A stretch of DNA of 64,000 nucleotides from NCBI GenBank assembly GCA_024998595.1, contig JACOEK010000001.1, forward strand, positions 434,001 to 498,000, given 5' to 3'. Made by a program: the position numbers and the translations under genes. Each line of letters starts with the position of its first letter. Position 1 is the first letter of the stretch. This document shows, piece by piece, positions 1 through 64,000 of the stretch. This DNA is from Nitrospira sp. Lineage in GTDB: Bacteria; Nitrospirota; Nitrospiria; Nitrospirales; Nitrospiraceae. Under the pieces are notes generated by a model. That model did not search any database and was not told where the DNA came from. It saw only the letters and a program-made list of their open reading frames with translations.

Positions 1-147
1 GCCGACTTCCATCGGGCCCATGCGATCCTGCATCCAGCCAAGCACCTTCCGTTCCGCGAGGGTCAGGACCATGACGGTCAGCATCACCACTCCCATTACC
101 GCGGCGATTTGGGCTAACGACACCGCCAGTCGTAATCCGATTTCCAT
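1..147 (-). CDS. nuoH: NADH-quinone oxidoreductase subunit H, N-terminal fragment (runs off left edge)
   Basis: Membrane subunit of complex I that sits at the quinone-binding junction between peripheral arm and membrane arm. Only the first 49 residues are in the window. They show a hydrophobic first helix followed by the ERKVLGWMQDRMGP motif typical of the cytoplasmic loop after helix 1 of NuoH. The ATG is at 147 and lies 24 nt beyond the nuoG stop, so it continues the nuoABCDEFGH order. The rest of the gene lies left of the window. Identity is secure from motif and position. Confidence 0.9.
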   Translation of the reverse strand, partial: MEIGLRLAVSLAQIAAVMGVVMLTVMVLTLAERKVLGWMQDRMGPMEVG

Positions 148-171
148 AACAGCAATACTCCTCGTTCCGTC

Positions 172-2841
172 CTACGAGACCTTCGCCAGAGACACGTGCG
201 CGAGCTTAAAATAGGGGATTTGAGTCCGGGGATCAATCATCCATTCAGCGAGTTGTTTGGCTTCGCCGTCGAAATGTTCAGGAAACCACACCAGGCCGGC
301 CGGCACACGCTCGCGGATCTTCGCTGTGGTGGTGATGGAGGCCCGCGCGTTCGAGACCGTCACTTTCCCGCCGTCCGTCAGCCCCAATTTGGCCGCATCC
401 GCCGGATTGATGGACAGAAACCCTTCCTGCTGCAGTTGAAGAAGGCCTTTGGAATGGGTGGACAGTTTGCCCGAGTGAAACAGCGTTTGCACGAACATCA
501 GCGTGAACGGGCCGTCGCCGGATTGCGGAGCGGGCGTGAGGGCATATCGTCCCGCCATATCGACTGCAAACCCCTCCGTCAGATAGCCACTGAGTATGGC
601 CTGGTTCACCTTGGGTGACGTGGGCGTCGGTCCCAACAGGCCATATCCGGGAATGACGCTGCGAATTTCTTTGAGGATTTCCCGCGCATCGGCATATTCA
701 AGCGGTGAGCCCATCAAGACGGAGATCGCCGACAACATTTCCCAATCGGGGCGACTGTCGCCGACCGGATTGATGGCCTGACGAACGGCTTGCACATGTC
801 CTTCGGAATTGGTGAAGGTGCCGTCCTTTTCAATATATGAACAGGCGGGAAGCACAACATGGGCCATGGCCGCCGTTTCGGTGAGGAATAACTCCTGACA
901 GACCAGTAGTTCCAGTTTGGCGAGAGCTTCTTTGGCCCGGGCTGTAGCCGGCAATGTGCCGACCGGATTCTCACCGACCACAAACAGGGCTTTCAGGGCG
1001 CCGCTATTGGCGGCGGCAAGCATCTCGGTCAACGAGATGCCAGGCGTGCGGGGCAATTCCTCGCGCCACACCGATGCGATACGATCTCTGGATGATTGAT
1101 CGTTGAGCGGGGCCGGTCCGGGAAGGAATTCAGCGACGGCGCCCATTTCGACTGCGCCTTGATCGTTGTTTTCTTCAGCCAGCGGCCCGAGCCCGCACCC
1201 GGGCTGATTGAGTTTGCCGAGAAGGATCAACAGGTCCAGGAGATTCGTGGTCGTTCCTTCTCCACCGGGATGACGCAATACGCCGTTTCCAACCAGAATC
1301 ACCAGTCGTTTGGCCCCAGCTAAGAGCTTGGCGGTCTCCGCCCATTGTGCGCGGGTGTGGCCAGTCGTGGTTTCGAGTATGTCCCAGGAGATCTGTTGCA
1401 GGCCGGTGGTGAGCCGTTGCACGAAGGCCGGCGCCTGCTCAGCCAGGCCTGCGTCCACTAGGTTGCCCTCAATCACGGCCTTGATCAGGCCCAGGACGTT
1501 GTTCCCGATCTGTCCGGGATGGCTGGAGAAATGCTGCGTGGCCAGGTTTGCGATGTTGCTGAGGGTGTCGACGGCCGGTTGTAGCGATTCGATGGTGACC
1601 AGACTGGCCTGACGCTTCTTTACGGCTTCTTTGACCTTGAGCCCGGTGATGGGGCTGGTCTCAGTGATATTGGTGCCGATCAGAAGCAAGGCGTTGGCGG
1701 CCACAATGTCTTCGAAGGCGATGGTCCAGCGGTGAGTGCCTTGCACGCGTTGAAGCGCTCGTACCCCACTCAAGTGGCCGTATCGCGCGCTGCTATCGAT
1801 CTTATTGGTGCCGATCACTTGCCTCATGAATTTCTGGAAGACATAGAGGTCTTCGTTTGTGCAGCGGGAGGTAATGAGCCCTCCGAACGCATCGGGGCCA
1901 TGGGCCAGTTTCACCCGGAGGGCCTGTTCGGCGACATATTCCAGCGCGTCTTCCCAGGTGGCTTGCACCAAGACGCCATCGCGGCGGATCAACGGATGGG
2001 TGAGGCGGCCGGCGTGGGTGCTGGCATGGAAGCCGAAGAATCCGCGGGCGCAGAGATCGCCGTTATTCCGGCCGGCGCCGTGGGAGGAATTCACTTCAAT
2101 GAGTTCATTCTCCTTGGTCTGCACGGTGATGCGGCAGCCGTCGCCGCAGAAGGTGCAGATCGTATCGGCTCGTTTGAGCATCCACGGCCGGTATTCATAC
2201 ATGGAAAGCCGGCTCGTAATGGCGCCCACGGGGCAGATCTGGATGCATCCACCGCAGAATTCGCAGTCGAGTTCATGCGGACCGAAGTGTTTGATCTCGG
2301 TCATCGTGCCGCGCCCCACCGGAGCCAGGGCCTTCACGTCCATGATTTCATCGCAATATCGGACGCAGCGCAAACACTGCACACAGCGGTTCATCTGCGT
2401 TTCAATGAGGGGGCTGAAGTATTCTTTCTGGAAGATGCGTTTGGTTTCCGTAAACCGGCTGGTCGTCGGGGTGTATTGATGTGAGAAATCCTGGAGGTCG
2501 CATTTGCCGCCCTGATCGCAGACCGGGCAATCCAGCGGATGGTTGGCCAGGATGAATTCCAGCACCGACTTGTGCGCATCGTCCACCGTGGTGGTGGCGG
2601 TTCGTACGGCCATGCCTTCGGCAACCGGCGTGCTGCAGGCGGTTTGCAGCTTCGGCATCTTTTCGACTTCGACCAGGCACATCCGGCAGTTCGCATCCGG
2701 CTTCAGTTTGGGGTGATAACAGAAATGTGGAATCATGACCCCGACGCGCCGCGCCGCTTCGATCACGAGCGTTCCTTTGGGAACGGCGACCGTTGTGCCG
2801 TCGATGGTGAGCCGGACTGTGTCTGGTTTTTGATCAGGCAT
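172..2841 (-). CDS. nuoG: NADH-quinone oxidoreductase subunit G
   Basis: Iron-sulfur subunit of the complex I electron-input arm, about 889 residues. The N-terminal 2Fe-2S domain shows CYH then CRMC and a later Cys (residues ~40-75). It is followed by the C-x2-C-x5-C cluster segment with its upstream His, two 4Fe-4S motifs (CVQCLRCVRYC, then CEFCGGCIQICP), another Cys cluster (CTFCGDGC), and a long molybdopterin-oxidoreductase-like domain to the C-terminus. I chose ATG 2841; a TTG at 2853 is possible. No strong Shine-Dalgarno decides it. It lies 36 nt after nuoF in the minus-strand nuo operon. Confidence 0.95.
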   Translation of the reverse strand: MPDQKPDTVRLTIDGTTVAVPKGTLVIEAARRVGVMIPHFCYHPKLKPDANCRMCLVEVEKMPKLQTACSTPVAEGMAVRTATTTVDDAHKSVLEFILANHPLDCPVCDQGGKCDLQDFSHQYTPTTSRFTETKRIFQKEYFSPLIETQMNRCVQCLRCVRYCDEIMDVKALAPVGRGTMTEIKHFGPHELDCEFCGGCIQICPVGAITSRLSMYEYRPWMLKRADTICTFCGDGCRITVQTKENELIEVNSSHGAGRNNGDLCARGFFGFHASTHAGRLTHPLIRRDGVLVQATWEDALEYVAEQALRVKLAHGPDAFGGLITSRCTNEDLYVFQKFMRQVIGTNKIDSSARYGHLSGVRALQRVQGTHRWTIAFEDIVAANALLLIGTNITETSPITGLKVKEAVKKRQASLVTIESLQPAVDTLSNIANLATQHFSSHPGQIGNNVLGLIKAVIEGNLVDAGLAEQAPAFVQRLTTGLQQISWDILETTTGHTRAQWAETAKLLAGAKRLVILVGNGVLRHPGGEGTTTNLLDLLILLGKLNQPGCGLGPLAEENNDQGAVEMGAVAEFLPGPAPLNDQSSRDRIASVWREELPRTPGISLTEMLAAANSGALKALFVVGENPVGTLPATARAKEALAKLELLVCQELFLTETAAMAHVVLPACSYIEKDGTFTNSEGHVQAVRQAINPVGDSRPDWEMLSAISVLMGSPLEYADAREILKEIRSVIPGYGLLGPTPTSPKVNQAILSGYLTEGFAVDMAGRYALTPAPQSGDGPFTLMFVQTLFHSGKLSTHSKGLLQLQQEGFLSINPADAAKLGLTDGGKVTVSNARASITTTAKIRERVPAGLVWFPEHFDGEAKQLAEWMIDPRTQIPYFKLAHVSLAKVS

Positions 2842-2877
2842 GCTGGCCGTCAATCGTGAAACGTGAAGCGTAATACG

Positions 2878-4185
2878 TCAATGTTTGGCTCCTGCCGGTT
2901 CCGGCCGGATCAAGTTGGCGGCTTCGGCCGCGTGAATCAGCGTGACATATTCATGCCGCCAATGTTTGAGCGTACTCAAAATCGGAGAGACTTCGGCGTC
3001 GCCGAAGGCGCAGACCGTTCGTCCGGCAATGTTCTTACACAGGTCGGTCAGGGTTTCAAGGTCCGCCATCTGACCGCGCTTGTTGACGATCCGGCGCATG
3101 ATCTGGACGAGCCAGGAGCTGCCTTCGCGGCAAGGACTGCACTTGCCGCAGGACTCGTGATAGAAAAACTCCATCAACCGCAATGCGGCCCAGACCATAT
3201 CGGTGCCTTCTTCCATGACCGTCACACCGCCAGACCCGAGCATCGATCCGGCCAACGCTACCGATTCGAAATCCAGTTTGACGTCCAGATGATCGGGCGT
3301 CAGAAAGGGCGCAGAGGCGCCTCCTGGAATGAAGGCCTTGAGCTTCTTGTCCGACCGCATGCCGCCCGCCAGCTCATAGATCAACTCGCGAAAGGTAATG
3401 CCCATCGGGACTTCGTAGTTGCCGGGCCGCGCCACGTGACCGCTGACGCAAAACACCCGCGTGCCAGTGCTTTTCGGCGGGGACCCGATTGAGGCAAACC
3501 ATTCGGCGCCGCGATTGATGATATGCGGCAGGTTGGCGAGGGTCTCGACGTTGTTCACCACGGTCGGTTTATTGTAGAGGCCATGCGTGGCCGGGAACGG
3601 CGGCTTCACGCGTGGAAGACCGCGCTTGCCTTCGAGCGATTCCAGGAGCGCCGTTTCTTCACCGCAGATGTACGCGCCAGCTCCGCGATGCACCCAGATG
3701 TCGATGGAGACACCGCTGCCGAGGATGTTCTTGCCAACATACCCGGCGGCGCGAGCTTCTGTAATGGCTGCTTCGAGAATCTTGGCTCCCAGGACAAACT
3801 CACCGCGAATATAAATGTAGGAACTGGCCGCGCCGATGGCGTAGCAGGCCAACAACATGCCTTCGAGCAATTGATGCGGGTCACGCTCGATGAGCTGGCG
3901 ATCCTTGAACGTCCCCGGTTCGCTCTCGTCGGCATTGCAGCACAGGTAGCGAGGCCCCTGGTAATCCTTGGGTAAAAACCCCCATTTGACTCCGGTTGGA
4001 AATCCCGCCCCGCCGCGTCCGCGCAAACCGGACTTCATGACCACGGCGGTCACCTCGGCGGGGGTGACTTTCCCCAGCACTTTTCGCAACGCCTGGTATC
4101 CGCCTGCGCGTTCGTATTCCGGCAGCGAGCCGGTATACCCGGGCTGAATCATGTTTTTGAGCAGAATCGGTTCGTACGTCTTCAT
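2878..4185 (-). CDS. nuoF: NADH-quinone oxidoreductase subunit F
   Basis: NADH-binding flavoprotein of complex I: takes hydride from NADH onto FMN and passes electrons to iron-sulfur clusters. Visible are the glycine-rich FMN/NADH site GLRGRGGAGFPTG (residues ~60-75), the motif CNADESEPGTFKDR, and the C-terminal 4Fe-4S motif ESCGKCSPCREG. Start set at ATG 4185 (MKTYEPI); the open frame extends upstream to 4290 but that part does not resemble NuoF and overlaps the nuoE end. Length 435 aa is normal for the family. Lies between nuoE and nuoG. Confidence 0.95.
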   Translation of the reverse strand: MKTYEPILLKNMIQPGYTGSLPEYERAGGYQALRKVLGKVTPAEVTAVVMKSGLRGRGGAGFPTGVKWGFLPKDYQGPRYLCCNADESEPGTFKDRQLIERDPHQLLEGMLLACYAIGAASSYIYIRGEFVLGAKILEAAITEARAAGYVGKNILGSGVSIDIWVHRGAGAYICGEETALLESLEGKRGLPRVKPPFPATHGLYNKPTVVNNVETLANLPHIINRGAEWFASIGSPPKSTGTRVFCVSGHVARPGNYEVPMGITFRELIYELAGGMRSDKKLKAFIPGGASAPFLTPDHLDVKLDFESVALAGSMLGSGGVTVMEEGTDMVWAALRLMEFFYHESCGKCSPCREGSSWLVQIMRRIVNKRGQMADLETLTDLCKNIAGRTVCAFGDAEVSPILSTLKHWRHEYVTLIHAAEAANLIRPEPAGAKH

Positions 4186-4253
4186 AAAGGTCGTCTTGTC
4201 ACGCGTGAAGTGCGAGCAGTCTCCTCTGATCGAATCGCGAACGGCGAGGTGGT

Positions 4254-4790
4254 TTATGTCCCCGATTTCGCCGCAGCCGGTTCCGGCCACATGAACGGGC
4301 CGGTCTTCAGTGAGGACGTGCCTGTCTGCCGCAAATCCGCCAGGATGCGGTCGAGCTTTTCCTCTGTCAGGCGCTCGTAATAGTCGTCATTCACCTGCAT
4401 CATCGGGCCGGTCCCGCAGGCGGCCAGGCATTCAACGATACTGAGGGTAAACAGTTTGTCCTGTGTCGTTTCGCCCGGCTTGATACCGAGCTTCGTGCCG
4501 ATCCATCCGATGACCGTGTCTGAGCCGACCAGCGCGCACATCAACGATTTGCAGACCTGCAGATGGAACTTCCCCACCGGCTTCAGGTTCAGCATCGTGT
4601 AAAACGTGGCCGTCTCATACACCTGCGGCGGGGTCAGCTTCAAGATCCCGGCAATTTCCTGCATGGCGGCTTCCGTCACATACCCCTCTTCGCGCTGCGC
4701 CAGATAGAGCAGCGGCAAGAGCGCCGACCGCTTCACCGGATAGCGGGAGAGAATCTCGTCGATTTCGTCCTGGTATTTTTCCTTCAACAT
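4254..4790 (-). CDS. nuoE: NADH-quinone oxidoreductase subunit E
   Basis: Thioredoxin-fold 2Fe-2S subunit (24-kDa type) that partners NuoF. The four cluster ligands are visible as C-KSLM-C and C-LAA-C, spaced as in NuoE. An N-terminal helical segment (LSRYPVKRSALLPLLYLAQ) is characteristic. Start is taken as ATG 4790 (MLKEKYQ), giving 178 aa; the frame is open to 4856 but that extension overlaps the nuoCD end. The C-terminal ~20 residues are Pro/Ala-rich and not family-like. Gap to nuoF is 68 nt. Confidence 0.93.
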   Translation of the reverse strand: MLKEKYQDEIDEILSRYPVKRSALLPLLYLAQREEGYVTEAAMQEIAGILKLTPPQVYETATFYTMLNLKPVGKFHLQVCKSLMCALVGSDTVIGWIGTKLGIKPGETTQDKLFTLSIVECLAACGTGPMMQVNDDYYERLTEEKLDRILADLRQTGTSSLKTGPFMWPEPAAAKSGT

Positions 4791-4845
4791 AGCTCTTCTA
4801 ACCAAAGGAGTGTGCCGTGATATGCGAACATCTGGCTCGCGACTC

Positions 4846-6597
4846 TCATCTATCACATTCGCCCATCACGATGTCGTAGGTGCCGAAGATCGTGATGATG
4901 TCTGAAATCAGGTACCCGCGCGCCATGTGGTCGAACGCGCCCATGTGAATGAAGGAGGGGGCGCGAATCTTAAGCCGATAGGGGCGAGGGCTACCGTCGC
5001 TGACAATGAAAAATCCAAGCTCGCCTTTGGGAACTTCGGTGCCGCAGTAGGTTTCGCCCTTCGGCGGCTTGAATCCCTGAGTGAAAATAATGAAGTGGTG
5101 AATCAAGCTCTCCATGTCGCGCATGACCTTCGCCTTGGGCGGAGGAATCACATGCGGCACGTCCGCCATGATCGGGCCTTCCGGCATCTGATCCAGGCAC
5201 TGGGCGATGATCCGGGCGCTTTGCCGCATTTCTTCCATGCGGACCCAATAGCGGTCGTAGGTGTCGCCCCGCTTGCCGACGGGCACTTCCCATTCGACCT
5301 TGTCGTAAGCGCCGTAGGGTTCATACTTGCGGATGTCGTAATCGACGCCTGACCCGCGCAGCGTCGGGCCAGTGAGGCCGAAATTGATGGCGTCTTCGGC
5401 CGAGATCACTGCGATGTCCTTCGTCCGACCGACCCAGATGCGGTTGGACATCAGCAGCTGATTGTATTCGTTGACCTTATCCGGAAACGTGTGCAGGAAG
5501 GCCTTCAGGCGTGTCACGAGATCGGGCGTAAAATCGCTGTCGACTCCGCCGATGCGGTAATAGTTCAACGTGAGGCGCGCGCCGCACAACTTTTCGAACA
5601 TGTCCAGGAGGATTTCACGCTCGCGAAACGTCCAAAAGAAGACGGTCATGGCGCCGATATCCAGTGCCTGGGTGCCGAGCCAGAACAGGTGGCCGACAAT
5701 GCGCTGCATCTCGGCGACGATGGTGCGCACATACTCCGCCCGTTCCGGCACCGTGATATCCAGCAACTTTTCCACTGCGCGCACATAGGCGTAATTGTTG
5801 GTCATCGCGCAGACATAGTCGAGCCGATCGGTGTGGGGGATGACCTGCATGTAATGGAGGCCTTCCGCCAACTTTTCAACGCCGCGATGGAGGTAGCCGA
5901 GGTCGGGGGTGGCTTTGACGATACGCTCTCCATCCAGCTCCAACACCACCCGAAGCACGCCGTGGGTGCTGGGATGCTGAGGCCCCATGTTCAACAGCAG
6001 TTCTTCTCGGCGGCGTGTGCCACTCGGTTGTTCGGATGCCCGATAGACCTGCTTCTCCTCCTCGGGAACTTCACTCTCTAATTGTTCCTCGGGGGCTTCG
6101 TCTAAACGGGGAATGAATGGAAACGAGCTGCGCCAGCCTCGCCCTTCAGCGGGAAAGTCCTTTCGCAGGGGGTGGCCTTCTTCGTAGTCTTCCGGGAGAA
6201 GAATGCGGCGAAGGTCCGGGTGCCCGACGAAGGTGATGCCCATCAGGTCGTAGACCTCGCGCTCCATGAAATCCGCGCCCTTCCAGATACCGGTCACGGA
6301 GGCGATTTCCGGCTTCTCTTCAGTAATGCGGGCTTTGAGTCTGATGCGCCGCCGATGCGCGAGCGACAACAATTGATAAATCACCTCAAACCGTTCCACA
6401 TCGTTCGGATAGTCGACCGAGCAGATATCGGTGATGTGATCGAACGCCGCTTCCGGCGTATCGTGCAGCCAGCGCGCGACGTCGACGATACTCGCGGCGG
6501 ACACCCTGGCCGTGACTTCGTTTCGAGCGGCATCCACCTCCACGCCGCGGACGGCGTCGGGGAATGTGGTCATGAGTCGTTCAAGCAACGGTTGCAT
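4846..6597 (-). CDS. nuoCD: NADH-quinone oxidoreductase, fused subunits C and D
   Basis: A single 583-residue protein joins NuoC (residues ~1-175) and NuoD (residues ~195-583). The NuoC half has the ITDICSVDYP and EREVYDLMGI motifs. The NuoD half has NMGPQHPSTHGVLR, with the quinone-site His region, and the family C-terminal end FGTYDIVMGECDR. NuoD forms the quinone chamber with NuoB. The linker (EEQLESEVPEEEKQ) is acidic. The same fusion is known from enterobacterial complex I. ATG at 6597, 15 nt after nuoB. Confidence 0.95.
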   Translation of the reverse strand: MQPLLERLMTTFPDAVRGVEVDAARNEVTARVSAASIVDVARWLHDTPEAAFDHITDICSVDYPNDVERFEVIYQLLSLAHRRRIRLKARITEEKPEIASVTGIWKGADFMEREVYDLMGITFVGHPDLRRILLPEDYEEGHPLRKDFPAEGRGWRSSFPFIPRLDEAPEEQLESEVPEEEKQVYRASEQPSGTRRREELLLNMGPQHPSTHGVLRVVLELDGERIVKATPDLGYLHRGVEKLAEGLHYMQVIPHTDRLDYVCAMTNNYAYVRAVEKLLDITVPERAEYVRTIVAEMQRIVGHLFWLGTQALDIGAMTVFFWTFREREILLDMFEKLCGARLTLNYYRIGGVDSDFTPDLVTRLKAFLHTFPDKVNEYNQLLMSNRIWVGRTKDIAVISAEDAINFGLTGPTLRGSGVDYDIRKYEPYGAYDKVEWEVPVGKRGDTYDRYWVRMEEMRQSARIIAQCLDQMPEGPIMADVPHVIPPPKAKVMRDMESLIHHFIIFTQGFKPPKGETYCGTEVPKGELGFFIVSDGSPRPYRLKIRAPSFIHMGAFDHMARGYLISDIITIFGTYDIVMGECDR

Positions 6598-6612
6598 CGT
6601 GAGAAACGCAGG

Positions 6613-7092
6613 CTATTTTACGAAAGTCTTTTCGCGTTGAATCTTTTGCTGCAATTTTAAGAGCCCATCGATCAATGCCTCCGGACGAGGCGGGCAGCCG
6701 GCAATATACACATCGACCGGAACGATCTGGTCGACACCCTGCACGACGGCATAACTGTTGTAATGGTTGCCGGAGGTCGCGCAGGACCCCATGGAAATGA
6801 CATAGCGCGGTTCGGCCATCTGGTCGTAAATGCGGCGAATGACTGGGGCCATCTTGCGGGACACCGTGCCGGCCACGATCATGAGGTCCGATTGACGGGG
6901 CGAAGCGCGGAACACGCCGGCGCCGAATCGATCGATGTCATAGCGCGAGGAGACGCTCGCGATCATTTCAATGGCGCAACAGGCCAACCCGAACGTCATC
7001 GGCCACAAAGACGATTTGCGCGCCCAGCCGACAAAGGCGTCCAGATTCGTCGTCAGAATGTTGGCATCCAGCTGCCGCTCTAAAAAGCTCAT
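6613..7092 (-). CDS. nuoB: NADH-quinone oxidoreductase subunit B
   Basis: Carries the terminal 4Fe-4S cluster N2 that reduces quinone. The tandem Cys LACCAIEM, the SMGSCA motif and [10 protein letters not shown], the N2 ligand set, are all present. ATG 7092 (MSFLERQL) is chosen: the open frame reaches 7173, but the extra 27 residues look like translated intergenic sequence. Length 159 aa. Follows nuoA with a ~90-nt gap and precedes nuoCD. Confidence 0.95.
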
Positions 7093-7185
7093 ATCAACCC
7101 CGTGAAACGTGAAAGGTGAATCGTGAAACGGGCGAGAACGTCTCATCTGAGCTGCTCTCTGCTGACCATTCACCTCTTCCGTCGC

Positions 7186-7557
7186 TTAATCCCATTCGAG
7201 CGCCCCTTTTTTCCACGCATACCAGAACCCGACGATCAAAATTCCGATAAACACCACCATCTCTACCAGTCCTACCAGCCCAAGCTTCCTGAATGCGACC
7301 GCCCACGGGAACATAAACACGATTTCGATGTCGAAGATCACGAACAACATCGCAATGATGTAGTAGCGAATCGGGAACTGCACCTTGGCGTCCGAGAATA
7401 ACGGGCTGCCGCTTTCATAGGGCGCGAGTTTGGCACGATACGGCCGGCTCGGCCGGACAATGCGCCCAAGAAGAATTTGAACTGCGCTGAACGCAAACGC
7501 GATCACGATGAAAATCAGGATCGGGATGTAATTCAGCGGTGCGGCTTCGTTACCCAT
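7186..7557 (-). CDS. nuoA: NADH-quinone oxidoreductase subunit A
   Basis: Small three-helix membrane subunit of complex I, 123 residues. The sequence has three hydrophobic segments (residues ~9-30, 65-85, 90-112) and the family motif PYESGSP in the first cytoplasmic loop, then FDIEIVFMFPWA in helix 2. ATG at 7557. It is the first nuo gene of the operon and lies 76 nt after the methyltransferase gene, so both may be on one transcript. Confidence 0.93.
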   Translation of the reverse strand: MGNEAAPLNYIPILIFIVIAFAFSAVQILLGRIVRPSRPYRAKLAPYESGSPLFSDAKVQFPIRYYIIAMLFVIFDIEIVFMFPWAVAFRKLGLVGLVEMVVFIGILIVGFWYAWKKGALEWD

Positions 7558-7633
7558 GGTTCGTCCAGAAAGCGTGAAAACTCACCCGTCACATGTCGAC
7601 CGTCCCGACCGGGTGTCGTCGGTTGTATTTCTG

Positions 7634-8809
7634 TTAGGCGGCTGATCGAGCCGCCAAAATCGATCCGAAAAACGGCTTGAACTTCAACCCGTCCAGTTCG
7701 GGCTTGTCCATGCCCGTATGCTGCGCCAACACTTTGAACGTCCGCCCCATCCCGTCCGGCCGGAGGAGGTGAATGGCGGCATAAAACTCTGCCGATTCCG
7801 GCTGCAGCGACTCCAGGAACTGTTCGGCGCCCAGGCCGATCAGGAAACTCATTTGATTCGTAAAGCCGGTGACGTCCAGTCCTGCCTGTTGGCCTGCTTG
7901 CGCCAGAGCGGTGAAGTCCACATGGGCGGTCATGTCCTGGTGGCCGACCCGGTCGTAAGCATCTTCCGAGGTGGTCTGGCTGTAATAGCACAGGAATGTG
8001 CCGTTCTTGCGTTCCGGTCCGTAGAGGTCTTCGGCCGTGTGGCCGTAATCGATTGTCAGCACCACGCCGCGGGCCATCACCTGCGCCACCTGTTTCATCC
8101 ACTGAACCGCCTTGAGATTGATCTCTGTGCGGTATCCATCGGGCAAGCTGATGCCGCCTTCTCGTAGATAGGCCGCCAGTTCATCCGAAAGAGGGCGATA
8201 GACGTCTGTGAAGCCATCCTCTCGAACATCTACATGCAGTTCTTGCGGACAGCCGTCGATCACTGCAAGGCGATGCACGGGAAACGCATCGACCAATTCA
8301 TTGGAAAAGAAGAGGCCGGTCACACTGTCCGGAGGAAGGTCTTCCAGACGATCGAGCCAAGCCACATGACCGGCGCGGCCGATCCATGGCGCGACATGCT
8401 GATGCTGAAGTGCGCGCATCGAGGCACTGCGTTCGATCAGGATGTACCGGAGTCGCTCGCTGAGGTTCGCGGGCGCGTCTTGGCAGGCGGTGAGAAAATC
8501 ACGAGCGAGTAATCCTTTGCCTGGCCCCATCTCCACGACAGTGAAGGGATCGGGGTGTCCGAGGCAGGCATCGAGTTGCTGCGCCTGTTTGGCCAGCGCT
8601 TGACCAAGAATCGGATGCACATCGGAACTCGTATAGAAATCACCCGACCACCCGATGCGTTCCTGAGTCGGATCATCGACCGGACGAACGTAATACCCGT
8701 ATTGAGGATGATACAGGGCCAGCTCCATGAATCGAGCGAACGGAATGGGTCCCGCCGCAGCGATTTCAGCCCTGATTTCCGCCAGGAGTTGTGGATGCCC
8801 AGTGCTCAA
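7634..8809 (-). CDS. MidA/NDUFAF7-family SAM-dependent methyltransferase
   Basis: Class I methyltransferase of the COG1565 family. In mitochondria its homologue NDUFAF7 (MidA) methylates an Arg of NDUFS2, the NuoD counterpart, during complex I assembly. Visible features: FARFMELALYHPQYGYY near the N-terminus, GDFYTSSDVHP, the SAM-binding VEMGPGKGLLARD, FSNELVDAFPVHR, and LTIDYGH. Start is uncertain: TTG 8809 has an AAGGG-type ribosome site 9 nt upstream, and another TTG lies at 8860. It directly precedes nuoA, which supports a role in complex I maturation; that link is inferred here. Confidence 0.85.
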   Translation of the reverse strand: MSTGHPQLLAEIRAEIAAAGPIPFARFMELALYHPQYGYYVRPVDDPTQERIGWSGDFYTSSDVHPILGQALAKQAQQLDACLGHPDPFTVVEMGPGKGLLARDFLTACQDAPANLSERLRYILIERSASMRALQHQHVAPWIGRAGHVAWLDRLEDLPPDSVTGLFFSNELVDAFPVHRLAVIDGCPQELHVDVREDGFTDVYRPLSDELAAYLREGGISLPDGYRTEINLKAVQWMKQVAQVMARGVVLTIDYGHTAEDLYGPERKNGTFLCYYSQTTSEDAYDRVGHQDMTAHVDFTALAQAGQQAGLDVTGFTNQMSFLIGLGAEQFLESLQPESAEFYAAIHLLRPDGMGRTFKVLAQHTGMDKPELDGLKFKPFFGSILAARSAA

Positions 8810-8903
8810 AGTGACACTACCCTTGTCGGTAGTCGACTGCCGTTTCAGGCGCCATCGCAAGAAACCGCTCTTCTACCGGATTCTCTAGGGAAAAGAGGGG
8901 GTT

Positions 8904-8933
8904 AGATTAGCCGCTGCCTCAGCGGCAAGTCAA
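8904..8933 (-). promoter_or_regulatory. Sigma70-like promoter with dyad in its spacer, before methyltransferase-nuo
   Basis: Read on the minus strand: TTGACT (-35), 18-nt spacer, TAATCT (-10). The spacer contains a perfect inverted repeat GCCGCTG-AGG-CAGCGGC. A dyad between -35 and -10 with a slightly long spacer is the layout of MerR-type regulated promoters. Expected start of transcription is near 8897, about 90 nt before the TTG at 8809. Confidence 0.6.
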
Positions 8934-9025
8934 GGCGAAAAGACCCGATCCGGCAGGAGAATCTCGATGTTCGACGGAGTGTTTGCTCGACACGCCGTGA
9001 GTGGAAGGAGATGGTCTGTCCTCAG

Positions 9026-11731
<2,706 letters not shown>

Positions 11732-11985
11732 GCAGACGTACCTTCATTCTCACGAGCCTCGTCACGGGCAAAGCTCGCCTGTCGGGCGTGGGCTCGGCGG
11801 CGGAGTATACAGGAATCTCACATCGAATCCTACCGAAACAGGGGCGCCGGTCTCAACTGCTTTGCGATGAGCGACTGCGATGGGGTTCTCGTCGTTGCTT
11901 TCGGATGCGCTGAGATTTATAGTGAGCCCCACCACTTCGCCGACTCTCTCGGCCAAGTCACCCACGGATTCCATTGCGGATTTCG

Positions 11986-13068
11986 ATGCGGCAAGGGGCC
12001 AGCTCTTCGCGTTATCTCCTCACGAGCCTTCCGCTCTTGTGCCTGGTCGTGTCCGTCACGTTCATTGCCGAATCATCAGCTGCCTCGAGCGCTTCGTCGG
12101 AATCGGCGCGGCGCAGTTACGAAAAGGGAGTGGCCCTCTTTCGTGAAGGCAATGCCGACGGCGCCATCGAAGCCCTGAAAAAAGCGCTCGCGCAAAACCC
12201 CAAATTGGCCGAGGCCTACCATGTCTTGGGATTGGTCTATTTCCAAAGCAAGCGCAACCCGGACGAAGCGATCCAGGCCTACAAACAATCGCTGAAATTG
12301 AGCGCGCCGTCCGCCGAGATTCTGAACGATCTCGCCGACGTCTATCTCGCGCAGGGGCGGGGGACCGAAGCGGAGCAGGTGTTGCGACAGGTGCTGGATA
12401 TCGCGCCGGGCAATGAAGAAGCGCATCTGGATTTAGCCCGACTCTACGAAGAACGGCATGATCGCGCGAATGCCCTCAAGATGTACCAATCCCTGCTTCG
12501 CATGCGACCGGACCACGCTGAGGCGCTGTATCACCTGGCGAGTCTCTATGACAGTCAAGGCGACCTCAAGCAGGCCCGCGACTACTTGTTCCGTCTCACG
12601 CAGGCCAATCCCGGGCATGCCAACGCCTGGTATCTCCTCGGGCGTCTGGCCGAACGGGGCAATGACTTGAACGCCGCCGCTGCCGCGTTTAAGGAAGCCA
12701 TTGCAGTGAAAGCCGATCTGGTCGATGCCCATTACAACCTCGGGTTTGTCTATCGGAGCCAGGGCCTTCTCGCCGAAGCCGAGCGGGAGTTTTTGGAAGT
12801 GATCCGATATCGCCCTGAGTATGCCGAAGCTCACTTGAACTTGGGGATGGTCTACACCAGCTTGAACCGGCTGGACGAGGCCGAACGAGAACACGAGCGC
12901 GCCGTGGCGCTCAAGCCTCAATCGGCGGAGGCTCATTACAATCTCGGGGTGTTTTATGAGCTCCATCGGAAGGACATGGGGCGGGCCCTGGCCCAGTACC
13001 GCCGGTATCGTGACCTTGGCGGGCGTGATGAGCGGGTGGAGCGCATCATCGGCGTCGGCGGGCCGTAG
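11986..13068 (+). CDS. Secreted or membrane-anchored TPR-repeat protein
   Basis: About 360 residues. An N-terminal hydrophobic segment (YLLTSLPLLCLVVSVTFIAESSA) is a likely signal peptide or anchor; the rest is a run of about eight tetratricopeptide repeats (for example AYHVLGLVYFQSKRNPDEAI, AHYNLGVFYELHRKDM). TPR arrays are protein-interaction scaffolds; no catalytic domain is visible. ATG 11986 preferred over the in-frame TTG at 11974. Transcribed divergently from secA across a ~250-nt intergenic region. Specific partner unknown. Confidence 0.8.
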   Translation: MRQGASSSRYLLTSLPLLCLVVSVTFIAESSAASSASSESARRSYEKGVALFREGNADGAIEALKKALAQNPKLAEAYHVLGLVYFQSKRNPDEAIQAYKQSLKLSAPSAEILNDLADVYLAQGRGTEAEQVLRQVLDIAPGNEEAHLDLARLYEERHDRANALKMYQSLLRMRPDHAEALYHLASLYDSQGDLKQARDYLFRLTQANPGHANAWYLLGRLAERGNDLNAAAAAFKEAIAVKADLVDAHYNLGFVYRSQGLLAEAEREFLEVIRYRPEYAEAHLNLGMVYTSLNRLDEAEREHERAVALKPQSAEAHYNLGVFYELHRKDMGRALAQYRRYRDLGGRDERVERIIGVGGP

Positions 13069-13098
13069 TTGTAAAGACCCACCAGGCTAAAAGTTGCG

Positions 13099-13128
13099 TT
13101 GACGCTCCGTCGGTCAGTTTGTTAGCAT
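13099..13128 (+). promoter_or_regulatory. Sigma70-like promoter for the first TonB cluster
   Basis: TTGACG, 18-nt spacer, TAGCAT. Predicted transcript start ~13135 leaves a leader of about 20 nt before ATG 13156, the same short-leader layout as the operator-bearing promoters further right. It lacks their GTAGCA/GTGAGCA boxes. Confidence 0.5.
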
Positions 13129-13155
13129 GCGCGCCAAGGTTTAGGTGCCTTCTTT

Positions 13156-13461
13156 ATGCGAAGCTCCCGCTTTCACAGCATGGTCTGGGTTGTCGTGTTT
13201 GCCGTCATTGCCCTCTTGGCGGTGACGACAGGCAGCGCGGTTGCGCATGAGCTTCACCATGCCGCGCACCACGATGCCGGAATGCACGGCTCAGGCATCT
13301 GCGCTTGGATGTGCGCCACGGCCGGGGTCCATGTGGTCACTCCGGTCCACGCGACGCATGTGTTGGCGCTCTCCGGCGATGCGTCGTTCCTTTCCGGCAT
13401 GGTTCATCTCCCTCAGGTATCCGCCCTCTGTCAGTCTCGCGCTCCGCCTGTTTCGCTCTAA
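13156..13461 (+). CDS. Small Cys/His-rich membrane protein, DUF2946-like (copy 1)
   Basis: 101 residues: an N-terminal hydrophobic helix or signal (VVFAVIALLAVTTGSAVA), then a His-rich stretch HELHHAAHHDAGMHG, a CAWMC motif and a C-terminal CQSRAPP tail. The His cluster followed by CxxxC suggests metal binding outside the cytoplasm. Two further relatives lie at 17198 and 39801, each next to TonB-type uptake genes; DUF2946-type proteins are known neighbours of copper-linked TonB receptors. First gene of the cluster that encodes TonB. Exact function unknown. Confidence 0.65.
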   Translation: MRSSRFHSMVWVVVFAVIALLAVTTGSAVAHELHHAAHHDAGMHGSGICAWMCATAGVHVVTPVHATHVLALSGDASFLSGMVHLPQVSALCQSRAPPVSL

Positions 13462-13696
13462 TCCACGTCTCCTTTGTGCATACTCTTGCTCCGCGACTCG
13501 GCGTCGAGGAGCCTGGATCGAACAGTGACGCGAGGTCGCTCGCATGCTGTGGATGCATTCCTCCAGTCAAAGGTTGCTCGGCGAAGCGTTCCGGAGTCCG
13601 TCTGGACAGCCCTGGCGGCCTGATAATGGAGATGCGATCTCGTCAAAGGTCAAACATGATGCGGCATCAATTCTTATGCGCAGACGTGAAGGAGTG
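13462..13696 (+). other. 235-nt untranslated stretch inside the TonB cluster
   Basis: Separates the small Cys/His gene from the next secreted-protein gene. No convincing gene on either strand; several short inverted repeats. Comparable 217-221-nt gaps lie between small-protein and receptor genes at 27709 and 30891. Confidence 0.4.
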
Positions 13697-14155
13697 ATGA
13701 AGATGCAGGTGAATCAGTGGTTGTTCCGCCTGGGTGCATGCGCCCTTACGGGGTTAGCCTTCTTGGTGTCGGCTACCCATATCTCCGCCGCCGACACGAA
13801 GGCCGAAAAGGCCTTTACCATTGCGGTGACCGATGCCCAGGGTGTCGAGACTGAGCTGAAGAACGGCATTTTCTACTGGGAAGAAAAAATGAGTGAGACG
13901 TCGTTCGTCCCGCATGAATTGCGGCATTTGCCATCCAAGCGCGGGACGGCGACAGTCAATATCAAGTTCGACCAGATCAAGCAGATCGAGTTGAAGCCGG
14001 GCGCCGATAAGGCCACTCCGGCCATGACCGTCACCTTGGCCAACGGCAAGAGTGGGGAATTTGTTCCTGCGGTGAGCGGCAGCTTCAAGGGCGAGTCCGA
14101 TTTCGGGCAGGTCGAGATCCCGATCGGGTCACTCTCCAAGGTCGTCTTCAAGTAA
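13697..14155 (+). CDS. Secreted protein of unknown function
   Basis: 152 residues with a clear signal peptide (LGACALTGLAFLVSATHISAA). The mature part is rich in alternating beta-type sequence (FTIAVTDAQG, ATVNIKFDQIKQIEL, AMTVTLANGKSGEF) and has no Cys outside the signal. ATG 13697 has a GAAGGAG ribosome site just upstream; the frame is open further left but without family-like sequence. It precedes tonB by 35 nt and is likely co-transcribed. I do not recognise the family. Confidence 0.7.
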   Translation: MKMQVNQWLFRLGACALTGLAFLVSATHISAADTKAEKAFTIAVTDAQGVETELKNGIFYWEEKMSETSFVPHELRHLPSKRGTATVNIKFDQIKQIELKPGADKATPAMTVTLANGKSGEFVPAVSGSFKGESDFGQVEIPIGSLSKVVFK

Positions 14156-14190
14156 GGTCGGAACGCATCGTATCGAAAGGGGCCGTTCCC

Positions 14191-15330
14191 ATGGACAATG
14201 TCTTGGTCGCGCATTCGGGGCAATCAAACCAATCCGTCACGGGGTGGGGGGCATCGCTGGTCTTTCATGCCTGCCTTGCGCTGGTGGCATTTGGTCTCAT
14301 GCCGAAGATGACGGTCATGGAGAAAGAGCCGTTCAAGTGGGACGTGGCCCTGGTCGAACCAGCCCGCGAGGTGGCGCGTCAGCCAGAACCGGCCCCGGCG
14401 CCGCAGGTCCAACCTCCTGCGCCGACACCGGTGAAGCCACGACCGCAACCGGTACGTGCGGTAGAGCCACCACCTCAGCCGGTGCAGCGGCAGGTGGAAA
14501 CAAGAGTGCTTCCGCAGGCCGTTCAACGTGAAGTCCAGCCGGTGGTCGAGACGGTTCGTCCGCAAGAACAGATCCAGCCGAAGCAGGAAATCGTGCAAAT
14601 GCAGGCGAAGCCGGTCGAACCGCAAGAAGTCCACAAGACCGAACCGGTGATGCAAGCCGCGGCCCCGGCCGAAGTGCAACGTGAAGTGGCGCCGGTGGTT
14701 GAGCAGCAGGTGATGGAAGCCCCTCCGGTCACGGCCCAGACGTACCAGGCGCAACCGGTCGTCAGCGAACCTGCCGTGGTAGAGACGCGGCCCGAACCGG
14801 TTGTGACGGCAAGTGCACCGGTGGTGCAGGCTGCTCCGGCGGCTGAAACGGCTCCCCAATATCCACCATCGGCCGTGGAGGCAGTGGCCGCAGTCAGTGA
14901 GCCGGTCGCTGCGCCGTCGGCCCCGGCAGAACTGGTGGCTGCACCGCCCGCTCCTGCCATCGCAGCCCAACAAGACCCGGCCAAAATGGAACAGCATCAG
15001 GTTGTCGCGAGCGCGGCTGCTCCGAAAAGGGCAACGAGCGCGGATTACAAATGGGTGGGAGACTCGTTGCACCGCCGCATTAGTGAGTTGCGGCACTACC
15101 CCAGCACGGCCCGCTTGAATGGCTGGGAAGGGAAAGTCGTCTTGAAGGTCTCCATCCGTCACGACGGGCACCTCAACAGTGTCGAAGTGGTGAAAAGTTC
15201 AGGGCATGAATCGTTAGACCAGGCGGCGATTGAGGCCGTGCGGCGCGCCTGTCCGCTACACATGAAACATGAATTGTCGTCGGAGATGGTCGTGCTGAAT
15301 CTACCGGTCAATTACAGCTTGAACCGATAA
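14191..15330 (+). CDS. tonB: TonB energy-transducing protein
   Basis: 379 residues. An N-terminal membrane helix (GASLVFHACLALVAFGLMP), a very long periplasm-spanning Pro/Glu/Val/Gln-rich region (residues ~55-275), and a C-terminal TonB domain (LRHYPSTARLNGWEGKVVL, then GHLNSVEVVKSSGHESLD and AVRRACP). It transmits proton-motive energy from ExbBD to the outer-membrane receptors; the exbBD genes lie 11 kb downstream. The rigid linker is longer than in E. coli TonB (239 aa total). Followed after 13 nt by the BNR-repeat gene. Confidence 0.9.
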   Translation: MDNVLVAHSGQSNQSVTGWGASLVFHACLALVAFGLMPKMTVMEKEPFKWDVALVEPAREVARQPEPAPAPQVQPPAPTPVKPRPQPVRAVEPPPQPVQRQVETRVLPQAVQREVQPVVETVRPQEQIQPKQEIVQMQAKPVEPQEVHKTEPVMQAAAPAEVQREVAPVVEQQVMEAPPVTAQTYQAQPVVSEPAVVETRPEPVVTASAPVVQAAPAAETAPQYPPSAVEAVAAVSEPVAAPSAPAELVAAPPAPAIAAQQDPAKMEQHQVVASAAAPKRATSADYKWVGDSLHRRISELRHYPSTARLNGWEGKVVLKVSIRHDGHLNSVEVVKSSGHESLDQAAIEAVRRACPLHMKHELSSEMVVLNLPVNYSLNR

Positions 15331-15343
15331 GGCAGGTGTAGAA

Positions 15344-16657
15344 ATGCGCGCCAAGGGAAAACGAGATGCACAGATGTTCCGTCGTCCGGGAGTGATGGGC
15401 GGGTTGCTCATGTTGGGCCTCAGTCTGTCGAGCATTGCGGCGATGGCTCGAGCCGAGTCCCCCGCGGCCCTCGACCTGGGTCAGAAATTCACGACGGAGC
15501 ACAAAGTAAAGAGCCTGGTGGGGCCGTCGGTGCAAATCGATGACGCGGGGTCGTTGTCGTTGGCCTGGATGGAAGAGAACAAAGAGGTGCGCTCTGTCCT
15601 GTATGCCAGAAGCACGGAGCCGGGCGGGCCCCCGGGCGCGCCGGTGCGCATCAATCGTTCAGAGGACGTCCCCTATTGGAGACAGGAAGCGCCGGCGCTC
15701 GTCGTGCAGGGGAATGACGTGTTCGTGACCTGGGGGCTCGCCCATCCCAAAGCCACCGCCGAACAGCCGTTTGCGACGGAGTTGCGCCTGAGCCGTTCGA
15801 ATGACGGCGGCCGGACATTCCAGCCGTCGATAGTGGTGAATGACGATCCGGGTGTCATTCAGCATACCTTCGATGCGCTCCATCGCGATGCAGAAGGACG
15901 ATTGCATCTGTCCTGGATCGATGGCCGCGAAGGCAAGAAAGATCCCGGCACCTATGTCGCGCGCTCGTTGGATCAGGGGCAGACGATTACGAAAAATGCC
16001 AAGGTGGATGAAGGCACTTGCGTCTGTTGCCGCACGGCCATTGCCAGCGGTCCGGACGGAATGGTCTATGTGGCCTGGCGGAAGATTTTTGAAGGAAACG
16101 TGCGGGAGACCGTCGTCGCGCGCTCCACGGACCATGGCGACACATTCGAACCGTCGGTCATCGTGGGCCATGACAACTGGGTCTTTCCAGCCTGCCCGCA
16201 TCGGCCGGCCTCCATGGGTGTAGACCGGCAGGGACGGTTGTATGTGGTCTGGTACACGGAAGGGACCGATGAAATTCCCGCCGTCTATCTGGCCTTTTCC
16301 GATGACCGAGGCCGGACGTTTTCACCGAAGCGGCAGTTGAATGTGTCCAAGAACACCTTCCCTGACCACCCGCAGATCGCCGTCGATCCCGAAGGACGCC
16401 TGGTCGTGATCTGGGAGGAGCAGGGGCCGGTCAAGCGTGATGTGGTGATGAGTGCGTCCATGGATCGGGGGGCGACCTTCGTTGCGCCGCAGAAGCTGAA
16501 CGAGCGAAAAAGTCAGACACCGGTTGTCGCGGTCAATCGGCACGGCCTGTTTGCCATGGCCTGGATGGAGCATGGGATGCCGGGCCATAAACTTGTCACC
16601 CAGACTCTTCGAATGCCGGCCGTGACAGCGGCCGCTGATGCAGGCCCGTCACGTTAG
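15344..16657 (+). CDS. Secreted BNR-repeat (sialidase-fold) protein
   Basis: 437 residues with an N-terminal signal (GGLLMLGLSLSSIAAMARA). The remainder shows repeated Asp-box-like motifs of a six-bladed propeller: SNDGGRTF, SLDQGQTI, STDHGDTF, SDDRGRTF, SMDRGATF. The catalytic Arg triad and Tyr of true sialidases cannot be confirmed, so enzymatic activity is doubtful. It carries an unusual TCVCC motif and a further Cys in VFPACPHRP, possibly a metal site. ATG 15344 with AGGCAGG upstream. Lies in the TonB cluster and overlaps no other gene. Confidence 0.75.
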   Translation: MRAKGKRDAQMFRRPGVMGGLLMLGLSLSSIAAMARAESPAALDLGQKFTTEHKVKSLVGPSVQIDDAGSLSLAWMEENKEVRSVLYARSTEPGGPPGAPVRINRSEDVPYWRQEAPALVVQGNDVFVTWGLAHPKATAEQPFATELRLSRSNDGGRTFQPSIVVNDDPGVIQHTFDALHRDAEGRLHLSWIDGREGKKDPGTYVARSLDQGQTITKNAKVDEGTCVCCRTAIASGPDGMVYVAWRKIFEGNVRETVVARSTDHGDTFEPSVIVGHDNWVFPACPHRPASMGVDRQGRLYVVWYTEGTDEIPAVYLAFSDDRGRTFSPKRQLNVSKNTFPDHPQIAVDPEGRLVVIWEEQGPVKRDVVMSASMDRGATFVAPQKLNERKSQTPVVAVNRHGLFAMAWMEHGMPGHKLVTQTLRMPAVTAAADAGPSR

Positions 16658-16670
16658 GAACGTGTGCGTG

Positions 16671-17201
16671 ATGCGATCGAGATTGTTGCAGACCCTCGCC
16701 TTGTGTATGTCCATCGGATTCTGGTTCGGGCCTGCGGTCGCCGACGATCGGCTAGCCGCACTAAAGGTCGGGCGGGTTGCATCGGGGACCATGGCGGCGC
16801 CGTTTGAGTTGAAGTCCCTGGACGGCCCAGCGGTGGAACTCGCGCACTTAAAAGGAAAAGTCGTCGTGGTGAACTTCTGGGCCACCTGGTGCGGGCCCTG
16901 CAAAGAAGAAATGCCGGCCTTCGAGCGCTTACGCCGGCAGCTGGATCCCGACCGGTTCGCGCTGCTCACGATCACGACTGATCTGCAACGGCAGGGCATC
17001 AAACATTTTCTCGCCTCTCTCCACGTGCAGTTGCCCGTGTTGTTCGATGAGGATCAAGCCGTGTCTCAAGCCTACCTCGTGCGCGCCTTGCCGACGACGG
17101 TGTTTATCGACCAGCAGGGACTGTTGATCGGCCGCGCGGTCGGACCCCGTGAGTGGGATGCGCCGGCTGCGGTGCAGGCATTACAGAGTCTGATGCCATG
17201 A
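16671..17201 (+). CDS. TlpA-like periplasmic thioredoxin
   Basis: 176 residues: signal peptide (LLQTLALCMSIGFWFGPAVA), then a thioredoxin fold of the AhpC/TSA-TlpA class with active site WATWCGPCKEE and the cis-Pro segment ALPTTVFID. Such proteins reduce disulfides in exported proteins, commonly in cytochrome c or copper-centre maturation. ATG 16671 has AGGAA 9 nt upstream; an ATG at 16638 would overlap the preceding gene. It ends in an ATGA overlap with the next small gene, so translation is coupled. Probably keeps the neighbouring Cys-rich proteins reduced (inference). Confidence 0.85.
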   Translation: MRSRLLQTLALCMSIGFWFGPAVADDRLAALKVGRVASGTMAAPFELKSLDGPAVELAHLKGKVVVVNFWATWCGPCKEEMPAFERLRRQLDPDRFALLTITTDLQRQGIKHFLASLHVQLPVLFDEDQAVSQAYLVRALPTTVFIDQQGLLIGRAVGPREWDAPAAVQALQSLMP

Positions 17202-17518
17202 TGCGTGTCACGAAACCACCCGTCGGACTCGCGGCTGCGCTGGCAGGGCTCTATCTGATTCTGGCCGTCTTCTCCGTTGCCTGTGTGTTCGATCATGTCG
17301 ATCCGACACCGGCCGCCCACCACCATGGCGGAACGGTGTCTCATTCCAGCTTCTGTGCCTGGGCCTGTCAGGCGAATCCCACCCCGGATGCCGGCCCCGT
17401 GGCGTTGTTACTGCAACCGTTTTTCGTGGCGACGCTCTTTGTCGAGACCAGCCATGCCATCATCGCGGGAGGTGGTGGCTTCCACACTGCCTCTCGTGCG
17501 CCGCCTATTCAGTCGTAA
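17198..17518 (+). CDS. Small Cys/His-rich membrane protein, DUF2946-like (copy 2)
   Basis: 106 residues. A first hydrophobic segment (AALAGLYLILAVFSVACVF), a periplasmic HHHGG-HSSFCAWACQ loop, a second hydrophobic stretch (ALLLQPFFVATLFVE) and a RAPP tail. The pattern His cluster, CxWxC, RAPP is shared with the proteins at 13156 and 39801. The start overlaps the TlpA-like stop by four bases. It directly precedes a TonB-dependent receptor, which suggests handling of the imported metal at the inner membrane; this is inferred. Confidence 0.65.
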   Translation: MMRVTKPPVGLAAALAGLYLILAVFSVACVFDHVDPTPAAHHHGGTVSHSSFCAWACQANPTPDAGPVALLLQPFFVATLFVETSHAIIAGGGGFHTASRAPPIQS

Positions 17519-17627
17519 CTCCTTTTTATATCGCTAGGTCGTCTAGCTTCTCTTCTCGTCCGTTCAGACAGGGGCGCGAGAGGATTGTCTCTTCTGTCGT
17601 GTGCACAGTTGTGCCGGGAGGATGTGT

Positions 17628-19964
17628 ATGTGGGCCCGCCGTGATTCATTCAGACTTCATGCTTTTATAAGTTGTGCCTTGCTGGCGGCCATTCCGGTGA
17701 CCGTTGTGCCCTCATTTGCGCAAGAGGAGACGGCAGCCGGGGCTGTTGTGGAGAAAAGCGCGCGGGAGCGCGACCTGCGCGACCAGCTGCAGAACATTCT
17801 TCGCGAGTTGGAAGAGTTGCAGCAGCAACCGGCACCAGGAGCGGCAGCGCCTACAGCCCAGCCGTCTGTCGTGAAGGAATCGCCGGAGACCAAAGCATCG
17901 GAGCCGATCCCGCAATATGACCTCTCCGATGTGAGCATCGTGAGCGATCGTGTGCAGCGACGGCCCGAGGGCTTGTCGATGTCGTCGACCGAACAATCGG
18001 AGACGGAGTCCCAGCCGACCAGGACCATGAAGGAATCGATGGAGTCATTGCCTGGAGTGGTACTGCGACAGGCCAACGGTCCCCGCGACTTCAGCATGAT
18101 GATTCGCGGCCAGGGCGCCAAAACAGCCTTCGCCGTGCGGGACATCAAAATGTACGAAGATGGCTTTGTCCAGACTCAATCAGACGGGTTGTCACGTTTG
18201 GATATTCACGATCCCTGGTTCATGCGTAGCGTGGAGGTCACCCGGGGCGCATCCTCGTCGCTCTATGACAACTACGCGCTCGGCGGCATGGTGCATTTCC
18301 GGACCAGACGCGGGAGCGACATCAATGGGGTCGAGACGTTCCTGAGCGGCGGTTCGTTCGGGTACCACAAGGAGGGGATCGCGGTCGGACAGCAATACGA
18401 AAATCTCGATGCCTCGTTGTTCGTCAGCAACGTGGGCGAAGACGGATTTATCAGAAACAGCAGTTACAACACGCAGACCATCAACCTGAATCTGCGCTTC
18501 AAAATCGACGACAAGCAGAACTTCTACTTCAAGGCCATTACGAATTGGCTGGATGCGCGGGTGCCGACCCGTCTCACTCAGGCCCAGTTCAACGCCGACC
18601 ACCGGCAGGCCGGCGGAACCAACGTGGTCTGTAACGCCAACACCTGTAGCGATGCCGAGCGGCTGGCCCAGCGGCGTTTGGATCGGCGCACCATCATCGG
18701 CGGTATCTACGAACGGCAGATCAATGCCAATACCGTCTTGACGATCGAGGCTGATTACGACGTGAAGGACATCAATCAGACGTTTTCCCAGATCAGCGAC
18801 AATGTGAATCCGAACTATAAACACTACGCCGATTTGCGGCACGACGGACGCCTCTTCGACATGCCGTTGCGGAGTTATGTCGGGTTCTTCCTGAGCAATA
18901 TGGAACAGGAAGCGCAGACCTTTCAGAACCTCGCCGACGGCTTCGGCACCCGCGGCGCACTCCTTCAAAACTCACGCGGCACGATCAGAAATGTCGGTGG
19001 CCGGTTCAGGGAAGAACTGGAATTTATCCCGAAGGTCACACTCGCAGCCGGATTGGGATTTGAACAGTCTCAGCTGAGCGTGCAGTCGATCGGGTACACG
19101 GGCGGCGCCGTGAGCAGCCGGGCGGGCGCCGATCGTAGTTACACCAATTGGGCACCGGAAATGTCGGTCACCTGGAAGCCGACCGACGCACAGCGGCATT
19201 GGGTGCGGGCCTCGACCGGTTATGGCATTCCGGGATTTGCCAATCTCCTTAGAGATCCGGTAACGGGGCAGCCGGGTACCAACTTCGATTTGAAGCCGCA
19301 GAAGAATCTCAACTTCGAAATCGGGACCGAGTCCAAACTGACGAAGACCCTCACCGTGCAACTCGTGGGGTTCTGGACCTTCTTCAAGGATGAAATCATC
19401 ACGCAGGCGGTGTCGGGTAACAACACGGCGTCGGTCAATGCCGATTCGTCTCAGTACAAGGGAATCGAAGCGTTTTATGACTGGCGACCGATGGAAGGTC
19501 TGCGCTTGTCCGGGGCCTATACCCATATCGAGGCGAAGTACGTCAACTTTGCCGACCGCCTGAATACCGCCGCCGGTTTCCTGGTGCGGGATGGCAACAA
19601 AGTGCCAAACGTGCCGACCGATGTGCTGAACACGAAGGTCGCCTATGACCACGCGGCCACCGGCTGGGGCGCGTGGATCGAGGGCAGTTATTACAACAGT
19701 TACTTCCTGAACAACAGCAACACGTTCGGGATTCCTTCCTACATGATTGCGAACGTCAATGTGCACAAGAACTTCGATCTCAAAAATTCCTGGTTCCGCT
19801 TCGCAAAGTTCTACATCGAGTTGGATAACATTGCCGACAAAAAATACGCCGCTTCCGGGCAGGTCATCGGTGGAGAGACTGCCGGGGCTGCCGCAGGCCA
19901 ACAGGCGTTCTTTGCCGGCTACGGCCGAGCGATTTACGGGGGTGTGACGTTCGGATTGTTCTAA
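17628..19964 (+). CDS. TonB-dependent outer-membrane receptor (1)
   Basis: 778 residues. Signal peptide (FISCALLAAIPVTVVPSFA), an unusual N-terminal coiled-coil extension (residues ~40-75, RERDLRDQLQNILRELEEL), a Pro/Ala linker, a TonB-box-like LSDVSIVSD, the plug domain (ESLPGVVLRQANGPRDFSMMIRG) and a beta-barrel ending in VTFGLF. ATG 17628 has GGGAGG at ideal spacing; earlier starts would bury it. Immediately downstream of TlpA-like and Cys/His small genes and of tonB itself. Substrate not evident from sequence; copper or another metal complex is a guess from context. Confidence 0.85.
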   Translation: MWARRDSFRLHAFISCALLAAIPVTVVPSFAQEETAAGAVVEKSARERDLRDQLQNILRELEELQQQPAPGAAAPTAQPSVVKESPETKASEPIPQYDLSDVSIVSDRVQRRPEGLSMSSTEQSETESQPTRTMKESMESLPGVVLRQANGPRDFSMMIRGQGAKTAFAVRDIKMYEDGFVQTQSDGLSRLDIHDPWFMRSVEVTRGASSSLYDNYALGGMVHFRTRRGSDINGVETFLSGGSFGYHKEGIAVGQQYENLDASLFVSNVGEDGFIRNSSYNTQTINLNLRFKIDDKQNFYFKAITNWLDARVPTRLTQAQFNADHRQAGGTNVVCNANTCSDAERLAQRRLDRRTIIGGIYERQINANTVLTIEADYDVKDINQTFSQISDNVNPNYKHYADLRHDGRLFDMPLRSYVGFFLSNMEQEAQTFQNLADGFGTRGALLQNSRGTIRNVGGRFREELEFIPKVTLAAGLGFEQSQLSVQSIGYTGGAVSSRAGADRSYTNWAPEMSVTWKPTDAQRHWVRASTGYGIPGFANLLRDPVTGQPGTNFDLKPQKNLNFEIGTESKLTKTLTVQLVGFWTFFKDEIITQAVSGNNTASVNADSSQYKGIEAFYDWRPMEGLRLSGAYTHIEAKYVNFADRLNTAAGFLVRDGNKVPNVPTDVLNTKVAYDHAATGWGAWIEGSYYNSYFLNNSNTFGIPSYMIANVNVHKNFDLKNSWFRFAKFYIELDNIADKKYAASGQVIGGETAGAAAGQQAFFAGYGRAIYGGVTFGLF

Positions 19965-19975
19965 CCCTGTGGTGT

Positions 19976-20002
19976 GAGCGGCAGCGACAACGGCTGCCGC
20001 TC
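19976..20002 (+). other. Strong stem-loop upstream of HTH gene
   Basis: GAGCGGCAGC, 7-nt loop, GCTGCCGCTC: a perfect 10-bp stem between the receptor stop and the HTH gene at 20029. No T-run follows, so it may be a weak terminator, an mRNA-stability element, or a dyad for protein binding. The other HTH gene (40494) also has a hairpin of AGGAGCGG/CCGCTCCT in front of it. Confidence 0.5.
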
Positions 20003-20028
20003 GCGCACCTACTTCAAAGGAGATTGCG

Positions 20029-20223
20029 ATGAACAAGCAACTCTTGCGCGTCGGAGAAGCAGCGGATGTCTTAGCGGTGAGCCGTTGGACGATTTACCGG
20101 TGGGTAGAGGACGGCCGGTTGGAAGGCACCAAGATCGGCCGTGGCAGCCTCCGGGTGTTTCGCGCGTCGCTGGATCGGCTGGTCCAAAGCAACAAGACGC
20201 ATGAAATGAACCTGGTTCAATGA
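20029..20223 (+). CDS. Small MerR/excisionase-type HTH DNA-binding protein (1)
   Basis: 64 residues, the size of a lone HTH_17 domain. Motif LLRVGEAADVLAVSRWTIYRWVEDGRLEGTKIGRGSLRVFR gives the winged helix-turn-helix of the excisionase/MerR superfamily. Excellent ribosome site AAAGGAGAT. Close paralogue at 40494 shares LLRV-EAA-LLxVSxWTIYRW. Its stop overlaps the amidohydrolase start (ATGA). Likely a local transcription regulator of the uptake genes; not an excisionase, since no integrase or phage genes are near. Confidence 0.8.
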   Translation: MNKQLLRVGEAADVLAVSRWTIYRWVEDGRLEGTKIGRGSLRVFRASLDRLVQSNKTHEMNLVQ

Positions 20224-21635
20224 CGAACCGGGGCACGAGCCAGCGAATGGCCGGAAGAGAATTCGCGGGCCTCCGCGGCCTCCGCGCCATGTGGTGTCTG
20301 CTCGCGGTGGTGCTGGTCGCGCAGGCGTCCGGTTGTGCGGGCATTTCGGTCACGCAGCTGGAGAAGCAATATGTCTTCGTCAACGGCCGATGGTTCGACG
20401 GCGAGGGCTTTCAGCCGGATACCTGGTATGCGGTTCAGGGACGCCTGACCCGGCAGGCCCCGTCCGGGCCGGTTGAGTCCGTAGATCTCTCCGGCCTCTA
20501 CCTGGTCCCGCCATTTGGCGAAGCGCACAACCATAACGTCGAGGGACCGTGGAATGTACAGGCGGTCGTGCAGCGCTATCTGCAGGACGGAGTGTTTTAC
20601 GTGAAGAACCCGAACGACGTGCGGGACTTCGCTCAACAGATCACGCACGCCATCAATGTGCCGACGAGTATCGACGCCACCTTTGCGCATGCCGGTATCA
20701 CGGGGCGCGGCGGACACCCCATTGCCTTATATGAAGATGTGTTGCGAGTGGGGCGGTATGAACCGGCAGTCGGGCCGCTCGGACGGGGGTGGTTCGAGAA
20801 TCGATCGTATGTCGTAGTCGAGACGGAGGCCGATCTGGAAGCCAAGTGGCCGATGATCGTAAGCGGTCGTCCTGATTTTCTCAAAGTCTATCTGGTGCAT
20901 TCGGAAGACGACGGGGCGGAGGTCCAGGCCGGTCAGCACAGGCTGGGGCTGCATCCCGCATTGGTGCCCGGCATTGTCGCGCGCGCGCGCGCGGCCGGCC
21001 TCCAGGTGACGGCGCATGTCGAAACGGCGGCCGATTTCCGACAGGCGGTTCGCGCCGGGGTCGACGAACTGGCGCATGTGCCGGGGTGGCTGCTCCAGGG
21101 ACCGCAGGATGCGGAGCGTGCCCGATTGACAGAGGAAGACGCTCGCGTGGCGGCCGCCAATAAGGTGCGAGTCGTCACCACCAGCGTGGCGGGACAGGCC
21201 ATGCCCTCCCTCGGCGGGTATCACCAGCATGGACATCACTCAGGGCATGGGCCCGGGCCGGAGGGTGCGGCTTCTGACGTGTTGCGAGACAATCTCCGGC
21301 TGCTGCAGGGGGCAGGGGTGTCACTGGTAATCGGCAGCGACCATGCGGAGACGTCGCTGGCCGAGGTACTACATCTGCGTACCTTGCATCTGTTCGATAA
21401 TCGCACGCTCCTCAAGATGTGGTGTGAGGCGACACCGGCGGCCATCTTTCCTAAGCGTCGTATCGGAAGGTTTGCCGAGGGGTACGAAGCTAGCTTTCTC
21501 GCTTTGGCGGGGAATCCTATTGAAGATTTTGAGCAGGTGCGAGCCATTCGTAGAAGGTTCAAACAGGGAGTGCCGTTGGACGGCGCCCTGATGAAGGACG
21601 CTGCTTGGTCGGCAGCGGGGCAGCGAGGTCATTAG
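20220..21635 (+). CDS. Lipoprotein amidohydrolase with His-rich loop
   Basis: 471 residues. An N-terminal hydrophobic helix ends in a lipobox (AQASGCAG), placing the enzyme on a membrane facing the periplasm. Amidohydrolase-fold metal ligands are visible: HNHN (residue ~102, HxH), later His in TAHVET and ELAHVPGW, and the Asp in VIGSDHAETS. A loop GGYHQHGHHSGHG (residue ~340) is rich in His and could bind additional metal. Substrate unknown. Translationally coupled to the HTH gene and followed by a TonB receptor, so it may process a compound linked to uptake. Confidence 0.8.
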   Translation: MTNRGTSQRMAGREFAGLRGLRAMWCLLAVVLVAQASGCAGISVTQLEKQYVFVNGRWFDGEGFQPDTWYAVQGRLTRQAPSGPVESVDLSGLYLVPPFGEAHNHNVEGPWNVQAVVQRYLQDGVFYVKNPNDVRDFAQQITHAINVPTSIDATFAHAGITGRGGHPIALYEDVLRVGRYEPAVGPLGRGWFENRSYVVVETEADLEAKWPMIVSGRPDFLKVYLVHSEDDGAEVQAGQHRLGLHPALVPGIVARARAAGLQVTAHVETAADFRQAVRAGVDELAHVPGWLLQGPQDAERARLTEEDARVAAANKVRVVTTSVAGQAMPSLGGYHQHGHHSGHGPGPEGAASDVLRDNLRLLQGAGVSLVIGSDHAETSLAEVLHLRTLHLFDNRTLLKMWCEATPAAIFPKRRIGRFAEGYEASFLALAGNPIEDFEQVRAIRRRFKQGVPLDGALMKDAAWSAAGQRGH

Positions 21636-21710
21636 TGCGTGGTGCGCTCAACCGGCATCGCGTCATTGTTCATTGGTCATTAACGGTCTGGGCAGATCGG
21701 AAGCGAGGGC

Positions 21711-23969
21711 ATGAAGTGGAGTCATTGTGTCGGCATCGTGGGAATTGGATCGTTGGCAGTGGTGTTGTTGGGCAGTCTGCAGCCGCCCGCCGCGCGCGCG
21801 GGTGAAGAGCCGCCTGAGCAGGACGCCCCGGTAGTGGCGGTAGAGCCGGTGGAAGTCAGTGGAAAGCGCATTGAAAACGTTCAGGATGTGAAGCAGGAAC
21901 TTGCTCGCCGACCAGGCAGCAATATTCTGATCGAAGAGAAACAGATTACCGAGTCGCGGGCTATCAATCTGCAAGACGTCCTGCAGTTTGCGCCGGGCGT
22001 CCGGTTCCAATCACGGTTTGGTGCCGATGAAGGCCAGTTTCAGATCCGCGGTACGACGCTCCGCACCAACTACCATCATCGCGGCATCAATATTCTGATC
22101 AACGGGATCTTCTTCGGCGACGCGGACGGATTTTCCGACTTCGAATCGATCGACCTCATGGCCTATGAACGGATCGAAGTCTATAAAGGCGCTAATGCGC
22201 TACGGTACGGTGCCAACAGCATCGGCGGCGCCATCAATTTTGTGCCGCGTACCGGTTATAGCGCCTCGACGTTGCAGATGCGGATGCTGGCCGGCAGCTT
22301 CGGCATGGTGAGCGGGCAGGTGTCGAGCGGCAAAGTCACTCAGCCCTTCCAGGTCGGCAGTATGAATGCGACGATGGACTATTACATCAGCGTGTCCGGG
22401 AACCGGCAGGACGGGTTCCAGGACAACAGTCAGCAGGCCCGCGAACGCATTAATGCCAACATCGGTGTGCAACTCGGCAACCATCAGGAAATCCGAGCGT
22501 ATTTTCTGCAGGCGAACGTCGCAGAACGGCTGCCCGGCTCACTGACCAATGAGCAGCTGTTTTTCAATCGCCGACAGGCGGGAGGTCAAAGCCCTCCCGG
22601 AGCGCCTCCGTTTTTTGCCTGTGTCACGAACAACCAAACGTGTACCTGGGGGCGCTATTACAACCTTCAACGGATCGGCATCGCGTACCACAATGAATTT
22701 GCGCCCAATCAATACTTTGAAATCATTCCCTACTTCTCGAATCAATACGAGGATCACCCGATCTATCAGACTCTCCGAATGCATTCTTACAATGTTGGTG
22801 GTGAACTCCGCTATGTGAATTCGAATTCACTGTTTGGCAAGAACAACTCGTTCGTCATGGGCTTCCAGCCGCGCTATGGCGACCAGCGGCAAGATCGGTA
22901 TGTGAACATCAATGGGAGTATCGGGGCTTTAACGAATAGCTTTAGGGCGAAGAGTACCTATTTCGGAGCCTACGCCGAAGATGCGTTCGATGCCACGAAG
23001 GACTTCACGATCGTGGTCGGCGGTCGGTGGGATTATACGACTCGCCAGGCGACGGTGGATAACTACGGGCCGGCCGGCAATCCGTTCAACCCGGCGACGC
23101 CCTCCACACTGACCGGTACGCAGCGGCCGTTGCAACATTTCGATGCGATCAATCCGAAGCTCGGATTCGTCTATCGTACGACGCAGACCTCGCAGCTCTA
23201 TTTCAACGCCAGCCGGGCCTATGAGGCACCGATCAACATCGAATTGCTTTCTTCGTTCAATGCCAATGGCTCGCCGAACACCGGATTCCTGAATCTGGAT
23301 GCGCAACGCGCCTGGCAGTTGGAATTAGGGCATCGGGGCACGTCCGCGGACAAGCGGTACAGTTGGGACGTGACGGTCTACAACCTAGAAATGCAAAAGG
23401 AACTTCTGACCACGATCATCAATAATACCGGGACCTTTCAAAATGCCAACGGCACCAGGCACACCGGCGTCGAGGCCGGCGGCGGTATGGTCCTGAAGAA
23501 GGGGCTCTTCGTGCAGGGAGGAGCAGGGAAGGAGGATAGTCTGCAGACTAGGGTGGCCTACACTTGGTCGCGCTTCAAGTTCACCGACGATGTGCGCGGC
23601 GGCGGGATCGGCGGCCCCAACGTGCTCATTGCGAAAGCCGGAAATACCGTGGCCGGCGCGCCGGAGCACAGCTTGAACGTGGAGGCTCGCTACGATCATC
23701 CGGCTGGTTGGTGGATCGCGCCGAATATCGAGTGGTCCATGTCCGGGTTTTATACAGATTATTTGAACACGATCAAGAATCCGTCCTACTTCGTGGTCAA
23801 TCTGCGGTCCGGCTATACCATCAACGATCATTGGATCCTCTTCGCCGAAGGGCGCAACCTGACCGATAAAACCTATGCCGGGGCGGTGGTCGTGAACGAC
23901 CAGTTCAATCGATTTGCCAACGCGGCGTTGGGTATCAGTGGGTTTGCAGGCGTCGAGTACAAGTTTTAG
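21711..23969 (+). CDS. TonB-dependent outer-membrane receptor (2), FecA-like
   Basis: 752 residues with a signal peptide, a TonB-box-like VAVEPVEVSGKR, a plug (LQDVLQFAPGVRFQSRFGADEGQFQIRG, then MAYERIEVYKGANALRYGANSIGGAINFVP) and a full 22-strand-type barrel ending in GFAGVEYKF. The plug resembles Fe-dicitrate/siderophore receptors. ATG 21711 lies after GAGGGC. A 30-nt hairpin follows at 23990. In a unit with the HTH and amidohydrolase genes (75-nt gap). Ligand cannot be read from sequence. Confidence 0.85.
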   Translation: MKWSHCVGIVGIGSLAVVLLGSLQPPAARAGEEPPEQDAPVVAVEPVEVSGKRIENVQDVKQELARRPGSNILIEEKQITESRAINLQDVLQFAPGVRFQSRFGADEGQFQIRGTTLRTNYHHRGINILINGIFFGDADGFSDFESIDLMAYERIEVYKGANALRYGANSIGGAINFVPRTGYSASTLQMRMLAGSFGMVSGQVSSGKVTQPFQVGSMNATMDYYISVSGNRQDGFQDNSQQARERINANIGVQLGNHQEIRAYFLQANVAERLPGSLTNEQLFFNRRQAGGQSPPGAPPFFACVTNNQTCTWGRYYNLQRIGIAYHNEFAPNQYFEIIPYFSNQYEDHPIYQTLRMHSYNVGGELRYVNSNSLFGKNNSFVMGFQPRYGDQRQDRYVNINGSIGALTNSFRAKSTYFGAYAEDAFDATKDFTIVVGGRWDYTTRQATVDNYGPAGNPFNPATPSTLTGTQRPLQHFDAINPKLGFVYRTTQTSQLYFNASRAYEAPINIELLSSFNANGSPNTGFLNLDAQRAWQLELGHRGTSADKRYSWDVTVYNLEMQKELLTTIINNTGTFQNANGTRHTGVEAGGGMVLKKGLFVQGGAGKEDSLQTRVAYTWSRFKFTDDVRGGGIGGPNVLIAKAGNTVAGAPEHSLNVEARYDHPAGWWIAPNIEWSMSGFYTDYLNTIKNPSYFVVNLRSGYTINDHWILFAEGRNLTDKTYAGAVVVNDQFNRFANAALGISGFAGVEYKF

Positions 23970-23989
23970 ACCGCGGTCCGTTTCGCTAG

Positions 23990-24019
23990 TGCGGGGCTCG
24001 TCTGATGATGAGCCCCGCA
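23990..24019 (+). terminator. Probable terminator after receptor 2
   Basis: TGCGGGGCTC, 10-nt loop, GAGCCCCGCA: perfect 10-bp GC-rich stem 20 nt after the stop. Lacks a good T-run, so termination strength is uncertain. Confidence 0.55.
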
Positions 24020-24175
24020 GACTGCAGAAAGTTTCCCCTGCGATACAGGTGTAACCCTTTGCGACATCCGCTTGCCTAAAAAATGGGATGGACGACCGTC
24101 ACGCGAACATGTGATAACTGAATCCGTCGGGTATGACCCCGGATGGGCATGTCCTGGTAACTGTAGGGATAGACC

Positions 24176-26149
24176 GTGCCGGCCATCTACGGACTTGTCA
24201 CTGTTCTGCTACTTGTCTGGAGCCTGGTGCCGGTCTACGCCGAGTCCGGTTCTGCATCACCGCCCACCGCGGCGTTCGCCTCGCTTCCCCTCATTGAATC
24301 CATTCAACTGTCCCCCTCCGGTCGGCATCTGGCGGTGCTCCGCAATCATGAAGGGCACACGGTTCTCGATACCCAAACCGTTGCGGGACAAGATGTGCAC
24401 CGTGCTGTCTCGACGGACAATCGTGAATACATCATTACTTGGTTTCGCTGGGTCAATGATGAGCGGCTGCTGGTGAGTATCCGGTTCGCGGCCACGCGGA
24501 ATGCGATCGACTCGATCGAGACTCGGTTGTTGGCGGTGAATCGCGATGGGTCAGGACAAACCGCCAATTTGTTCAAGCAGGGCGCTTTTTCATCGATTTT
24601 CGGACAGAAACATTTTCCTCAATTCCAAGATCAGCTGGTCGGCACGATTCCCGGTGATCCCAAGCACGTATTGATCGCCCTCGATCTGGAGCACCCCAAT
24701 GCTCCGGATGTCTACAAGGTGGACGTGTACTCCGGCGATCGGCAATTGGTCCAGGCGAATCCTAGTTCTCAACCGGACACCAGGGCGATTTTGCAGTGGA
24801 TTGCCGATCGGGCAGGGAACGTGCGTGCGGGGGTGGGCCAATTCCAGACGACCGTGCATGCGATCTTCAAGCAGCCGGAGTCCAATCTCTGGCGCGAATT
24901 GGCCGAGTATGACCTGGCAAAAGAAACCGGGCTCGTACCCTTGGCCTTCGATGCCGATCCCGCCTGGCTCTATGTGAGGGATCAGCATCGGGGCAAAGCA
25001 GCGATTTTTAAGATCAATGTGGTAGACCGCGCGGCGGATCGTATCCTCGTGGTGGCCGATCCGAAGTATGACCTGACCGGTGAGTTGGTCTATGCGCCGG
25101 GACGCAAGAAGGTGGTCGGCGTTCGTTACAGCAGGGCGGATGAGCGGGTGCTTTTCTGGGACTACGACGCCCAGCGTTTGCAGGCGCGCATCGACCGGGC
25201 GCTTCCGGGATCGGTCAATGTCATTCACAGCAGCAGCGACGACGGGCGGCTGCATATCGTGAAGTCGAGCGGTGCGGCGCATCCCCCGCGATGGTCGGTC
25301 TTCGATGAGCGCGACGGACGGATGGTGTTGCTTGGCAAGTCGTACCCCGATCTTGAGACGGCCGCGCTGTCTGCTCCTACCACGACCTATGTGACGGCGC
25401 GGGACGGCAAGGAGCTGCAGGTCTTCCTGACCGTTCCCAAGGATCGGGACCCGCGCCAACTTCCGATGATTGTATTTCCTCATGGCGGCCCTGCCTCGCG
25501 ATCGCCAGGTGCCTACAACTATTGGACGCAGTGGTTTGTCAGTCGCGGTTGGGCCGTGCTGGAGCCACGCTTTCGAGGCACCGAAGGGTATGGAGACGAA
25601 TTCCTGCGTGTCGGATTTCAACGCTGGGGCCTGGAGATGCAGGACGACCTGACCGATGCCGTGCAGTACGCCATCCGCTCCGGCATCGCTAATGCCAACC
25701 GTGTCTGTATCGTCGGATCGGGCTATGGAGGGTACGCTGCGCTGATGGGCGCCGTGAAGACGCCGGATCTCTATCGCTGCGCCGTCAGCCTGGGCGGGGT
25801 GACGGACTTGCCGCAGGTCGTATCCGATAGCCGTTGGTATTTGAATCAGAAACCAATGGTCGAGTTACGAATCGGTTCCTGGTGGAACGATCGGGACCGG
25901 CTTCGCGAAACGTCCCCCATTTCTCACGCGCGGGAGATTCGCACCCCGCTGCTGTTGATGCACGGCCTTATGGATCGTTCCGTGCCGGTCTCACAGAGCC
26001 GTGACATGGCCGATGCGCTGAAGGCGGCGAATGTGACGAGCTATCGATACGTGGAATTGCCCCTCGCTGATGAAGCCTTTCGCCGAGAGGAGGATCGTCT
26101 GCAGGTGTTCTCAGAGTTGGAGCAGTTCCTCACGCAGTACCTCGACTGA
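24176..26149 (+). CDS. S9 prolyl-oligopeptidase-family protein, probably catalytically inactive
   Basis: 657 residues with a signal peptide (YGLVTVLLLVWSLVPVYA), a beta-propeller-like N-terminal part, and a C-terminal alpha/beta-hydrolase domain (FPHGGPASR, RGTEGYGDEF, HGLMDRSVP). The nucleophile elbow reads IVGSGYGGYAAL where active relatives have GxSYGGY, so the Ser position is Gly. Near the C-terminus LADEAFRREEDR replaces the usual His-containing GDH-LSREEDR. Only the Asp in HGLMD remains. GTG 24176 has AGGGA upstream. Likely a binding or regulatory pseudo-peptidase, between receptor 2 and exbBD. Confidence 0.75.
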   Translation: MPAIYGLVTVLLLVWSLVPVYAESGSASPPTAAFASLPLIESIQLSPSGRHLAVLRNHEGHTVLDTQTVAGQDVHRAVSTDNREYIITWFRWVNDERLLVSIRFAATRNAIDSIETRLLAVNRDGSGQTANLFKQGAFSSIFGQKHFPQFQDQLVGTIPGDPKHVLIALDLEHPNAPDVYKVDVYSGDRQLVQANPSSQPDTRAILQWIADRAGNVRAGVGQFQTTVHAIFKQPESNLWRELAEYDLAKETGLVPLAFDADPAWLYVRDQHRGKAAIFKINVVDRAADRILVVADPKYDLTGELVYAPGRKKVVGVRYSRADERVLFWDYDAQRLQARIDRALPGSVNVIHSSSDDGRLHIVKSSGAAHPPRWSVFDERDGRMVLLGKSYPDLETAALSAPTTTYVTARDGKELQVFLTVPKDRDPRQLPMIVFPHGGPASRSPGAYNYWTQWFVSRGWAVLEPRFRGTEGYGDEFLRVGFQRWGLEMQDDLTDAVQYAIRSGIANANRVCIVGSGYGGYAALMGAVKTPDLYRCAVSLGGVTDLPQVVSDSRWYLNQKPMVELRIGSWWNDRDRLRETSPISHAREIRTPLLLMHGLMDRSVPVSQSRDMADALKAANVTSYRYVELPLADEAFRREEDRLQVFSELEQFLTQYLD

Positions 26150-26235
26150 CCAGGCTTCCTACATCCTCCACGCTGACTCGCAGTCCGATTGTTGTCTTCA
26201 TCCTAGTCTCCCGTTCCTGTGTTTTCCTTCGAACT

Positions 26236-26288
26236 GTAGCAGCCGTGAGCAGCTGCCAGTAGACGGCCTGCGCCTCCCGTCGTAACGT
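26236..26288 (+). promoter_or_regulatory. Shared promoter/operator, copy 1 (exbB-exbD)
   Basis: GTAGCA at 26236, GTGAGCA at 26245, GTAGAC at 26259, then 18 nt to TAACGT (-10, 26283-26288). Box spacing is identical to copies 2-5. The leader to ATG 26374 is longer here (~80 nt) and can fold CGTAGC (26286) with GCTACG (26324). Confidence 0.8.
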
Positions 26289-26373
26289 AGCGCCGCCGGT
26301 AGCAGCCCGTGTGCCGCATCTCGGCTACGAATAGTGCCGGCAATCGATAAAAAATTGTGAGGACGGCAGAACG

Positions 26374-26799
26374 ATGGAACCGCTGAAAGTCGGAGTGGAG
26401 TATGGGGTGATCGGTCTGTTGGGACTTCTGGCGGTGTGGGCCCTGGTGGTCGCGATCGAGCGATGGCGATTCTATGGTCGGGTAGATCCGTCCAGGTTTG
26501 CCACCGTGCAGACCTTTGAGATGGCATTGACGAAGCGGTTGGTCATCATCGGCACCATCGCAGCGAATGCGCCCTACATCGGCCTACTCGGGACAGTGTT
26601 GGGCATCATGCTCACGTTCCATACCATGGGCACGTCCGGCGCGCTGGCGATCACCACGATCATGATCGGCCTGAGTCTCGCGTTGAAAGCGACGGCGGCG
26701 GGGCTGGTCGTCGCGATTCCCTGCGTCGTCATGAACAACGTCCTCCGGCGGCGCGTCAGCGAGTTGCTCGCTCAGCACAAGGTGCACCATGGAGCGTGA
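26374..26799 (+). CDS. exbB: ExbB/TolQ-family proton channel, short form
   Basis: 141 residues, shorter than E. coli ExbB (244 aa), like the compact ExbB forms of some phyla. Three hydrophobic segments: residues ~8-28, ~45-75 and ~85-120. The signature ANAPYIGLLGTVLGIMLTF contains the family's conserved APxxGLLGTVxGI. With ExbD it uses the proton gradient to energise TonB. ATG 26374; the gene overlaps exbD by 11 nt, showing tight coupling. Confidence 0.88.
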   Translation: MEPLKVGVEYGVIGLLGLLAVWALVVAIERWRFYGRVDPSRFATVQTFEMALTKRLVIIGTIAANAPYIGLLGTVLGIMLTFHTMGTSGALAITTIMIGLSLALKATAAGLVVAIPCVVMNNVLRRRVSELLAQHKVHHGA

Positions 26800-27163
26800 G
26801 GTCGATCAAATCAATGTGATTCCGCTGGTCGATATCATGCTGGTGCTGCTCGTGATCGTGCTGACCACCGCGACGTTTATCATGACGGGACAGATCCCGG
26901 TCAATCTTGCCAAAGCCTCAACTTCTAGCGACCGGCAGGACCGGCCGATCGTCGTGACGGTGACGGCGAAAGGGACGGTCTTTGTGGATGACCGCGCCCT
27001 TGAAGAGGACCAATTGGATACCGCCCTGGCAACCCATTCACGCCAATCTCCGATACTGGTCCGAGCAGACAAGGTCGCCCGACTGGAACGATTTGTCGCC
27101 GTCGTCGATCGCATCCGCGGCCTCGGATTCCAACAGGTGAGTTTGGAGGTGATGAAGCTGTGA
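26789..27163 (+). CDS. exbD: ExbD/TolR-family protein
   Basis: 124 residues with one N-terminal membrane helix containing the essential Asp (INVIPLVDIMLVLLVIVL) and a periplasmic domain (RPIVVTVTAKGTVFVDDRALEEDQL, then PILVRADKVARLERFVAVVDRIR). Partner of ExbB in energising TonB. Starts inside the end of exbB. Followed after ~65 nt by the second shared operator, so exbBD is a two-gene unit. Confidence 0.9.
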   Translation: MEREVDQINVIPLVDIMLVLLVIVLTTATFIMTGQIPVNLAKASTSSDRQDRPIVVTVTAKGTVFVDDRALEEDQLDTALATHSRQSPILVRADKVARLERFVAVVDRIRGLGFQQVSLEVMKL

Positions 27164-27226
27164 GGTGCGGGCACGAAGGTGGCTCACTTTAAGCCTTTCG
27201 CGTCTGACGTTTCACGGTCTGAAACT

Positions 27227-27280
27227 GTAGCATCCGTGAGCAGGCATCTGTAGACCCTTTCCTGCGCGGTGTCGTAGGCT
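27227..27280 (+). promoter_or_regulatory. Shared promoter/operator, copy 2 (small protein A + receptor)
   Basis: GTAGCA at 27227, GTGAGCA at 27236, GTAGAC at 27250, 19 nt, then TAGGCT (27275-27280). Predicted transcript start ~27287 gives a ~23-nt leader to GTG 27310. Confidence 0.85.
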
Positions 27281-27309
27281 ACTCTCCCTTTTTTCTGTAG
27301 GAATAGTCT

Positions 27310-27708
27310 GTGAACGATTTCCTTCACGCCATGCATGCCAGCGAACGATCCGGCCGGATCCACCGGCTGGTTGCCTTTCTTGCCTGTCTGCTCATCGGCA
27401 TTCGCTTTGCGGCGGGAATCGTCTGCTCGACCTGCTTTACCGATTGGGAGCAGGCGAAGACACGGGCCTTTTATCTCCATAGCGGGTGGGATCGTGATCG
27501 ATGCCACCATGGGCTGGCTCCGGCCAGCCTGTGGATCGTCTGGGCCTGTTCCGTCAACGAAGATGAATCGGCTTTTGTCCTGCCTGAAATTCCTCGTTTG
27601 CCGGTCGTCGTGTCGTTCTTCGTGCCTCTCGCTTTCCTGGTGATCAGTTATCGTAACGTCACACTAATTGCGGCTAACGGCCGTGGCCCTCCCCTCAGCG
27701 CCTGCTAG
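27310..27708 (+). CDS. Two-TM Cys/His loop membrane protein A
   Basis: 132 residues, GTG start. Helix 1 (FLACLLIGIRFAAGIVC) leads into a loop with CSTCF, FYLHSGWDRDRCHHG and WACSV, then helix 2 (RLPVVVSFFVPLAFLVI) and a NGRGPP tail. Paralogous to the genes at 30486 and 33485: shared invariants are C-x-TCF, LH-x-G-x-DR-x2-CH, WAC-x-V, LP-x-IPRLP and GR-x-PP. The loop is a plausible metal-binding site facing the periplasm. Directly behind an operator copy and in front of a TBDR gene. Family not recognised. Confidence 0.8.
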   Translation: MNDFLHAMHASERSGRIHRLVAFLACLLIGIRFAAGIVCSTCFTDWEQAKTRAFYLHSGWDRDRCHHGLAPASLWIVWACSVNEDESAFVLPEIPRLPVVVSFFVPLAFLVISYRNVTLIAANGRGPPLSAC

Positions 27709-27929
27709 TCCAGTACGCAACACTGTCACAACGAAACACCAGCCGCCATCGGTTGAGTCTTGGGCCATGTCTGTGCCGTGGCGCTCATGTCTTGCGATAT
27801 GAGCGGGCGCGTTCTGCTTTCAGATCGTCGCCGTTCACCCGCAGGCCCGTTCTCGGACTCCATACCGGCCGCCGCTATGTCAGCCTGTCGTTGCCGCATG
27901 CCGGCGTGTACAGGGAGGAGAGTCTTGTC
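27709..27929 (+). other. 221-nt structured gap between small protein A and its receptor
   Basis: No gene seen. Contains the hairpin GCTCAT/ATGAGC (27783-27804) and ends with the GGGAGGAG ribosome site of the receptor gene. Its length matches the gap at 30891. Confidence 0.4.
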
Positions 27930-30305
27930 ATGAAGTCAGTCGAATCAGTGCAAGAAGTACGTCGATCTTGTCCAAGTCTGTGGCCGGTCAGTCGGATCGC
28001 CGTTGCCTGCGCCATGCTGATGGCGTTCACGGCCTGTATCGGACCCCATAAACCGGTGCCGACCCAACGGACGCAAGAACCCGTGACTCAGTCTGCAGGA
28101 GCCACAGAAACGTCCCCAGCCCCCGAAGCGGCTTCCGCTGAGGCTCCACCTTCAGCAGTGCCCCCTGTGCCGCTCCCTGTCCCGCCGATTGAGGAGTCAC
28201 CGGCTCAGGCTTCGACGCCGACGGGTAGCGACGTTCCGGTGGTGGACGTCAAACCGGTCTATGTCATGGCGCAGCACGAATCCTACAAGGTGGACCGTGC
28301 CACCACGGCGACGCGGACCGATACGCCCATCATGGAAACGCCCTATTCGGTGCAGGTGGTGCCGCAGCAGGTCTTGAGGGACCAGCAGGCTGTGCGCTTG
28401 GAGACCGCGCTGAAGAACGTGAGCGGCGTCAGCGTGTTCCCAAGCTCGATTGAGGGCACGGACAGTTACATGATCCGCGGCTTCGACTCGCTGGCGTATT
28501 ATCGAAACGGTGTCTTGCGACCGACCAACAACATGGTCGAAACCTCGAACATCGAGCGGGTGGAAGTGTTGAAAGGGCCGGCGTCGATTCTTTATGGCCG
28601 GGCAGACCCGGGAGGCATTATCAACGTGGTCACGAAGCAGCCGCTGGCCACGCCCTACTACTCGTTTCAACAGCAAATCGGGTCGTATAATTTCTTTCGC
28701 ACGACAGGCGATGCGACCGGCCCACTGACCAAAGACGGGAGTCTCCTCTACCGGTTTAATTTAGCCTATGAGAACTCGGAATCGTTCCGAGACTTCGTCG
28801 ATCGGAAGACGATCTTCTTTGCCCCGGTCGTAAAATGGAACGTCAGTCCCCGCACGCAGATCACGGCTGAGATGGAGTATCACAACATCAATACCAAGTC
28901 GGATGGCCTCCTCCCGGCGCTCGGAAACCGGCCGGCTCCGATTCCGATCAGTCGGTACTTGGATGAACCGAGCTTCAGCAAAAGCGCCAATGAACGGTTC
29001 TTCACGGGTCTCAACTGGTCGCACGAGTTCAATGATGACTGGAAGATCACGCATCGGCTATCCGGAGAGTTCATTCACGGCCGTGGCCATAGAGAGATCG
29101 TGCCGTTTAGTTCCGTTCAACCGGACGGCACCGTTCAGCGTTTTCTGGCTGCAGTTCCGCCTGGACAGCAGGAAAACCGCTATCAAAGCTCCCTCAATCT
29201 GATCGGTCATTTCGATACAGGACTGGTCAAGCACACCTTGTTGTTCGGGTACGATTTTCTGTATCAGACCGACAAATATGCCGTGGCCAAATGCTGTGAT
29301 ACTGATCCGGCATCCAATTTCCCAATCAATGTGTTCAATCCGGTCTATGGCCTGGGGATCCCAAGTCTCGATCAAATCCCCGATAACGGCCCGTTCGGGT
29401 CGTCGCGGTCGTGGCACGGAGTCTATGTGCAGGACCAGGTCAAGTTGCCCTTCAACCTGCATGCGCTCGCGGGTGCTCGATACGATGATGCCGTGTCGCA
29501 TGACACCGTGCTGAACGAGAAGACCGGAAAGGATCATCGTCTGTCTCCGCGGGTCGGCCTGGTGTGGCAACCGATGGCCTGGCTCTCGCTCTATGGTAGC
29601 TACACGGAGAACTTCGGACTCCAAAATGCCTTCGATGCAAGCCGGCAGCCCTTGCCTCCTCAAACGGCCCAGCAATTTGAAGCGGGCGTCAAGACGGAGT
29701 TTTTTGATGGCCGCTTGAGAACGAGCGTGGCCTATTTCGATCTGACCAAGCAGAATATTGCTGTGCCGGTGCCAGGGACGCTTTTCTCCCGTGCGATCGG
29801 TGAGGCGCAGACACGCGGCATCGAGCTCGATGTCAGCGGCGAAATTCTGCCGGGCTGGAGCGCCATTGCCTCCTATACCTACATGCCATTTGCCAAGGTC
29901 ACCAACGATGTGGGCGACGATGGGAGCGGCAATCCCACCCCTGGCAATACGGGTAATCGGCTGTTCAATACGACCAGGAACATGGGCAGTCTCTGGACCA
30001 CCTACGCGTTTCAGGATGAGGAACTCCGAGGCGTGAAGCTGCGTGGCCTGAAGGTCGGAGCGGGGATGCAGGCGGCTGCAGAACGGCAAGGCGATGCGGG
30101 CAATCTCTTTCAGCTCCCGGGATATGCCATCGCGAATGCCATGGCCAGCTACGAATGGCGGATGGGGATGACCAAAATGACGGCGCAACTCAATGTCAGC
30201 AATCTGTTCGATAAGACCTATTATGCCGGCACCATCGGAGGGCCGTATTTCATCATGCTCGGCATGCCGCGCTTCTTCATGGGGTCGATCCGGATGGAGT
30301 TCTAG
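27930..30305 (+). CDS. TonB-dependent siderophore-type receptor (3) with lipobox
   Basis: 791 residues. The signal region ends in a lipobox-like MAFTAC (residue ~35), unusual for an outer-membrane barrel, followed by a ~70-residue Pro/Ala-rich linker. Then TonB-box region (VPVVDVKPVYV), plug (METPYSVQVVPQQVLRDQQ, SYMIRGFDS, RVEVLKGPASILYGRADPGGIINVVTKQP) and barrel ending in GSIRMEF. The plug is that of ferrichrome/pyoverdine-type receptors. ATG 27930 has GGGAGGAG upstream; the frame to 27753 is not coding-like. A terminator hairpin follows at 30333. Confidence 0.88.
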   Translation: MKSVESVQEVRRSCPSLWPVSRIAVACAMLMAFTACIGPHKPVPTQRTQEPVTQSAGATETSPAPEAASAEAPPSAVPPVPLPVPPIEESPAQASTPTGSDVPVVDVKPVYVMAQHESYKVDRATTATRTDTPIMETPYSVQVVPQQVLRDQQAVRLETALKNVSGVSVFPSSIEGTDSYMIRGFDSLAYYRNGVLRPTNNMVETSNIERVEVLKGPASILYGRADPGGIINVVTKQPLATPYYSFQQQIGSYNFFRTTGDATGPLTKDGSLLYRFNLAYENSESFRDFVDRKTIFFAPVVKWNVSPRTQITAEMEYHNINTKSDGLLPALGNRPAPIPISRYLDEPSFSKSANERFFTGLNWSHEFNDDWKITHRLSGEFIHGRGHREIVPFSSVQPDGTVQRFLAAVPPGQQENRYQSSLNLIGHFDTGLVKHTLLFGYDFLYQTDKYAVAKCCDTDPASNFPINVFNPVYGLGIPSLDQIPDNGPFGSSRSWHGVYVQDQVKLPFNLHALAGARYDDAVSHDTVLNEKTGKDHRLSPRVGLVWQPMAWLSLYGSYTENFGLQNAFDASRQPLPPQTAQQFEAGVKTEFFDGRLRTSVAYFDLTKQNIAVPVPGTLFSRAIGEAQTRGIELDVSGEILPGWSAIASYTYMPFAKVTNDVGDDGSGNPTPGNTGNRLFNTTRNMGSLWTTYAFQDEELRGVKLRGLKVGAGMQAAAERQGDAGNLFQLPGYAIANAMASYEWRMGMTKMTAQLNVSNLFDKTYYAGTIGGPYFIMLGMPRFFMGSIRMEF

Positions 30306-30332
30306 TCTCTGTACCCCCCCGTGCTCTATGAA

Positions 30333-30365
30333 AAGCCGTACCCGCCGTTCCGGCGGGTGCGGCTT
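30333..30365 (+). terminator. Terminator hairpin after receptor 3
   Basis: AAGCCG-T-ACCCGCCG, 3-nt loop, CGGCGGGT-G-CGGCTT: a 14-bp stem with one internal T/G pair, followed by a pyrimidine run. It separates this unit from the next operator copy at 30403. Confidence 0.7.
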
Positions 30366-30402
30366 CCCCTCCCTGGTCACCGTGCGATTTTGCTGCAAAC
30401 TT

Positions 30403-30456
30403 GTAGCAAGTGTGAGCAATCGTCGGTAGACGAATTTCTCGTCGGTTTCGTAGCAT
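30403..30456 (+). promoter_or_regulatory. Shared promoter/operator, copy 3 (small protein B + receptor)
   Basis: GTAGCA at 30403, GTGAGCA at 30412, GTAGAC at 30426, 19 nt, TAGCAT (30451-30456). Predicted start ~30463, leader ~23 nt to ATG 30486. Confidence 0.85.
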
Positions 30457-30485
30457 GAGCGCCTTCAACTCGACGGGTATCACGT

Positions 30486-30890
30486 ATGAACGGCGTATGG
30501 CGCTCCATGCATGGGGCTCGACAGACGACACGGGGTCCGCTCCTGGCGGTATCCCTCGTCTGCGCGCTCATTGTGATCCGCCTTGCTGCCGCCATTGTCT
30601 GCGCGACCTGTTTTACCGAACTGGAAACGCCGGCGACCCGCAACTTCCATCTCCATGGCGGCGGTGACCGGGAGCCCTGTCACCGCGGGCAGGCCGAAGC
30701 CAAGCCACTGGTCAACTGGGCCTGTTCGGTCAATCAGGATGACAACGCCTTCATCCTGCCGGACATTCCGCGCCTGCCGGTCGTGGTCGCGCTGTTTGTC
30801 CCGCTGGTGGTGTTGCTGGTCTCTTATCGCAGTCTTCTGCTGATTTCGGCCACCGGCCGCAGCCCTCCGCTTTCCGCCGGCGCCTGTTAA
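30486..30890 (+). CDS. Two-TM Cys/His loop membrane protein B
   Basis: 134 residues, paralogue of the proteins at 27310 and 33485. Helix 1 (LLAVSLVCALIVIRLAAAIVC), loop with CATCF, FHLHGGGDREPCHRGQAEA and WACSV, then AFILPDIPRLP leading into helix 2 (VVVALFVPLVVLLVSYR) and a GRSPP tail. The operator-defined transcript begins about 23 nt before this ATG, which confirms the start. Precedes a TBDR gene, as protein A does. Function inferred as inner-membrane handling or sensing of the imported metal; unproven. Confidence 0.8.
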   Translation: MNGVWRSMHGARQTTRGPLLAVSLVCALIVIRLAAAIVCATCFTELETPATRNFHLHGGGDREPCHRGQAEAKPLVNWACSVNQDDNAFILPDIPRLPVVVALFVPLVVLLVSYRSLLLISATGRSPPLSAGAC

Positions 30891-31107
30891 CGCACCATCA
30901 ACATCATCAATGAAGCGTCTCGAGCCGGGCCTCCCGAGGCCCGATGCTGCCTGCGCCATGCGCATGGATTCGCCTCACGGCGAGCCGGACCGGACTGTGA
31001 ACTGGTCCTGGCTCCTCCTCTGCTATAGGCAACGCGTCGGGCCCGGCGCCCGTTGTCTGTTCCCGAACAGACGGCCCGTACCGGGAATGAAAGGAAGTTG
31101 TGCCGTC
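30891..31107 (+). other. 217-nt structured leader between small protein B and its receptor
   Basis: No gene seen. Holds stable hairpins: CGGGCCT/AGGCCCG (30926-30943) and GTCTGTTC/GAACAGAC (31055-31072), the latter only ~20 nt before the receptor's AGGAAG ribosome site. Could tune receptor translation or mRNA processing. Confidence 0.45.
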
Positions 31108-33324
31108 ATGAAGATGCGTCGTCTCACATTGACACTCAACACTCGAATCGCGGTTGTTCTTGCGACCGTTGTTTTCTGTCCGAGCCTGACAGGATGGGCG
31201 GCCGAACCGGAATCCCGGGACGTGTCAGAAGAGATCCCGTTGGTGAATGCCCCGGATGTCTTGATCTCGGCCACCCGCACTCCGACCTCAATGGGAAGTG
31301 TGCACCAAGCAGTGACCATTGTGTCGGAGGAACAATTGCGGCAGCAGCTAGCCGCCTCACCGAGCCGGAGTATCACGCAGGTGCTGACGAAACTTGTGCC
31401 CGGTCTATCTCAGAACGACCAGTCAATGGATTCCGGCACGTCTCTCAAGATCAGAGGGCGATCGATCGCGATCTTGATCGACGGGGTGCCGCAGCAGAGC
31501 AGCCCGACCACGGAACTGGACCTCGCCCACATTGATCCCAGCGCCATCGAACGCATCGAAATCATCCGCGGCTCCACCGCGATCTACGGCAACGGCGCGA
31601 TGGGTGGTCTCATCAATATCATCACCAAACAGCCGGGCGAGGGCAAACCGAGCTTCTACACGGATGTGCAGGGCAGCGGATCGCTCACCCGGGTGTTACG
31701 AGGGCTCAGTGGGACCGTGGTGCAGGGCTTTCAGGGCAAGAAAGACTGGTTCGACTACAACATTGTCGGCAGCTTCAGCCATCAGGGCGGGATGTTCGAT
31801 GCAGAGGGTTCCCGCACCATGCCCGGCACCAATACGGTCGGCGGATTTGCCGACACCAAGAACTACAACATTATGAGCAAGTTGGGGGCGACCTTCGGCG
31901 ACCACCGGTTCCAATTGACCTTCAATCGCAAGCAGTCCTGGCAGGATACGAACTACCTGGTGGATCCCAACGTGGACGCGTTGCCGAGGACGTTTGCGCA
32001 TTACGTACCCGGCTTGTCGTTGGCCGACCAACCCAAGCTGACGAACACGCAGATCAGCGCCGACTACACCCACCCCCACCTGTTTCTCGACAGCCGCGTG
32101 CATTTACAGGGCTACTACCGGGCGCAGCAAACGCGGTTTCCGACGTTCGACAGTCGGCTGTTCGGCGGTACGGACGTGCTGCAGGGGTACAACCAAAGCG
32201 ACGTGTTGGGAACCAGGCTCGACATTACGACGCCGATCCCCGTGTACGGCAAGCCGGAAATCGTGTGGGGCATGGACTTCTCCAGCCAACACGGCGCCCA
32301 GTCTGCAACGCTCTACGATCAGTCCACCTTCGATGGGTCCGGTGGGCGGGTATTCAGCAAGAACGGCGAGGTGGCCTCGTCTCCTTCTCGTGTCTTCAAC
32401 AGCACCGCGGTGTTCGCGCAGGGCGAGTGGACTCCGCTTGCTGCGTTGGTCTTGCGCGGTGGAGTTCGGTATGAGCGGGTCAAAGTGACGAGTAGCGATT
32501 TCAGCGGTTCCGGCTTGTTCCTGCCGGCGAGTGCGATCGAGTTTGATACGACGGTGTTCAACGCGGGATTTGTGTATCACCTGCTGGACCCGTTGGACCT
32601 CTTCTTCAATTTCAGCCAAGGGTTCAACGTGCCGGTCGGATCGATCGACAATGCATTGGGTAACGTGCCGCCGGGTACCGCCATTTCGCTCCAGCGGTTG
32701 CAGCCGCAGCGGGTGAATAACTATGAACTCGGGTTGCGGGGAAAATGGAGCAAGGTGCAGGCCTCGGTGTCAGGATACATTTCCAAGTCATCGCTGGGTC
32801 TGAACTTTGACCAGTTCACGAATTCACTTCGACGTGCGCCACAAACCATCTACGGTGTGGAAGCCACGCTCGATGTGCAGCCGATCGAACGGGTGCGCCT
32901 GGGCGGGACGTACACCTTCGTGGAAGGTGATCAGACCATCGGGTTCAACCCGGATGTGCGCGTGCCGTTGAACGGCTTCTCGATCGCTCCGCAGAAAATC
33001 ACCGCCTACCTCGAACACCTGACGGTGCCGGAGTGGGAATGGCGCAACCGGGTTCAGGTGCTCTATTCCGGGAGCCGCTCTCGATCGTTGACGGCGTTCA
33101 ATTCCGGCATCGATCCCACAGCCGATCCGTTTGGCCAGACGGAATACTTCCTGGTCGATTTGATCAGCACGGTCAAAGCAGGACCGGGCACGCTCCGGTT
33201 CGGAGTGGAAAATCTGCTGAACAAGCAGTATGCGACGCCGTTCAACCAGATTTCCTTCACCAACAGTTTCTACTTCGCAGGGCGAGGGACCACGGCCAGC
33301 GTTGGATATTCGATCTACTATTGA
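31108..33324 (+). CDS. TonB-dependent outer-membrane receptor (4)
   Basis: 738 residues: signal peptide (RIAVVLATVVFCPSLTGWA), TonB-box-like APDVLISATRT, plug with SLKIRGRSIAILIDGVPQQ and IERIEIIRGSTAIYGNGAMGGLINIITKQ, and a barrel ending in ASVGYSIYY. The plug resembles IutA/catecholate siderophore and CirA-type receptors. ATG 31108 is preferred because AGGAAG lies 10 nt upstream and a normal signal peptide follows; the frame extends to 30910 through the structured leader. Followed directly by operator copy 4. Confidence 0.88.
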   Translation: MKMRRLTLTLNTRIAVVLATVVFCPSLTGWAAEPESRDVSEEIPLVNAPDVLISATRTPTSMGSVHQAVTIVSEEQLRQQLAASPSRSITQVLTKLVPGLSQNDQSMDSGTSLKIRGRSIAILIDGVPQQSSPTTELDLAHIDPSAIERIEIIRGSTAIYGNGAMGGLINIITKQPGEGKPSFYTDVQGSGSLTRVLRGLSGTVVQGFQGKKDWFDYNIVGSFSHQGGMFDAEGSRTMPGTNTVGGFADTKNYNIMSKLGATFGDHRFQLTFNRKQSWQDTNYLVDPNVDALPRTFAHYVPGLSLADQPKLTNTQISADYTHPHLFLDSRVHLQGYYRAQQTRFPTFDSRLFGGTDVLQGYNQSDVLGTRLDITTPIPVYGKPEIVWGMDFSSQHGAQSATLYDQSTFDGSGGRVFSKNGEVASSPSRVFNSTAVFAQGEWTPLAALVLRGGVRYERVKVTSSDFSGSGLFLPASAIEFDTTVFNAGFVYHLLDPLDLFFNFSQGFNVPVGSIDNALGNVPPGTAISLQRLQPQRVNNYELGLRGKWSKVQASVSGYISKSSLGLNFDQFTNSLRRAPQTIYGVEATLDVQPIERVRLGGTYTFVEGDQTIGFNPDVRVPLNGFSIAPQKITAYLEHLTVPEWEWRNRVQVLYSGSRSRSLTAFNSGIDPTADPFGQTEYFLVDLISTVKAGPGTLRFGVENLLNKQYATPFNQISFTNSFYFAGRGTTASVGYSIYY

Positions 33325-33397
33325 TCCCGCTGGTCCGGAGTACACACCGGCACGACATGACACCATGCCGTGCCGGTGCCTGTCCGTTTTCTCAACT

Positions 33398-33450
33398 GTA
33401 GCATCCGTGAGCAGGAGGTAGTAGACATGAGGGAAGTAGTTTCGTATGGT
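33398..33450 (+). promoter_or_regulatory. Shared promoter/operator, copy 4 (small protein C + PepSY/ABC unit)
   Basis: GTAGCA at 33398, GTGAGCA at 33407, GTAGAC at 33421, 18 nt, TATGGT (33445-33450). The -10 box overlaps an upstream in-frame ATG (33446), so that ATG cannot be the start; predicted transcript start ~33457. Confidence 0.85.
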
Positions 33451-33484
33451 AGGGTGTCTCACACCTAGATCGAAAGTGTGTCTG

Positions 33485-33883
33485 GTGAACGACCTCCTCC
33501 ACACCATGTCTCTCCGTGGGCGAACAGGATGGGCCCCTTCGCCGCTGTTGGCTGTCGCCTGTCTGCTGATCGCCATCCGACTGATTGCAGGGTTCTTGTG
33601 TCACACCTGCTTTATTGATTTCGAAAAGCCGACCTCCAGTAGTTTCCATCTCCACGCCGGGGGTGATCGGGATCCCTGTCATCACGGTCAGGCAGAAGCG
33701 AGCCCGCTGGTGACCTGGGCCTGCACCGTCACGCAGGATGAAAGCGCATTCATCCTCCCGGACATTCCGCGATTACCACTGCTCGTGTCCCTCTTCGTGT
33801 CCCTCACGGTTCTGGCTCTCTCTTTCGGTGGCCGCCCGTTGGTGGTCGCTCATGGCCGCGGTCCTCCTGTCTTCTCCAACTAA
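33485..33883 (+). CDS. Two-TM Cys/His loop membrane protein C
   Basis: 132 residues from GTG 33485, whose VNDLLHTM matches MNDFLHAM at the start of protein A. Helix 1 (LLAVACLLIAIRLIAGFLC), loop with CHTCF, FHLHAGGDRDPCHHGQAEA and WACTV, AFILPDIPRLP, helix 2 (LLVSLFVSLTVLALSF) and a HGRGPP tail. Third member of the paralogous set. Unlike A and B it precedes a PepSY membrane protein rather than a receptor, though a receptor lies just upstream. Confidence 0.8.
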   Translation: MNDLLHTMSLRGRTGWAPSPLLAVACLLIAIRLIAGFLCHTCFIDFEKPTSSSFHLHAGGDRDPCHHGQAEASPLVTWACTVTQDESAFILPDIPRLPLLVSLFVSLTVLALSFGGRPLVVAHGRGPPVFSN

Positions 33884-34071
33884 GCTCGTCACGAGTACGT
33901 ACTGATTCAAGCAGAGCCGGGTGCCGGACCATTAGTGTGGCATCGGTGGTGGCCTGCTCCGTCGGCGTGTGTTCTCCCATTCGGGGGAAGGCCATGCCAG
34001 GTCGATGGCGGAACCACTGTCTTCGGGTCGTTCGGGATCTGCCTCGCGCAACGGAATGGAGCCTCGATCGC

Positions 34072-35307
34072 ATGTCTCAGGATGCCATGAGAGCCGACTC
34101 GGTACCGCACTCCGCCGTCACCGTGGCGGGGGGGGCGGTCAGGCGCACTCCCAGACGCGCGTGGCGCGCTCTATGGGTGCAGGTGCATTTATATTTGGGG
34201 CTATTTGTCGGAGCGCTGCTGGTGGTTTTCGGGCTGACGGGAAGCATCCTCGTCTTCTTTCAGGAGATCGACGAGTGGCTGAATCCAACACTGTTGACGG
34301 TAGAGGTTCCGGCGCCAGGGCAGGATGAGTATCGGCCGGTGGGTGAGATCTTGGCGGCGGCGGAGCGGGCGGCGGCGCCGGGGAGCCGCATCACCCAGGT
34401 GTATGGCGCGCCGACTCGTGAACGTGTCGTGGCCGTATATGTTGAGCAGCCTTCGACGGCCTGGCAGCGAATCTTTGTCGATCCCTATCGGGCCCGAGTC
34501 ACAGGGGTACGCAGCTACGGAGCTGGCGAGTGGGTCCCACGGTATGTCATGGATGCCGTCTTTTCGCTGCATTTTCAACTCTTGGCTGGTGTGAACGGCG
34601 TGACGCTGGCGGCGATTGTGGCGTGGCTGCTGATCCTCTCGTTACTCACAGGGGTGATCGTCTGGTGGCCTGTGAACGGCCAGTGGCGGCAGGCGTTGGT
34701 CATCAGGCGGCCGGCCACACCGTTCCGTCGCATGTTTGATCTGCATAAGACGGTTGCGCTGTATCTCTGTCTTGCGATCGGAGCGATCTTGCTGTCGGGC
34801 GCCTATATGAACTGGGCAGATCCCATCGTCTTGGTGACACAGCTCATTTCTCCGACAACACGCGGGCCTGCGGAGGCCCCTCATTCCATCCCGCTTGCCG
34901 GTGGGCATCCGATCAGCCCGGAGCAGGCGGTGGCACTGGCGGCGGCTCGCTATCCGGAGGGGCGACTGAGGTCGATCTCAATGCCGGAAGATGCGAAAGG
35001 CGTCTATCAGGTCGGGCGGGAAGGCGTGCCGGGATTGAGTGCGTTTTGGTCGGAACGGATCGTAAGCGTCGATCAATACAGCGGCGCGATTCTCGATGTG
35101 CGAGCCCCCGATACGAGGCGGAGCGCCGGCGAAACGTTTATCGATTGGCAATGGCCGCTGCATTCGGGGCAAGCGTTCGGGATGCCAGGCCGCCTGCTCG
35201 TGTGCGCCAGTGGCCTGGCCTGTCCGGTCATCTACGCCACCGGGTTCCTCATGTGGTGGCGCAAGCGGCGTGGGCGAGAGCGGCGGTCGGTTGTGCCGGC
35301 GTCATAA
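34072..35307 (+). CDS. PepSY-associated TM (iron-regulated, FoxB/reductase-like) protein
   Basis: 411 residues with four hydrophobic segments (around residues 35-60, 185-215, 240-265 and 375-400). Helix 1 is VHLYLGLFVGALLVVFGLTGSILVFF, and the following DEWLNP and later LHKTVALYLCLAIGAILLSGAYM are hallmarks of PepSY_TM proteins that sit beside siderophore receptors and are implicated in reducing ferric siderophores. Conserved His in helices could bind heme. ATG 34072 is preferred; the frame is open to 33937. Co-transcribed behind small protein C. Confidence 0.8.
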   Translation: MSQDAMRADSVPHSAVTVAGGAVRRTPRRAWRALWVQVHLYLGLFVGALLVVFGLTGSILVFFQEIDEWLNPTLLTVEVPAPGQDEYRPVGEILAAAERAAAPGSRITQVYGAPTRERVVAVYVEQPSTAWQRIFVDPYRARVTGVRSYGAGEWVPRYVMDAVFSLHFQLLAGVNGVTLAAIVAWLLILSLLTGVIVWWPVNGQWRQALVIRRPATPFRRMFDLHKTVALYLCLAIGAILLSGAYMNWADPIVLVTQLISPTTRGPAEAPHSIPLAGGHPISPEQAVALAAARYPEGRLRSISMPEDAKGVYQVGREGVPGLSAFWSERIVSVDQYSGAILDVRAPDTRRSAGETFIDWQWPLHSGQAFGMPGRLLVCASGLACPVIYATGFLMWWRKRRGRERRSVVPAS

Positions 35308-35380
35308 CTCGCGTTGTGGCATTTCGAATGACATGAGATGGGAGCGGCGCGACTCGCGGTCGTTCCATGGAGGAGGTGCC

Positions 35381-36649
35381 GTGTCTGCTCATCAATCACC
35401 CGATCGTCCTGAGCCTCGCAAATCCGGCATTCATGACGCCGATTTGGACGGGTTGGCGATTCGTCGTCCCGCTCCCGGTGAGCCCACCTCTACCGGTCGG
35501 CGCCGGTGGATCTGGCTGACTCTGGCCGTCCTGTTAATTGCGGCCGGATTGGCCTGGAGCAGCGCGTGGCTTCGACCGGATCAACGGGTCGAGGTGGTTC
35601 CGGTGGTTCGCATGCCGTCCGGAAGTGGGGCTGGGCTGGCGGCGACCGGGTACGTGGTGGCGCAGCGGCAGGCGTCCATTGCGTCCAAGGGCACCGGACG
35701 ATTGATCTATTTCGGCGTCAACGTCGGCGATCGGGTGAAGGCGGGCCAACTGATCGCGCGTATCGAGCATGACGATATGGACGCCCTTCTGCGGCAATCG
35801 TTGGCCCGGTTGGGTGTGGCGCGGGCGCAACTGGGAGCGGCCAAACCGGAGCTCGAAGAGGCGACGCTGAGCTTTGAGCGGGTGAAGACGCTCCTGGAAC
35901 AGTCGTTTGTCACCAAATCGGAGTATGACATGGCCTCGGCCCGTCTCCGTCGCGCCGCCGCTGCCGTGAAATCGGCTGAAGCCGCAGTCACCGCGGCGGA
36001 GGCGGAACGTCAAAACGCCGCGGTCCAACTTGACAATACGAGCATCCACGCGCCGTTCGACGGGGTCATCGTGAAAAAACTGGCCGAGATCGGCGAGGTT
36101 GTGTCGCCGTTCACCGCCACCGTTCGTTCCGGCGGGTCTGTGGTGAACATGGTCGACCCCTTGTCGGTGACGGTCGACGCCGAAGTATCGGAAGCGATGA
36201 TTCACCGTGTGCGGGCCGGGCAGCCGGCGGAGATTCAACTCGATTCGGTGCCGGGGCACCGATATCAGGGCGAAGTGCAGCAGGTGATGCCGATCGCCGA
36301 TCGCGCCAAGGGGACTGTGCTGACGCGCATCCGCTTTCTCGACCTGGATGATCGGGTGCGGCCTGAGCTGAGCGCCAAGGTGACGTTTGGTCCAGTTCCA
36401 GGAACGCCGACAGAGCCGGGGGAAGATTGGGGCGTGCCGTCCACCGCCGTGGTGACGCGCGAAGGGCGAGCGGTGGTATTGGTCGTGCGCGCGGGAATCG
36501 TGGCGGAAGCGGTGGTGCAAGCCGGGACTCCCGCAGCCGGGATGGTCCCTGTGCATGGACCCCTGTCGCAGACCGATGAGGTGATTGTCGCGCCGACCGA
36601 ACATATTCATTCCGGCAGCACGGTGTCGGTCATCCGTCGAGCTTCGTAA
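35381..36649 (+). CDS. Periplasmic adaptor (membrane fusion protein) of an ABC export system
   Basis: 422 residues. One N-terminal membrane helix ([21 protein letters not shown]), a barrel-sandwich/lipoyl half ([20 protein letters not shown], then [14 protein letters not shown]), an alpha-helical hairpin (residues ~130-205), the second lipoyl half ([22 protein letters not shown]) and a beta-barrel domain. MacA/HlyD type. GTG 35381 has GGAGGAGGT upstream. Eleven nt before the ABC ATPase; with the two FtsX permeases it forms a MacAB-like unit. Confidence 0.87.
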
Positions 36650-36660
36650 CGAGTCCGCTC

Positions 36661-37344
36661 ATGGTTGATCCGGTCGTCAGTCTGCAGAAAGTCACCAAGA
36701 GTTATAGCCGTGCCGGCACCGACGTGTCGGTCCTGCGGGATTTGTCCTTCGACATTCCGGCCGGTACCTTTCTCGCGATCATGGGGCCGTCCGGGTCCGG
36801 CAAGAGCACGTTGTTGAATGTAATGGCCGGGATTGATCGACCGACGAGTGGATCGGTGGTGGTGGCTGGAACGAGACTGGATGGATTGTCGGAAGGCGAA
36901 ATGGCACGCTGGCGCGCCCGCCATATCGGCTATGTGTTTCAGACCTACAACCTCATCCCGGTGCTGACGGCGGCGGAGAATGTGGAACTGCCGTTGGCCC
37001 TGACGCATCTGACACGACGGGAGCGTTCTGATCATGTGAGGACTGCGCTGCGCTTGGTCGGACTGGGCGATCGCATGGCTCACTATCCTCGGCAGTTGTC
37101 CGGTGGCCAGGAGCAGCGGGTCGGCGTGGCGCGCGCCATCGTCAGCGACCCGACCATGATCCTCGCGGACGAGCCGACCGGAAACCTCGATCGCGAATCC
37201 GCCGACGACATCCTCACCCTCCTTGCGCGGTTGAACCGTGAATTGGGCAAGACCATCGTGATGGTCACCCACGATCCCCGCGCGGCCGAACGTGCGCAGA
37301 TGATCCGGTATCTTGAAAAAGGCGTCCTGGAGATGCCGCCGTGA
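36661..37344 (+). CDS. ABC transporter ATP-binding protein, MacB/LolD family
   Basis: 227 residues. Walker [10 protein letters not shown] (residue ~42), Q-loop in [11 protein letters not shown], signature [15 protein letters not shown], Walker [15 protein letters not shown], switch His in VTHDP. The full set points to an active ATPase. Its stop overlaps the start of the first permease (GTGA), as expected for subunits of one transporter. Energises export of lipids, peptides or a siderophore-like compound; cargo unknown. Confidence 0.92.
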
Positions 37345-38507
37345 CGCTGATGCGCTTGATGTTTCGTAACACGGTTCGACGACCGGTTCGTCTGGCGCTG
37401 ACGGTCGGAGGTCTGGCGATGGTGGTGCTGGCCTTCGGGTTGCTGCGGCTGACGCTGGATGAATGGCACAGCGGCGTGAAGGCGGCGGCCAACAATCGCT
37501 TGATCACCGTCCATGCCATGTCCGACTCCTTGCTTCTGCCGTTGTCGTATCGGGAGCGGATGGCGGTGGTCCCCGGTGTGCAGGTGGTGCATTACGGCAA
37601 CGTGTTTGGCGTTGAGTACCGAGATGCGAAGGAATCGTTCGGGGCGTTTGCGGAGCACATGAGCACGTTCTTCGAGACCTACCCGGAAGTCATCTTGAAC
37701 GAAGGAGACCGCCTGGCGTTTCTGAAGGATCGGGGCGGATGCCTCATCGGACTGAAACTCGCCGCCCGATTTGGTTGGAAGGTCGGTGACGTGATCCCGC
37801 TCAAGGGTACGACCCATCCCGGGAATTGGGACCTGGTCGTACGCGGCATCTTCCGCAGCAGCAGCCCTGGCATCATGGGCGAAGGGGAACTCTATGTGCA
37901 TTGGGAGTTTGCCAATGAGCGGTTGAGGGCCACGGCACCGGACCGTGTCGACCAAGTGGGTTGGTATGTCACCACGACGGCTCCGGGCGTGAATCCCCGC
38001 ACGGTGGTGGCCGCGATCGATGCTACCTTTGCCAACTCATTCGCCGAAACCAGGACGGAACGGGAACAGGCCTATATCGCCGGCTGGGTCGCGCGCTCGG
38101 GCGCGTTGCTCGATGCGTTGGATTGGTTGTCCGGCGTGATGAACGGCATCGCGGCCCTGGTCCTGGTCAATGCGCTGGCGATGGCGGTGCGCGAGCGGAC
38201 CAGGGAATATGGGGTGATGAAGACCCTGGGCTTCCAGCCGCGCCATTTGGTCGCGCTGGTCCTGGGGGAGTCGTTGCTGGTGGCGTTGGGCGGCGCCCTG
38301 GCCGGGTTGGGGTTGCTGTACCCGGCAGCGCGGCTCTATGCGGTCATGGTCGCCGGCGGAAAAACGGTGGGCGCGTACGAGATCACCTCCGAGACGATTG
38401 GAATGTGTCTCGGCGTGATGGGGCTGGTCGGCCTGCTGGCCGCTCTCTGGCCTGCGGTGCGCCTCAGCCGCATGACGACTCTAGAAGGGTTGCGTCACAG
38501 GGGATAA
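37341..38507 (+). CDS. FtsX-family ABC permease (1)
   Basis: 388 residues. One N-terminal helix ([20 protein letters not shown]), a large periplasmic domain (residues ~45-255), then three C-terminal helices with the FtsX coupling sequence [25 protein letters not shown]. Topology is that of MacB/LolC permeases. GTG start overlaps the ATPase stop. Partner of the second permease; together they would form a heterodimeric channel. Confidence 0.87.
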
Positions 38508-38524
38508 CGTCGCGAGGTCGGCCC

Positions 38525-39694
38525 GTGTTGTGGAGCGCATACAGCCTGCGGAATCTCTGGGCGCGCCGCGTCACGACGCTGCTCACGCTGTTGGGGCTCG
38601 GGCTCGTAGTGTTCGTGTTCGTGGCGATTCTGATGCTGGCGCACGGCTTGGAGCGAACGATGGGCAAGACCGGGGATCCTGCCAACGCAATCGTGATGAG
38701 CAAGGGGGCGCTCTCCGAAATCGAAAGCAGCTTGTCGCGCGAGCAGACCGGGGTGCTGGCGGCACAGCCGGAGGTCATCACCCTGGCAGATCATCAAGCC
38801 GCGGCGGTGCGGGAGATCGCGCTGCAACTCACCTTGCGCAAACAGGAAGGAGGGAGCCTGGCCAGTCTCTCATTGCGTGGCTCATCGCCCGATGCCTTTG
38901 CCGTGCGTCCTCTGGTGCGCATCGCCCAAGGCCGTCTGTGGCAGCCGGGTACGACAGAGGTGATTGTCGGTACTCAGGTAGCGAAGCAGTTTCCTGAGGC
39001 CCGTCTATCTGAAACGCTGCGGTTCGGGCGGCGGGAGTGGACGGTGGTCGGGATCTTCGAGGCGGAGGGCAGCGGGTTCGATTCCGAGGTGTGGGGCGAT
39101 GCGGAGCAGATGATGGCCACGTTTCACCGGACGCTCTTCTCGTCGATGACCGTACGGCTGGCCGATCCGACTGTGCTTCCCGCATTCAAGGCGCGGCTGG
39201 AGCGTGATCCCCGGTTCAAAGTGTCCGTGAAGCGCGAGCCGGAATATTACGAAGGGAAGGCTGAAGGGCTGGCCAGGTTGATTCGTGTGACCGGGTTATT
39301 TCTGACCCTGGTGTTCAGCGTCGGGGCCATTCTCGGAGCGACGATGACCATGTCCGCGTCCGTTGCACATCGCACGACCGAAATCGGCACGCTTCGCACC
39401 TTGGGATTTACGCGCAGCCACATTCTGCAAGCCTTTCTCCTCGAATCGAGTCTGCTGGGCCTCGCCGGGGGTCTGCTGGGTGTGGCCGGCGCGGCCCTGC
39501 TCAATTCTGTGACGATCTCCACTGTGAACTGGGATACCGGCGCCGAGTTGGCCTTCGCATTTCATCTCACGCCCACTATGGTCGGTGAAGGATTGTTGTT
39601 TGCCGCCGGCATGGGAATTATCGGGGGACTCGTGCCCGCCGCGCGGGCAGCCCACATCGAGATCGTCCACGCGCTCGGTCAGCGGACGGTGTAG
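38525..39694 (+). CDS. FtsX-family ABC permease (2)
   Basis: 389 residues from GTG 38525 (GAGGTC upstream). Same topology as permease 1: N-terminal helix (RVTTLLTLLGLGLVVFVFVAILMLA), periplasmic domain, three C-terminal helices with RTTEIGTLRTLGFTRSHILQAFLLESS. The frame stays open to 37961 inside permease 1, but that part is a shadow of the other gene. Last gene of the unit; operator copy 5 starts 27 nt after its stop. Confidence 0.87.
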   Translation: MLWSAYSLRNLWARRVTTLLTLLGLGLVVFVFVAILMLAHGLERTMGKTGDPANAIVMSKGALSEIESSLSREQTGVLAAQPEVITLADHQAAAVREIALQLTLRKQEGGSLASLSLRGSSPDAFAVRPLVRIAQGRLWQPGTTEVIVGTQVAKQFPEARLSETLRFGRREWTVVGIFEAEGSGFDSEVWGDAEQMMATFHRTLFSSMTVRLADPTVLPAFKARLERDPRFKVSVKREPEYYEGKAEGLARLIRVTGLFLTLVFSVGAILGATMTMSASVAHRTTEIGTLRTLGFTRSHILQAFLLESSLLGLAGGLLGVAGAALLNSVTISTVNWDTGAELAFAFHLTPTMVGEGLLFAAGMGIIGGLVPAARAAHIEIVHALGQRTV

Positions 39695-39721
39695 GCGATG
39701 ACCGAGCGGCCCGGAGAATTT

Positions 39722-39774
39722 GTAGCAGGCGTGAGCATCCGTCGGTAGACAGCTTCTGTGAAACAGCGTAATAG
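39722..39774 (+). promoter_or_regulatory. Shared promoter/operator, copy 5
   Basis: GTAGCA at 39722, GTGAGCA at 39731, GTAGAC at 39745, 18 nt, TAATAG (39769-39774). Leader of ~20 nt to ATG 39801. Confidence 0.8.
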
Positions 39775-39800
39775 ATACGCCAGGTGAGAACTATCAGGCC

Positions 39801-40133
39801 ATGATCCGACGGACTTCACACAGCACAGTTGCCGGCCTTGCACTCGGAATCGTCTGGGTATATATAGTGTTGGCGCTCGTGGCGCCGGGCTGTTCCTTTG
39901 CCCATGCCGCACCGTCGGATAGTCATCACCAGCATTCCGGTACGGATACCCATTCCACCCTCTGCTCCTGGGCCTGTCAGGCGACATCGGATGTCGGCCC
40001 GATTGCTCAGGGCGATGTAGGCACAGTCTGGGTTGCGCACACGCAACCGTTGATCTCCTCTCCGCTCCTCCTGACTTCCGGGGATTTCTCGTCCCTTCAC
40101 GCTCGTGCGCCGCCCGTCCCCGCGGGGGAATAG
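39801..40133 (+). CDS. Small Cys/His-rich membrane protein, DUF2946-like (copy 3)
   Basis: 110 residues. Hydrophobic segment GLALGIVWVYIVLALVAPGCSF, His-rich SHHQHSGTDTH, the CSWACQ motif and a HARAPP tail, matching the proteins at 13156 and 17198 (His cluster, CxWxC, RAPP). The start is fixed by the operator-defined promoter ~20 nt upstream. Likely metal-binding in the periplasm. Followed by a 360-nt gap and an HTH gene. Confidence 0.7.
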   Translation: MIRRTSHSTVAGLALGIVWVYIVLALVAPGCSFAHAAPSDSHHQHSGTDTHSTLCSWACQATSDVGPIAQGDVGTVWVAHTQPLISSPLLLTSGDFSSLHARAPPVPAGE

Positions 40134-40493
40134 TTCGGGCGGAGCGCACGTCGCCTTTCATTACAGAGTTCGCAATCTGTACTTCCGCTGTGGCACGCGC
40201 CACTGGCGGGAGTGATGTCGGCCCTGTAATCCGCCGTCTCCGGGCGTTCGGCACGAGCTATTCACTCAATGTCTGTGAGTCCGGGGTCGAATTGCCCTCT
40301 ACCCCGGAATAACCGGCGGCGCGGGCGCCTTCCCTGTGACCTTCGCTGCCGGTTGCCAGGCTCTGTCATGACATAGGTGCCGGTCTACGCATGGTGGACC
40401 CGGCTGCTCGGGAGGCTCGTCCCCCCTGCGCAGCCGGGGAGGAGCGGTGTCGAAGCCGCTCCTGTCCACCGCCAGGTCTAAGGGGAGAAGGAG
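40134..40493 (+). other. 360-nt gene-poor gap before HTH gene 2
   Basis: No convincing reading frame on either strand. It contains a hairpin AGGAGCGG/CCGCTCCT with an 8-nt loop (40440-40463) close to the HTH gene's ribosome site, and no clear promoter that I can defend. Confidence 0.4.
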
Positions 40494-40739
40494 ATGGATC
40501 AACCGCTCTTGCGCGTGAAGGAAGCCGCGCAGTTGCTCCAAGTGAGTAAATGGACCATCTACCGCTGGATCGACGAAGGTCACCTGGAGGCGACGAAGAT
40601 CGGTGGAGGGACTCTCCGGATTTTTCGTCGCTCCGTGGCCGCATTGGTCGAAGGCAATCGAACCGATCCGCGTCCGACTGATTTCACGCCGCAGTTGAAG
40701 ATGGTGCCGATGAGCGGACGCCGGGCGGCCAAGCGATAA
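40494..40739 (+). CDS. Small MerR/excisionase-type HTH DNA-binding protein (2)
   Basis: 81 residues: HTH_17 domain LLRVKEAAQLLQVSKWTIYRWIDEGHLEATKIGGGTLRIFRRS, then a basic C-terminal tail. Paralogue of the 20029 protein. Strong GGAGAAGGAG ribosome site. It sits inside the fifth operator-bearing unit, so it could be subject to the same control and is a candidate regulator of the shared operator; that is an inference from location only. Confidence 0.8.
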   Translation: MDQPLLRVKEAAQLLQVSKWTIYRWIDEGHLEATKIGGGTLRIFRRSVAALVEGNRTDPRPTDFTPQLKMVPMSGRRAAKR

Positions 40740-40920
40740 GCGAATCAAGACGGATCCTGAGGTTGTGCACCCTTCTTCAGGATCTGCCTCCCCGGGGTGA
40801 GTGGGACGGCCTCCCCCTCCACCCCGGCCCCTCGGGGGTTGGCGGTTCTGGCTACGGAGTCGGAAAACCAGCGACGGGATGGATAGGAGTCAGTCTAGAG
40901 TGCGGAGGAAATCGACCATC

Positions 40921-42078
40921 ATGGGTGATCGTATGCAGCAGCGGTGGTATCGAATGAAGTTCGTGAGCCTGCTCGCGCTGGTGGTATTCGGCGGCGCGAC
41001 CGGGACCGGTGCTGTGGAGCTGGATGGCTGGACGCAGCGCTTCCAGGAGGGGGTGAAGGCCCGGGAATCGGCGCACTATGCCGAGGCCGAGCCACTCCTG
41101 ACGCAGGCCTTGCGGGAAGCCGAGCAGGTTCGCGCCGACGATCCTCGAGTAGCGCTGGCTGCGAACCATTTGGGGTTGCTGTATCACGACCAGGGGCGGC
41201 TCCACGAGGCTGAATCGTTCTACCGGCGCGCTCTCGACATATGGGAGGCGCAACTGGGACCGGAGCACGAAGATGTCGCGGCAGCGTTAAACAATCTGGC
41301 GGAAATCGCCCATGCCCAAGGTGAATTTGCGGAAGCCGAGCCGCTCTACGAACGCGTGTTGGCGATCGAGCGCAAAGTGCTCGGCGCGGCGCACCCCGAT
41401 GTGGCCGTCACCCTCAACAATCTAGCCGAACTCTATCGTAAGCAGGGGCGGGAGACCGAAGCCGAATCCATGTATCACCTGGCGCTTATCCTCATGGAAG
41501 GCACGCACGGGGCCGATCATCCGGATCTGGGACCGGTCCTGAACAACCTGGCGGTGTTGTATAAGGGGCGCGGGTTGTATGCCTGGGCGGAACCGTTTTA
41601 CCTGCGTGCATTGAAGATACGGCGTGTTCGATTCGGGGACAACCATCCCGCCGTGGCGATGAGTTTGAATAATGCCGGGTGTCTCTATCAGGCGGAGGGG
41701 CTCTATGTCTCGGCGCAACGATATTTCGATGAAGCGTTGACGATTGCCGAACGGGTATCCGGCCCGCAGAGCGCTCTGGCCGGGACGATCGTCGGCAACA
41801 TGGCGTTTCTTGCCGATCAACAGGGGTTGCTCACCCAGGCGCAGCTCCTGTACCAGCGGGCGCTGGTGATTCAACAACAGCGACTCGGGTTGCATCATCC
41901 CACGGTCGGGTTGTTGGTGGAACGGTATGCCCTGGTGCTCGATACGCTTGGTCAGCCGGTGGAAGCGGGGTTGTTCGCGGCGCGTGCTGCATCCATTCGC
42001 GCGCGGTTCCAGTCGGGCGCGCTGAGACAGGGGATGGCCCCTCGTCTCGGGGCGGCAGTCGGTGAAGTCGCACGATAA
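40921..42078 (+). CDS. Secreted kinesin-light-chain-type TPR protein
   Basis: 385 residues. Signal peptide (MKFVSLLALVVFGGATGTGA) after a short N-terminal extension; ATG 40921 chosen for the upstream GGAGGAA, with ATG 40954 also possible. The body is eight or so 42-residue TPR_12 repeats (VALAANHLGLLYHDQGRLHEAESFYRRAL, then VAAALNNLAEIAHAQGEFAEAEPLYERVL). Interaction scaffold; no catalytic domain. Between HTH gene 2 and the P460-like gene. Confidence 0.8.
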   Translation: MGDRMQQRWYRMKFVSLLALVVFGGATGTGAVELDGWTQRFQEGVKARESAHYAEAEPLLTQALREAEQVRADDPRVALAANHLGLLYHDQGRLHEAESFYRRALDIWEAQLGPEHEDVAAALNNLAEIAHAQGEFAEAEPLYERVLAIERKVLGAAHPDVAVTLNNLAELYRKQGRETEAESMYHLALILMEGTHGADHPDLGPVLNNLAVLYKGRGLYAWAEPFYLRALKIRRVRFGDNHPAVAMSLNNAGCLYQAEGLYVSAQRYFDEALTIAERVSGPQSALAGTIVGNMAFLADQQGLLTQAQLLYQRALVIQQQRLGLHHPTVGLLVERYALVLDTLGQPVEAGLFAARAASIRARFQSGALRQGMAPRLGAAVGEVAR

Positions 42079-42108
42079 CCTGTGCGGGATCAGAAAGGCA
42101 GGTGTTCC

Positions 42109-42630
42109 ATGCCGGTCAGCGTTGCAGCGCCGTCTCATCAACGAACCACGATCGAAAAACCTCAGGACCAGACCGGTTTGAACGTGGCCGTGGTGCGGTT
42201 GTTGGCGCTGGCTCTGGATATCAGCGGCGGGTGGTCGCCGGCTCCGCCCGCGGCCGGACTGGTCGCTCCACTCGGGTATCGAGACTGGCCGAGTGTGACG
42301 TCGCTGGTAAAATCGCACCATGGGCCGCAGGAGCTCCGGTTTTATGTCTGTCCCAAGGCGCTGCTCACGGCGGACGATACGTCGTTCCCCGTGGGAACGG
42401 TGTTCATTGTGGAATCCGAACCTCGTTCGGACGCGATCGGATCGCAGCGCCTACCTCCCGCGGTGTTTGTGATGGAGAAATGCGCCGGGCTGACGATGAA
42501 CGGTGACGGGACAAGGCAGTCTGAATCGTGGATCTACGCCAGTTGGGATTCCGGCGGCCAGGCGGCGACAGCGGATCCGGAGCGGTGCGGGATTTGCCGT
42601 TTGCCGTGGTTGACGCCGGCACCTGTCTGA
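42109..42630 (+). CDS. Cytochrome P460-like protein with degenerate heme motif
   Basis: 173 residues. The domain matches the P460 layout: YRDWPSVTSLVKSHHG, RFYVCPKALL, FPVGTVFIVESE, VMEKCAGL, and a near-terminal Cys pair. P460-type proteins bind c-type heme through CxxCH, but here the motif reads CGICR, so the axial His is missing. No clean signal peptide is visible; only a weak hydrophobic run (VAVVRLLALALDISGG). ATG 42109 has AAAGGCAGG. Probably a diverged, possibly heme-free member. A terminator follows. Confidence 0.6.
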   Translation: MPVSVAAPSHQRTTIEKPQDQTGLNVAVVRLLALALDISGGWSPAPPAAGLVAPLGYRDWPSVTSLVKSHHGPQELRFYVCPKALLTADDTSFPVGTVFIVESEPRSDAIGSQRLPPAVFVMEKCAGLTMNGDGTRQSESWIYASWDSGGQAATADPERCGICRLPWLTPAPV

Positions 42631-42688
42631 GGATCGGTGGACGGAGCTCGACGGTTGGACTGCGCTGACCACGCAGTGAGCTCTGATG

Positions 42689-42718
42689 AGGGAAGCGTAC
42701 GCCCATACGCTTCCCTTT
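42689..42718 (+). terminator. Rho-independent-type terminator
   Basis: AGGGAAGCGTA, 6-nt loop, TACGCTTCCCT followed by TTCCC: an 11-bp perfect stem ending the P460-like unit and separating it from smbP. Confidence 0.75.
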
Positions 42719-42840
42719 CCCACCTTCTTCCTTCCGGTTGGTCCGCGCTCTCCGTCCCTCCTCACTCAACACCGCTCTTCAAATGCTGTAGAATGCGAAC
42801 GATGAGAGGACGTCAGTACAATCACACAGGAGGACTGCGT

Positions 42841-43143
42841 ATGAACGTATTACGTGCAGGAGTGATGGTCGCTTCGTTATCTGCGCTCGTGGCGGCGGCG
42901 CCGGCGGATTTTGCACTGGCCGACAGCGGTGGGCACGTGAAGGAAACGATCAAGCACGCCAAGGAAGGCGTGGAGCATGAAAAGGAAGCGATCAAGCATC
43001 TGGAGGAAGCGGTAAAGGGCAGCAACGACCCGCATGCGAAAGAAGCGTTGGAGCATGCGAAAGAAGCCGTTAAGCATGCAGAAGAATCTTTGTCGCACGC
43101 GGAACAGGCGTCGAGCAAGAAGGGAAAGGGAAAGAGCAAGTAA
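42841..43143 (+). CDS. SmbP-like small metal-binding periplasmic protein
   Basis: 100 residues: signal peptide (VMVASLSALVAAAPADFALA) then a helical repeat of about seven residues with regularly spaced His and Glu (HAKEGVEHEKEAIKHLEEA, HAKEALEHAKEAVKHAEES), and a Lys-rich tail. This is the pattern of SmbP, the copper-binding protein of the nitrifier Nitrosomonas europaea. Strong AGGAGG ribosome site. Likely buffers copper or other divalent metals in the periplasm. Confidence 0.75.
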   Translation: MNVLRAGVMVASLSALVAAAPADFALADSGGHVKETIKHAKEGVEHEKEAIKHLEEAVKGSNDPHAKEALEHAKEAVKHAEESLSHAEQASSKKGKGKSK

Positions 43144-43317
43144 GCAGACGTTGATGCCACGAGGGAGGCGGAGAGCATCCGGCTTCCCCGTGGCTTCCCG
43201 CCCGAGCCGCTTCCCCGCCCGTGTTGTTCGGCCGCTCGCATACAACGGAGCCCCGGTTTCCCTGATCGCCATAATCCTGTATAACCTCTTGCCGATGACG
43301 GTCCGGAAACGATACTG

Positions 43318-43379
43318 TAGCACCGGTTGGTATCCATGAGCGCGCGTCTGTAGACGACCGGCTATCTCGGGGCTATAAC
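43318..43379 (+). promoter_or_regulatory. Shared promoter/operator, copy 6, with 10-nt insertion
   Basis: GTAGCA at 43318, ATGAGCG at 43337 and GTAGAC at 43350, then 18 nt to TATAAC (43374-43379). The first box is displaced by exactly 10 nt compared with copies 1-5, one helical turn. Leader ~17 nt to ATG 43403. Confidence 0.7.
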
Positions 43380-43402
43380 TCCCACCCTAGGGAGGAAGCC
43401 CC

Positions 43403-43747
43403 ATGCGAAGTGTGTTGATTGCCCTGATCCAGCTACTCGTGCTGACAGGTGGAACAGCGGGATGGGGAGCCGACGACTCGCTTGAGCGTTTGTTGCGGGT
43501 TCAGGCGTTCAACAGGGAGTTCGAAGGGTTTGATTTTTATTACGTCAAAATAGAAGCGGATCAGCCGCAGCCCGACGGATCGCATGAAGTGCTGGCGACG
43601 GCCAGCGGAAAATTTTCGGATAATGCCAAGCGCATGAAGGTGTTATTTCTCATCATGGATGGTCTCATTGTCGGCGGTCAGGTATTGGAAGGCACTGGTC
43701 TTCCACCGTGCCTGGCGCCGGAGCATCGTTCGTCTTCATCCCTTTAA
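43403..43747 (+). CDS. Small secreted protein of unknown function
   Basis: 114 residues with a signal peptide (MRSVLIALIQLLVLTGGTAGWGA). Mature part DDSLERLLRVQAFNREFEGFDFYYVKIEADQP is followed by a beta-type segment and ends in a Ser-rich tail. No Cys pair or known motif. First gene behind operator copy 6, with a GGGAGGAAG ribosome site. Likely co-transcribed with the next gene 18 nt downstream. I do not recognise the family. Confidence 0.65.
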   Translation: MRSVLIALIQLLVLTGGTAGWGADDSLERLLRVQAFNREFEGFDFYYVKIEADQPQPDGSHEVLATASGKFSDNAKRMKVLFLIMDGLIVGGQVLEGTGLPPCLAPEHRSSSSL

Positions 43748-43765
43748 CCTATCAGGAGGTTGTGT

Positions 43766-44245
43766 ATGCTGAGCAGGAGTGCAGTGTTGTTTCTGGGCGC
43801 GTTGAGTCTGTTGTCGAGTGCAACCGGAGCCTGGGCGTTGCAGGCCGGTGGCGTCGAGGTGGGCGACCTTGAGACCGGTTCCGTGGTGGGCCAGCCATTC
43901 AAGGAATTGGAAGTGGATGCGCAGTTGTTTGCAGTCGAAGTGGGCACCCTGAAAGCCTGGTATCCACCGACCACCGTGATCGATTTCAAAATCCGTCCCG
44001 GTCGGCCAGTCTTGTTGAAGGTAACGAATAACACCTCCTCGGACCGTGGTTTCCAGATGACGGACCCGGTCAACGCCGCCTCTCCGTTCGTGCTCAAGGC
44101 GGAAGTGGTGCTCAAGGCCGGCGAGACCAAGTACATCGGCATTCCGACCAGCGACTTGTTCAACGCGACGCAGGGCAACACCCTGACCTACCGGGATCAG
44201 TTGAATCCGAAGCAGCCCGGTGGCCAGTTGATCATGATTAAGTAA
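43766..44245 (+). CDS. Secreted cupredoxin-like beta-domain protein, no visible copper ligands
   Basis: 159 residues. Signal peptide ending near GAWALQ, then an all-beta sequence (VIDFKIRPGRPVLLKVTNNTSSDRGFQM, AEVVLKAGETKYIGIPTSD) resembling the cupredoxin or quinohaem-associated domains. The Cys and His ligands of blue-copper sites are absent, so it may only share the fold. ATG 43766 has AGGAGGT. Ends before a strong hairpin at 44270. Confidence 0.55.
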   Translation: MLSRSAVLFLGALSLLSSATGAWALQAGGVEVGDLETGSVVGQPFKELEVDAQLFAVEVGTLKAWYPPTTVIDFKIRPGRPVLLKVTNNTSSDRGFQMTDPVNAASPFVLKAEVVLKAGETKYIGIPTSDLFNATQGNTLTYRDQLNPKQPGGQLIMIK

Positions 44246-44269
44246 CTGCCGAATCGATTCGGTTGTGGT

Positions 44270-44303
44270 AACGCCCCGTTCATCTCCGGATGGACGGGGC
44301 GTT
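44270..44303. terminator. Bidirectional terminator hairpin
   Basis: AACGCCCCGT paired with ACGGGGCGTT, extended by further pairs around a TCCG loop. It lies between the convergent secreted-protein gene (+) and slp gene (-). Confidence 0.7.
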
Positions 44304-44401
44304 GTCGTTGAGCCTGCAAGGCGAAAGGACGGGGGGATACGCGTTACATCCAGGCCAGGGAAAAGGGCGATGGCGTTAAATCAAGCAATCTATCGAGGGT
44401 G

Positions 44402-44962
44402 CTACCAGTAGTACGGAAAACGCCCGTAGGGACCCCAGTACGGATGCCAGAACGGACTGTAGTACGGATACGGGCGGTATCGGGGAAGGTTCGAGTCTTG
44501 GGATGGAACCCACGTGCGTAACGTTTTGATCTCCAGCACCGGATAGGTATAGTCGGTCTCATCCAGCGGCTGGGTGACGGAGCCGGTCAGCTGACCGGTG
44601 ATGGTGAGGAACGTGCCCTGTGGCACGGTTGCGGGGTCCAGAAACTCCCGTTGGATCGCGACGAATCGTCCCTGCGATTTCGTGAGGTCCAGAGACGGCT
44701 GCTGTGCCTCGTTGAGAGGGAGTTGCAGCACTTCGATACGGGTGCCCTCTTTCAGCCGACGGGCCGAGAGCACTTGCCCCCCCAGCACCAGGGTCTGCCC
44801 TTTGAACGATTCCGGGGCGGCTTTGATTTGCGAAAACTGCGGTGTTGCGGTTGTAGCGTCTTCTCCTTCGCGCTGATCTGCCGAAGTCGCGCAGGCGGTC
44901 AGGGCTGCGGCCATCCACAAAATAGCGAGTCCCTGTAGAAGTTTGCCCCGCATCATTGGCAT
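44402..44962 (-). CDS. Slp-family outer-membrane lipoprotein
   Basis: 186 residues. Lipobox AALTAC (residue ~24), then the Slp domain (FKGQTLVLGGQVLSARRLKEGTRIEVLQLPL, GRFVAIQREFLDPATVPQGTFLTITGQL, YTYPVLEIKTLRTW). The C-terminus is unusually aromatic (YPYYSPFWHPYWGPY). Slp proteins are stress- or stationary-phase-induced lipoproteins. ATG 44962 overlaps a TATAAT-like box on the minus strand, so a downstream ATG (44956 or 44953) may be used instead. Divergent from the DsbA-like gene. Confidence 0.85.
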   Translation of the reverse strand: MPMMRGKLLQGLAILWMAAALTACATSADQREGEDATTATPQFSQIKAAPESFKGQTLVLGGQVLSARRLKEGTRIEVLQLPLNEAQQPSLDLTKSQGRFVAIQREFLDPATVPQGTFLTITGQLTGSVTQPLDETDYTYPVLEIKTLRTWVPSQDSNLPRYRPYPYYSPFWHPYWGPYGRFPYYW

Positions 44963-44994
44963 TATAACAGACGCATAAGAGTGCGAGCATTGTT

Positions 44995-45000
44995 TATAAT
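44995..45000 (+). promoter_or_regulatory. Possible -10 box for the DsbA-like gene
   Basis: Perfect TATAAT about 50 nt before ATG 45049; no convincing -35 at 17 nt. A second TATAAT on the minus strand (44961-44966) faces slp, making this a compact divergent promoter region. Confidence 0.4.
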
Positions 45001-45048
45001 GCCGAAGAGCCTGTGGAACGATTCATGTTTGAAAAAGGAGTGCAGCGT

Positions 45049-45696
45049 ATGGTGATGCGTCGTGTGTGGCACAGTGGTGTACTCGTCGGATTGATGGTGA
45101 TGGCGCTCGTGGGGTTGTCGGAAACGACGCAGGCGGCGAAGCCGGAACTCAAGGGCAACTTTCAGGTGTTGAGTGATGAAAAATCGACCCACAAGCCGGG
45201 AAAAGTGCAATTGGTGGAGTTCGCCGATTTCTATTGCCCGCATTGCCACCGCTTTGACGGCGAAGGGCTGATGATTCTCGAGAAGGAATTCGGGACGAAG
45301 ATCGAAGCGGTCATGGTGGGGTATCCCGTGATCCCCGGCAAGTTGCCGACGGCCTTCGATATGTATGAGCAGGCCAAGAGCATGGGCAAGGGCAATGAGA
45401 TGAAGCGGGCGCTCTTCCGGACCATCCACAAAGACAAGGTTGGCATCATCGACAAGGCAATTCGCGAAGTCTTGATTCGCGAGGTCGGCCTGAATCCGGC
45501 GGCGTTCGAAGAAGGACTGGCCAGTGCGAAACCGGCGAAGGCGTTCGAGGACGGGCGGAAATGGGGTGATCGCATCAAGATCCAACAGACTCCGACCGTG
45601 TTGCTCGACGGCAACATCAAGGTCGAGCAAATTGACCCGGAAAATCTGAAGCTAATCATCCAAAGCATTCTGGACGGTGACGGGACGAAAAAATAA
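45049..45696 (+). CDS. DsbA-like thiol:disulfide oxidoreductase
   Basis: 215 residues. Signal peptide (VLVGLMVMALVGLSETTQA), thioredoxin fold with active site FYCPHCHRF (the CPHC of DsbA), helical insert, and cis-Pro segment IKIQQTPTVLLDG. Oxidises or isomerises disulfides in periplasmic proteins. ATG 45049 has AAGGAG 8 nt upstream. It lies 26 nt before copA, so copper export and periplasmic thiol chemistry may be co-expressed. Confidence 0.87.
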   Translation: MVMRRVWHSGVLVGLMVMALVGLSETTQAAKPELKGNFQVLSDEKSTHKPGKVQLVEFADFYCPHCHRFDGEGLMILEKEFGTKIEAVMVGYPVIPGKLPTAFDMYEQAKSMGKGNEMKRALFRTIHKDKVGIIDKAIREVLIREVGLNPAAFEEGLASAKPAKAFEDGRKWGDRIKIQQTPTVLLDGNIKVEQIDPENLKLIIQSILDGDGTKK

Positions 45697-45722
45697 TCTG
45701 GGCACGTCGCTCATGGTGATGA

Positions 45723-48611
45723 ATGGCTCTTGATCCAGTCTGCGGCATGACGGTGGAACCGGAAACGGCGGCGGGGCATGCGGAGCACGAGGGCGAGACC
45801 TATCACTTCTGCAGCCTCCACTGCCTGGACCAGTTCCACGCCGCGCCGGCTTACTACATCAAGAAGGAAGTGTCGGGCGGCGCCGGTGTTCAGAAGCCCG
45901 GCCGCCGCTCGCTTCCAATGATGCAGTCGATGCCGGAACAGCCGGCCACTGGCGGCGAACGCGATCCGGTCTGTGGAATGACGGTACAGCCTGCCACGGC
46001 GGCCGGATCGCACCGCCATAAAGAGCACACCTACTATTTCTGCTGTCAGGGCTGCCTGGAAAAATTTCGCGCCGATCCGGCCCGGTACCTCTCTCCTGCT
46101 GCGACCACCCCATCGATGCCTCTGCGTCAGTTCGGAGGAAAATCCCTGCCTATGTTGGGCTCATCCGCCGGTCAGACGGCTGCGACCGTGATCGATCCCG
46201 TCTGTGGGATGACGGTGGACCCAAAGACAGCAGCCGGATCGTTCGCCTATGACGGGACGACCTATTTCTTCTGCTGTCAGGGTTGTCTCACCAAGTTTCG
46301 CGCCGATCCACCACGCTATCTGTCGCCTGGTGCCGCCAAAGAACCAATGGCCGCCATTCCGCTTCCCTCAGGGACCAAGTATGTCTGTCCCATGTGCCCA
46401 GAGGTCTTGGAGGAGAAGCCCGTGCCTTGTCCGAAATGCGGCATGGCGCTGGAGCCGGATTCAGTGCAGGCCCTGCCGACTAAGACCGAATACGTGTGCC
46501 CGATGCATCCGGAGATTGTGCAAGCCGAGCCGGGGTCCTGCCCGAATTGCGGAATGGGGCTGGAACCACGGACGATCACTATTGAGGAGGAGTTGAATCC
46601 GGAGTTGGTCGACATGGCCCGGAGGTTCTGGGTGGGATTGGGACCGACCGCAGTCGTGTTCCTGCTGGCTATGTCGCATATGATTCCCGGCCATCCGATG
46701 CAGCATCTTCTGTCGGACACCCACTCGGCCTGGATACAGTTTGCACTCAGCACGCCGGTCGTACTTTGGGCCGGATGGCCGTTTTTCCAGCGCGGCTGGG
46801 CGTCGATCGTTCACCGCAGTCCGAACATGTTCACCCTGATCGCGATTGGCACCGGGACGGCATATCTCTATAGCGTGATGGCCACATTGCTGCCGTCGTG
46901 GATCCCGCAATCATTTCATCTCGAGAGCGGGGCGGTGCCGGTGTATTTCGAGGCGGCGGCGGTGATTACGGTGCTGGTCCTCTTGGGCCAAGTGTTGGAA
47001 CTGCGAGCCAGGAGCCGTACGACCGGCGCGATCAGGGCGCTGCTCGGCTTGGCGCCGAAGACCGCCCGCCGGTTGTTCGATGATGGCCGTGAAGAGGACG
47101 TGTTGCTGGAACAGGTGCAGGTCGGCGACCGGCTGCGGGTGCGTCCGGGCGAACGGGTACCGGTGGACGGAGTCATTCTCGAAGGCTCGACGTCGATTGA
47201 CGAGTCCATGATTACCGGCGAATCCATCCCTGTAGAAAAGTTTGCCGGCGAGCGGGTGACGGGCGGCACGATCAACGGATCGGGCGGCGTCGTGATGCGA
47301 GCGGATCGGGTAGGCGCGGATACACTCTTATCCCACATCGTTCGGATGGTGGCCGAGGCACAACGCAGTCGTGCACCTATCCAGCGTACAGCCGATGTGG
47401 TAGCCGGATATTTTGTCCCGATCGTCGTCGGCGTCGCGATCATGACCGGTGTGTTGTGGGCCTGGCTTGGACCCGAGCCGCGTCTTGCCCATGCTCTGTT
47501 GAATGCCGTGGCGGTGCTGATCATCGCCTGCCCTTGTGCGCTCGGATTGGCCACGCCCATGTCCATCATGGTGGGAACCGGGCGTGGAGCGTCGGCCGGG
47601 GTGTTGTTTAAAAAAGCCGAGGCGCTGGAAACGGTCGAAAAAATCACCACGCTGGTGTTCGACAAAACCGGCACGTTGACGGAGGGCAAGCCGAAGTTGC
47701 GGGTGGTCAGCGCGATGCCGCCCTGGTCTGAGACGGACCTGTTGCGATTGGCCGCGTCGGTCGAACGGGGTAGTGAGCATCCGGTGGCCAGTGCAATTGT
47801 CGGCGGGGCCGAAGCGCGAGGGTTGGTGTTGGAGTCGGCGGCCGGGTTCACGTCGAAGGCGGGAAAGGGTGTCATGGCGACCGTCGGAACGAAGCGGGTT
47901 GCGGTGGGCACCATTGACTGGTTGCGGGAGTTGAAGGTCGCCGATGAGGGCCCGCTGGCCGCCTTGGACGCGAATGCCGAGTTGATGCGGCAGACAGGGC
48001 AAACCGTAATGTTGGTTGCGGTGGACGGCCAGCCGATCGGATTGCTGGGTGTGGCCGACCCCATCAAGAGTTCCACGCCGGAGGCTCTTCGCCTGTTAAG
48101 GCAGGAAGGCATTCGTCTGGTGATGGTGACCGGCGACCATGCGGTGACGGCCCAGGCGGTGGCCAAGGAACTGAGATTGGATGAGGTCCGGGCCGGCGTG
48201 AAGCCCGAAGACAAGAGCCGGATCGTGCAAGAATTTCAACGGCAGGGCCAGGTGGTGGCAATGGCCGGAGACGGTATCAACGATGCGCCCGCTCTTGCAC
48301 AGGCGGATGTCGGGATAGCCATGGGAACCGGCACCGATGTGGCCATGGAGAATGCCGGGGTTACCCTCGTGAAAGGGGATCTACGGGGGATCGTCCGGGC
48401 CTACCGCTTGAGCAAAGCGACGATGCGCAACATCCGTCAGAATCTCTTCTTCGCCTTTGTGTACAATAGTATCGGTGTGCCTGTGGCCGCCGGGCTCTTT
48501 TATCCGCTGTTCGGTCTCCTGCTGAGCCCGATGATCGCTAGTGCGGCCATGACCTGTAGTTCACTGTCGGTGATCTCGAACGCGTTACGTCTCCGGCAAA
48601 CCGATTTATGA
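45723..48611 (+). CDS. copA: Copper-translocating P1B-type ATPase with three YHS domains
   Basis: 962 residues. N-terminal triplicated YHS domains (DPVCGMTV, then FCSLHC or FCCQGC; residues ~3-45, 80-125, 160-205), two heavy-metal-binding CPMCPE/CPMHPE-PxxCPxCGM domains (residues ~218-285), eight membrane helices, the CPC motif in helix 6 (IIACPCALG), phosphorylation site [15 protein letters not shown] and GDGINDAP. C-terminal [11 protein letters not shown] and MTCSSLSV fit the P1B-1 Cu(I) class. Exports Cu(I) from the cytoplasm. No classical HMA domain. Downstream of the DsbA-like gene. Confidence 0.93.
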
Positions 48612-48661
48612 GTTCTGCGTGTGCATGACCCCGTCGCATGATAGGCTGGGGCCTGCCGTTT

Positions 48662-48932
48662 CTAGCAGGATGCGGAAAAATTTCGCCAGCGGCGTTCTCA
48701 CGAGACACGGCCGCCTCACCGGCTCGGCGGCGTTCACAAGCGTGACGCGCGGTATTCCGCGCGTCGTGAACCTCACAGGCCCACCGTACTGCGAGAGTAC
48801 GATTCGCCTCCTCGCTCGTTGCGGCCTTGCTGGACGTGCTTTTTGCGCATCCTGCGTTGGTTGTGACGCGAGACAGAACGGAGCTCAACGCGGGCTACTA
48901 TGCAACAGACTGGTTTTTCCGCAGCCTTCTAG
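48662..48932. repeat. Dispersed palindromic repeat with terminal inverted repeats
   Basis: Left end CTAGCAGGATGCGGAAAAA (48662) matches the reverse complement of the right end at 48914-48932 in 17 of 19 positions; a second internal right end CGCATCCTGC lies at 48846-48855 and pairs perfectly with 48665-48674. Inside is a strong hairpin GACGCGCGG/CCGCGCGTC (48744-48765) and a segment ending GGCCTTGCTGGAC shared with the repeat at 59892. Resembles a MITE or nested pair of such elements. No transposase inside. It fills the gap between copA and the Deg protease gene. Confidence 0.7.
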
Positions 48933-48946
48933 GGATGTTTCACAGC

Positions 48947-50380
48947 ATGTCGTTACGTGAATCACAACCGGGCCTGCTGGCTCTGGGAATCGTGGGCGTC
49001 CTATTGAGTTGCTGGTCGGCGGGGTCTGCCTCGGCGTCTGATGTCCTGGTGCCGCGTGTGTCGAAGGTGAGCACGACCGGCGATTTGCAGGCTCAGGTGC
49101 GAGCCACTGCCGCTAAGGTCCTTCCGGCCGTCGTCAGTATTGCTTCCACCGTCATGGTGCACGATCAGGCGTTCAGCGATGAAGGCCTGCCCTTTGGCAT
49201 GTTTAAGGATGTGCCGCCGCGCCGGCAATACGGGCAAGGATCCGGCGTGATCGTGTCATCGGACGGCTACATCATCACCAACAACCATGTAGTGGCCGAT
49301 GCGGTGGATGTCGAAGTGATTCTGGCCGACCGACGGCAGTTCAAAGGCCGGGTCGTGGCGACCGATCCGAAGACGGATGTCGCCGTCGTAAAAATCAATG
49401 CCAGCGGCCTCCCCACCGCGGCCTGGGGCGATTCCAGCGCGCTCGCTGTCGGTGATTTTGTTCTGGCCATCGGGAATCCTCTCGGCTTGAGCCGCACGGT
49501 GACCTTCGGTATCGTCAGCGCGGTCGGGCGTGCGGACGTAGGGGTTGCCGATGTGGAAGATTTCATTCAGACCGATGCGCCGATCAATCCCGGAAATTCA
49601 GGGGGCGCGTTGGTGAACACGAATGGAGAGTTGGTTGGGATCAATACGGCGATCGCCAGCCCCACCGGTGGGAGCGTCGGCGTCGGTTTCGCCATTCCCA
49701 GCAACATGGCCAGGACCGCCATGCAGAGCCTCATCAAGACAGGCCGTGTAGTGCGCGGGTTTCTGGGCGCCTCCACCCAGGATGTGACGCCGTTGCTGGC
49801 CAAGATTTTTCACCTGCCGGATGTGAAGGGATCGATCATCACCGACCTGCAGGCCAAGGGCTCAGCCGAGCGGGCTGGTTTGAAGCGCGGCGATGTGGTG
49901 GTGCGGTTCGATGGGCGCGATGTCATGGACAGCGGCCATCTGCGCAATCTTATGGCGGCGGCCGCCATCGGCAGCAAGCACCGGATCGAACTCCTGCGGG
50001 ATGCCCGCTTGATGCAGGCGGAATTGACGGTGCAGGAAGCGCCGCGCGAACGGCAACGGAAAGCGCAGACTGCTGAGACGGCAGGTCCCACGGCGCATCC
50101 ACTGTCCGGTGTGATCGTCGATGAAATCACTCCCGCGCTGGCGCGGCAAATGGATCTCCCTGCCAACACCGGTCTCGTCGTGACGGATATCGAGGACGGC
50201 AGCCTGGCGGAAGTGTCGGGGCTTCAACCCGGCGATCTGCTCCTGGAACTCAATCGACAACCCATTCCCAACTTCAGCACATTTCAACGGCTCGCCGAGC
50301 CGCTCCGCTCCACGGACCTCGCCCTCCTCCTCATCAACAGGCAGGGCAGCCTCCTCTACATCCCGATCCAAACAGAGTAG
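48947..50380 (+). CDS. Deg/HtrA-family periplasmic serine protease
   Basis: 477 residues. Signal peptide (LLALGIVGVLLSCWSAGSASA), trypsin-like domain with His in TNNHVV, Asp in KTDVAVV and Ser in NPGNSGGAL, then two PDZ domains (GSAERAGLKRGDVVVRFDG and ITPALARQMDLPANTG through LAEVSGLQPGDLLLEL). Degrades or refolds damaged envelope proteins. Start set at ATG 48947, just after the palindromic repeat; the frame is open to 48827, but that part lies within the repeat. Confidence 0.9.
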   Translation: MSLRESQPGLLALGIVGVLLSCWSAGSASASDVLVPRVSKVSTTGDLQAQVRATAAKVLPAVVSIASTVMVHDQAFSDEGLPFGMFKDVPPRRQYGQGSGVIVSSDGYIITNNHVVADAVDVEVILADRRQFKGRVVATDPKTDVAVVKINASGLPTAAWGDSSALAVGDFVLAIGNPLGLSRTVTFGIVSAVGRADVGVADVEDFIQTDAPINPGNSGGALVNTNGELVGINTAIASPTGGSVGVGFAIPSNMARTAMQSLIKTGRVVRGFLGASTQDVTPLLAKIFHLPDVKGSIITDLQAKGSAERAGLKRGDVVVRFDGRDVMDSGHLRNLMAAAAIGSKHRIELLRDARLMQAELTVQEAPRERQRKAQTAETAGPTAHPLSGVIVDEITPALARQMDLPANTGLVVTDIEDGSLAEVSGLQPGDLLLELNRQPIPNFSTFQRLAEPLRSTDLALLLINRQGSLLYIPIQTE

Positions 50381-50538
50381 TCGGTTCGCGATCGCAGCGA
50401 CTCCACTGCGGATGTCCGACGGCGGCACCACGACGCCCGCCGGCCGCTCAGTCCTGCCTGTAAAGATTTTCAAAGAAATTGAATTTCTCAATAACTGCGA
50501 CATACTTATTACGTGTTGGCTCGGGGAGCCCGAATATC

Positions 50539-50931
50539 ATGGTGAAGAGGTATGCCGTGTGGTCGATCAGAGCGGTAGGTTGTCTAGTGGTGCTGTGGTT
50601 CTGTTCGGCCTGTGCCCCGGAGCCTGATCATGCTCCGTCGTATCTCGTCGGGGTGTGGGAGACGCGGACTGACGGCTATGCCGATCAACATATGTTCATT
50701 GATCAAACCCGGATCGGGTTCGGAACCAGCGCGCTTGCGGCGGACGGCTATGTGATCACGAAGGTGGATGAAAGCCGGGAGGGCGACAAGACGCTGTTCG
50801 TCGTGTCGTACCAGGATGCCGAGCAGGCCAAATTTCAACTGGCCTTCTTTTATGAGCCCGCCGGAGGCGGGCGGATCACGTTTAAGAATCAGGACCATTT
50901 GATATGGACGAAAAGGGCGGCGACCACATGA
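50539..50931 (+). CDS. Small lipoprotein of unknown function
   Basis: 130 residues. Basic N-terminus, hydrophobic helix and lipobox WFCSACAPE, then a beta-rich domain (YLVGVWETRTDGYADQHMFIDQTRIGFG, KTLFVVSYQDAEQAKFQLAFFYE). The pattern resembles lipocalin-like assay domains but I cannot assign it. ATG 50539 has GGGGAG upstream. Its stop overlaps the next start (ATGA), so it is translationally coupled to the HAMP protein. Confidence 0.65.
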   Translation: MVKRYAVWSIRAVGCLVVLWFCSACAPEPDHAPSYLVGVWETRTDGYADQHMFIDQTRIGFGTSALAADGYVITKVDESREGDKTLFVVSYQDAEQAKFQLAFFYEPAGGGRITFKNQDHLIWTKRAATT

Positions 50932-51563
50932 GCCGGCCACGATTCAGGCGGCATTTTTTGTGGGATACGGTCCAGCCGCGGTTCCTGGGCCTGAGCCTGC
51001 TTTATGTGGTGGTGGTGATCGCCGCGGTCTCCGGCGCGTTGTTTCTTCCTCTCATGTTGCAATTGGATCACCTTCCGCTGTCTTCGGCTGAGGCGCAGCG
51101 CGTGGCCGATCAGTTTGAATTGCTGCATAGCCGGTTCTGGCCGGCTGTCGCGGGGGTGTCGTTGTTGCTGATCGTGCACGGGGTCTTTTTCACGCACCGG
51201 ATTGCAGGTCCGCTCTATCGCTTTCGACGGATTTTCCAGTCGGTGGCGAGCGGGGATTTGACCGTGCGGACGTCGATTCGGAAGAGCGACTATCTGCATG
51301 CCGAAGCCCAGTGTCTCGGGGAAATGGTCAGTGCGTTGCGAGAAAAGATCGGCCGGATCGAGGCGCACCATGCGGACATCTCTCCACAGTTAGAAAAGCT
51401 CAAGGCGGCGGCTGCGCGTGGTGCGATGCGCGAGGTGGAGCAGGAGGCTGATCGATTGCGCGCGACCGTCGAACAATTGGCGCAGGACATGGAGCCGTTC
51501 CAGACCAAGACCCACGCCGGTGAAACAACACCCGCGCCGCTGCCTGCCGCTGCAGGATTCTAG
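50928..51563 (+). CDS. Two-TM HAMP-domain protein
   Basis: 211 residues. Two membrane helices (FLGLSLLYVVVVIAAVSGALFLPLML and FWPAVAGVSLLLIVHGVFF) surround a short periplasmic loop; a HAMP segment (HRIAGPLYRFRRIFQSVASGDLTVRTSIRKSDY) and a coiled-coil follow. No kinase, cyclase or methyl-accepting domain is attached, so it is a stand-alone HAMP protein that could pass a signal to partners. Start overlaps the lipoprotein stop. Precedes the pseudopilin by 9 nt. Confidence 0.75.
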   Translation: MSRPRFRRHFLWDTVQPRFLGLSLLYVVVVIAAVSGALFLPLMLQLDHLPLSSAEAQRVADQFELLHSRFWPAVAGVSLLLIVHGVFFTHRIAGPLYRFRRIFQSVASGDLTVRTSIRKSDYLHAEAQCLGEMVSALREKIGRIEAHHADISPQLEKLKAAAARGAMREVEQEADRLRATVEQLAQDMEPFQTKTHAGETTPAPLPAAAGF

Positions 51564-51572
51564 GCCCACAGT

Positions 51573-52313
51573 ATGCCTCACGCTGCAGTTGATCGCCGAC
51601 AACAGGGATTTACGATCGTCGAACTGGCGATTGTGATGGTGATTGTCGGCGCCTTGGCCGGACTGGCTATCCCGACCTACTTGGGGTATTTGGACAAGGC
51701 CAGGCTCGCCCGCTGTATTGCCGAGATTCGGTACATTTCGCGCGCCGTCGATTCGTATAAAGCCGCCTATGATGTCTTCCCGGATACGCTGGCCGAAGCG
51801 GGGGCAGGCGACATCATCGATCCTTGGGGGAATCCTTACGCCTATCTCAATATTGCGGCCATGAATTTGCCCGGTGCCAGTGGAGGAAGCGGTGGTGCCG
51901 GCGGCGCTGGTGGCGCAGGCTCCGGCGGATCTGGCGGGAGTGGCGGTTCTGGAGGAACCAGCCCGTCCACCGCTCCGGGCGGAGCGAGCACGCCCACGGC
52001 TCCGAGTGGAACGAGCACCCACGGCGGAGCTGGCGGAAGTTCAGGCGCAACGACCACGACCACGACCGGGCACGGGCCAGGTGCCTGGCACTGGATCTTG
52101 CCCGACGAGGCCAATGCCGCGCAGCCTGCCGGAGTCGGACCCAGCCCAAGACCGCGCATGGACCGGTTTCTGCACCCGATCAATTCCGATTACGATCTCT
52201 ACAGCATGGGCAAAGACGGGCAGACGGTTTTGCCGCTAACGGCGCGGCAAAGCCATGACGACGTGATCCGTGCGAACGACGGCAGTTTCGTCGGGCTAGC
52301 CGTGGAGTTTTAG
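51573..52313 (+). CDS. Type II pseudopilin (GspG-like) with Gly/Thr-rich insertion
   Basis: 246 residues. Prepilin signal QQG/FTIVELAIVMVIVGALAGLAIP with cleavage before Phe and Glu at +5. The helix continues to DPWGNPYAYLNI as in GspG, and the C-terminal DYDLYSMGKDGQ motif matches GspG's final sheet. Between them lies a low-complexity insert of ~90 residues (GGSGGAGGAGG and Ser/Thr/Pro-rich stretches). Forms part of a type II secretion or pilus-like fibre; the insert would sit in the exposed loop. No other Gsp genes are near. Confidence 0.8.
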   Translation: MPHAAVDRRQQGFTIVELAIVMVIVGALAGLAIPTYLGYLDKARLARCIAEIRYISRAVDSYKAAYDVFPDTLAEAGAGDIIDPWGNPYAYLNIAAMNLPGASGGSGGAGGAGGAGSGGSGGSGGSGGTSPSTAPGGASTPTAPSGTSTHGGAGGSSGATTTTTTGHGPGAWHWILPDEANAAQPAGVGPSPRPRMDRFLHPINSDYDLYSMGKDGQTVLPLTARQSHDDVIRANDGSFVGLAVEF

Positions 52314-52422
52314 CGGGACGCGCAACACGACGTGTCGTGATGAAACACCGCCTGTGCAGTTGCGTCTCATCCATTATTCCTCACATGAGTATTCCCGCAG
52401 CCGTTTAGGAGAACGAGGCCTC

Positions 52423-55179
52423 GTGCAGATCGAATACTCCTTTCTCCGCAGTCGTGTCGCCCGCCGCGTGTTTGTTCTCTTCATCCTCTGTGCCCTGTTG
52501 CCCGTCGGCGCGTTGAGTCTGGTGTCGTTGACCGACGTGACCAGCCAGCTCACGCAACAAGCCGAACGTCGAGTGCGACAGGAAAGCAAGGCCATGGGCA
52601 TGGCGGTGTACCAACGGCTGTTGCTCCTGGAGGCGGAACTTCTGTCCACCATCGCACAACAGCGGGCGGGACTGACAGCGCAGCCAGGAGATGTGCAGCC
52701 GCAAGTGTTGCCGAGCCTGCCGGGTTTTGTCGGCATGGCCTCCGTGGCCGAGGATGGCGAAGCTGTCGTGTTTCTCGGCGAGCTGCAGGCTATCCCGTCC
52801 TTGTCTCAGGCACAGCGGGCCCTGCTTCGTCAGAACAAGACATTGCTGATGGTCGAGCCGACCGGTCCGGAACGGTCCCGGTTCTTTCTCTCCCGGCTCT
52901 CGGATGTCGACGGGCGCGTAGTGGTGGCAGAACTCAATCACGAATTTTTATGGGACTTGGGTGGAAGTATGACCCTGCCCGCGGATACCTCGATGTGTGT
53001 CTTCGGCCAGGAGCGCACCGCTTTGTTTTGCAGTCATGCAACATCGGCGGCGTTGATCCAACAGTGGCCAGCACAAGGTGGCGGCAGTGCCGGATTGTTC
53101 GAATGGCGAGACGAGCAGGACGTGTATCTGGCCGGTTCATGGGCGATCCCACTGCGATTTCAATTCTTGACGGCCCCGTGGACGGTCGTGCTGAGCGAGC
53201 CCCAGAGTTCGGTGTTGGCGCCACTCGCGAGTTTTCATTATCGGTTCATCCTGATCGTCGTGATCGCGCTGCTTGCCGTGGCCTTGCTCAGTGTGAGTCA
53301 AATTCGAAAAACGATGGTTCCGCTGGAGAAACTCGGGGAGGGAACCAGGCGTGTCGCAGCGAGAAACTTCTCGCAGCCGGTGCAGGTCAAAAGTGGCGAT
53401 GAGTTCGAGGAACTGGCCGTCTCGTTTAATGCCATGGCGAATCGGCTGCATCAACAGTTCACCCAACTGGCGACGATTCACGAAATCGACCGCTCCGTGC
53501 TGTCGGTGCTCGATCCCAGTCGCATCGTGGATACCGTCTTGGTTCGCTTGCGCGAGGTGTCGCCTTGCGAAGGGATTGCGGTTCTGCTGATTGATCCTGC
53601 GGATGCTGCCCGCGGGTGGGTCTATGCCCGCGTCGGGTCGGCTGGTGCGGAGACCAGCATGGCAGGGGTGGCGGTGAGTGAGGATGAGCGCCTCATGTTC
53701 GTGGCCCATCAAGGCAGTGCCACATTGAGCAGCCCGGTTGCGGGTGGGATGTTTGGGCCTCTCTGCGGGCCTGGCGTGGCGTCGCTGCTGATCTTGCCGT
53801 TGTTTCGGGCGCATGACCTGCTGGGCGGGATTGCATTGAGTTATCAGCGCGCACCCGACATGAACGATGAGCGGCTGGCGCAGTTGCGTCAATTGGCAGA
53901 TCAGGTGGCGGTGGCCTTGAGCAATGCCTCGGATCTCGCAGAGCGCAAGCGCGCAGAAACCTCACTTCGTGAGAGCAATACACGACTGGAGCAGGCGATG
54001 ACCGACCTGCAAACCGCACAGCAGCAAATGGTGCAGCAGGAACGGCTTCGCGCCTTGGGTCAAATGGCGAGCGGCATCGCGCACGATTTCAACAATACCC
54101 TGTCGCCCATCATGGGCTTCAGCGAGCTGTTGCTCATTGCTCCGCAGATGTCCGCCGATCCGGCACAACTGAAGGAGTATCTGCAGACTATCAATATGGC
54201 GGCCAAGGACGCGGCCAAGGTCGTGAGTCGTCTGCGGGAGTTTTATCGTCCCCGTCTCGATGCGGACCTGGCCGGCATCGTGGACCTGAATCGACTGGTC
54301 GAACAGAGTGTGAAGCTGAGCCAGCCGAAATGGAAGGATCAGGCCTTGGCAAATGGAGTCGCCATCGAGATCAAGACGGAATTGGATTCGGTGCCGTCGG
54401 TGGCCGGGCACGAATCGGAGTTGCGTGAAGTGCTGACCAATCTGGTCTTCAACGCCGTCGACGCCATGCCGAAAAGCGGCTCCATCACGCTGCGGACGAA
54501 GGGAGACGGAGATCACGTGCGCCTGGAAGTCAGCGATACCGGCACGGGGATGACCGAAGAGGTGCGCCAGCGTTGTCTCGAGCCGTTCTTTTCAACCAAA
54601 GGCGAAAAAGGTTCCGGACTCGGGTTGGCGATGGTGTATGGGATCATCAAACGGCTGCGGGGGACCATCGATATCACCAGTGCTGTCGGCGTCGGGACAA
54701 CGTTCAGCATCCGTCTGCCGATTCAAGCCGAGCAAGAAGCGGGCGCGAAGCAAGAAAGCAACAGGCTGGCGGGTGTGCGGCTGCAGATCCTGGTGGTCGA
54801 CGACGATCCGTTGGTAGGGCGTGTCACCGGAGAGTATCTGCGGGTGGCTGGCCATCAGGTGGACGTGGTGACCAGCGCGGCCGATGCCGTGAAGCGGTTC
54901 AACCCCGAGCGCGTGCATCTGGTCGTGACCGATCACGGCATGCCGAACATGACCGGGCGGCAATTGGCCGAGGTGATCAAACAGGTGTCGCCCGAGACTC
55001 CAGTGGTACTCCTGACCGGTGGCGACGAGATTGACGTGAAGGAGCCCGCTTCGTCGGCCGTCGATGCCGAGTTGTGCAAACCGCTGACCATGGCGGCGCT
55101 TCAGCGCACGCTGTCGTCCCTCACGTTTCCCGGTCATCTCCCTGCGGAGAGCCGAAAAGAAATTGGCGATGCGGCCTGA
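52423..55179 (+). CDS. Hybrid sensor histidine kinase
   Basis: 918 residues. First helix (RRVFVLFILCALLPVGALSLVSL), a periplasmic sensor domain (~240 residues), second helix (FILIVVIALLAVALLSVSQI), HAMP (RRVAARNFSQPVQVKSGDEFEELAVSFN), GAF-like domain, HisKA with phospho-accepting His in SGIAHDFNNTLSP, HATPase (NLVFNAVDAM, DTGTGM, KGSGLGLAMV) and a C-terminal receiver with phospho-Asp in VVTDHGMP. GTG 52423 chosen after TAGGAG. Next to an HD-GYP response regulator, a likely output. Confidence 0.87.
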   Translation: MQIEYSFLRSRVARRVFVLFILCALLPVGALSLVSLTDVTSQLTQQAERRVRQESKAMGMAVYQRLLLLEAELLSTIAQQRAGLTAQPGDVQPQVLPSLPGFVGMASVAEDGEAVVFLGELQAIPSLSQAQRALLRQNKTLLMVEPTGPERSRFFLSRLSDVDGRVVVAELNHEFLWDLGGSMTLPADTSMCVFGQERTALFCSHATSAALIQQWPAQGGGSAGLFEWRDEQDVYLAGSWAIPLRFQFLTAPWTVVLSEPQSSVLAPLASFHYRFILIVVIALLAVALLSVSQIRKTMVPLEKLGEGTRRVAARNFSQPVQVKSGDEFEELAVSFNAMANRLHQQFTQLATIHEIDRSVLSVLDPSRIVDTVLVRLREVSPCEGIAVLLIDPADAARGWVYARVGSAGAETSMAGVAVSEDERLMFVAHQGSATLSSPVAGGMFGPLCGPGVASLLILPLFRAHDLLGGIALSYQRAPDMNDERLAQLRQLADQVAVALSNASDLAERKRAETSLRESNTRLEQAMTDLQTAQQQMVQQERLRALGQMASGIAHDFNNTLSPIMGFSELLLIAPQMSADPAQLKEYLQTINMAAKDAAKVVSRLREFYRPRLDADLAGIVDLNRLVEQSVKLSQPKWKDQALANGVAIEIKTELDSVPSVAGHESELREVLTNLVFNAVDAMPKSGSITLRTKGDGDHVRLEVSDTGTGMTEEVRQRCLEPFFSTKGEKGSGLGLAMVYGIIKRLRGTIDITSAVGVGTTFSIRLPIQAEQEAGAKQESNRLAGVRLQILVVDDDPLVGRVTGEYLRVAGHQVDVVTSAADAVKRFNPERVHLVVTDHGMPNMTGRQLAEVIKQVSPETPVVLLTGGDEIDVKEPASSAVDAELCKPLTMAALQRTLSSLTFPGHLPAESRKEIGDAA

Positions 55180-55230
55180 GGGTGGTAGGCTCAATGGTAC
55201 AAAATCTGTGAGAGAAGGAGCCGCGCGAGT

Positions 55231-56307
55231 GTGATGCAGGACCTTGATCTGAGCACCATCAAGCTTCTTTTGATCGATGACGAAGCCCATTGCACCAAAT
55301 TGATGGAGGCCTTTCTGCGGCAGGCCGGCTTCAGTCACTTAACCATGACCAATGATTCCCGGCAGGCCCTAGAGCTGTATAAGAAAGTGAAGCCGGATCT
55401 CGTCGCCCTTGATATGCGCATGCCACACATGGATGGTTTCGAAGTGATGCGGCAGCTGAGGGAGGTGATCCCCGCCGAGGACTATGTGCCGATTCTGATC
55501 GTGACGGGCGAGCTGGATGCGCCGACCAAGCATAAGGCGCTGGCCGATGGGGCGAACGATTTCATCAACAAGCCTGTGGATGCGATGGAAGTGGTGTTAC
55601 GAATCAAGAATCAACTGGAGACTCGTCGACTGCATCAACAGGTCCGCATGCACAACCAACATCTGGAGGCTCAGGTTCGGTTGCGCACCAAAGTTGTGGA
55701 GCAGACGCAATTGGATCTGCTCAATCGACTGGTCCTGGCCTCCGAATACCGGCACGATGAGAAGGGCGCCCATGCCTGGAGGGTGGGGCGAGTGGCCATG
55801 CTGCTGGCAGAACTGAAAGGACTGCCGCCGGAGCAGGTGGACATGATCAAAAAAACCGCTCCGCTCCATGATGTGGGAAAGATCGGCCTGCTCGATTCCA
55901 TCATTTTGAAAGAAGGCGTCTATACCCCAGCTGAATGGGAAGTGATGAAGACGCACACCAAGATCGGGTCGAAGCTCCTGGCCGACAGCCGGTCACCGCT
56001 CTTGATGATGGCGCGAGAGATTGCGTTGACGCATCATGAACGGTGGGACGGGACCGGATATCATCGTCTGAAGGATGTGCAGACACCTTTGGCAGGGCGC
56101 ATCGTGAGCCTTGCGGATGCCTTTGATGTTATGACCCATGCGTGCTCGTATAAAGCCCCACTCACCCTTGCGCAGGCGAGGGCAGAGATAGAGCGGAATG
56201 CCGGAACGCAATTTGATCCAGAGTTGAGCGCCCTGTTTCTGACGCTCATCGATCGTGAAGGCGAAAACCTCCTCGCCGACTCGACGGCCGTGCAGTTGTT
56301 TGCGTAA
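55231..56307 (+). CDS. Response regulator with HD-GYP phosphodiesterase domain
   Basis: 358 residues. Receiver domain (LLLIDDEAHC, phospho-Asp in ALDMRMPHMDG, Lys in NKPVDAM), a coiled-coil, then an HD-GYP domain with LHDVGKIG and THHERWDGTGYH, plus LADAFDVMT. HD-GYP proteins cleave cyclic-di-GMP. The signature's final Pro is His here (GYH), but the metal-binding His/Asp residues are intact. GTG 55231 with AGAAGGAG; ATG 55234 is possible. Cotranscribed with the hybrid kinase (51-nt gap). Confidence 0.87.
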   Translation: MMQDLDLSTIKLLLIDDEAHCTKLMEAFLRQAGFSHLTMTNDSRQALELYKKVKPDLVALDMRMPHMDGFEVMRQLREVIPAEDYVPILIVTGELDAPTKHKALADGANDFINKPVDAMEVVLRIKNQLETRRLHQQVRMHNQHLEAQVRLRTKVVEQTQLDLLNRLVLASEYRHDEKGAHAWRVGRVAMLLAELKGLPPEQVDMIKKTAPLHDVGKIGLLDSIILKEGVYTPAEWEVMKTHTKIGSKLLADSRSPLLMMAREIALTHHERWDGTGYHRLKDVQTPLAGRIVSLADAFDVMTHACSYKAPLTLAQARAEIERNAGTQFDPELSALFLTLIDREGENLLADSTAVQLFA

Positions 56308-56480
56308 GGCCGCTTTCTCCACCGACACAGCAGGCTACCCCATCAGGCACACGTGCCATCTTCGCCTTCCATTCAACCTCCAGCGAAGTGGGTCCTACGA
56401 AGTGATGCGCTCGCCTCTGAAGGCTCTGCGTCGTTGGAAGACCGGCCCAATCGTTATTTTCGAGTGAGGTCCCTGTCTTG

Positions 56481-57359
56481 ATGACAATGCGGATCAGATG
56501 GGCAAAAGCTCGTAGCGCGAGGTATCTCCTGGGAGGGCTCCTGCTTGCGCTGGCTGGTTGGGGTTTTTGGTGGGAGCCGGCGTCTTTGTCGACGCGGGAA
56601 TATGATCTCTCGCTGCCTGGCTGGCCTGCTTCCGCCCGCGACCTGCGCATCGCAGTATTGGCGGATCTGCATACCGGCTCGCCGCATAACGATCTCGAAA
56701 AATTGGAGGACGTGGTGCTAGCGACCAATCGCGCTCATCCGGACCTTATCCTGTTGGCCGGGGATTTCGTGATCCAGGGTGTGGTGGGTGGACATTTTGT
56801 CGAACCGGAAGCGAGCGCCAGGATTCTTCGCTCGCTGAAAGCGACGCTGGGAGTGTATGCGGTGTTAGGAAACCATGATTGGTGGCTCGACGGGGCCCGT
56901 GTACGAAAGGCGCTTGAAGCTGAGGGTATTCCGGTTCTGGAGGATCGGGCCATCCCGCTCCTGTTCAACCGGACGCCGATCTGGTTGGCCGGGGTCAGCG
57001 ATTTTTGGGAAGCGGCGCATGATGTGCGCCGGGCGTTGAAGGGTGTAGATGAGGCGAGTCCGTTGCTCGTCGTCACGCACAATCCGGATGTGTTTCCCGA
57101 GATCCCGAAGCGGGTGGCGCTGACGATCGCCGGCCATACGCATGGCGGACAGGTTGCGCTGCCAGGATTGGGTAGACCTGTTGTGCCATCTCAGTTCGGA
57201 GAACGCTACGCCATCGGACATATCGTCGAAGGAGGTCGTCATTTATTCGTGAGCACCGGTATCGGCACCAGTATTCTGCCCGTTCGCTTCCGGGTCCCGC
57301 CGGAAATATCGATTCTCACCATCCGCTCCGCGGTTCCCCTCAGTCAGCCCTCATCGTGA
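56481..57359 (+). CDS. Membrane-anchored metallophosphoesterase
   Basis: 292 residues. N-terminal anchor (ARYLLGGLLLALAGWGFWW), then calcineurin-fold motifs ADLHTGS (D, H), LAGDFV (D), GNHDWW (N, H), THNPD (H) and IAGHTHGGQ (HxH). This is the YkuE/LpxG-like class that hydrolyses phosphodiesters, in some bacteria UDP-diacylglucosamine in lipid A synthesis. ATG 56481, with TTG 56478 just before it. The 3' end lies 62 nt before nikR. Confidence 0.85.
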   Translation: MTMRIRWAKARSARYLLGGLLLALAGWGFWWEPASLSTREYDLSLPGWPASARDLRIAVLADLHTGSPHNDLEKLEDVVLATNRAHPDLILLAGDFVIQGVVGGHFVEPEASARILRSLKATLGVYAVLGNHDWWLDGARVRKALEAEGIPVLEDRAIPLLFNRTPIWLAGVSDFWEAAHDVRRALKGVDEASPLLVVTHNPDVFPEIPKRVALTIAGHTHGGQVALPGLGRPVVPSQFGERYAIGHIVEGGRHLFVSTGIGTSILPVRFRVPPEISILTIRSAVPLSQPSS

Positions 57360-57406
57360 TTGACGCCTCCTCCATATCGGTGCTACAAAATTGTCTTTTG
57401 TAGCAC
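57360..57406 (+). promoter_or_regulatory. nikR promoter with NikR-type operator
   Basis: Operator GTGCTAC-N13-GTAGCAC (57380-57406), a perfect palindrome extended to 11-bp arms around a 5-nt centre. It matches the form GTGTTAC-N13/14-GTAACAC known for NikR in several bacteria. A promoter TTGACG (57360), 18-nt spacer, TACAAA (57384) places the operator over the -10 and start site, as expected for nickel-dependent repression. Confidence 0.8.
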
Positions 57407-57421
57407 GATGAAGGGAGGGGC

Positions 57422-57838
57422 ATGGAAACACTCGCGCGATTCGGCGTCTCACTCGACCGGCATCTTCTCTTGGAATTCGACCGTCTGATCGAGCGGCGGA
57501 AGTACACCAATCGCTCCGAGGCGATTCGCGATCTGATTCGGGACAGCCTGGTCGGTCAGGAGTGGGACGAGAACAAGGAAACGGTGGCGACGATCACCTT
57601 TGTCTACGACCATCACGTGCCGGATCTCGCCCGAAAGCTCGTCCACATTCAGCATGATTTTCAGGGCCACATCATGGCCGGGATGCATGTGCATCTCGAC
57701 CATGATCATTGCCTGGAGGTCCTGGTGGCGCGGGGTAAAGGCGCCGCCATCCGCAAAGTCGCCGACGCATTGCTCAGTGTTAAAGGTGTGAAGCACGGCA
57801 AGCTGACGATGACGACGACCGGTAAGGGACTGCGGTGA
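57422..57838 (+). CDS. nikR: Nickel-responsive regulator NikR
   Basis: 138 residues. N-terminal ribbon-helix-helix (ARFGVSLDRHLLLEFDRLIERRKYTNRSEAIRDLIRD) and C-terminal ACT-like metal domain. Nickel ligands align with E. coli NikR at an offset of two: His78, His89, His91 and Cys97 (HDFQGHIMAGMHVHLDHDHC). Represses nickel uptake when nickel is sufficient. ATG 57422 with GGGAGGGG upstream. Seven nt before a TonB-dependent receptor gene, giving an autoregulated nikR-receptor operon. Confidence 0.95.
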   Translation: METLARFGVSLDRHLLLEFDRLIERRKYTNRSEAIRDLIRDSLVGQEWDENKETVATITFVYDHHVPDLARKLVHIQHDFQGHIMAGMHVHLDHDHCLEVLVARGKGAAIRKVADALLSVKGVKHGKLTMTTTGKGLR

Positions 57839-57845
57839 GCCGTCA

Positions 57846-59891
57846 GTGACTGGTGCGCTTCGCTTCCTCGTGGTCATGTTCGGTCTGATCTTCTGGACTG
57901 CTCCTCTTGGCGCTCATGATCCGGACGCCTTGGATCTGGAGGTGCCGGAAGTCCAAGTCTCTGCCGATCGGCCGGTGGCAGCGTCCTCCCAACAGTTCAT
58001 TCCCGACAAGGAATATCTCATGCAGCCGCAGGGCCGTCCGGCCCAGGTATTGCGGCTGATCCCCGGGTTCATCGCGGTGGAACATTCGGGCGGGGCCGGA
58101 AAGGCCGATCAGTACTTCCTGCGCGGGTTCGATGCCGACCATGGGACCGATGTCGCGTTTTTCACTGACGGGATGCCGATCAATTTTCGAAGCCATGCCC
58201 ACGGGCAGGGTTATACCGACCTGAACTTCATCATTCCGGAAACCATTGAAGGCGTGGATGTCTACAAGGGCGCGTATCTTCCGGAGTATGGGGACTTCGC
58301 CACGGCAGGCGCGGTGAACTTCCGCACCCGGGAAGTGGTGAAGGAAGGCCTCGTGCAGTCAGCCGCTGGACAGTTCAACACCCAGCGGCATCTCCTGATG
58401 TTGTCACCGACAAAAGATGCGGTGCGGACCCTGTTCGCGGCCGAGGGCTACTACACCGACGGCTCGTTCCAGAACGACAATCGGTATTTCCGGGGTAACC
58501 TGCTGGGCAAAGCGACGATGAACCCGCTCGGGCGCGATGAGTTGGTCATCACCGGCACCTTTCAGAAGTCGCAGTGGAACGGTTCGGGCGAGATTCCGTT
58601 GCGGGCCGTGCATGATGGATCGCTTGACCGGTTCGGCTCCATCGATCCGAGCGAAGGCGGCAAGACCATCCGTAGCACCGGACGAATCAACTACCATTAC
58701 GACACGCAGTCGGGCGGCCGCTTCTTCGCCAATGCCTATGCCCAGTATTACCGGTTCGAGCTCTTTACGAATTTCACCTTCTTTCTCAACGATCCGGTCA
58801 ATGGCGACGGGTTTCAGCAATCGGACCGGCGCGTGGTGTATGGCGGCGACCTAGGGTATCGCCACAGCGGCCATCTCTTCGACATGGATGCCGCGGCTAC
58901 GGTTGGTGTGCAGGCGAGGATCGACGATATCCATACGCGTCTGGGGCCGCAAGTGCGACGGGTGCCCCTAGGGACGACCGTGGACAGCAGCATTTTCGAA
59001 GCCTCCTATGCGCCGTTCCTCAAACTTGAACTGCAACCAACGCCTTGGTTGCGGCTGGCCGGAGGTGTCCGCACGGAAGTCTTCACCTTCGATGTACGAA
59101 ACCGCTGTGCAACCTGCACGGAACAGCCGGCCGGCAATACCAGCTCAGGGCTCGTACTACCGAAGATGAATGTCATCCTGGGGCCTTGGTTCAGGACGGA
59201 ATTCTTTGCCAACTATGGCGAGGGATATCACAGCAACGATGCTCGTTCAGCCGTGGCGCAAGCCGCGTCACCTTTGGCGCGGGCGAGGAATTATGAGGTC
59301 GGGGTTCGGTCGAAACCCTGGGGCCCCGATGGAGTTGAACTGATCGCCACCCTCTGGGCGCTGGATTTGAAACAGGAACTCGTCTTCGTGGGAGATGCTG
59401 GGACGACGGAGATTCGTGGCGCCTCGCGCCGGCGTGGGATGGAAGTCGCCGCGCGCGGCCAGCTCTGGGGGCCGCTCTACTTCAACGGCAGCGTGACCTG
59501 GACCAAAGCGGAATTCACCAACGGGGATGCGATTCCACTGGCTCCGGAAGTGACGGCCTATGGTGCGTTGCTGTTGCGCTGGCCGGAAGGACTGACTTCC
59601 CAGATCCAGGCAACCTATCTCGGCATCCGGCCCCTGGTTGAAGACCGTAGCGTCAAGGCGCCGTCCTGGACCACATTCGACCTTTCGGAACGGTACCAAC
59701 TTCCAGTGAAGCTGCCGCACGGTCGGCTGGAAGCTTTCCTCTTCGTGCAGAATCTGTTCAATGCGAAGTGGGAGCAGGCCACGTTTTTCTTTGATTCCCG
59801 TCTGCGCAATGAAGCGGCTGGTGTCGCGGATACCCATTTCGTTCCGGGAAATCCGAGATTCGTGATGGCTGGCCTCGCCTGGTACTTCTGA
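57846..59891 (+). CDS. TonB-dependent receptor (5), probable NikR-controlled nickel receptor
   Basis: 681 residues from GTG 57846. Signal peptide (LVVMFGLIFWTAPLGA) and HDPDAL, a TonB-box-like VPEVQVSADRP, plug (VLRLIPGFIAVEHSGGAGKADQYFLRGFDADHGTDVAFFTDGMPIN, RSHAHGQGYTDLNFIIPE) and a barrel ending in VMAGLAWYF. His-rich plug segments could help metal recognition. Co-transcribed with nikR; NikR-controlled TonB receptors for nickel are known from Helicobacter. The assignment to nickel rests on this context. Confidence 0.85.
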   Translation: MTGALRFLVVMFGLIFWTAPLGAHDPDALDLEVPEVQVSADRPVAASSQQFIPDKEYLMQPQGRPAQVLRLIPGFIAVEHSGGAGKADQYFLRGFDADHGTDVAFFTDGMPINFRSHAHGQGYTDLNFIIPETIEGVDVYKGAYLPEYGDFATAGAVNFRTREVVKEGLVQSAAGQFNTQRHLLMLSPTKDAVRTLFAAEGYYTDGSFQNDNRYFRGNLLGKATMNPLGRDELVITGTFQKSQWNGSGEIPLRAVHDGSLDRFGSIDPSEGGKTIRSTGRINYHYDTQSGGRFFANAYAQYYRFELFTNFTFFLNDPVNGDGFQQSDRRVVYGGDLGYRHSGHLFDMDAAATVGVQARIDDIHTRLGPQVRRVPLGTTVDSSIFEASYAPFLKLELQPTPWLRLAGGVRTEVFTFDVRNRCATCTEQPAGNTSSGLVLPKMNVILGPWFRTEFFANYGEGYHSNDARSAVAQAASPLARARNYEVGVRSKPWGPDGVELIATLWALDLKQELVFVGDAGTTEIRGASRRRGMEVAARGQLWGPLYFNGSVTWTKAEFTNGDAIPLAPEVTAYGALLLRWPEGLTSQIQATYLGIRPLVEDRSVKAPSWTTFDLSERYQLPVKLPHGRLEAFLFVQNLFNAKWEQATFFFDSRLRNEAAGVADTHFVPGNPRFVMAGLAWYF

Positions 59892-60017
59892 CAGGCTGCT
59901 GAAAATGCCCGCCAGCTTCGTTCTCGCCTCGGCATCATCCTCAACGTAGCCGAGAGGCTACGCCTCCGGTGCTGCCGTCGGCTGCGGCCTTGCTGGACAG
60001 ACATGTTGAACAGCCCG
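59892..60017. repeat. Dispersed palindromic repeat, second copy
   Basis: Left end CAGGCTGCTGAAAATG (59892) pairs imperfectly with CATGTTGAACAGCCCG (60002-60017). Inside are the hairpin CGTAGCC/GGCTACG (59945-59962) and GGCCTTGCTGGAC, also found in the repeat at 48662. About 126 bp, intergenic, no coding capacity. Between the receptor stop and the DNA glycosylase gene; the remaining ~210 nt up to 60229 show nothing I can assign. Confidence 0.7.
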
Positions 60018-60229
60018 TCCTCCATGACTTGATCTGACTGGAATGAGGTAGGTTTGCGGGCTTGTTGGAGTGTCGTTTTGAGCCGGTACGCCAGGGGGAA
60101 CGACTGGAACTCCCTACTGCCATTGGTCCCGGCCTTGCTAAAGCGACATTTGAGCAGGCCACGGATTGAAAGTGAGGGGCATCGGCATTTACGATTTGAC
60201 CTCGTTCGGATACCTGCTTTGGAGCGGCC

Positions 60230-60805
60230 ATGATTCTTCCTCGTGACTATTTCGATCGACCGACCCTCGATGTGGCTCGTTCTCTGGTTGGGAAGTATCT
60301 CGTGCGGGAGAAGAGCGGCGGACTTATCTCCGGACGCATTATCGAAGTCGAGGCCTATATCGGCCAGGAGGATAAGGCCTGCCATGCCTCGAAAGGGCGG
60401 ACGGCACGGACCGACGTGTTGTTCGGGCCGCCGGGACATGCCTACGTCTACCTGTGTTACGGCATGTACGAAATGCTGAATGTGGTGACGGAGCAGGAAG
60501 GATTTCCGGCAGCAATCCTACTGCGGGCAGTGGAATGCGAAGACAGGTTAATCGATGGGCCTGGGCGCCTGACTCGCGCCTTCGACATCGACCGCCGCTT
60601 GAATCGTTTTGATCTGACGCTCGGTCAGTCTCTGTGGTTTGAGGATCGCGGCGAGGTCATCTCGACCGGCGTGCTGAATACCCATCCGCGAATCGGTGTG
60701 GATTATGCCGGGGAGTGGGCTCACAAGCCGTGGCGGTTTCGTCTGACGACGCAGACGTCCAAGCCTCGCCGTAGCACCGTTAACGCATCTCCCCTCAAGA
60801 AATAA
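60230..60805 (+). CDS. 3-methyladenine DNA glycosylase, MPG/AAG family
   Basis: 191 residues. Excises alkylated and deaminated purines in base-excision repair. Family motifs are all present: RDYFDRPTLDVARSLVGKYL, IIEVEAYIGQEDKACHASKGRTARTDVLFGPPGHAYVYLCYGMY and NVVTEQEGFPAAILLRA; the catalytic Glu lies in VEAYIG. ATG 60230. Stands alone after a palindromic repeat; a terminator follows. Confidence 0.92.
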   Translation: MILPRDYFDRPTLDVARSLVGKYLVREKSGGLISGRIIEVEAYIGQEDKACHASKGRTARTDVLFGPPGHAYVYLCYGMYEMLNVVTEQEGFPAAILLRAVECEDRLIDGPGRLTRAFDIDRRLNRFDLTLGQSLWFEDRGEVISTGVLNTHPRIGVDYAGEWAHKPWRFRLTTQTSKPRRSTVNASPLKK

Positions 60806-60807
60806 AA

Positions 60808-60836
60808 AAGGGGAAGCCGGTGTGCGGCTTCCCCTT
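60808..60836. terminator. Bidirectional terminator
   Basis: AAGGGGAAGCCG, 5-nt loop, CGGCTTCCCCTT: 12-bp perfect stem with an A-run on its left (a T-run for the minus strand). It separates the convergent glycosylase (+) and small secreted protein (-) genes. Confidence 0.8.
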
Positions 60837-60864
60837 CGTAGAACGAAGTCGAGAGAATCACTAC

Positions 60865-61230
60865 CTAGTCGATCTTGCGCTCGCCGGTGATCTTGGTCGC
60901 GGAGGTCACAGGCGGCTCGATCTTGATCTGGGGTCCCTGCACGTTCGGCAAGCGGCCTGCGCCCTGGCCTTCAGTGATCCGCGCATTATCCGTCTTGGTC
61001 AACTTCTGTTCGGCATGCTTGGTGGATTCAAAGGACTTCAACAAGGTGGATTCACCGCGCGCGTCCTTTTGTCCCGGATCATTGGCCGTCGGCTGTCCGT
61101 TCACCGGGCTGCCGTCATTCTTCATCGGATAACCTTCGTGCTTCGGCAACAGCGCCGGGTTTGCGGAGGCCATCGAACACATGAACAGTACACCTGCAAG
61201 GGTCGCGACGCTGCCGATCACGAGTTTCAT
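60865..61230 (-). CDS. Small secreted protein of unknown function
   Basis: 121 residues with a signal peptide (LVIGSVATLAGVLFMCSMASA). The mature part is hydrophilic, rich in Pro, Gly, Asn and Lys (LLPKHEGYPMKNDGSPVNGQPTANDPGQKD), and has no Cys; likely little regular structure. ATG 61230 with AAAGGAG. Driven by its own promoter at 61306. I do not recognise the family; it may be lineage-specific. Confidence 0.7.
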   Translation of the reverse strand: MKLVIGSVATLAGVLFMCSMASANPALLPKHEGYPMKNDGSPVNGQPTANDPGQKDARGESTLLKSFESTKHAEQKLTKTDNARITEGQGAGRLPNVQGPQIKIEPPVTSATKITGERKID

Positions 61231-61305
61231 ACCCCTACTCCTTTGAAAGAATGTGAAAGTATGGTGGTCGAGTATATAGACGTTAAAAGCCTTAAGAGTG
61301 CCGGA

Positions 61306-61334
61306 ATCTTAGCTTCCTGAAGAAGCCGTGTCAA
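61306..61334 (-). promoter_or_regulatory. Sigma70-like promoter for the small secreted protein
   Basis: On the minus strand: perfect TTGACA, 17-nt spacer, TAAGAT. Predicted start ~61299, giving a 69-nt leader. Confidence 0.75.
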
Positions 61335-61456
61335 GAATAAAGGGGGGAGGGGAGTGGGTGGTCATGAGGCCATCCAGTTGCTCGCAGACCGCGCACAATC
61401 GGAATGTGCTCGGCCCATGCGCGCGACTGGCCGGACCCAGGAGGTGAGGCTATTTG

Positions 61457-61534
61457 ATGCAGATGGAAAACGCGCTCAGGGATCGGTTGCGAGAGATACA
61501 ACCTTCGAATCGTGAAAAGCGAAAGCCGAATTAG
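61457..61534 (+). CDS. Possible 25-residue peptide with a very strong ribosome site
   Basis: ATG 61457 follows AGGAGGTGA, close to a perfect anti-Shine-Dalgarno match, at 9 nt. The peptide is MQMENALRDRLREIQP followed by a short basic tail: amphipathic and basic. It ends overlapping the stop of the convergent histidine kinase gene. No promoter was identified and the coding statistics of such a short frame mean little; it may be chance. Confidence 0.2.
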   Translation: MQMENALRDRLREIQPSNREKRKPN

Positions 61535-63360
61535 GATGCGGCGGTGGGGCGACGCGGCGGTCGGCGTCCCCGTCCTCGATAGCGGTGCGCGGGGCCGCGG
61601 CTGACACCAGGCAGGCGAATGGTCACCGTGGTGCCTTCGCCGGGGGTTCCGGAAATGCCGATGCTGCCCTGGTGTTCTTCGACGATCTTTTTCACCGTCG
61701 CGAGACCCAGACCGGTGCCTGAGCGCTTCGTCGTGAAGAACGGTTCGAACACCTTGTCGATATGTTCCGGCGGGATTGGCGCCCCGTTATTCTTGATCAG
61801 GATTTGGACTTCCAGATGTTTTCCGGCCCGCTGGTTGCTCATGGTGATCGTCAGGATGCCGCCGGGGGTCATGGCCTCGATCGCATTTTTGAAAATGCTG
61901 AGGAAGACCTGCTGCATCTTGGCTTCATCGGCACGTACCGGGGCGAGGAGGCCGGGATATTCTTTCACCACCTGAATGCGAGTCGCTTCCAGTTCGGTGG
62001 CGACCACGGTCAGCGCGTTTTCCACCATTTCAGGGACGCGACAGAGTCGGCGCGTGAGATCCAGCGGTTTGGCAAAATCCAGGATTTCGTTCAGAATCGC
62101 TTCGATACGGATCAGGTCTCGCATCGCGTTCTCGACACGGGTCTGCGGGTCGAAATCGAGAATGCCTTCCGCCGTGACCTCTTCCAACTGCGCGCGAATG
62201 GAGCCCAACGGCTCTCTAATTTCAGTCGCGAGGAAGGCGCTGAACTCTCCGATAGCGGCCTGCCGTTCCTGCTTTCTGATCACCGGCTCAGCCGAAATCA
62301 GCGTCGCGGAACCTGCTTCGGAATCGGCTGCCCCTTCGGCTTTAGGTGCACCTGCCGGTGCCGCGGGTGCAGCCTGGAGCAGATCGACCAACTTGAGGTT
62401 GATCGGTTCGAGCAAGCGGGCATCGGTCACCGCGTATCGGTCTGCTTCTTTGGAGGCGAGCGTGATGGTTCCACCGACCTGACCGCGCAAAAAGAAGGGC
62501 AGAACCAACGACGACTGGAAACGGTCTTTATACAAATGCTTGTGATCGAGAAAGCGGCCCTGGGTGGAGGCGAGGTCATGGTCGACTCTCGGCTTCCGGT
62601 GTCGCACCACCCATCCGGCGGCGGAGGCATCGAGCGTCAGGCGCTGGCCGGCTTTGAGATCCTTCTTCTGGTCTTTGGGGTCGGTCTTTTGTTCCCCGGC
62701 GATTCCCAAGACTTCCACGTTGCCGGCAAGCGGGTCATAGGCCCCGATCCAGGCGCGATCGAATGCCAGGGTTTGGCTCAGCTCATTCAGCAGTACCACG
62801 ATCTTGCCCTGGATCTCCGGCGTCGCGTGGGAGGTCGGGGCAGTGTAGACATCCGGCGCGGCAATGACCGGTTGTGGTTCCTGCACCACCAGCGGGCGGC
62901 TGAGCAGCACATTGAGATCAAAAAGGCTGTCGCGTTCGAGAGCTTTGGTAATGTCGTCGCCGGTCTGCTCCAGCATCGTCTTATCTTTTTTGGCATAGAC
63001 GGCGTTGTCTTTCCGTCCGATGACCAAAAAACCATACGTGCGGTTGCGGTGGCGAAGCGGTACCCCGAGGAGTGACTTAGCGCCCGGCGTGATCAGACGC
63101 AGGCGCATGGTGCGCGAGGCTTCGGGATCATTGCCGACGGGAACGGCGGTCAAGACTTTCTGCGAGGACAGCGTGCGAGCAATCGATTGGACGTCGCGTG
63201 GCGTAAACCCGCGATGCACCTGTGTGGTCAACGGACCCTGTTCCTGGTGGAAAATTGCCACCAGCGCGGCATCGGCCGGCAATCCGTTCAGGACGGAGGT
63301 CAGGGTGCGTTGAAGATGGGTTTCCGCTGCGGCTTTCGCTGGTTCGACTGGAGGACTCAT
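61531..63360 (-). CDS. GAF-domain histidine-kinase-like protein without the phospho-His
   Basis: 609 residues, cytoplasmic. Two GAF-type domains (residues ~15-140 and ~180-330), an Ala/Pro-rich linker, a HisKA-like dimerisation segment and an HATPase domain with N-box IFKNAIEAM, PFFTTKRSGTGLGLATV. In the HisKA segment the usual HEIRxPL reads ATEIREPL, with Thr (codon ACT) in place of His, so autophosphorylation on His is not expected. Ends in a basic RGRGRRPPRRP tail. ATG 63360; promoter at 63518. May act as a sensor ATPase or a partner of another kinase. Confidence 0.8.
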   Translation of the reverse strand: MSPPVEPAKAAAETHLQRTLTSVLNGLPADAALVAIFHQEQGPLTTQVHRGFTPRDVQSIARTLSSQKVLTAVPVGNDPEASRTMRLRLITPGAKSLLGVPLRHRNRTYGFLVIGRKDNAVYAKKDKTMLEQTGDDITKALERDSLFDLNVLLSRPLVVQEPQPVIAAPDVYTAPTSHATPEIQGKIVVLLNELSQTLAFDRAWIGAYDPLAGNVEVLGIAGEQKTDPKDQKKDLKAGQRLTLDASAAGWVVRHRKPRVDHDLASTQGRFLDHKHLYKDRFQSSLVLPFFLRGQVGGTITLASKEADRYAVTDARLLEPINLKLVDLLQAAPAAPAGAPKAEGAADSEAGSATLISAEPVIRKQERQAAIGEFSAFLATEIREPLGSIRAQLEEVTAEGILDFDPQTRVENAMRDLIRIEAILNEILDFAKPLDLTRRLCRVPEMVENALTVVATELEATRIQVVKEYPGLLAPVRADEAKMQQVFLSIFKNAIEAMTPGGILTITMSNQRAGKHLEVQILIKNNGAPIPPEHIDKVFEPFFTTKRSGTGLGLATVKKIVEEHQGSIGISGTPGEGTTVTIRLPGVSRGPAHRYRGRGRRPPRRPTAAS

Positions 63361-63517
63361 CGACCTCTATGCAGAATGCTCCCGACCATGCAAGGGGGTC
63401 GCGATTGTCGATCGGGGCGTGTGCCGCTGATCGTGAACCATGACCCGCTGTACGTTCGAAACACGATGCTCGTTATAGGTTGTGCGCTCTCCGCGTGAAG
63501 ATCGAGCGTCGGGGCGC

Positions 63518-63546
63518 ATTGTAACAGTCATATCAGCGTAACTCAA
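63518..63546 (-). promoter_or_regulatory. Sigma70-like promoter for the GAF kinase-like gene
   Basis: On the minus strand: TTGAGT, 17-nt spacer, TACAAT. Predicted start ~63511, giving a ~150-nt leader. Confidence 0.65.
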
Positions 63547-63561
63547 GGAAAGACGCAGCGC

Positions 63562-64000
63562 TCACGAGCTCTCCGGCCCGCCGGGATTGATGATGGTCGG
63601 GGGCCGATGTGGACGTTGGCTGGTCTCGACCCGGCTATGTTCCACCACCAGGAGCATGTTCAGAATGCTGCTGACCAGGCTGATCACGAGGGCGCCCCAG
63701 AATGATGCGCCGAATCCGATGACGGTGAACCCTTTCACCAGAGCCGCCGTCAACTGCAGTAACAATGCATTGATGACGACCATGAACAGGCCCAAGGACA
63801 CGACGATCAGCGGAAGCGCGAGCAGGTACAAGAGCGGGCGAATCAGGCTGTTGAGCAGCGTCAGAACCAGCACGGCTGCCACGCCGGCGCCGAGACTGTC
63901 GGACTCGATGCCAGGCACAATGGTGACGGCCAGAAAGACCGCGAGGCCCATGATCAAGACCCTGATGATCAGGGGCCGAAAGCCGTCGCCGCCCGGTCCT
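63562..64000 (-). CDS. Four-TM membrane protein of phage holin 4-2 family (cut by right edge)
   Basis: At least 131 residues. Four hydrophobic segments, with the family's IVPGI near the N-terminus and SLIRPLLYLLALPLIVVSLGLFMVVINALLLQL in the middle; typical of PF04020, a widespread bacterial membrane family not restricted to phages. A TTG at 63957 opens the visible frame, but the frame stays open to the window end and the first helix seems to begin upstream (FRPLIIRVLIMG), so the true start is probably outside. Confidence 0.75.
   Translation of the reverse strand, partial: GPGGDGFRPLIIRVLIMGLAVFLAVTIVPGIESDSLGAGVAAVLVLTLLNSLIRPLLYLLALPLIVVSLGLFMVVINALLLQLTAALVKGFTVIGFGASFWGALVISLVSSILNMLLVVEHSRVETSQRPHRPPTIINPGGPESS

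Follow-up and report, generated by a model that had tools for sequence, protein, structure and literature searches.

A receptor-linked S9-fold protein of Nitrospira has lost its catalytic serine and is retained under purifying selection

In the present study, an S9-fold protein encoded immediately behind a TonB-dependent receptor gene was found to lack its catalytic serine in every copy read from one Nitrospira genus and to be maintained by purifying selection. The gene lies in a stretch of 64,000 nucleotides from a Nitrospira sp. genome, the whole of which is called the window hereafter. The nucleophile loss, its conservation, the order of the losses, the selection, the shift in constraint and the linkage to receptors were computed, and a binding or regulatory role is a reasonable but putative reading of the protein. 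Taken as a whole, our best explanation, which we hold with moderate confidence, is that the product may be a periplasmic S9 pseudopeptidase serving TonB-dependent uptake, comparable with DPP6 and DPP10.

The open reading frame (24176..26149, plus strand) has a GTG start and encodes 657 residues, comprising a beta-propeller (about residues 30-400) and an alpha/beta-hydrolase domain (about residues 401-657). The product belongs to the S9 (prolyl-oligopeptidase-fold) family by fold; in the Pfam scan, Peptidase_S9 (PF00326) matched residues 451-656 with 126.5 bits (E 1.3e-36; cut-off 22.6). The preliminary description had called the fold and length intact, and this is borne out by an AlphaFold2 model built with 43 sequences (pLDDT 84.3, pTM 0.85), in which the full-length protein, propeller and hydrolase together, fits S9 structures end to end. 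The closest structures come from the acylaminoacyl peptidases (for 5l8s, Z 31.8 and rmsd 3.7 over 575 residues at 18% identity), and this S9C group (5l8s, 1ve6) also provides the top sequence matches (phmmer E 1.6e-28), but its members are active Ser-Asp-His enzymes. A probable Sec signal peptide covers residues 1-22 (24176..24241, plus strand), judged by eye and by comparison with the N-termini of relatives; it ends in LVPVYA with ES following, and its n-region in the window copy carries no positive charge. The mature protein is presumably exported and soluble in the periplasm. A scan of positions 23900-26500 for a promoter or terminator found none.

Two of the three catalytic positions are altered in the window copy. 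First, the nucleophile elbow reads GSGYGGY (residues 514-520; 25715..25735, plus strand), with Gly516 (codon GGC at 25721-25723) in place of serine. Second, the histidine position in the segment LADEAFR (residues 630-636; 26063..26083, plus strand), assigned via an ungapped alignment, is Glu633 (GAA at 26072-26074), and the preceding Gly631 has become alanine. Third, the alignment shows the catalytic Asp600 (25973..25975, plus strand) to be retained. In the model, numbered as the residue minus 29, the elbow residue 487 lies between a strand (481-486) and a helix (488-499), the aspartate (571) follows a strand (563-568), and the last helix is preceded by a loop that contains residue 604. By this topology of strand, elbow and helix, together with the alignment, Gly516, Asp600 and Glu633 are predicted to occupy the usual triad places. 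Because these three residues stand where an active S9 peptidase has Ser-Asp-His, we do not class it with the active S9 peptidases and describe it as an S9-fold pseudopeptidase, which has presumably lost all activity.

The substitution of serine is a property of a clade and not of one damaged gene. Among 29 genomes of the window's Nitrospira genus, 28 have an S9 match and 27 carry the pseudopeptidase; the match in G009 is an active-type paralogue only, and no S9 match was found in the genus survey for G017, which is 84% complete. N. defluvii has an orthologue at 610368-612338 of FP929003. The nucleophile position can be read in 26 of the 27 copies, the remaining one (L025, G008) stopping at residue 425, and serine is absent from all 26, being replaced by glycine in 25 and by aspartate in one (L022, GSDYGGY). 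Asp600 is present in 26/26, and nearly all copies retain the HGG oxyanion-type loop. Position 633 is more variable (Gln in 12, Glu in 8 and His in 6), so that the earlier claim of two missing triad residues, although correct for the window copy, extends to the orthologues for serine and not for histidine, which 6/26 retain. As a control, the triad is intact in 33/33 readable homologues from Alteromonadaceae and plasmids (a 34th row, a fragment without the site, was not counted), and seven intact Nitrospira-family paralogues, about 46-48% identical in their alignment, also keep Ser-Asp-His; the shared loss exceeds chance. Sequencing error is ruled out by the orthologues. Residue 515 is serine in 17 copies and alanine in 9/26, which rules out Ser515 as an alternative nucleophile. 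Beyond the serine and histidine, the changes D448N, Q565R and G631A are fixed in 23/23 full-length copies, Ala540 is kept in none of the 23, and Asn465, Ser469 and Ser608 are mostly lost; the conserved-column count omits rows L107-L110 as well as L077-L079, three rows from plasmids. Several individual copies deserve mention. L063 (G064:C128) lies on a 3.7-kb contig assigned to another genus, although its S9 protein does not differ from that of L018 anywhere along the length of L063; misbinning is possible, and this copy was not treated as independent. Overall identity between L002 (G022) and the window protein is 95%, but the C-terminal ~90 residues of L002 match L003, L010 and L011 instead, a mosaic that suggests recombination or gene conversion within the S9 gene. 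The active-type paralogue of G009 (L028/L073), one of the seven with an intact triad, reads GGSYRGY, with arginine for glycine two residues past the serine, and this remaining S9 copy may be losing activity.

Homologues in other genera allow the losses to be ordered. The triad of L065 (G147) is intact, and this copy lies beside the TonB-dependent receptor gene TBDR1. Its sister L066 (G130), 85% identical, reads GAGYGGY and has lost the serine and kept the histidine; its glycine codon, GGT, is two bases away from the AGC of L065, which also speaks against sequencing error. In L064 (G069), serine has become asparagine and histidine has become tyrosine. On a quickly built tree, made without bootstrap, L065 and L066 group together in a single branch alongside all others (support 100 and 93), and at least two changes are needed to explain the loss of serine and at least four for that of histidine. 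By parsimony, two serine losses tie with one loss and one regain, at two changes each. We prefer two separate losses because L065 keeps 58 of the 61 hydrolase columns conserved in the active enzymes, deviating at only 3/61. The propeller columns 213 and 263, conserved in the active enzymes, are already altered in L065, and the propeller side therefore changed ahead of the triad. Serine was lost first and histidine drifted afterwards. At a further locus (L068, G075:C1, near 3032384), a deletion remnant of the S9 gene encoding only the last ~140 residues stands directly behind TBDR1; since TBDR1 is kept there and most of the S9 gene is deleted, the receptor in this genome can dispense with the S9 protein, which counts against our best explanation.

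The association with receptors is as constant as the loss of serine. Among loci whose upstream DNA extends to 400 bases or more (the window and 25 relatives), a same-strand TonB receptor gene stands immediately 5' of the S9 gene in 26/26, namely TBDR2 in the window and 22 others and TBDR1 in three. The order that recurs at many loci is, in the window and on the plus strand, a TonB-like protein that opens the cassette (14191..15330; named from its sequence and from matches in relatives), a BNR-repeat beta-propeller protein (15344..16657), a TlpA/thioredoxin-like protein (16638..17201), a CruR/DUF2946-like leader ORF (about 17198..17518), TBDR1 (17601..19964), an amidohydrolase that travels with TBDR2 (20220..21635), TBDR2 (21711..23969), which is a distant YncD/PqqU relative, and the S9 gene; the propeller, TlpA-like and amidohydrolase genes were assigned by family scan and from relatives. 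TBDR1 is directly upstream of the S9 gene in L004, L023 and L027 and, in other genera, in L064 and L065. The amidohydrolase and TBDR2 seem to have been inserted later as a pair, because the S9 gene follows TBDR1 directly in L065, L064 and L038. Neither receptor is PqqU itself, an identity ruled out by the scores against NF041535 (183.8 bits for TBDR1 and 138.4 for TBDR2; cut-off 1200). The S9 gene begins 207 bp after TBDR2, and the amidohydrolase gene 255 bp after TBDR1; this spacing makes co-transcription only putative, another point against our best explanation. With regard to the neighbours named in the preliminary description, the TonB receptor proved to be kept, and exbBD did not: exbB and exbD follow the S9 gene in 3/30 loci (the window and 2/29 relatives), and they are rejected as conserved partners. 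This adjacency in 26/26 loci, with the receptor type alternating between TBDR1 and TBDR2, would also fit a protein that is a structural partner of the receptor in assembly, plug function or periplasmic docking and has no ligand itself. We regard this as unlikely, in view of the identity of only about 22-25% between TBDR1 and TBDR2 in their aligned pieces, which makes one common docking surface less likely.

Selection on the pseudopeptidase was measured as dN/dS by the Nei-Gojobori method, with medians taken over pairs. The median is 0.133 for the whole protein (220 of 253 pairs), 0.132 for the propeller (223 pairs) and 0.130 for the hydrolase domain (188 pairs), compared with 0.196 and 0.123, respectively, in five active Nitrospira paralogues; a TBDR2 piece is constrained more tightly (0.055, 143 pairs), which again counts against our best explanation. 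No internal stops were found in the pseudopeptidase across the genus. With dN/dS at about 0.13 in both domains, the gene is under purifying selection and decay is disfavoured, in agreement with the preliminary description. The distribution of constraint between the domains has nevertheless shifted. On a fixed tree with 40 column bootstraps, the ratio of hydrolase to propeller branch length is 1.17 (0.95-1.52) in the pseudopeptidase clade, 0.73 (0.59-0.95) in the active Nitrospira paralogues and 0.56 (0.47-0.67) in the Alteromonadaceae, and the ratio of ratios is 1.58 (1.12-2.04) against the former and 2.08 (1.68-2.49) against the latter. The extra constraint linked to catalysis is gone from the hydrolase domain, yet the domain is retained. 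The loss of this excess constraint speaks against a further reading, in which catalysis persists by other chemistry or by a migrated nucleophile, the alpha/beta-hydrolase site serving, for example, a lyase-like or esterase-like reaction. The invariant Asp600 (26/26), the nearly constant HGG loop, the polar nature of Glu, Gln or His at position 633 and a new Ser541 carried by L066 are all compatible with such an activity. On the other side, Ser515 is alanine in 9/26 copies, the histidine position is not fixed, and Arg442, Asn465, Ser469 and Ser608 vary although they are conserved in the active enzymes; retained chemistry is, in our judgement, distinctly unlikely.

S9 enzymes are frequently oligomeric, and the pseudopeptidase might instead be a regulatory or dimerising partner that modulates an active S9 paralogue. 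Several pseudopeptidase genomes do contain an active-type paralogue (GGSYGGY, GDH; about 47-49% identity), which is located elsewhere, usually beside and mostly divergent from exbBD-tonB. Such a paralogue is found in only 6/27 pseudopeptidase genomes, however, and in G006 (L052, G006:C150) its reading frame is interrupted near the nucleophile by a stop or frameshift; at E<=1e-5, no such paralogue was found in the window genome. Furthermore, the active paralogues appear lipoprotein-like by eye (GGC lipobox) and the pseudopeptidase does not. Since 21 of the 27 carrier genomes have no second S9 copy of the group and one more has only the broken copy, an active partner of the same group is not required, and a regulatory partnership is very improbable. 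Slow decay, in which a dying peptidase gene is kept by chance, is the least credible reading, for although it would agree with the lost triad, the relatively relaxed hydrolase domain and the deletion remnant in G075, the hydrolase dN/dS (0.130) is near that of the active Nitrospira paralogues (0.123) and the reading frame is free of internal stops genus-wide.

Herein, we propose that the dead S9 protein was probably repurposed, most likely for binding cargo imported by the receptor. The ancestor would have been an active S9 peptidase encoded behind a YncD/PqqU-like TonB receptor, within an uptake cassette responsive to metal, probably copper. In the Nitrospira lineage, the catalytic serine would have been lost first, followed by drift of the histidine to Glu or Gln, or its retention as His. 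The protein was retained, most likely as a non-catalytic periplasmic acceptor or scaffold, in which the cleft between the propeller and the dead hydrolase domain may hold the receptor-imported molecule, or the protein as a whole may hold the receptor complex. A narrower version, in which a Nitrospira cargo trimmer behind a copper-responsive receptor became a non-cutting periplasmic cargo binder, with serine lost at least twice at such loci, is offered tentatively as a possible course of events. If this is true, the protein would represent a novel class of binding proteins, linked to receptors and derived from dead peptidases, with a peptide-like copper chelator as a possible ligand. The protein is also a tangible candidate for a part in the metal uptake of Nitrospira, which is central to nitrification. 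Moreover, loci of one kind hold a living series (triad intact, serine lost, serine and histidine lost), so the steps from enzyme to binder are testable.

Among known systems, lasso peptide clusters frequently include a TonB receptor, and Atxe2-type lasso peptide isopeptidases share the S9 fold with the Nitrospira protein, which differs in having lost the triad. Identity with the Atxe2 isopeptidase is ruled out by the score against NF033523 (38.5 bits; cut-off 400), as is identity with the Dpp5 dipeptidyl-peptidase (NF053518, 59.1 bits; cut-off 900). The closest parallel is found in DPP6 (DPPX) and DPP10 (DPPY), mammalian inactive S9B proteins that likewise combine propeller and hydrolase in the S9 fold (PMC4350108, PMC4873792). 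The catalytic serine is aspartate in DPP6 and glycine in DPP10 (GKGYGG; PMC4350108), matching the GSDYGGY and GSGYGGY of Nitrospira, and flies possess an active counterpart (PMC4873792). By the features that mark this kind of protein (S9 fold, serine replaced, orthologues alike), the Nitrospira protein agrees, none of the 26 genus copies having the serine. Unlike the window protein with its Glu633, DPP10 retains the histidine, and DPP6 and DPP10 are membrane-anchored subunits of animal Kv4 channels from a different S9 branch, without a TonB receptor context. Such animal pseudoenzymes are well known; here, the same residue has been lost to the same replacements in a bacterial clade. The triad is described as highly conserved in all bacterial POP subtypes studied (PMC4522959), and 42 inactive serine protease homologues in five families have been listed for 91 prokaryotes (PMC2605481). 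In the open-licence literature, no paper was found on S9 pseudopeptidases, whether in Nitrospira or next to a TonB receptor, and PMC10211241 yielded nothing on S9.

The link to copper comes from the leader ORF ahead of TBDR1, and it is a lead rather than a result. This ORF reads HHH...SHSSFCAWAC...SRAPP near its C-terminus, and it shares with its relatives a His-rich stretch, SHSSFCAWACQAN and, in most of them, an SRAPP followed by a few terminal residues. Of the TBDR1-type genes examined, 17/17 are preceded by a small ORF that has RxPP within its last 22 residues, against a background of 164/5734 size-matched ORFs at the same loci. In Bordetella pertussis, CruR (DUF2946) senses copper via CXXC, stalls at RAPP and controls the TonB receptor BfrG (PMC9426467), and RAPP/RGPP leaders are enriched ahead of TonB receptors (PMC12992588). 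The cruR-bfrG-bp2921 operon likewise begins with a small exported Cys-motif leader with a C-terminal RAPP, followed by the receptor (PMC9426467), but its third gene encodes another type of protein, and that of Nitrospira an S9 pseudopeptidase. The Nitrospira leader has CAWAC (CxxxC) about 42 residues ahead of RAPP, together with HHH, compared with CXXC and a spacing of ~45 in CruR, and its match to DUF2946 (PF11162) is sub-threshold (14.7 bits, E 0.055; gathering score 23.7). Counting this leader, four small Cys/His-rich membrane-type ORFs of the window (17198-17518, 27310-27708, 30486-30890 and 33446-33883), each with R-A/G/S-P-P near the C-terminus, directly precede either a TonB receptor gene or, in one case or more, a PepSY gene, and are similar to translation-arrest leader peptides of the CruR/RAPP kind. 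Among plasmid relatives of TBDR1, the nearest one (L080, on Acetobacter pomorum plasmid pSH1) is preceded by a small RGPP-ending ORF and has folE, DUF1826, a transcriptional repressor, PepSY and SCO genes around it, a neighbourhood hinting at metal control.
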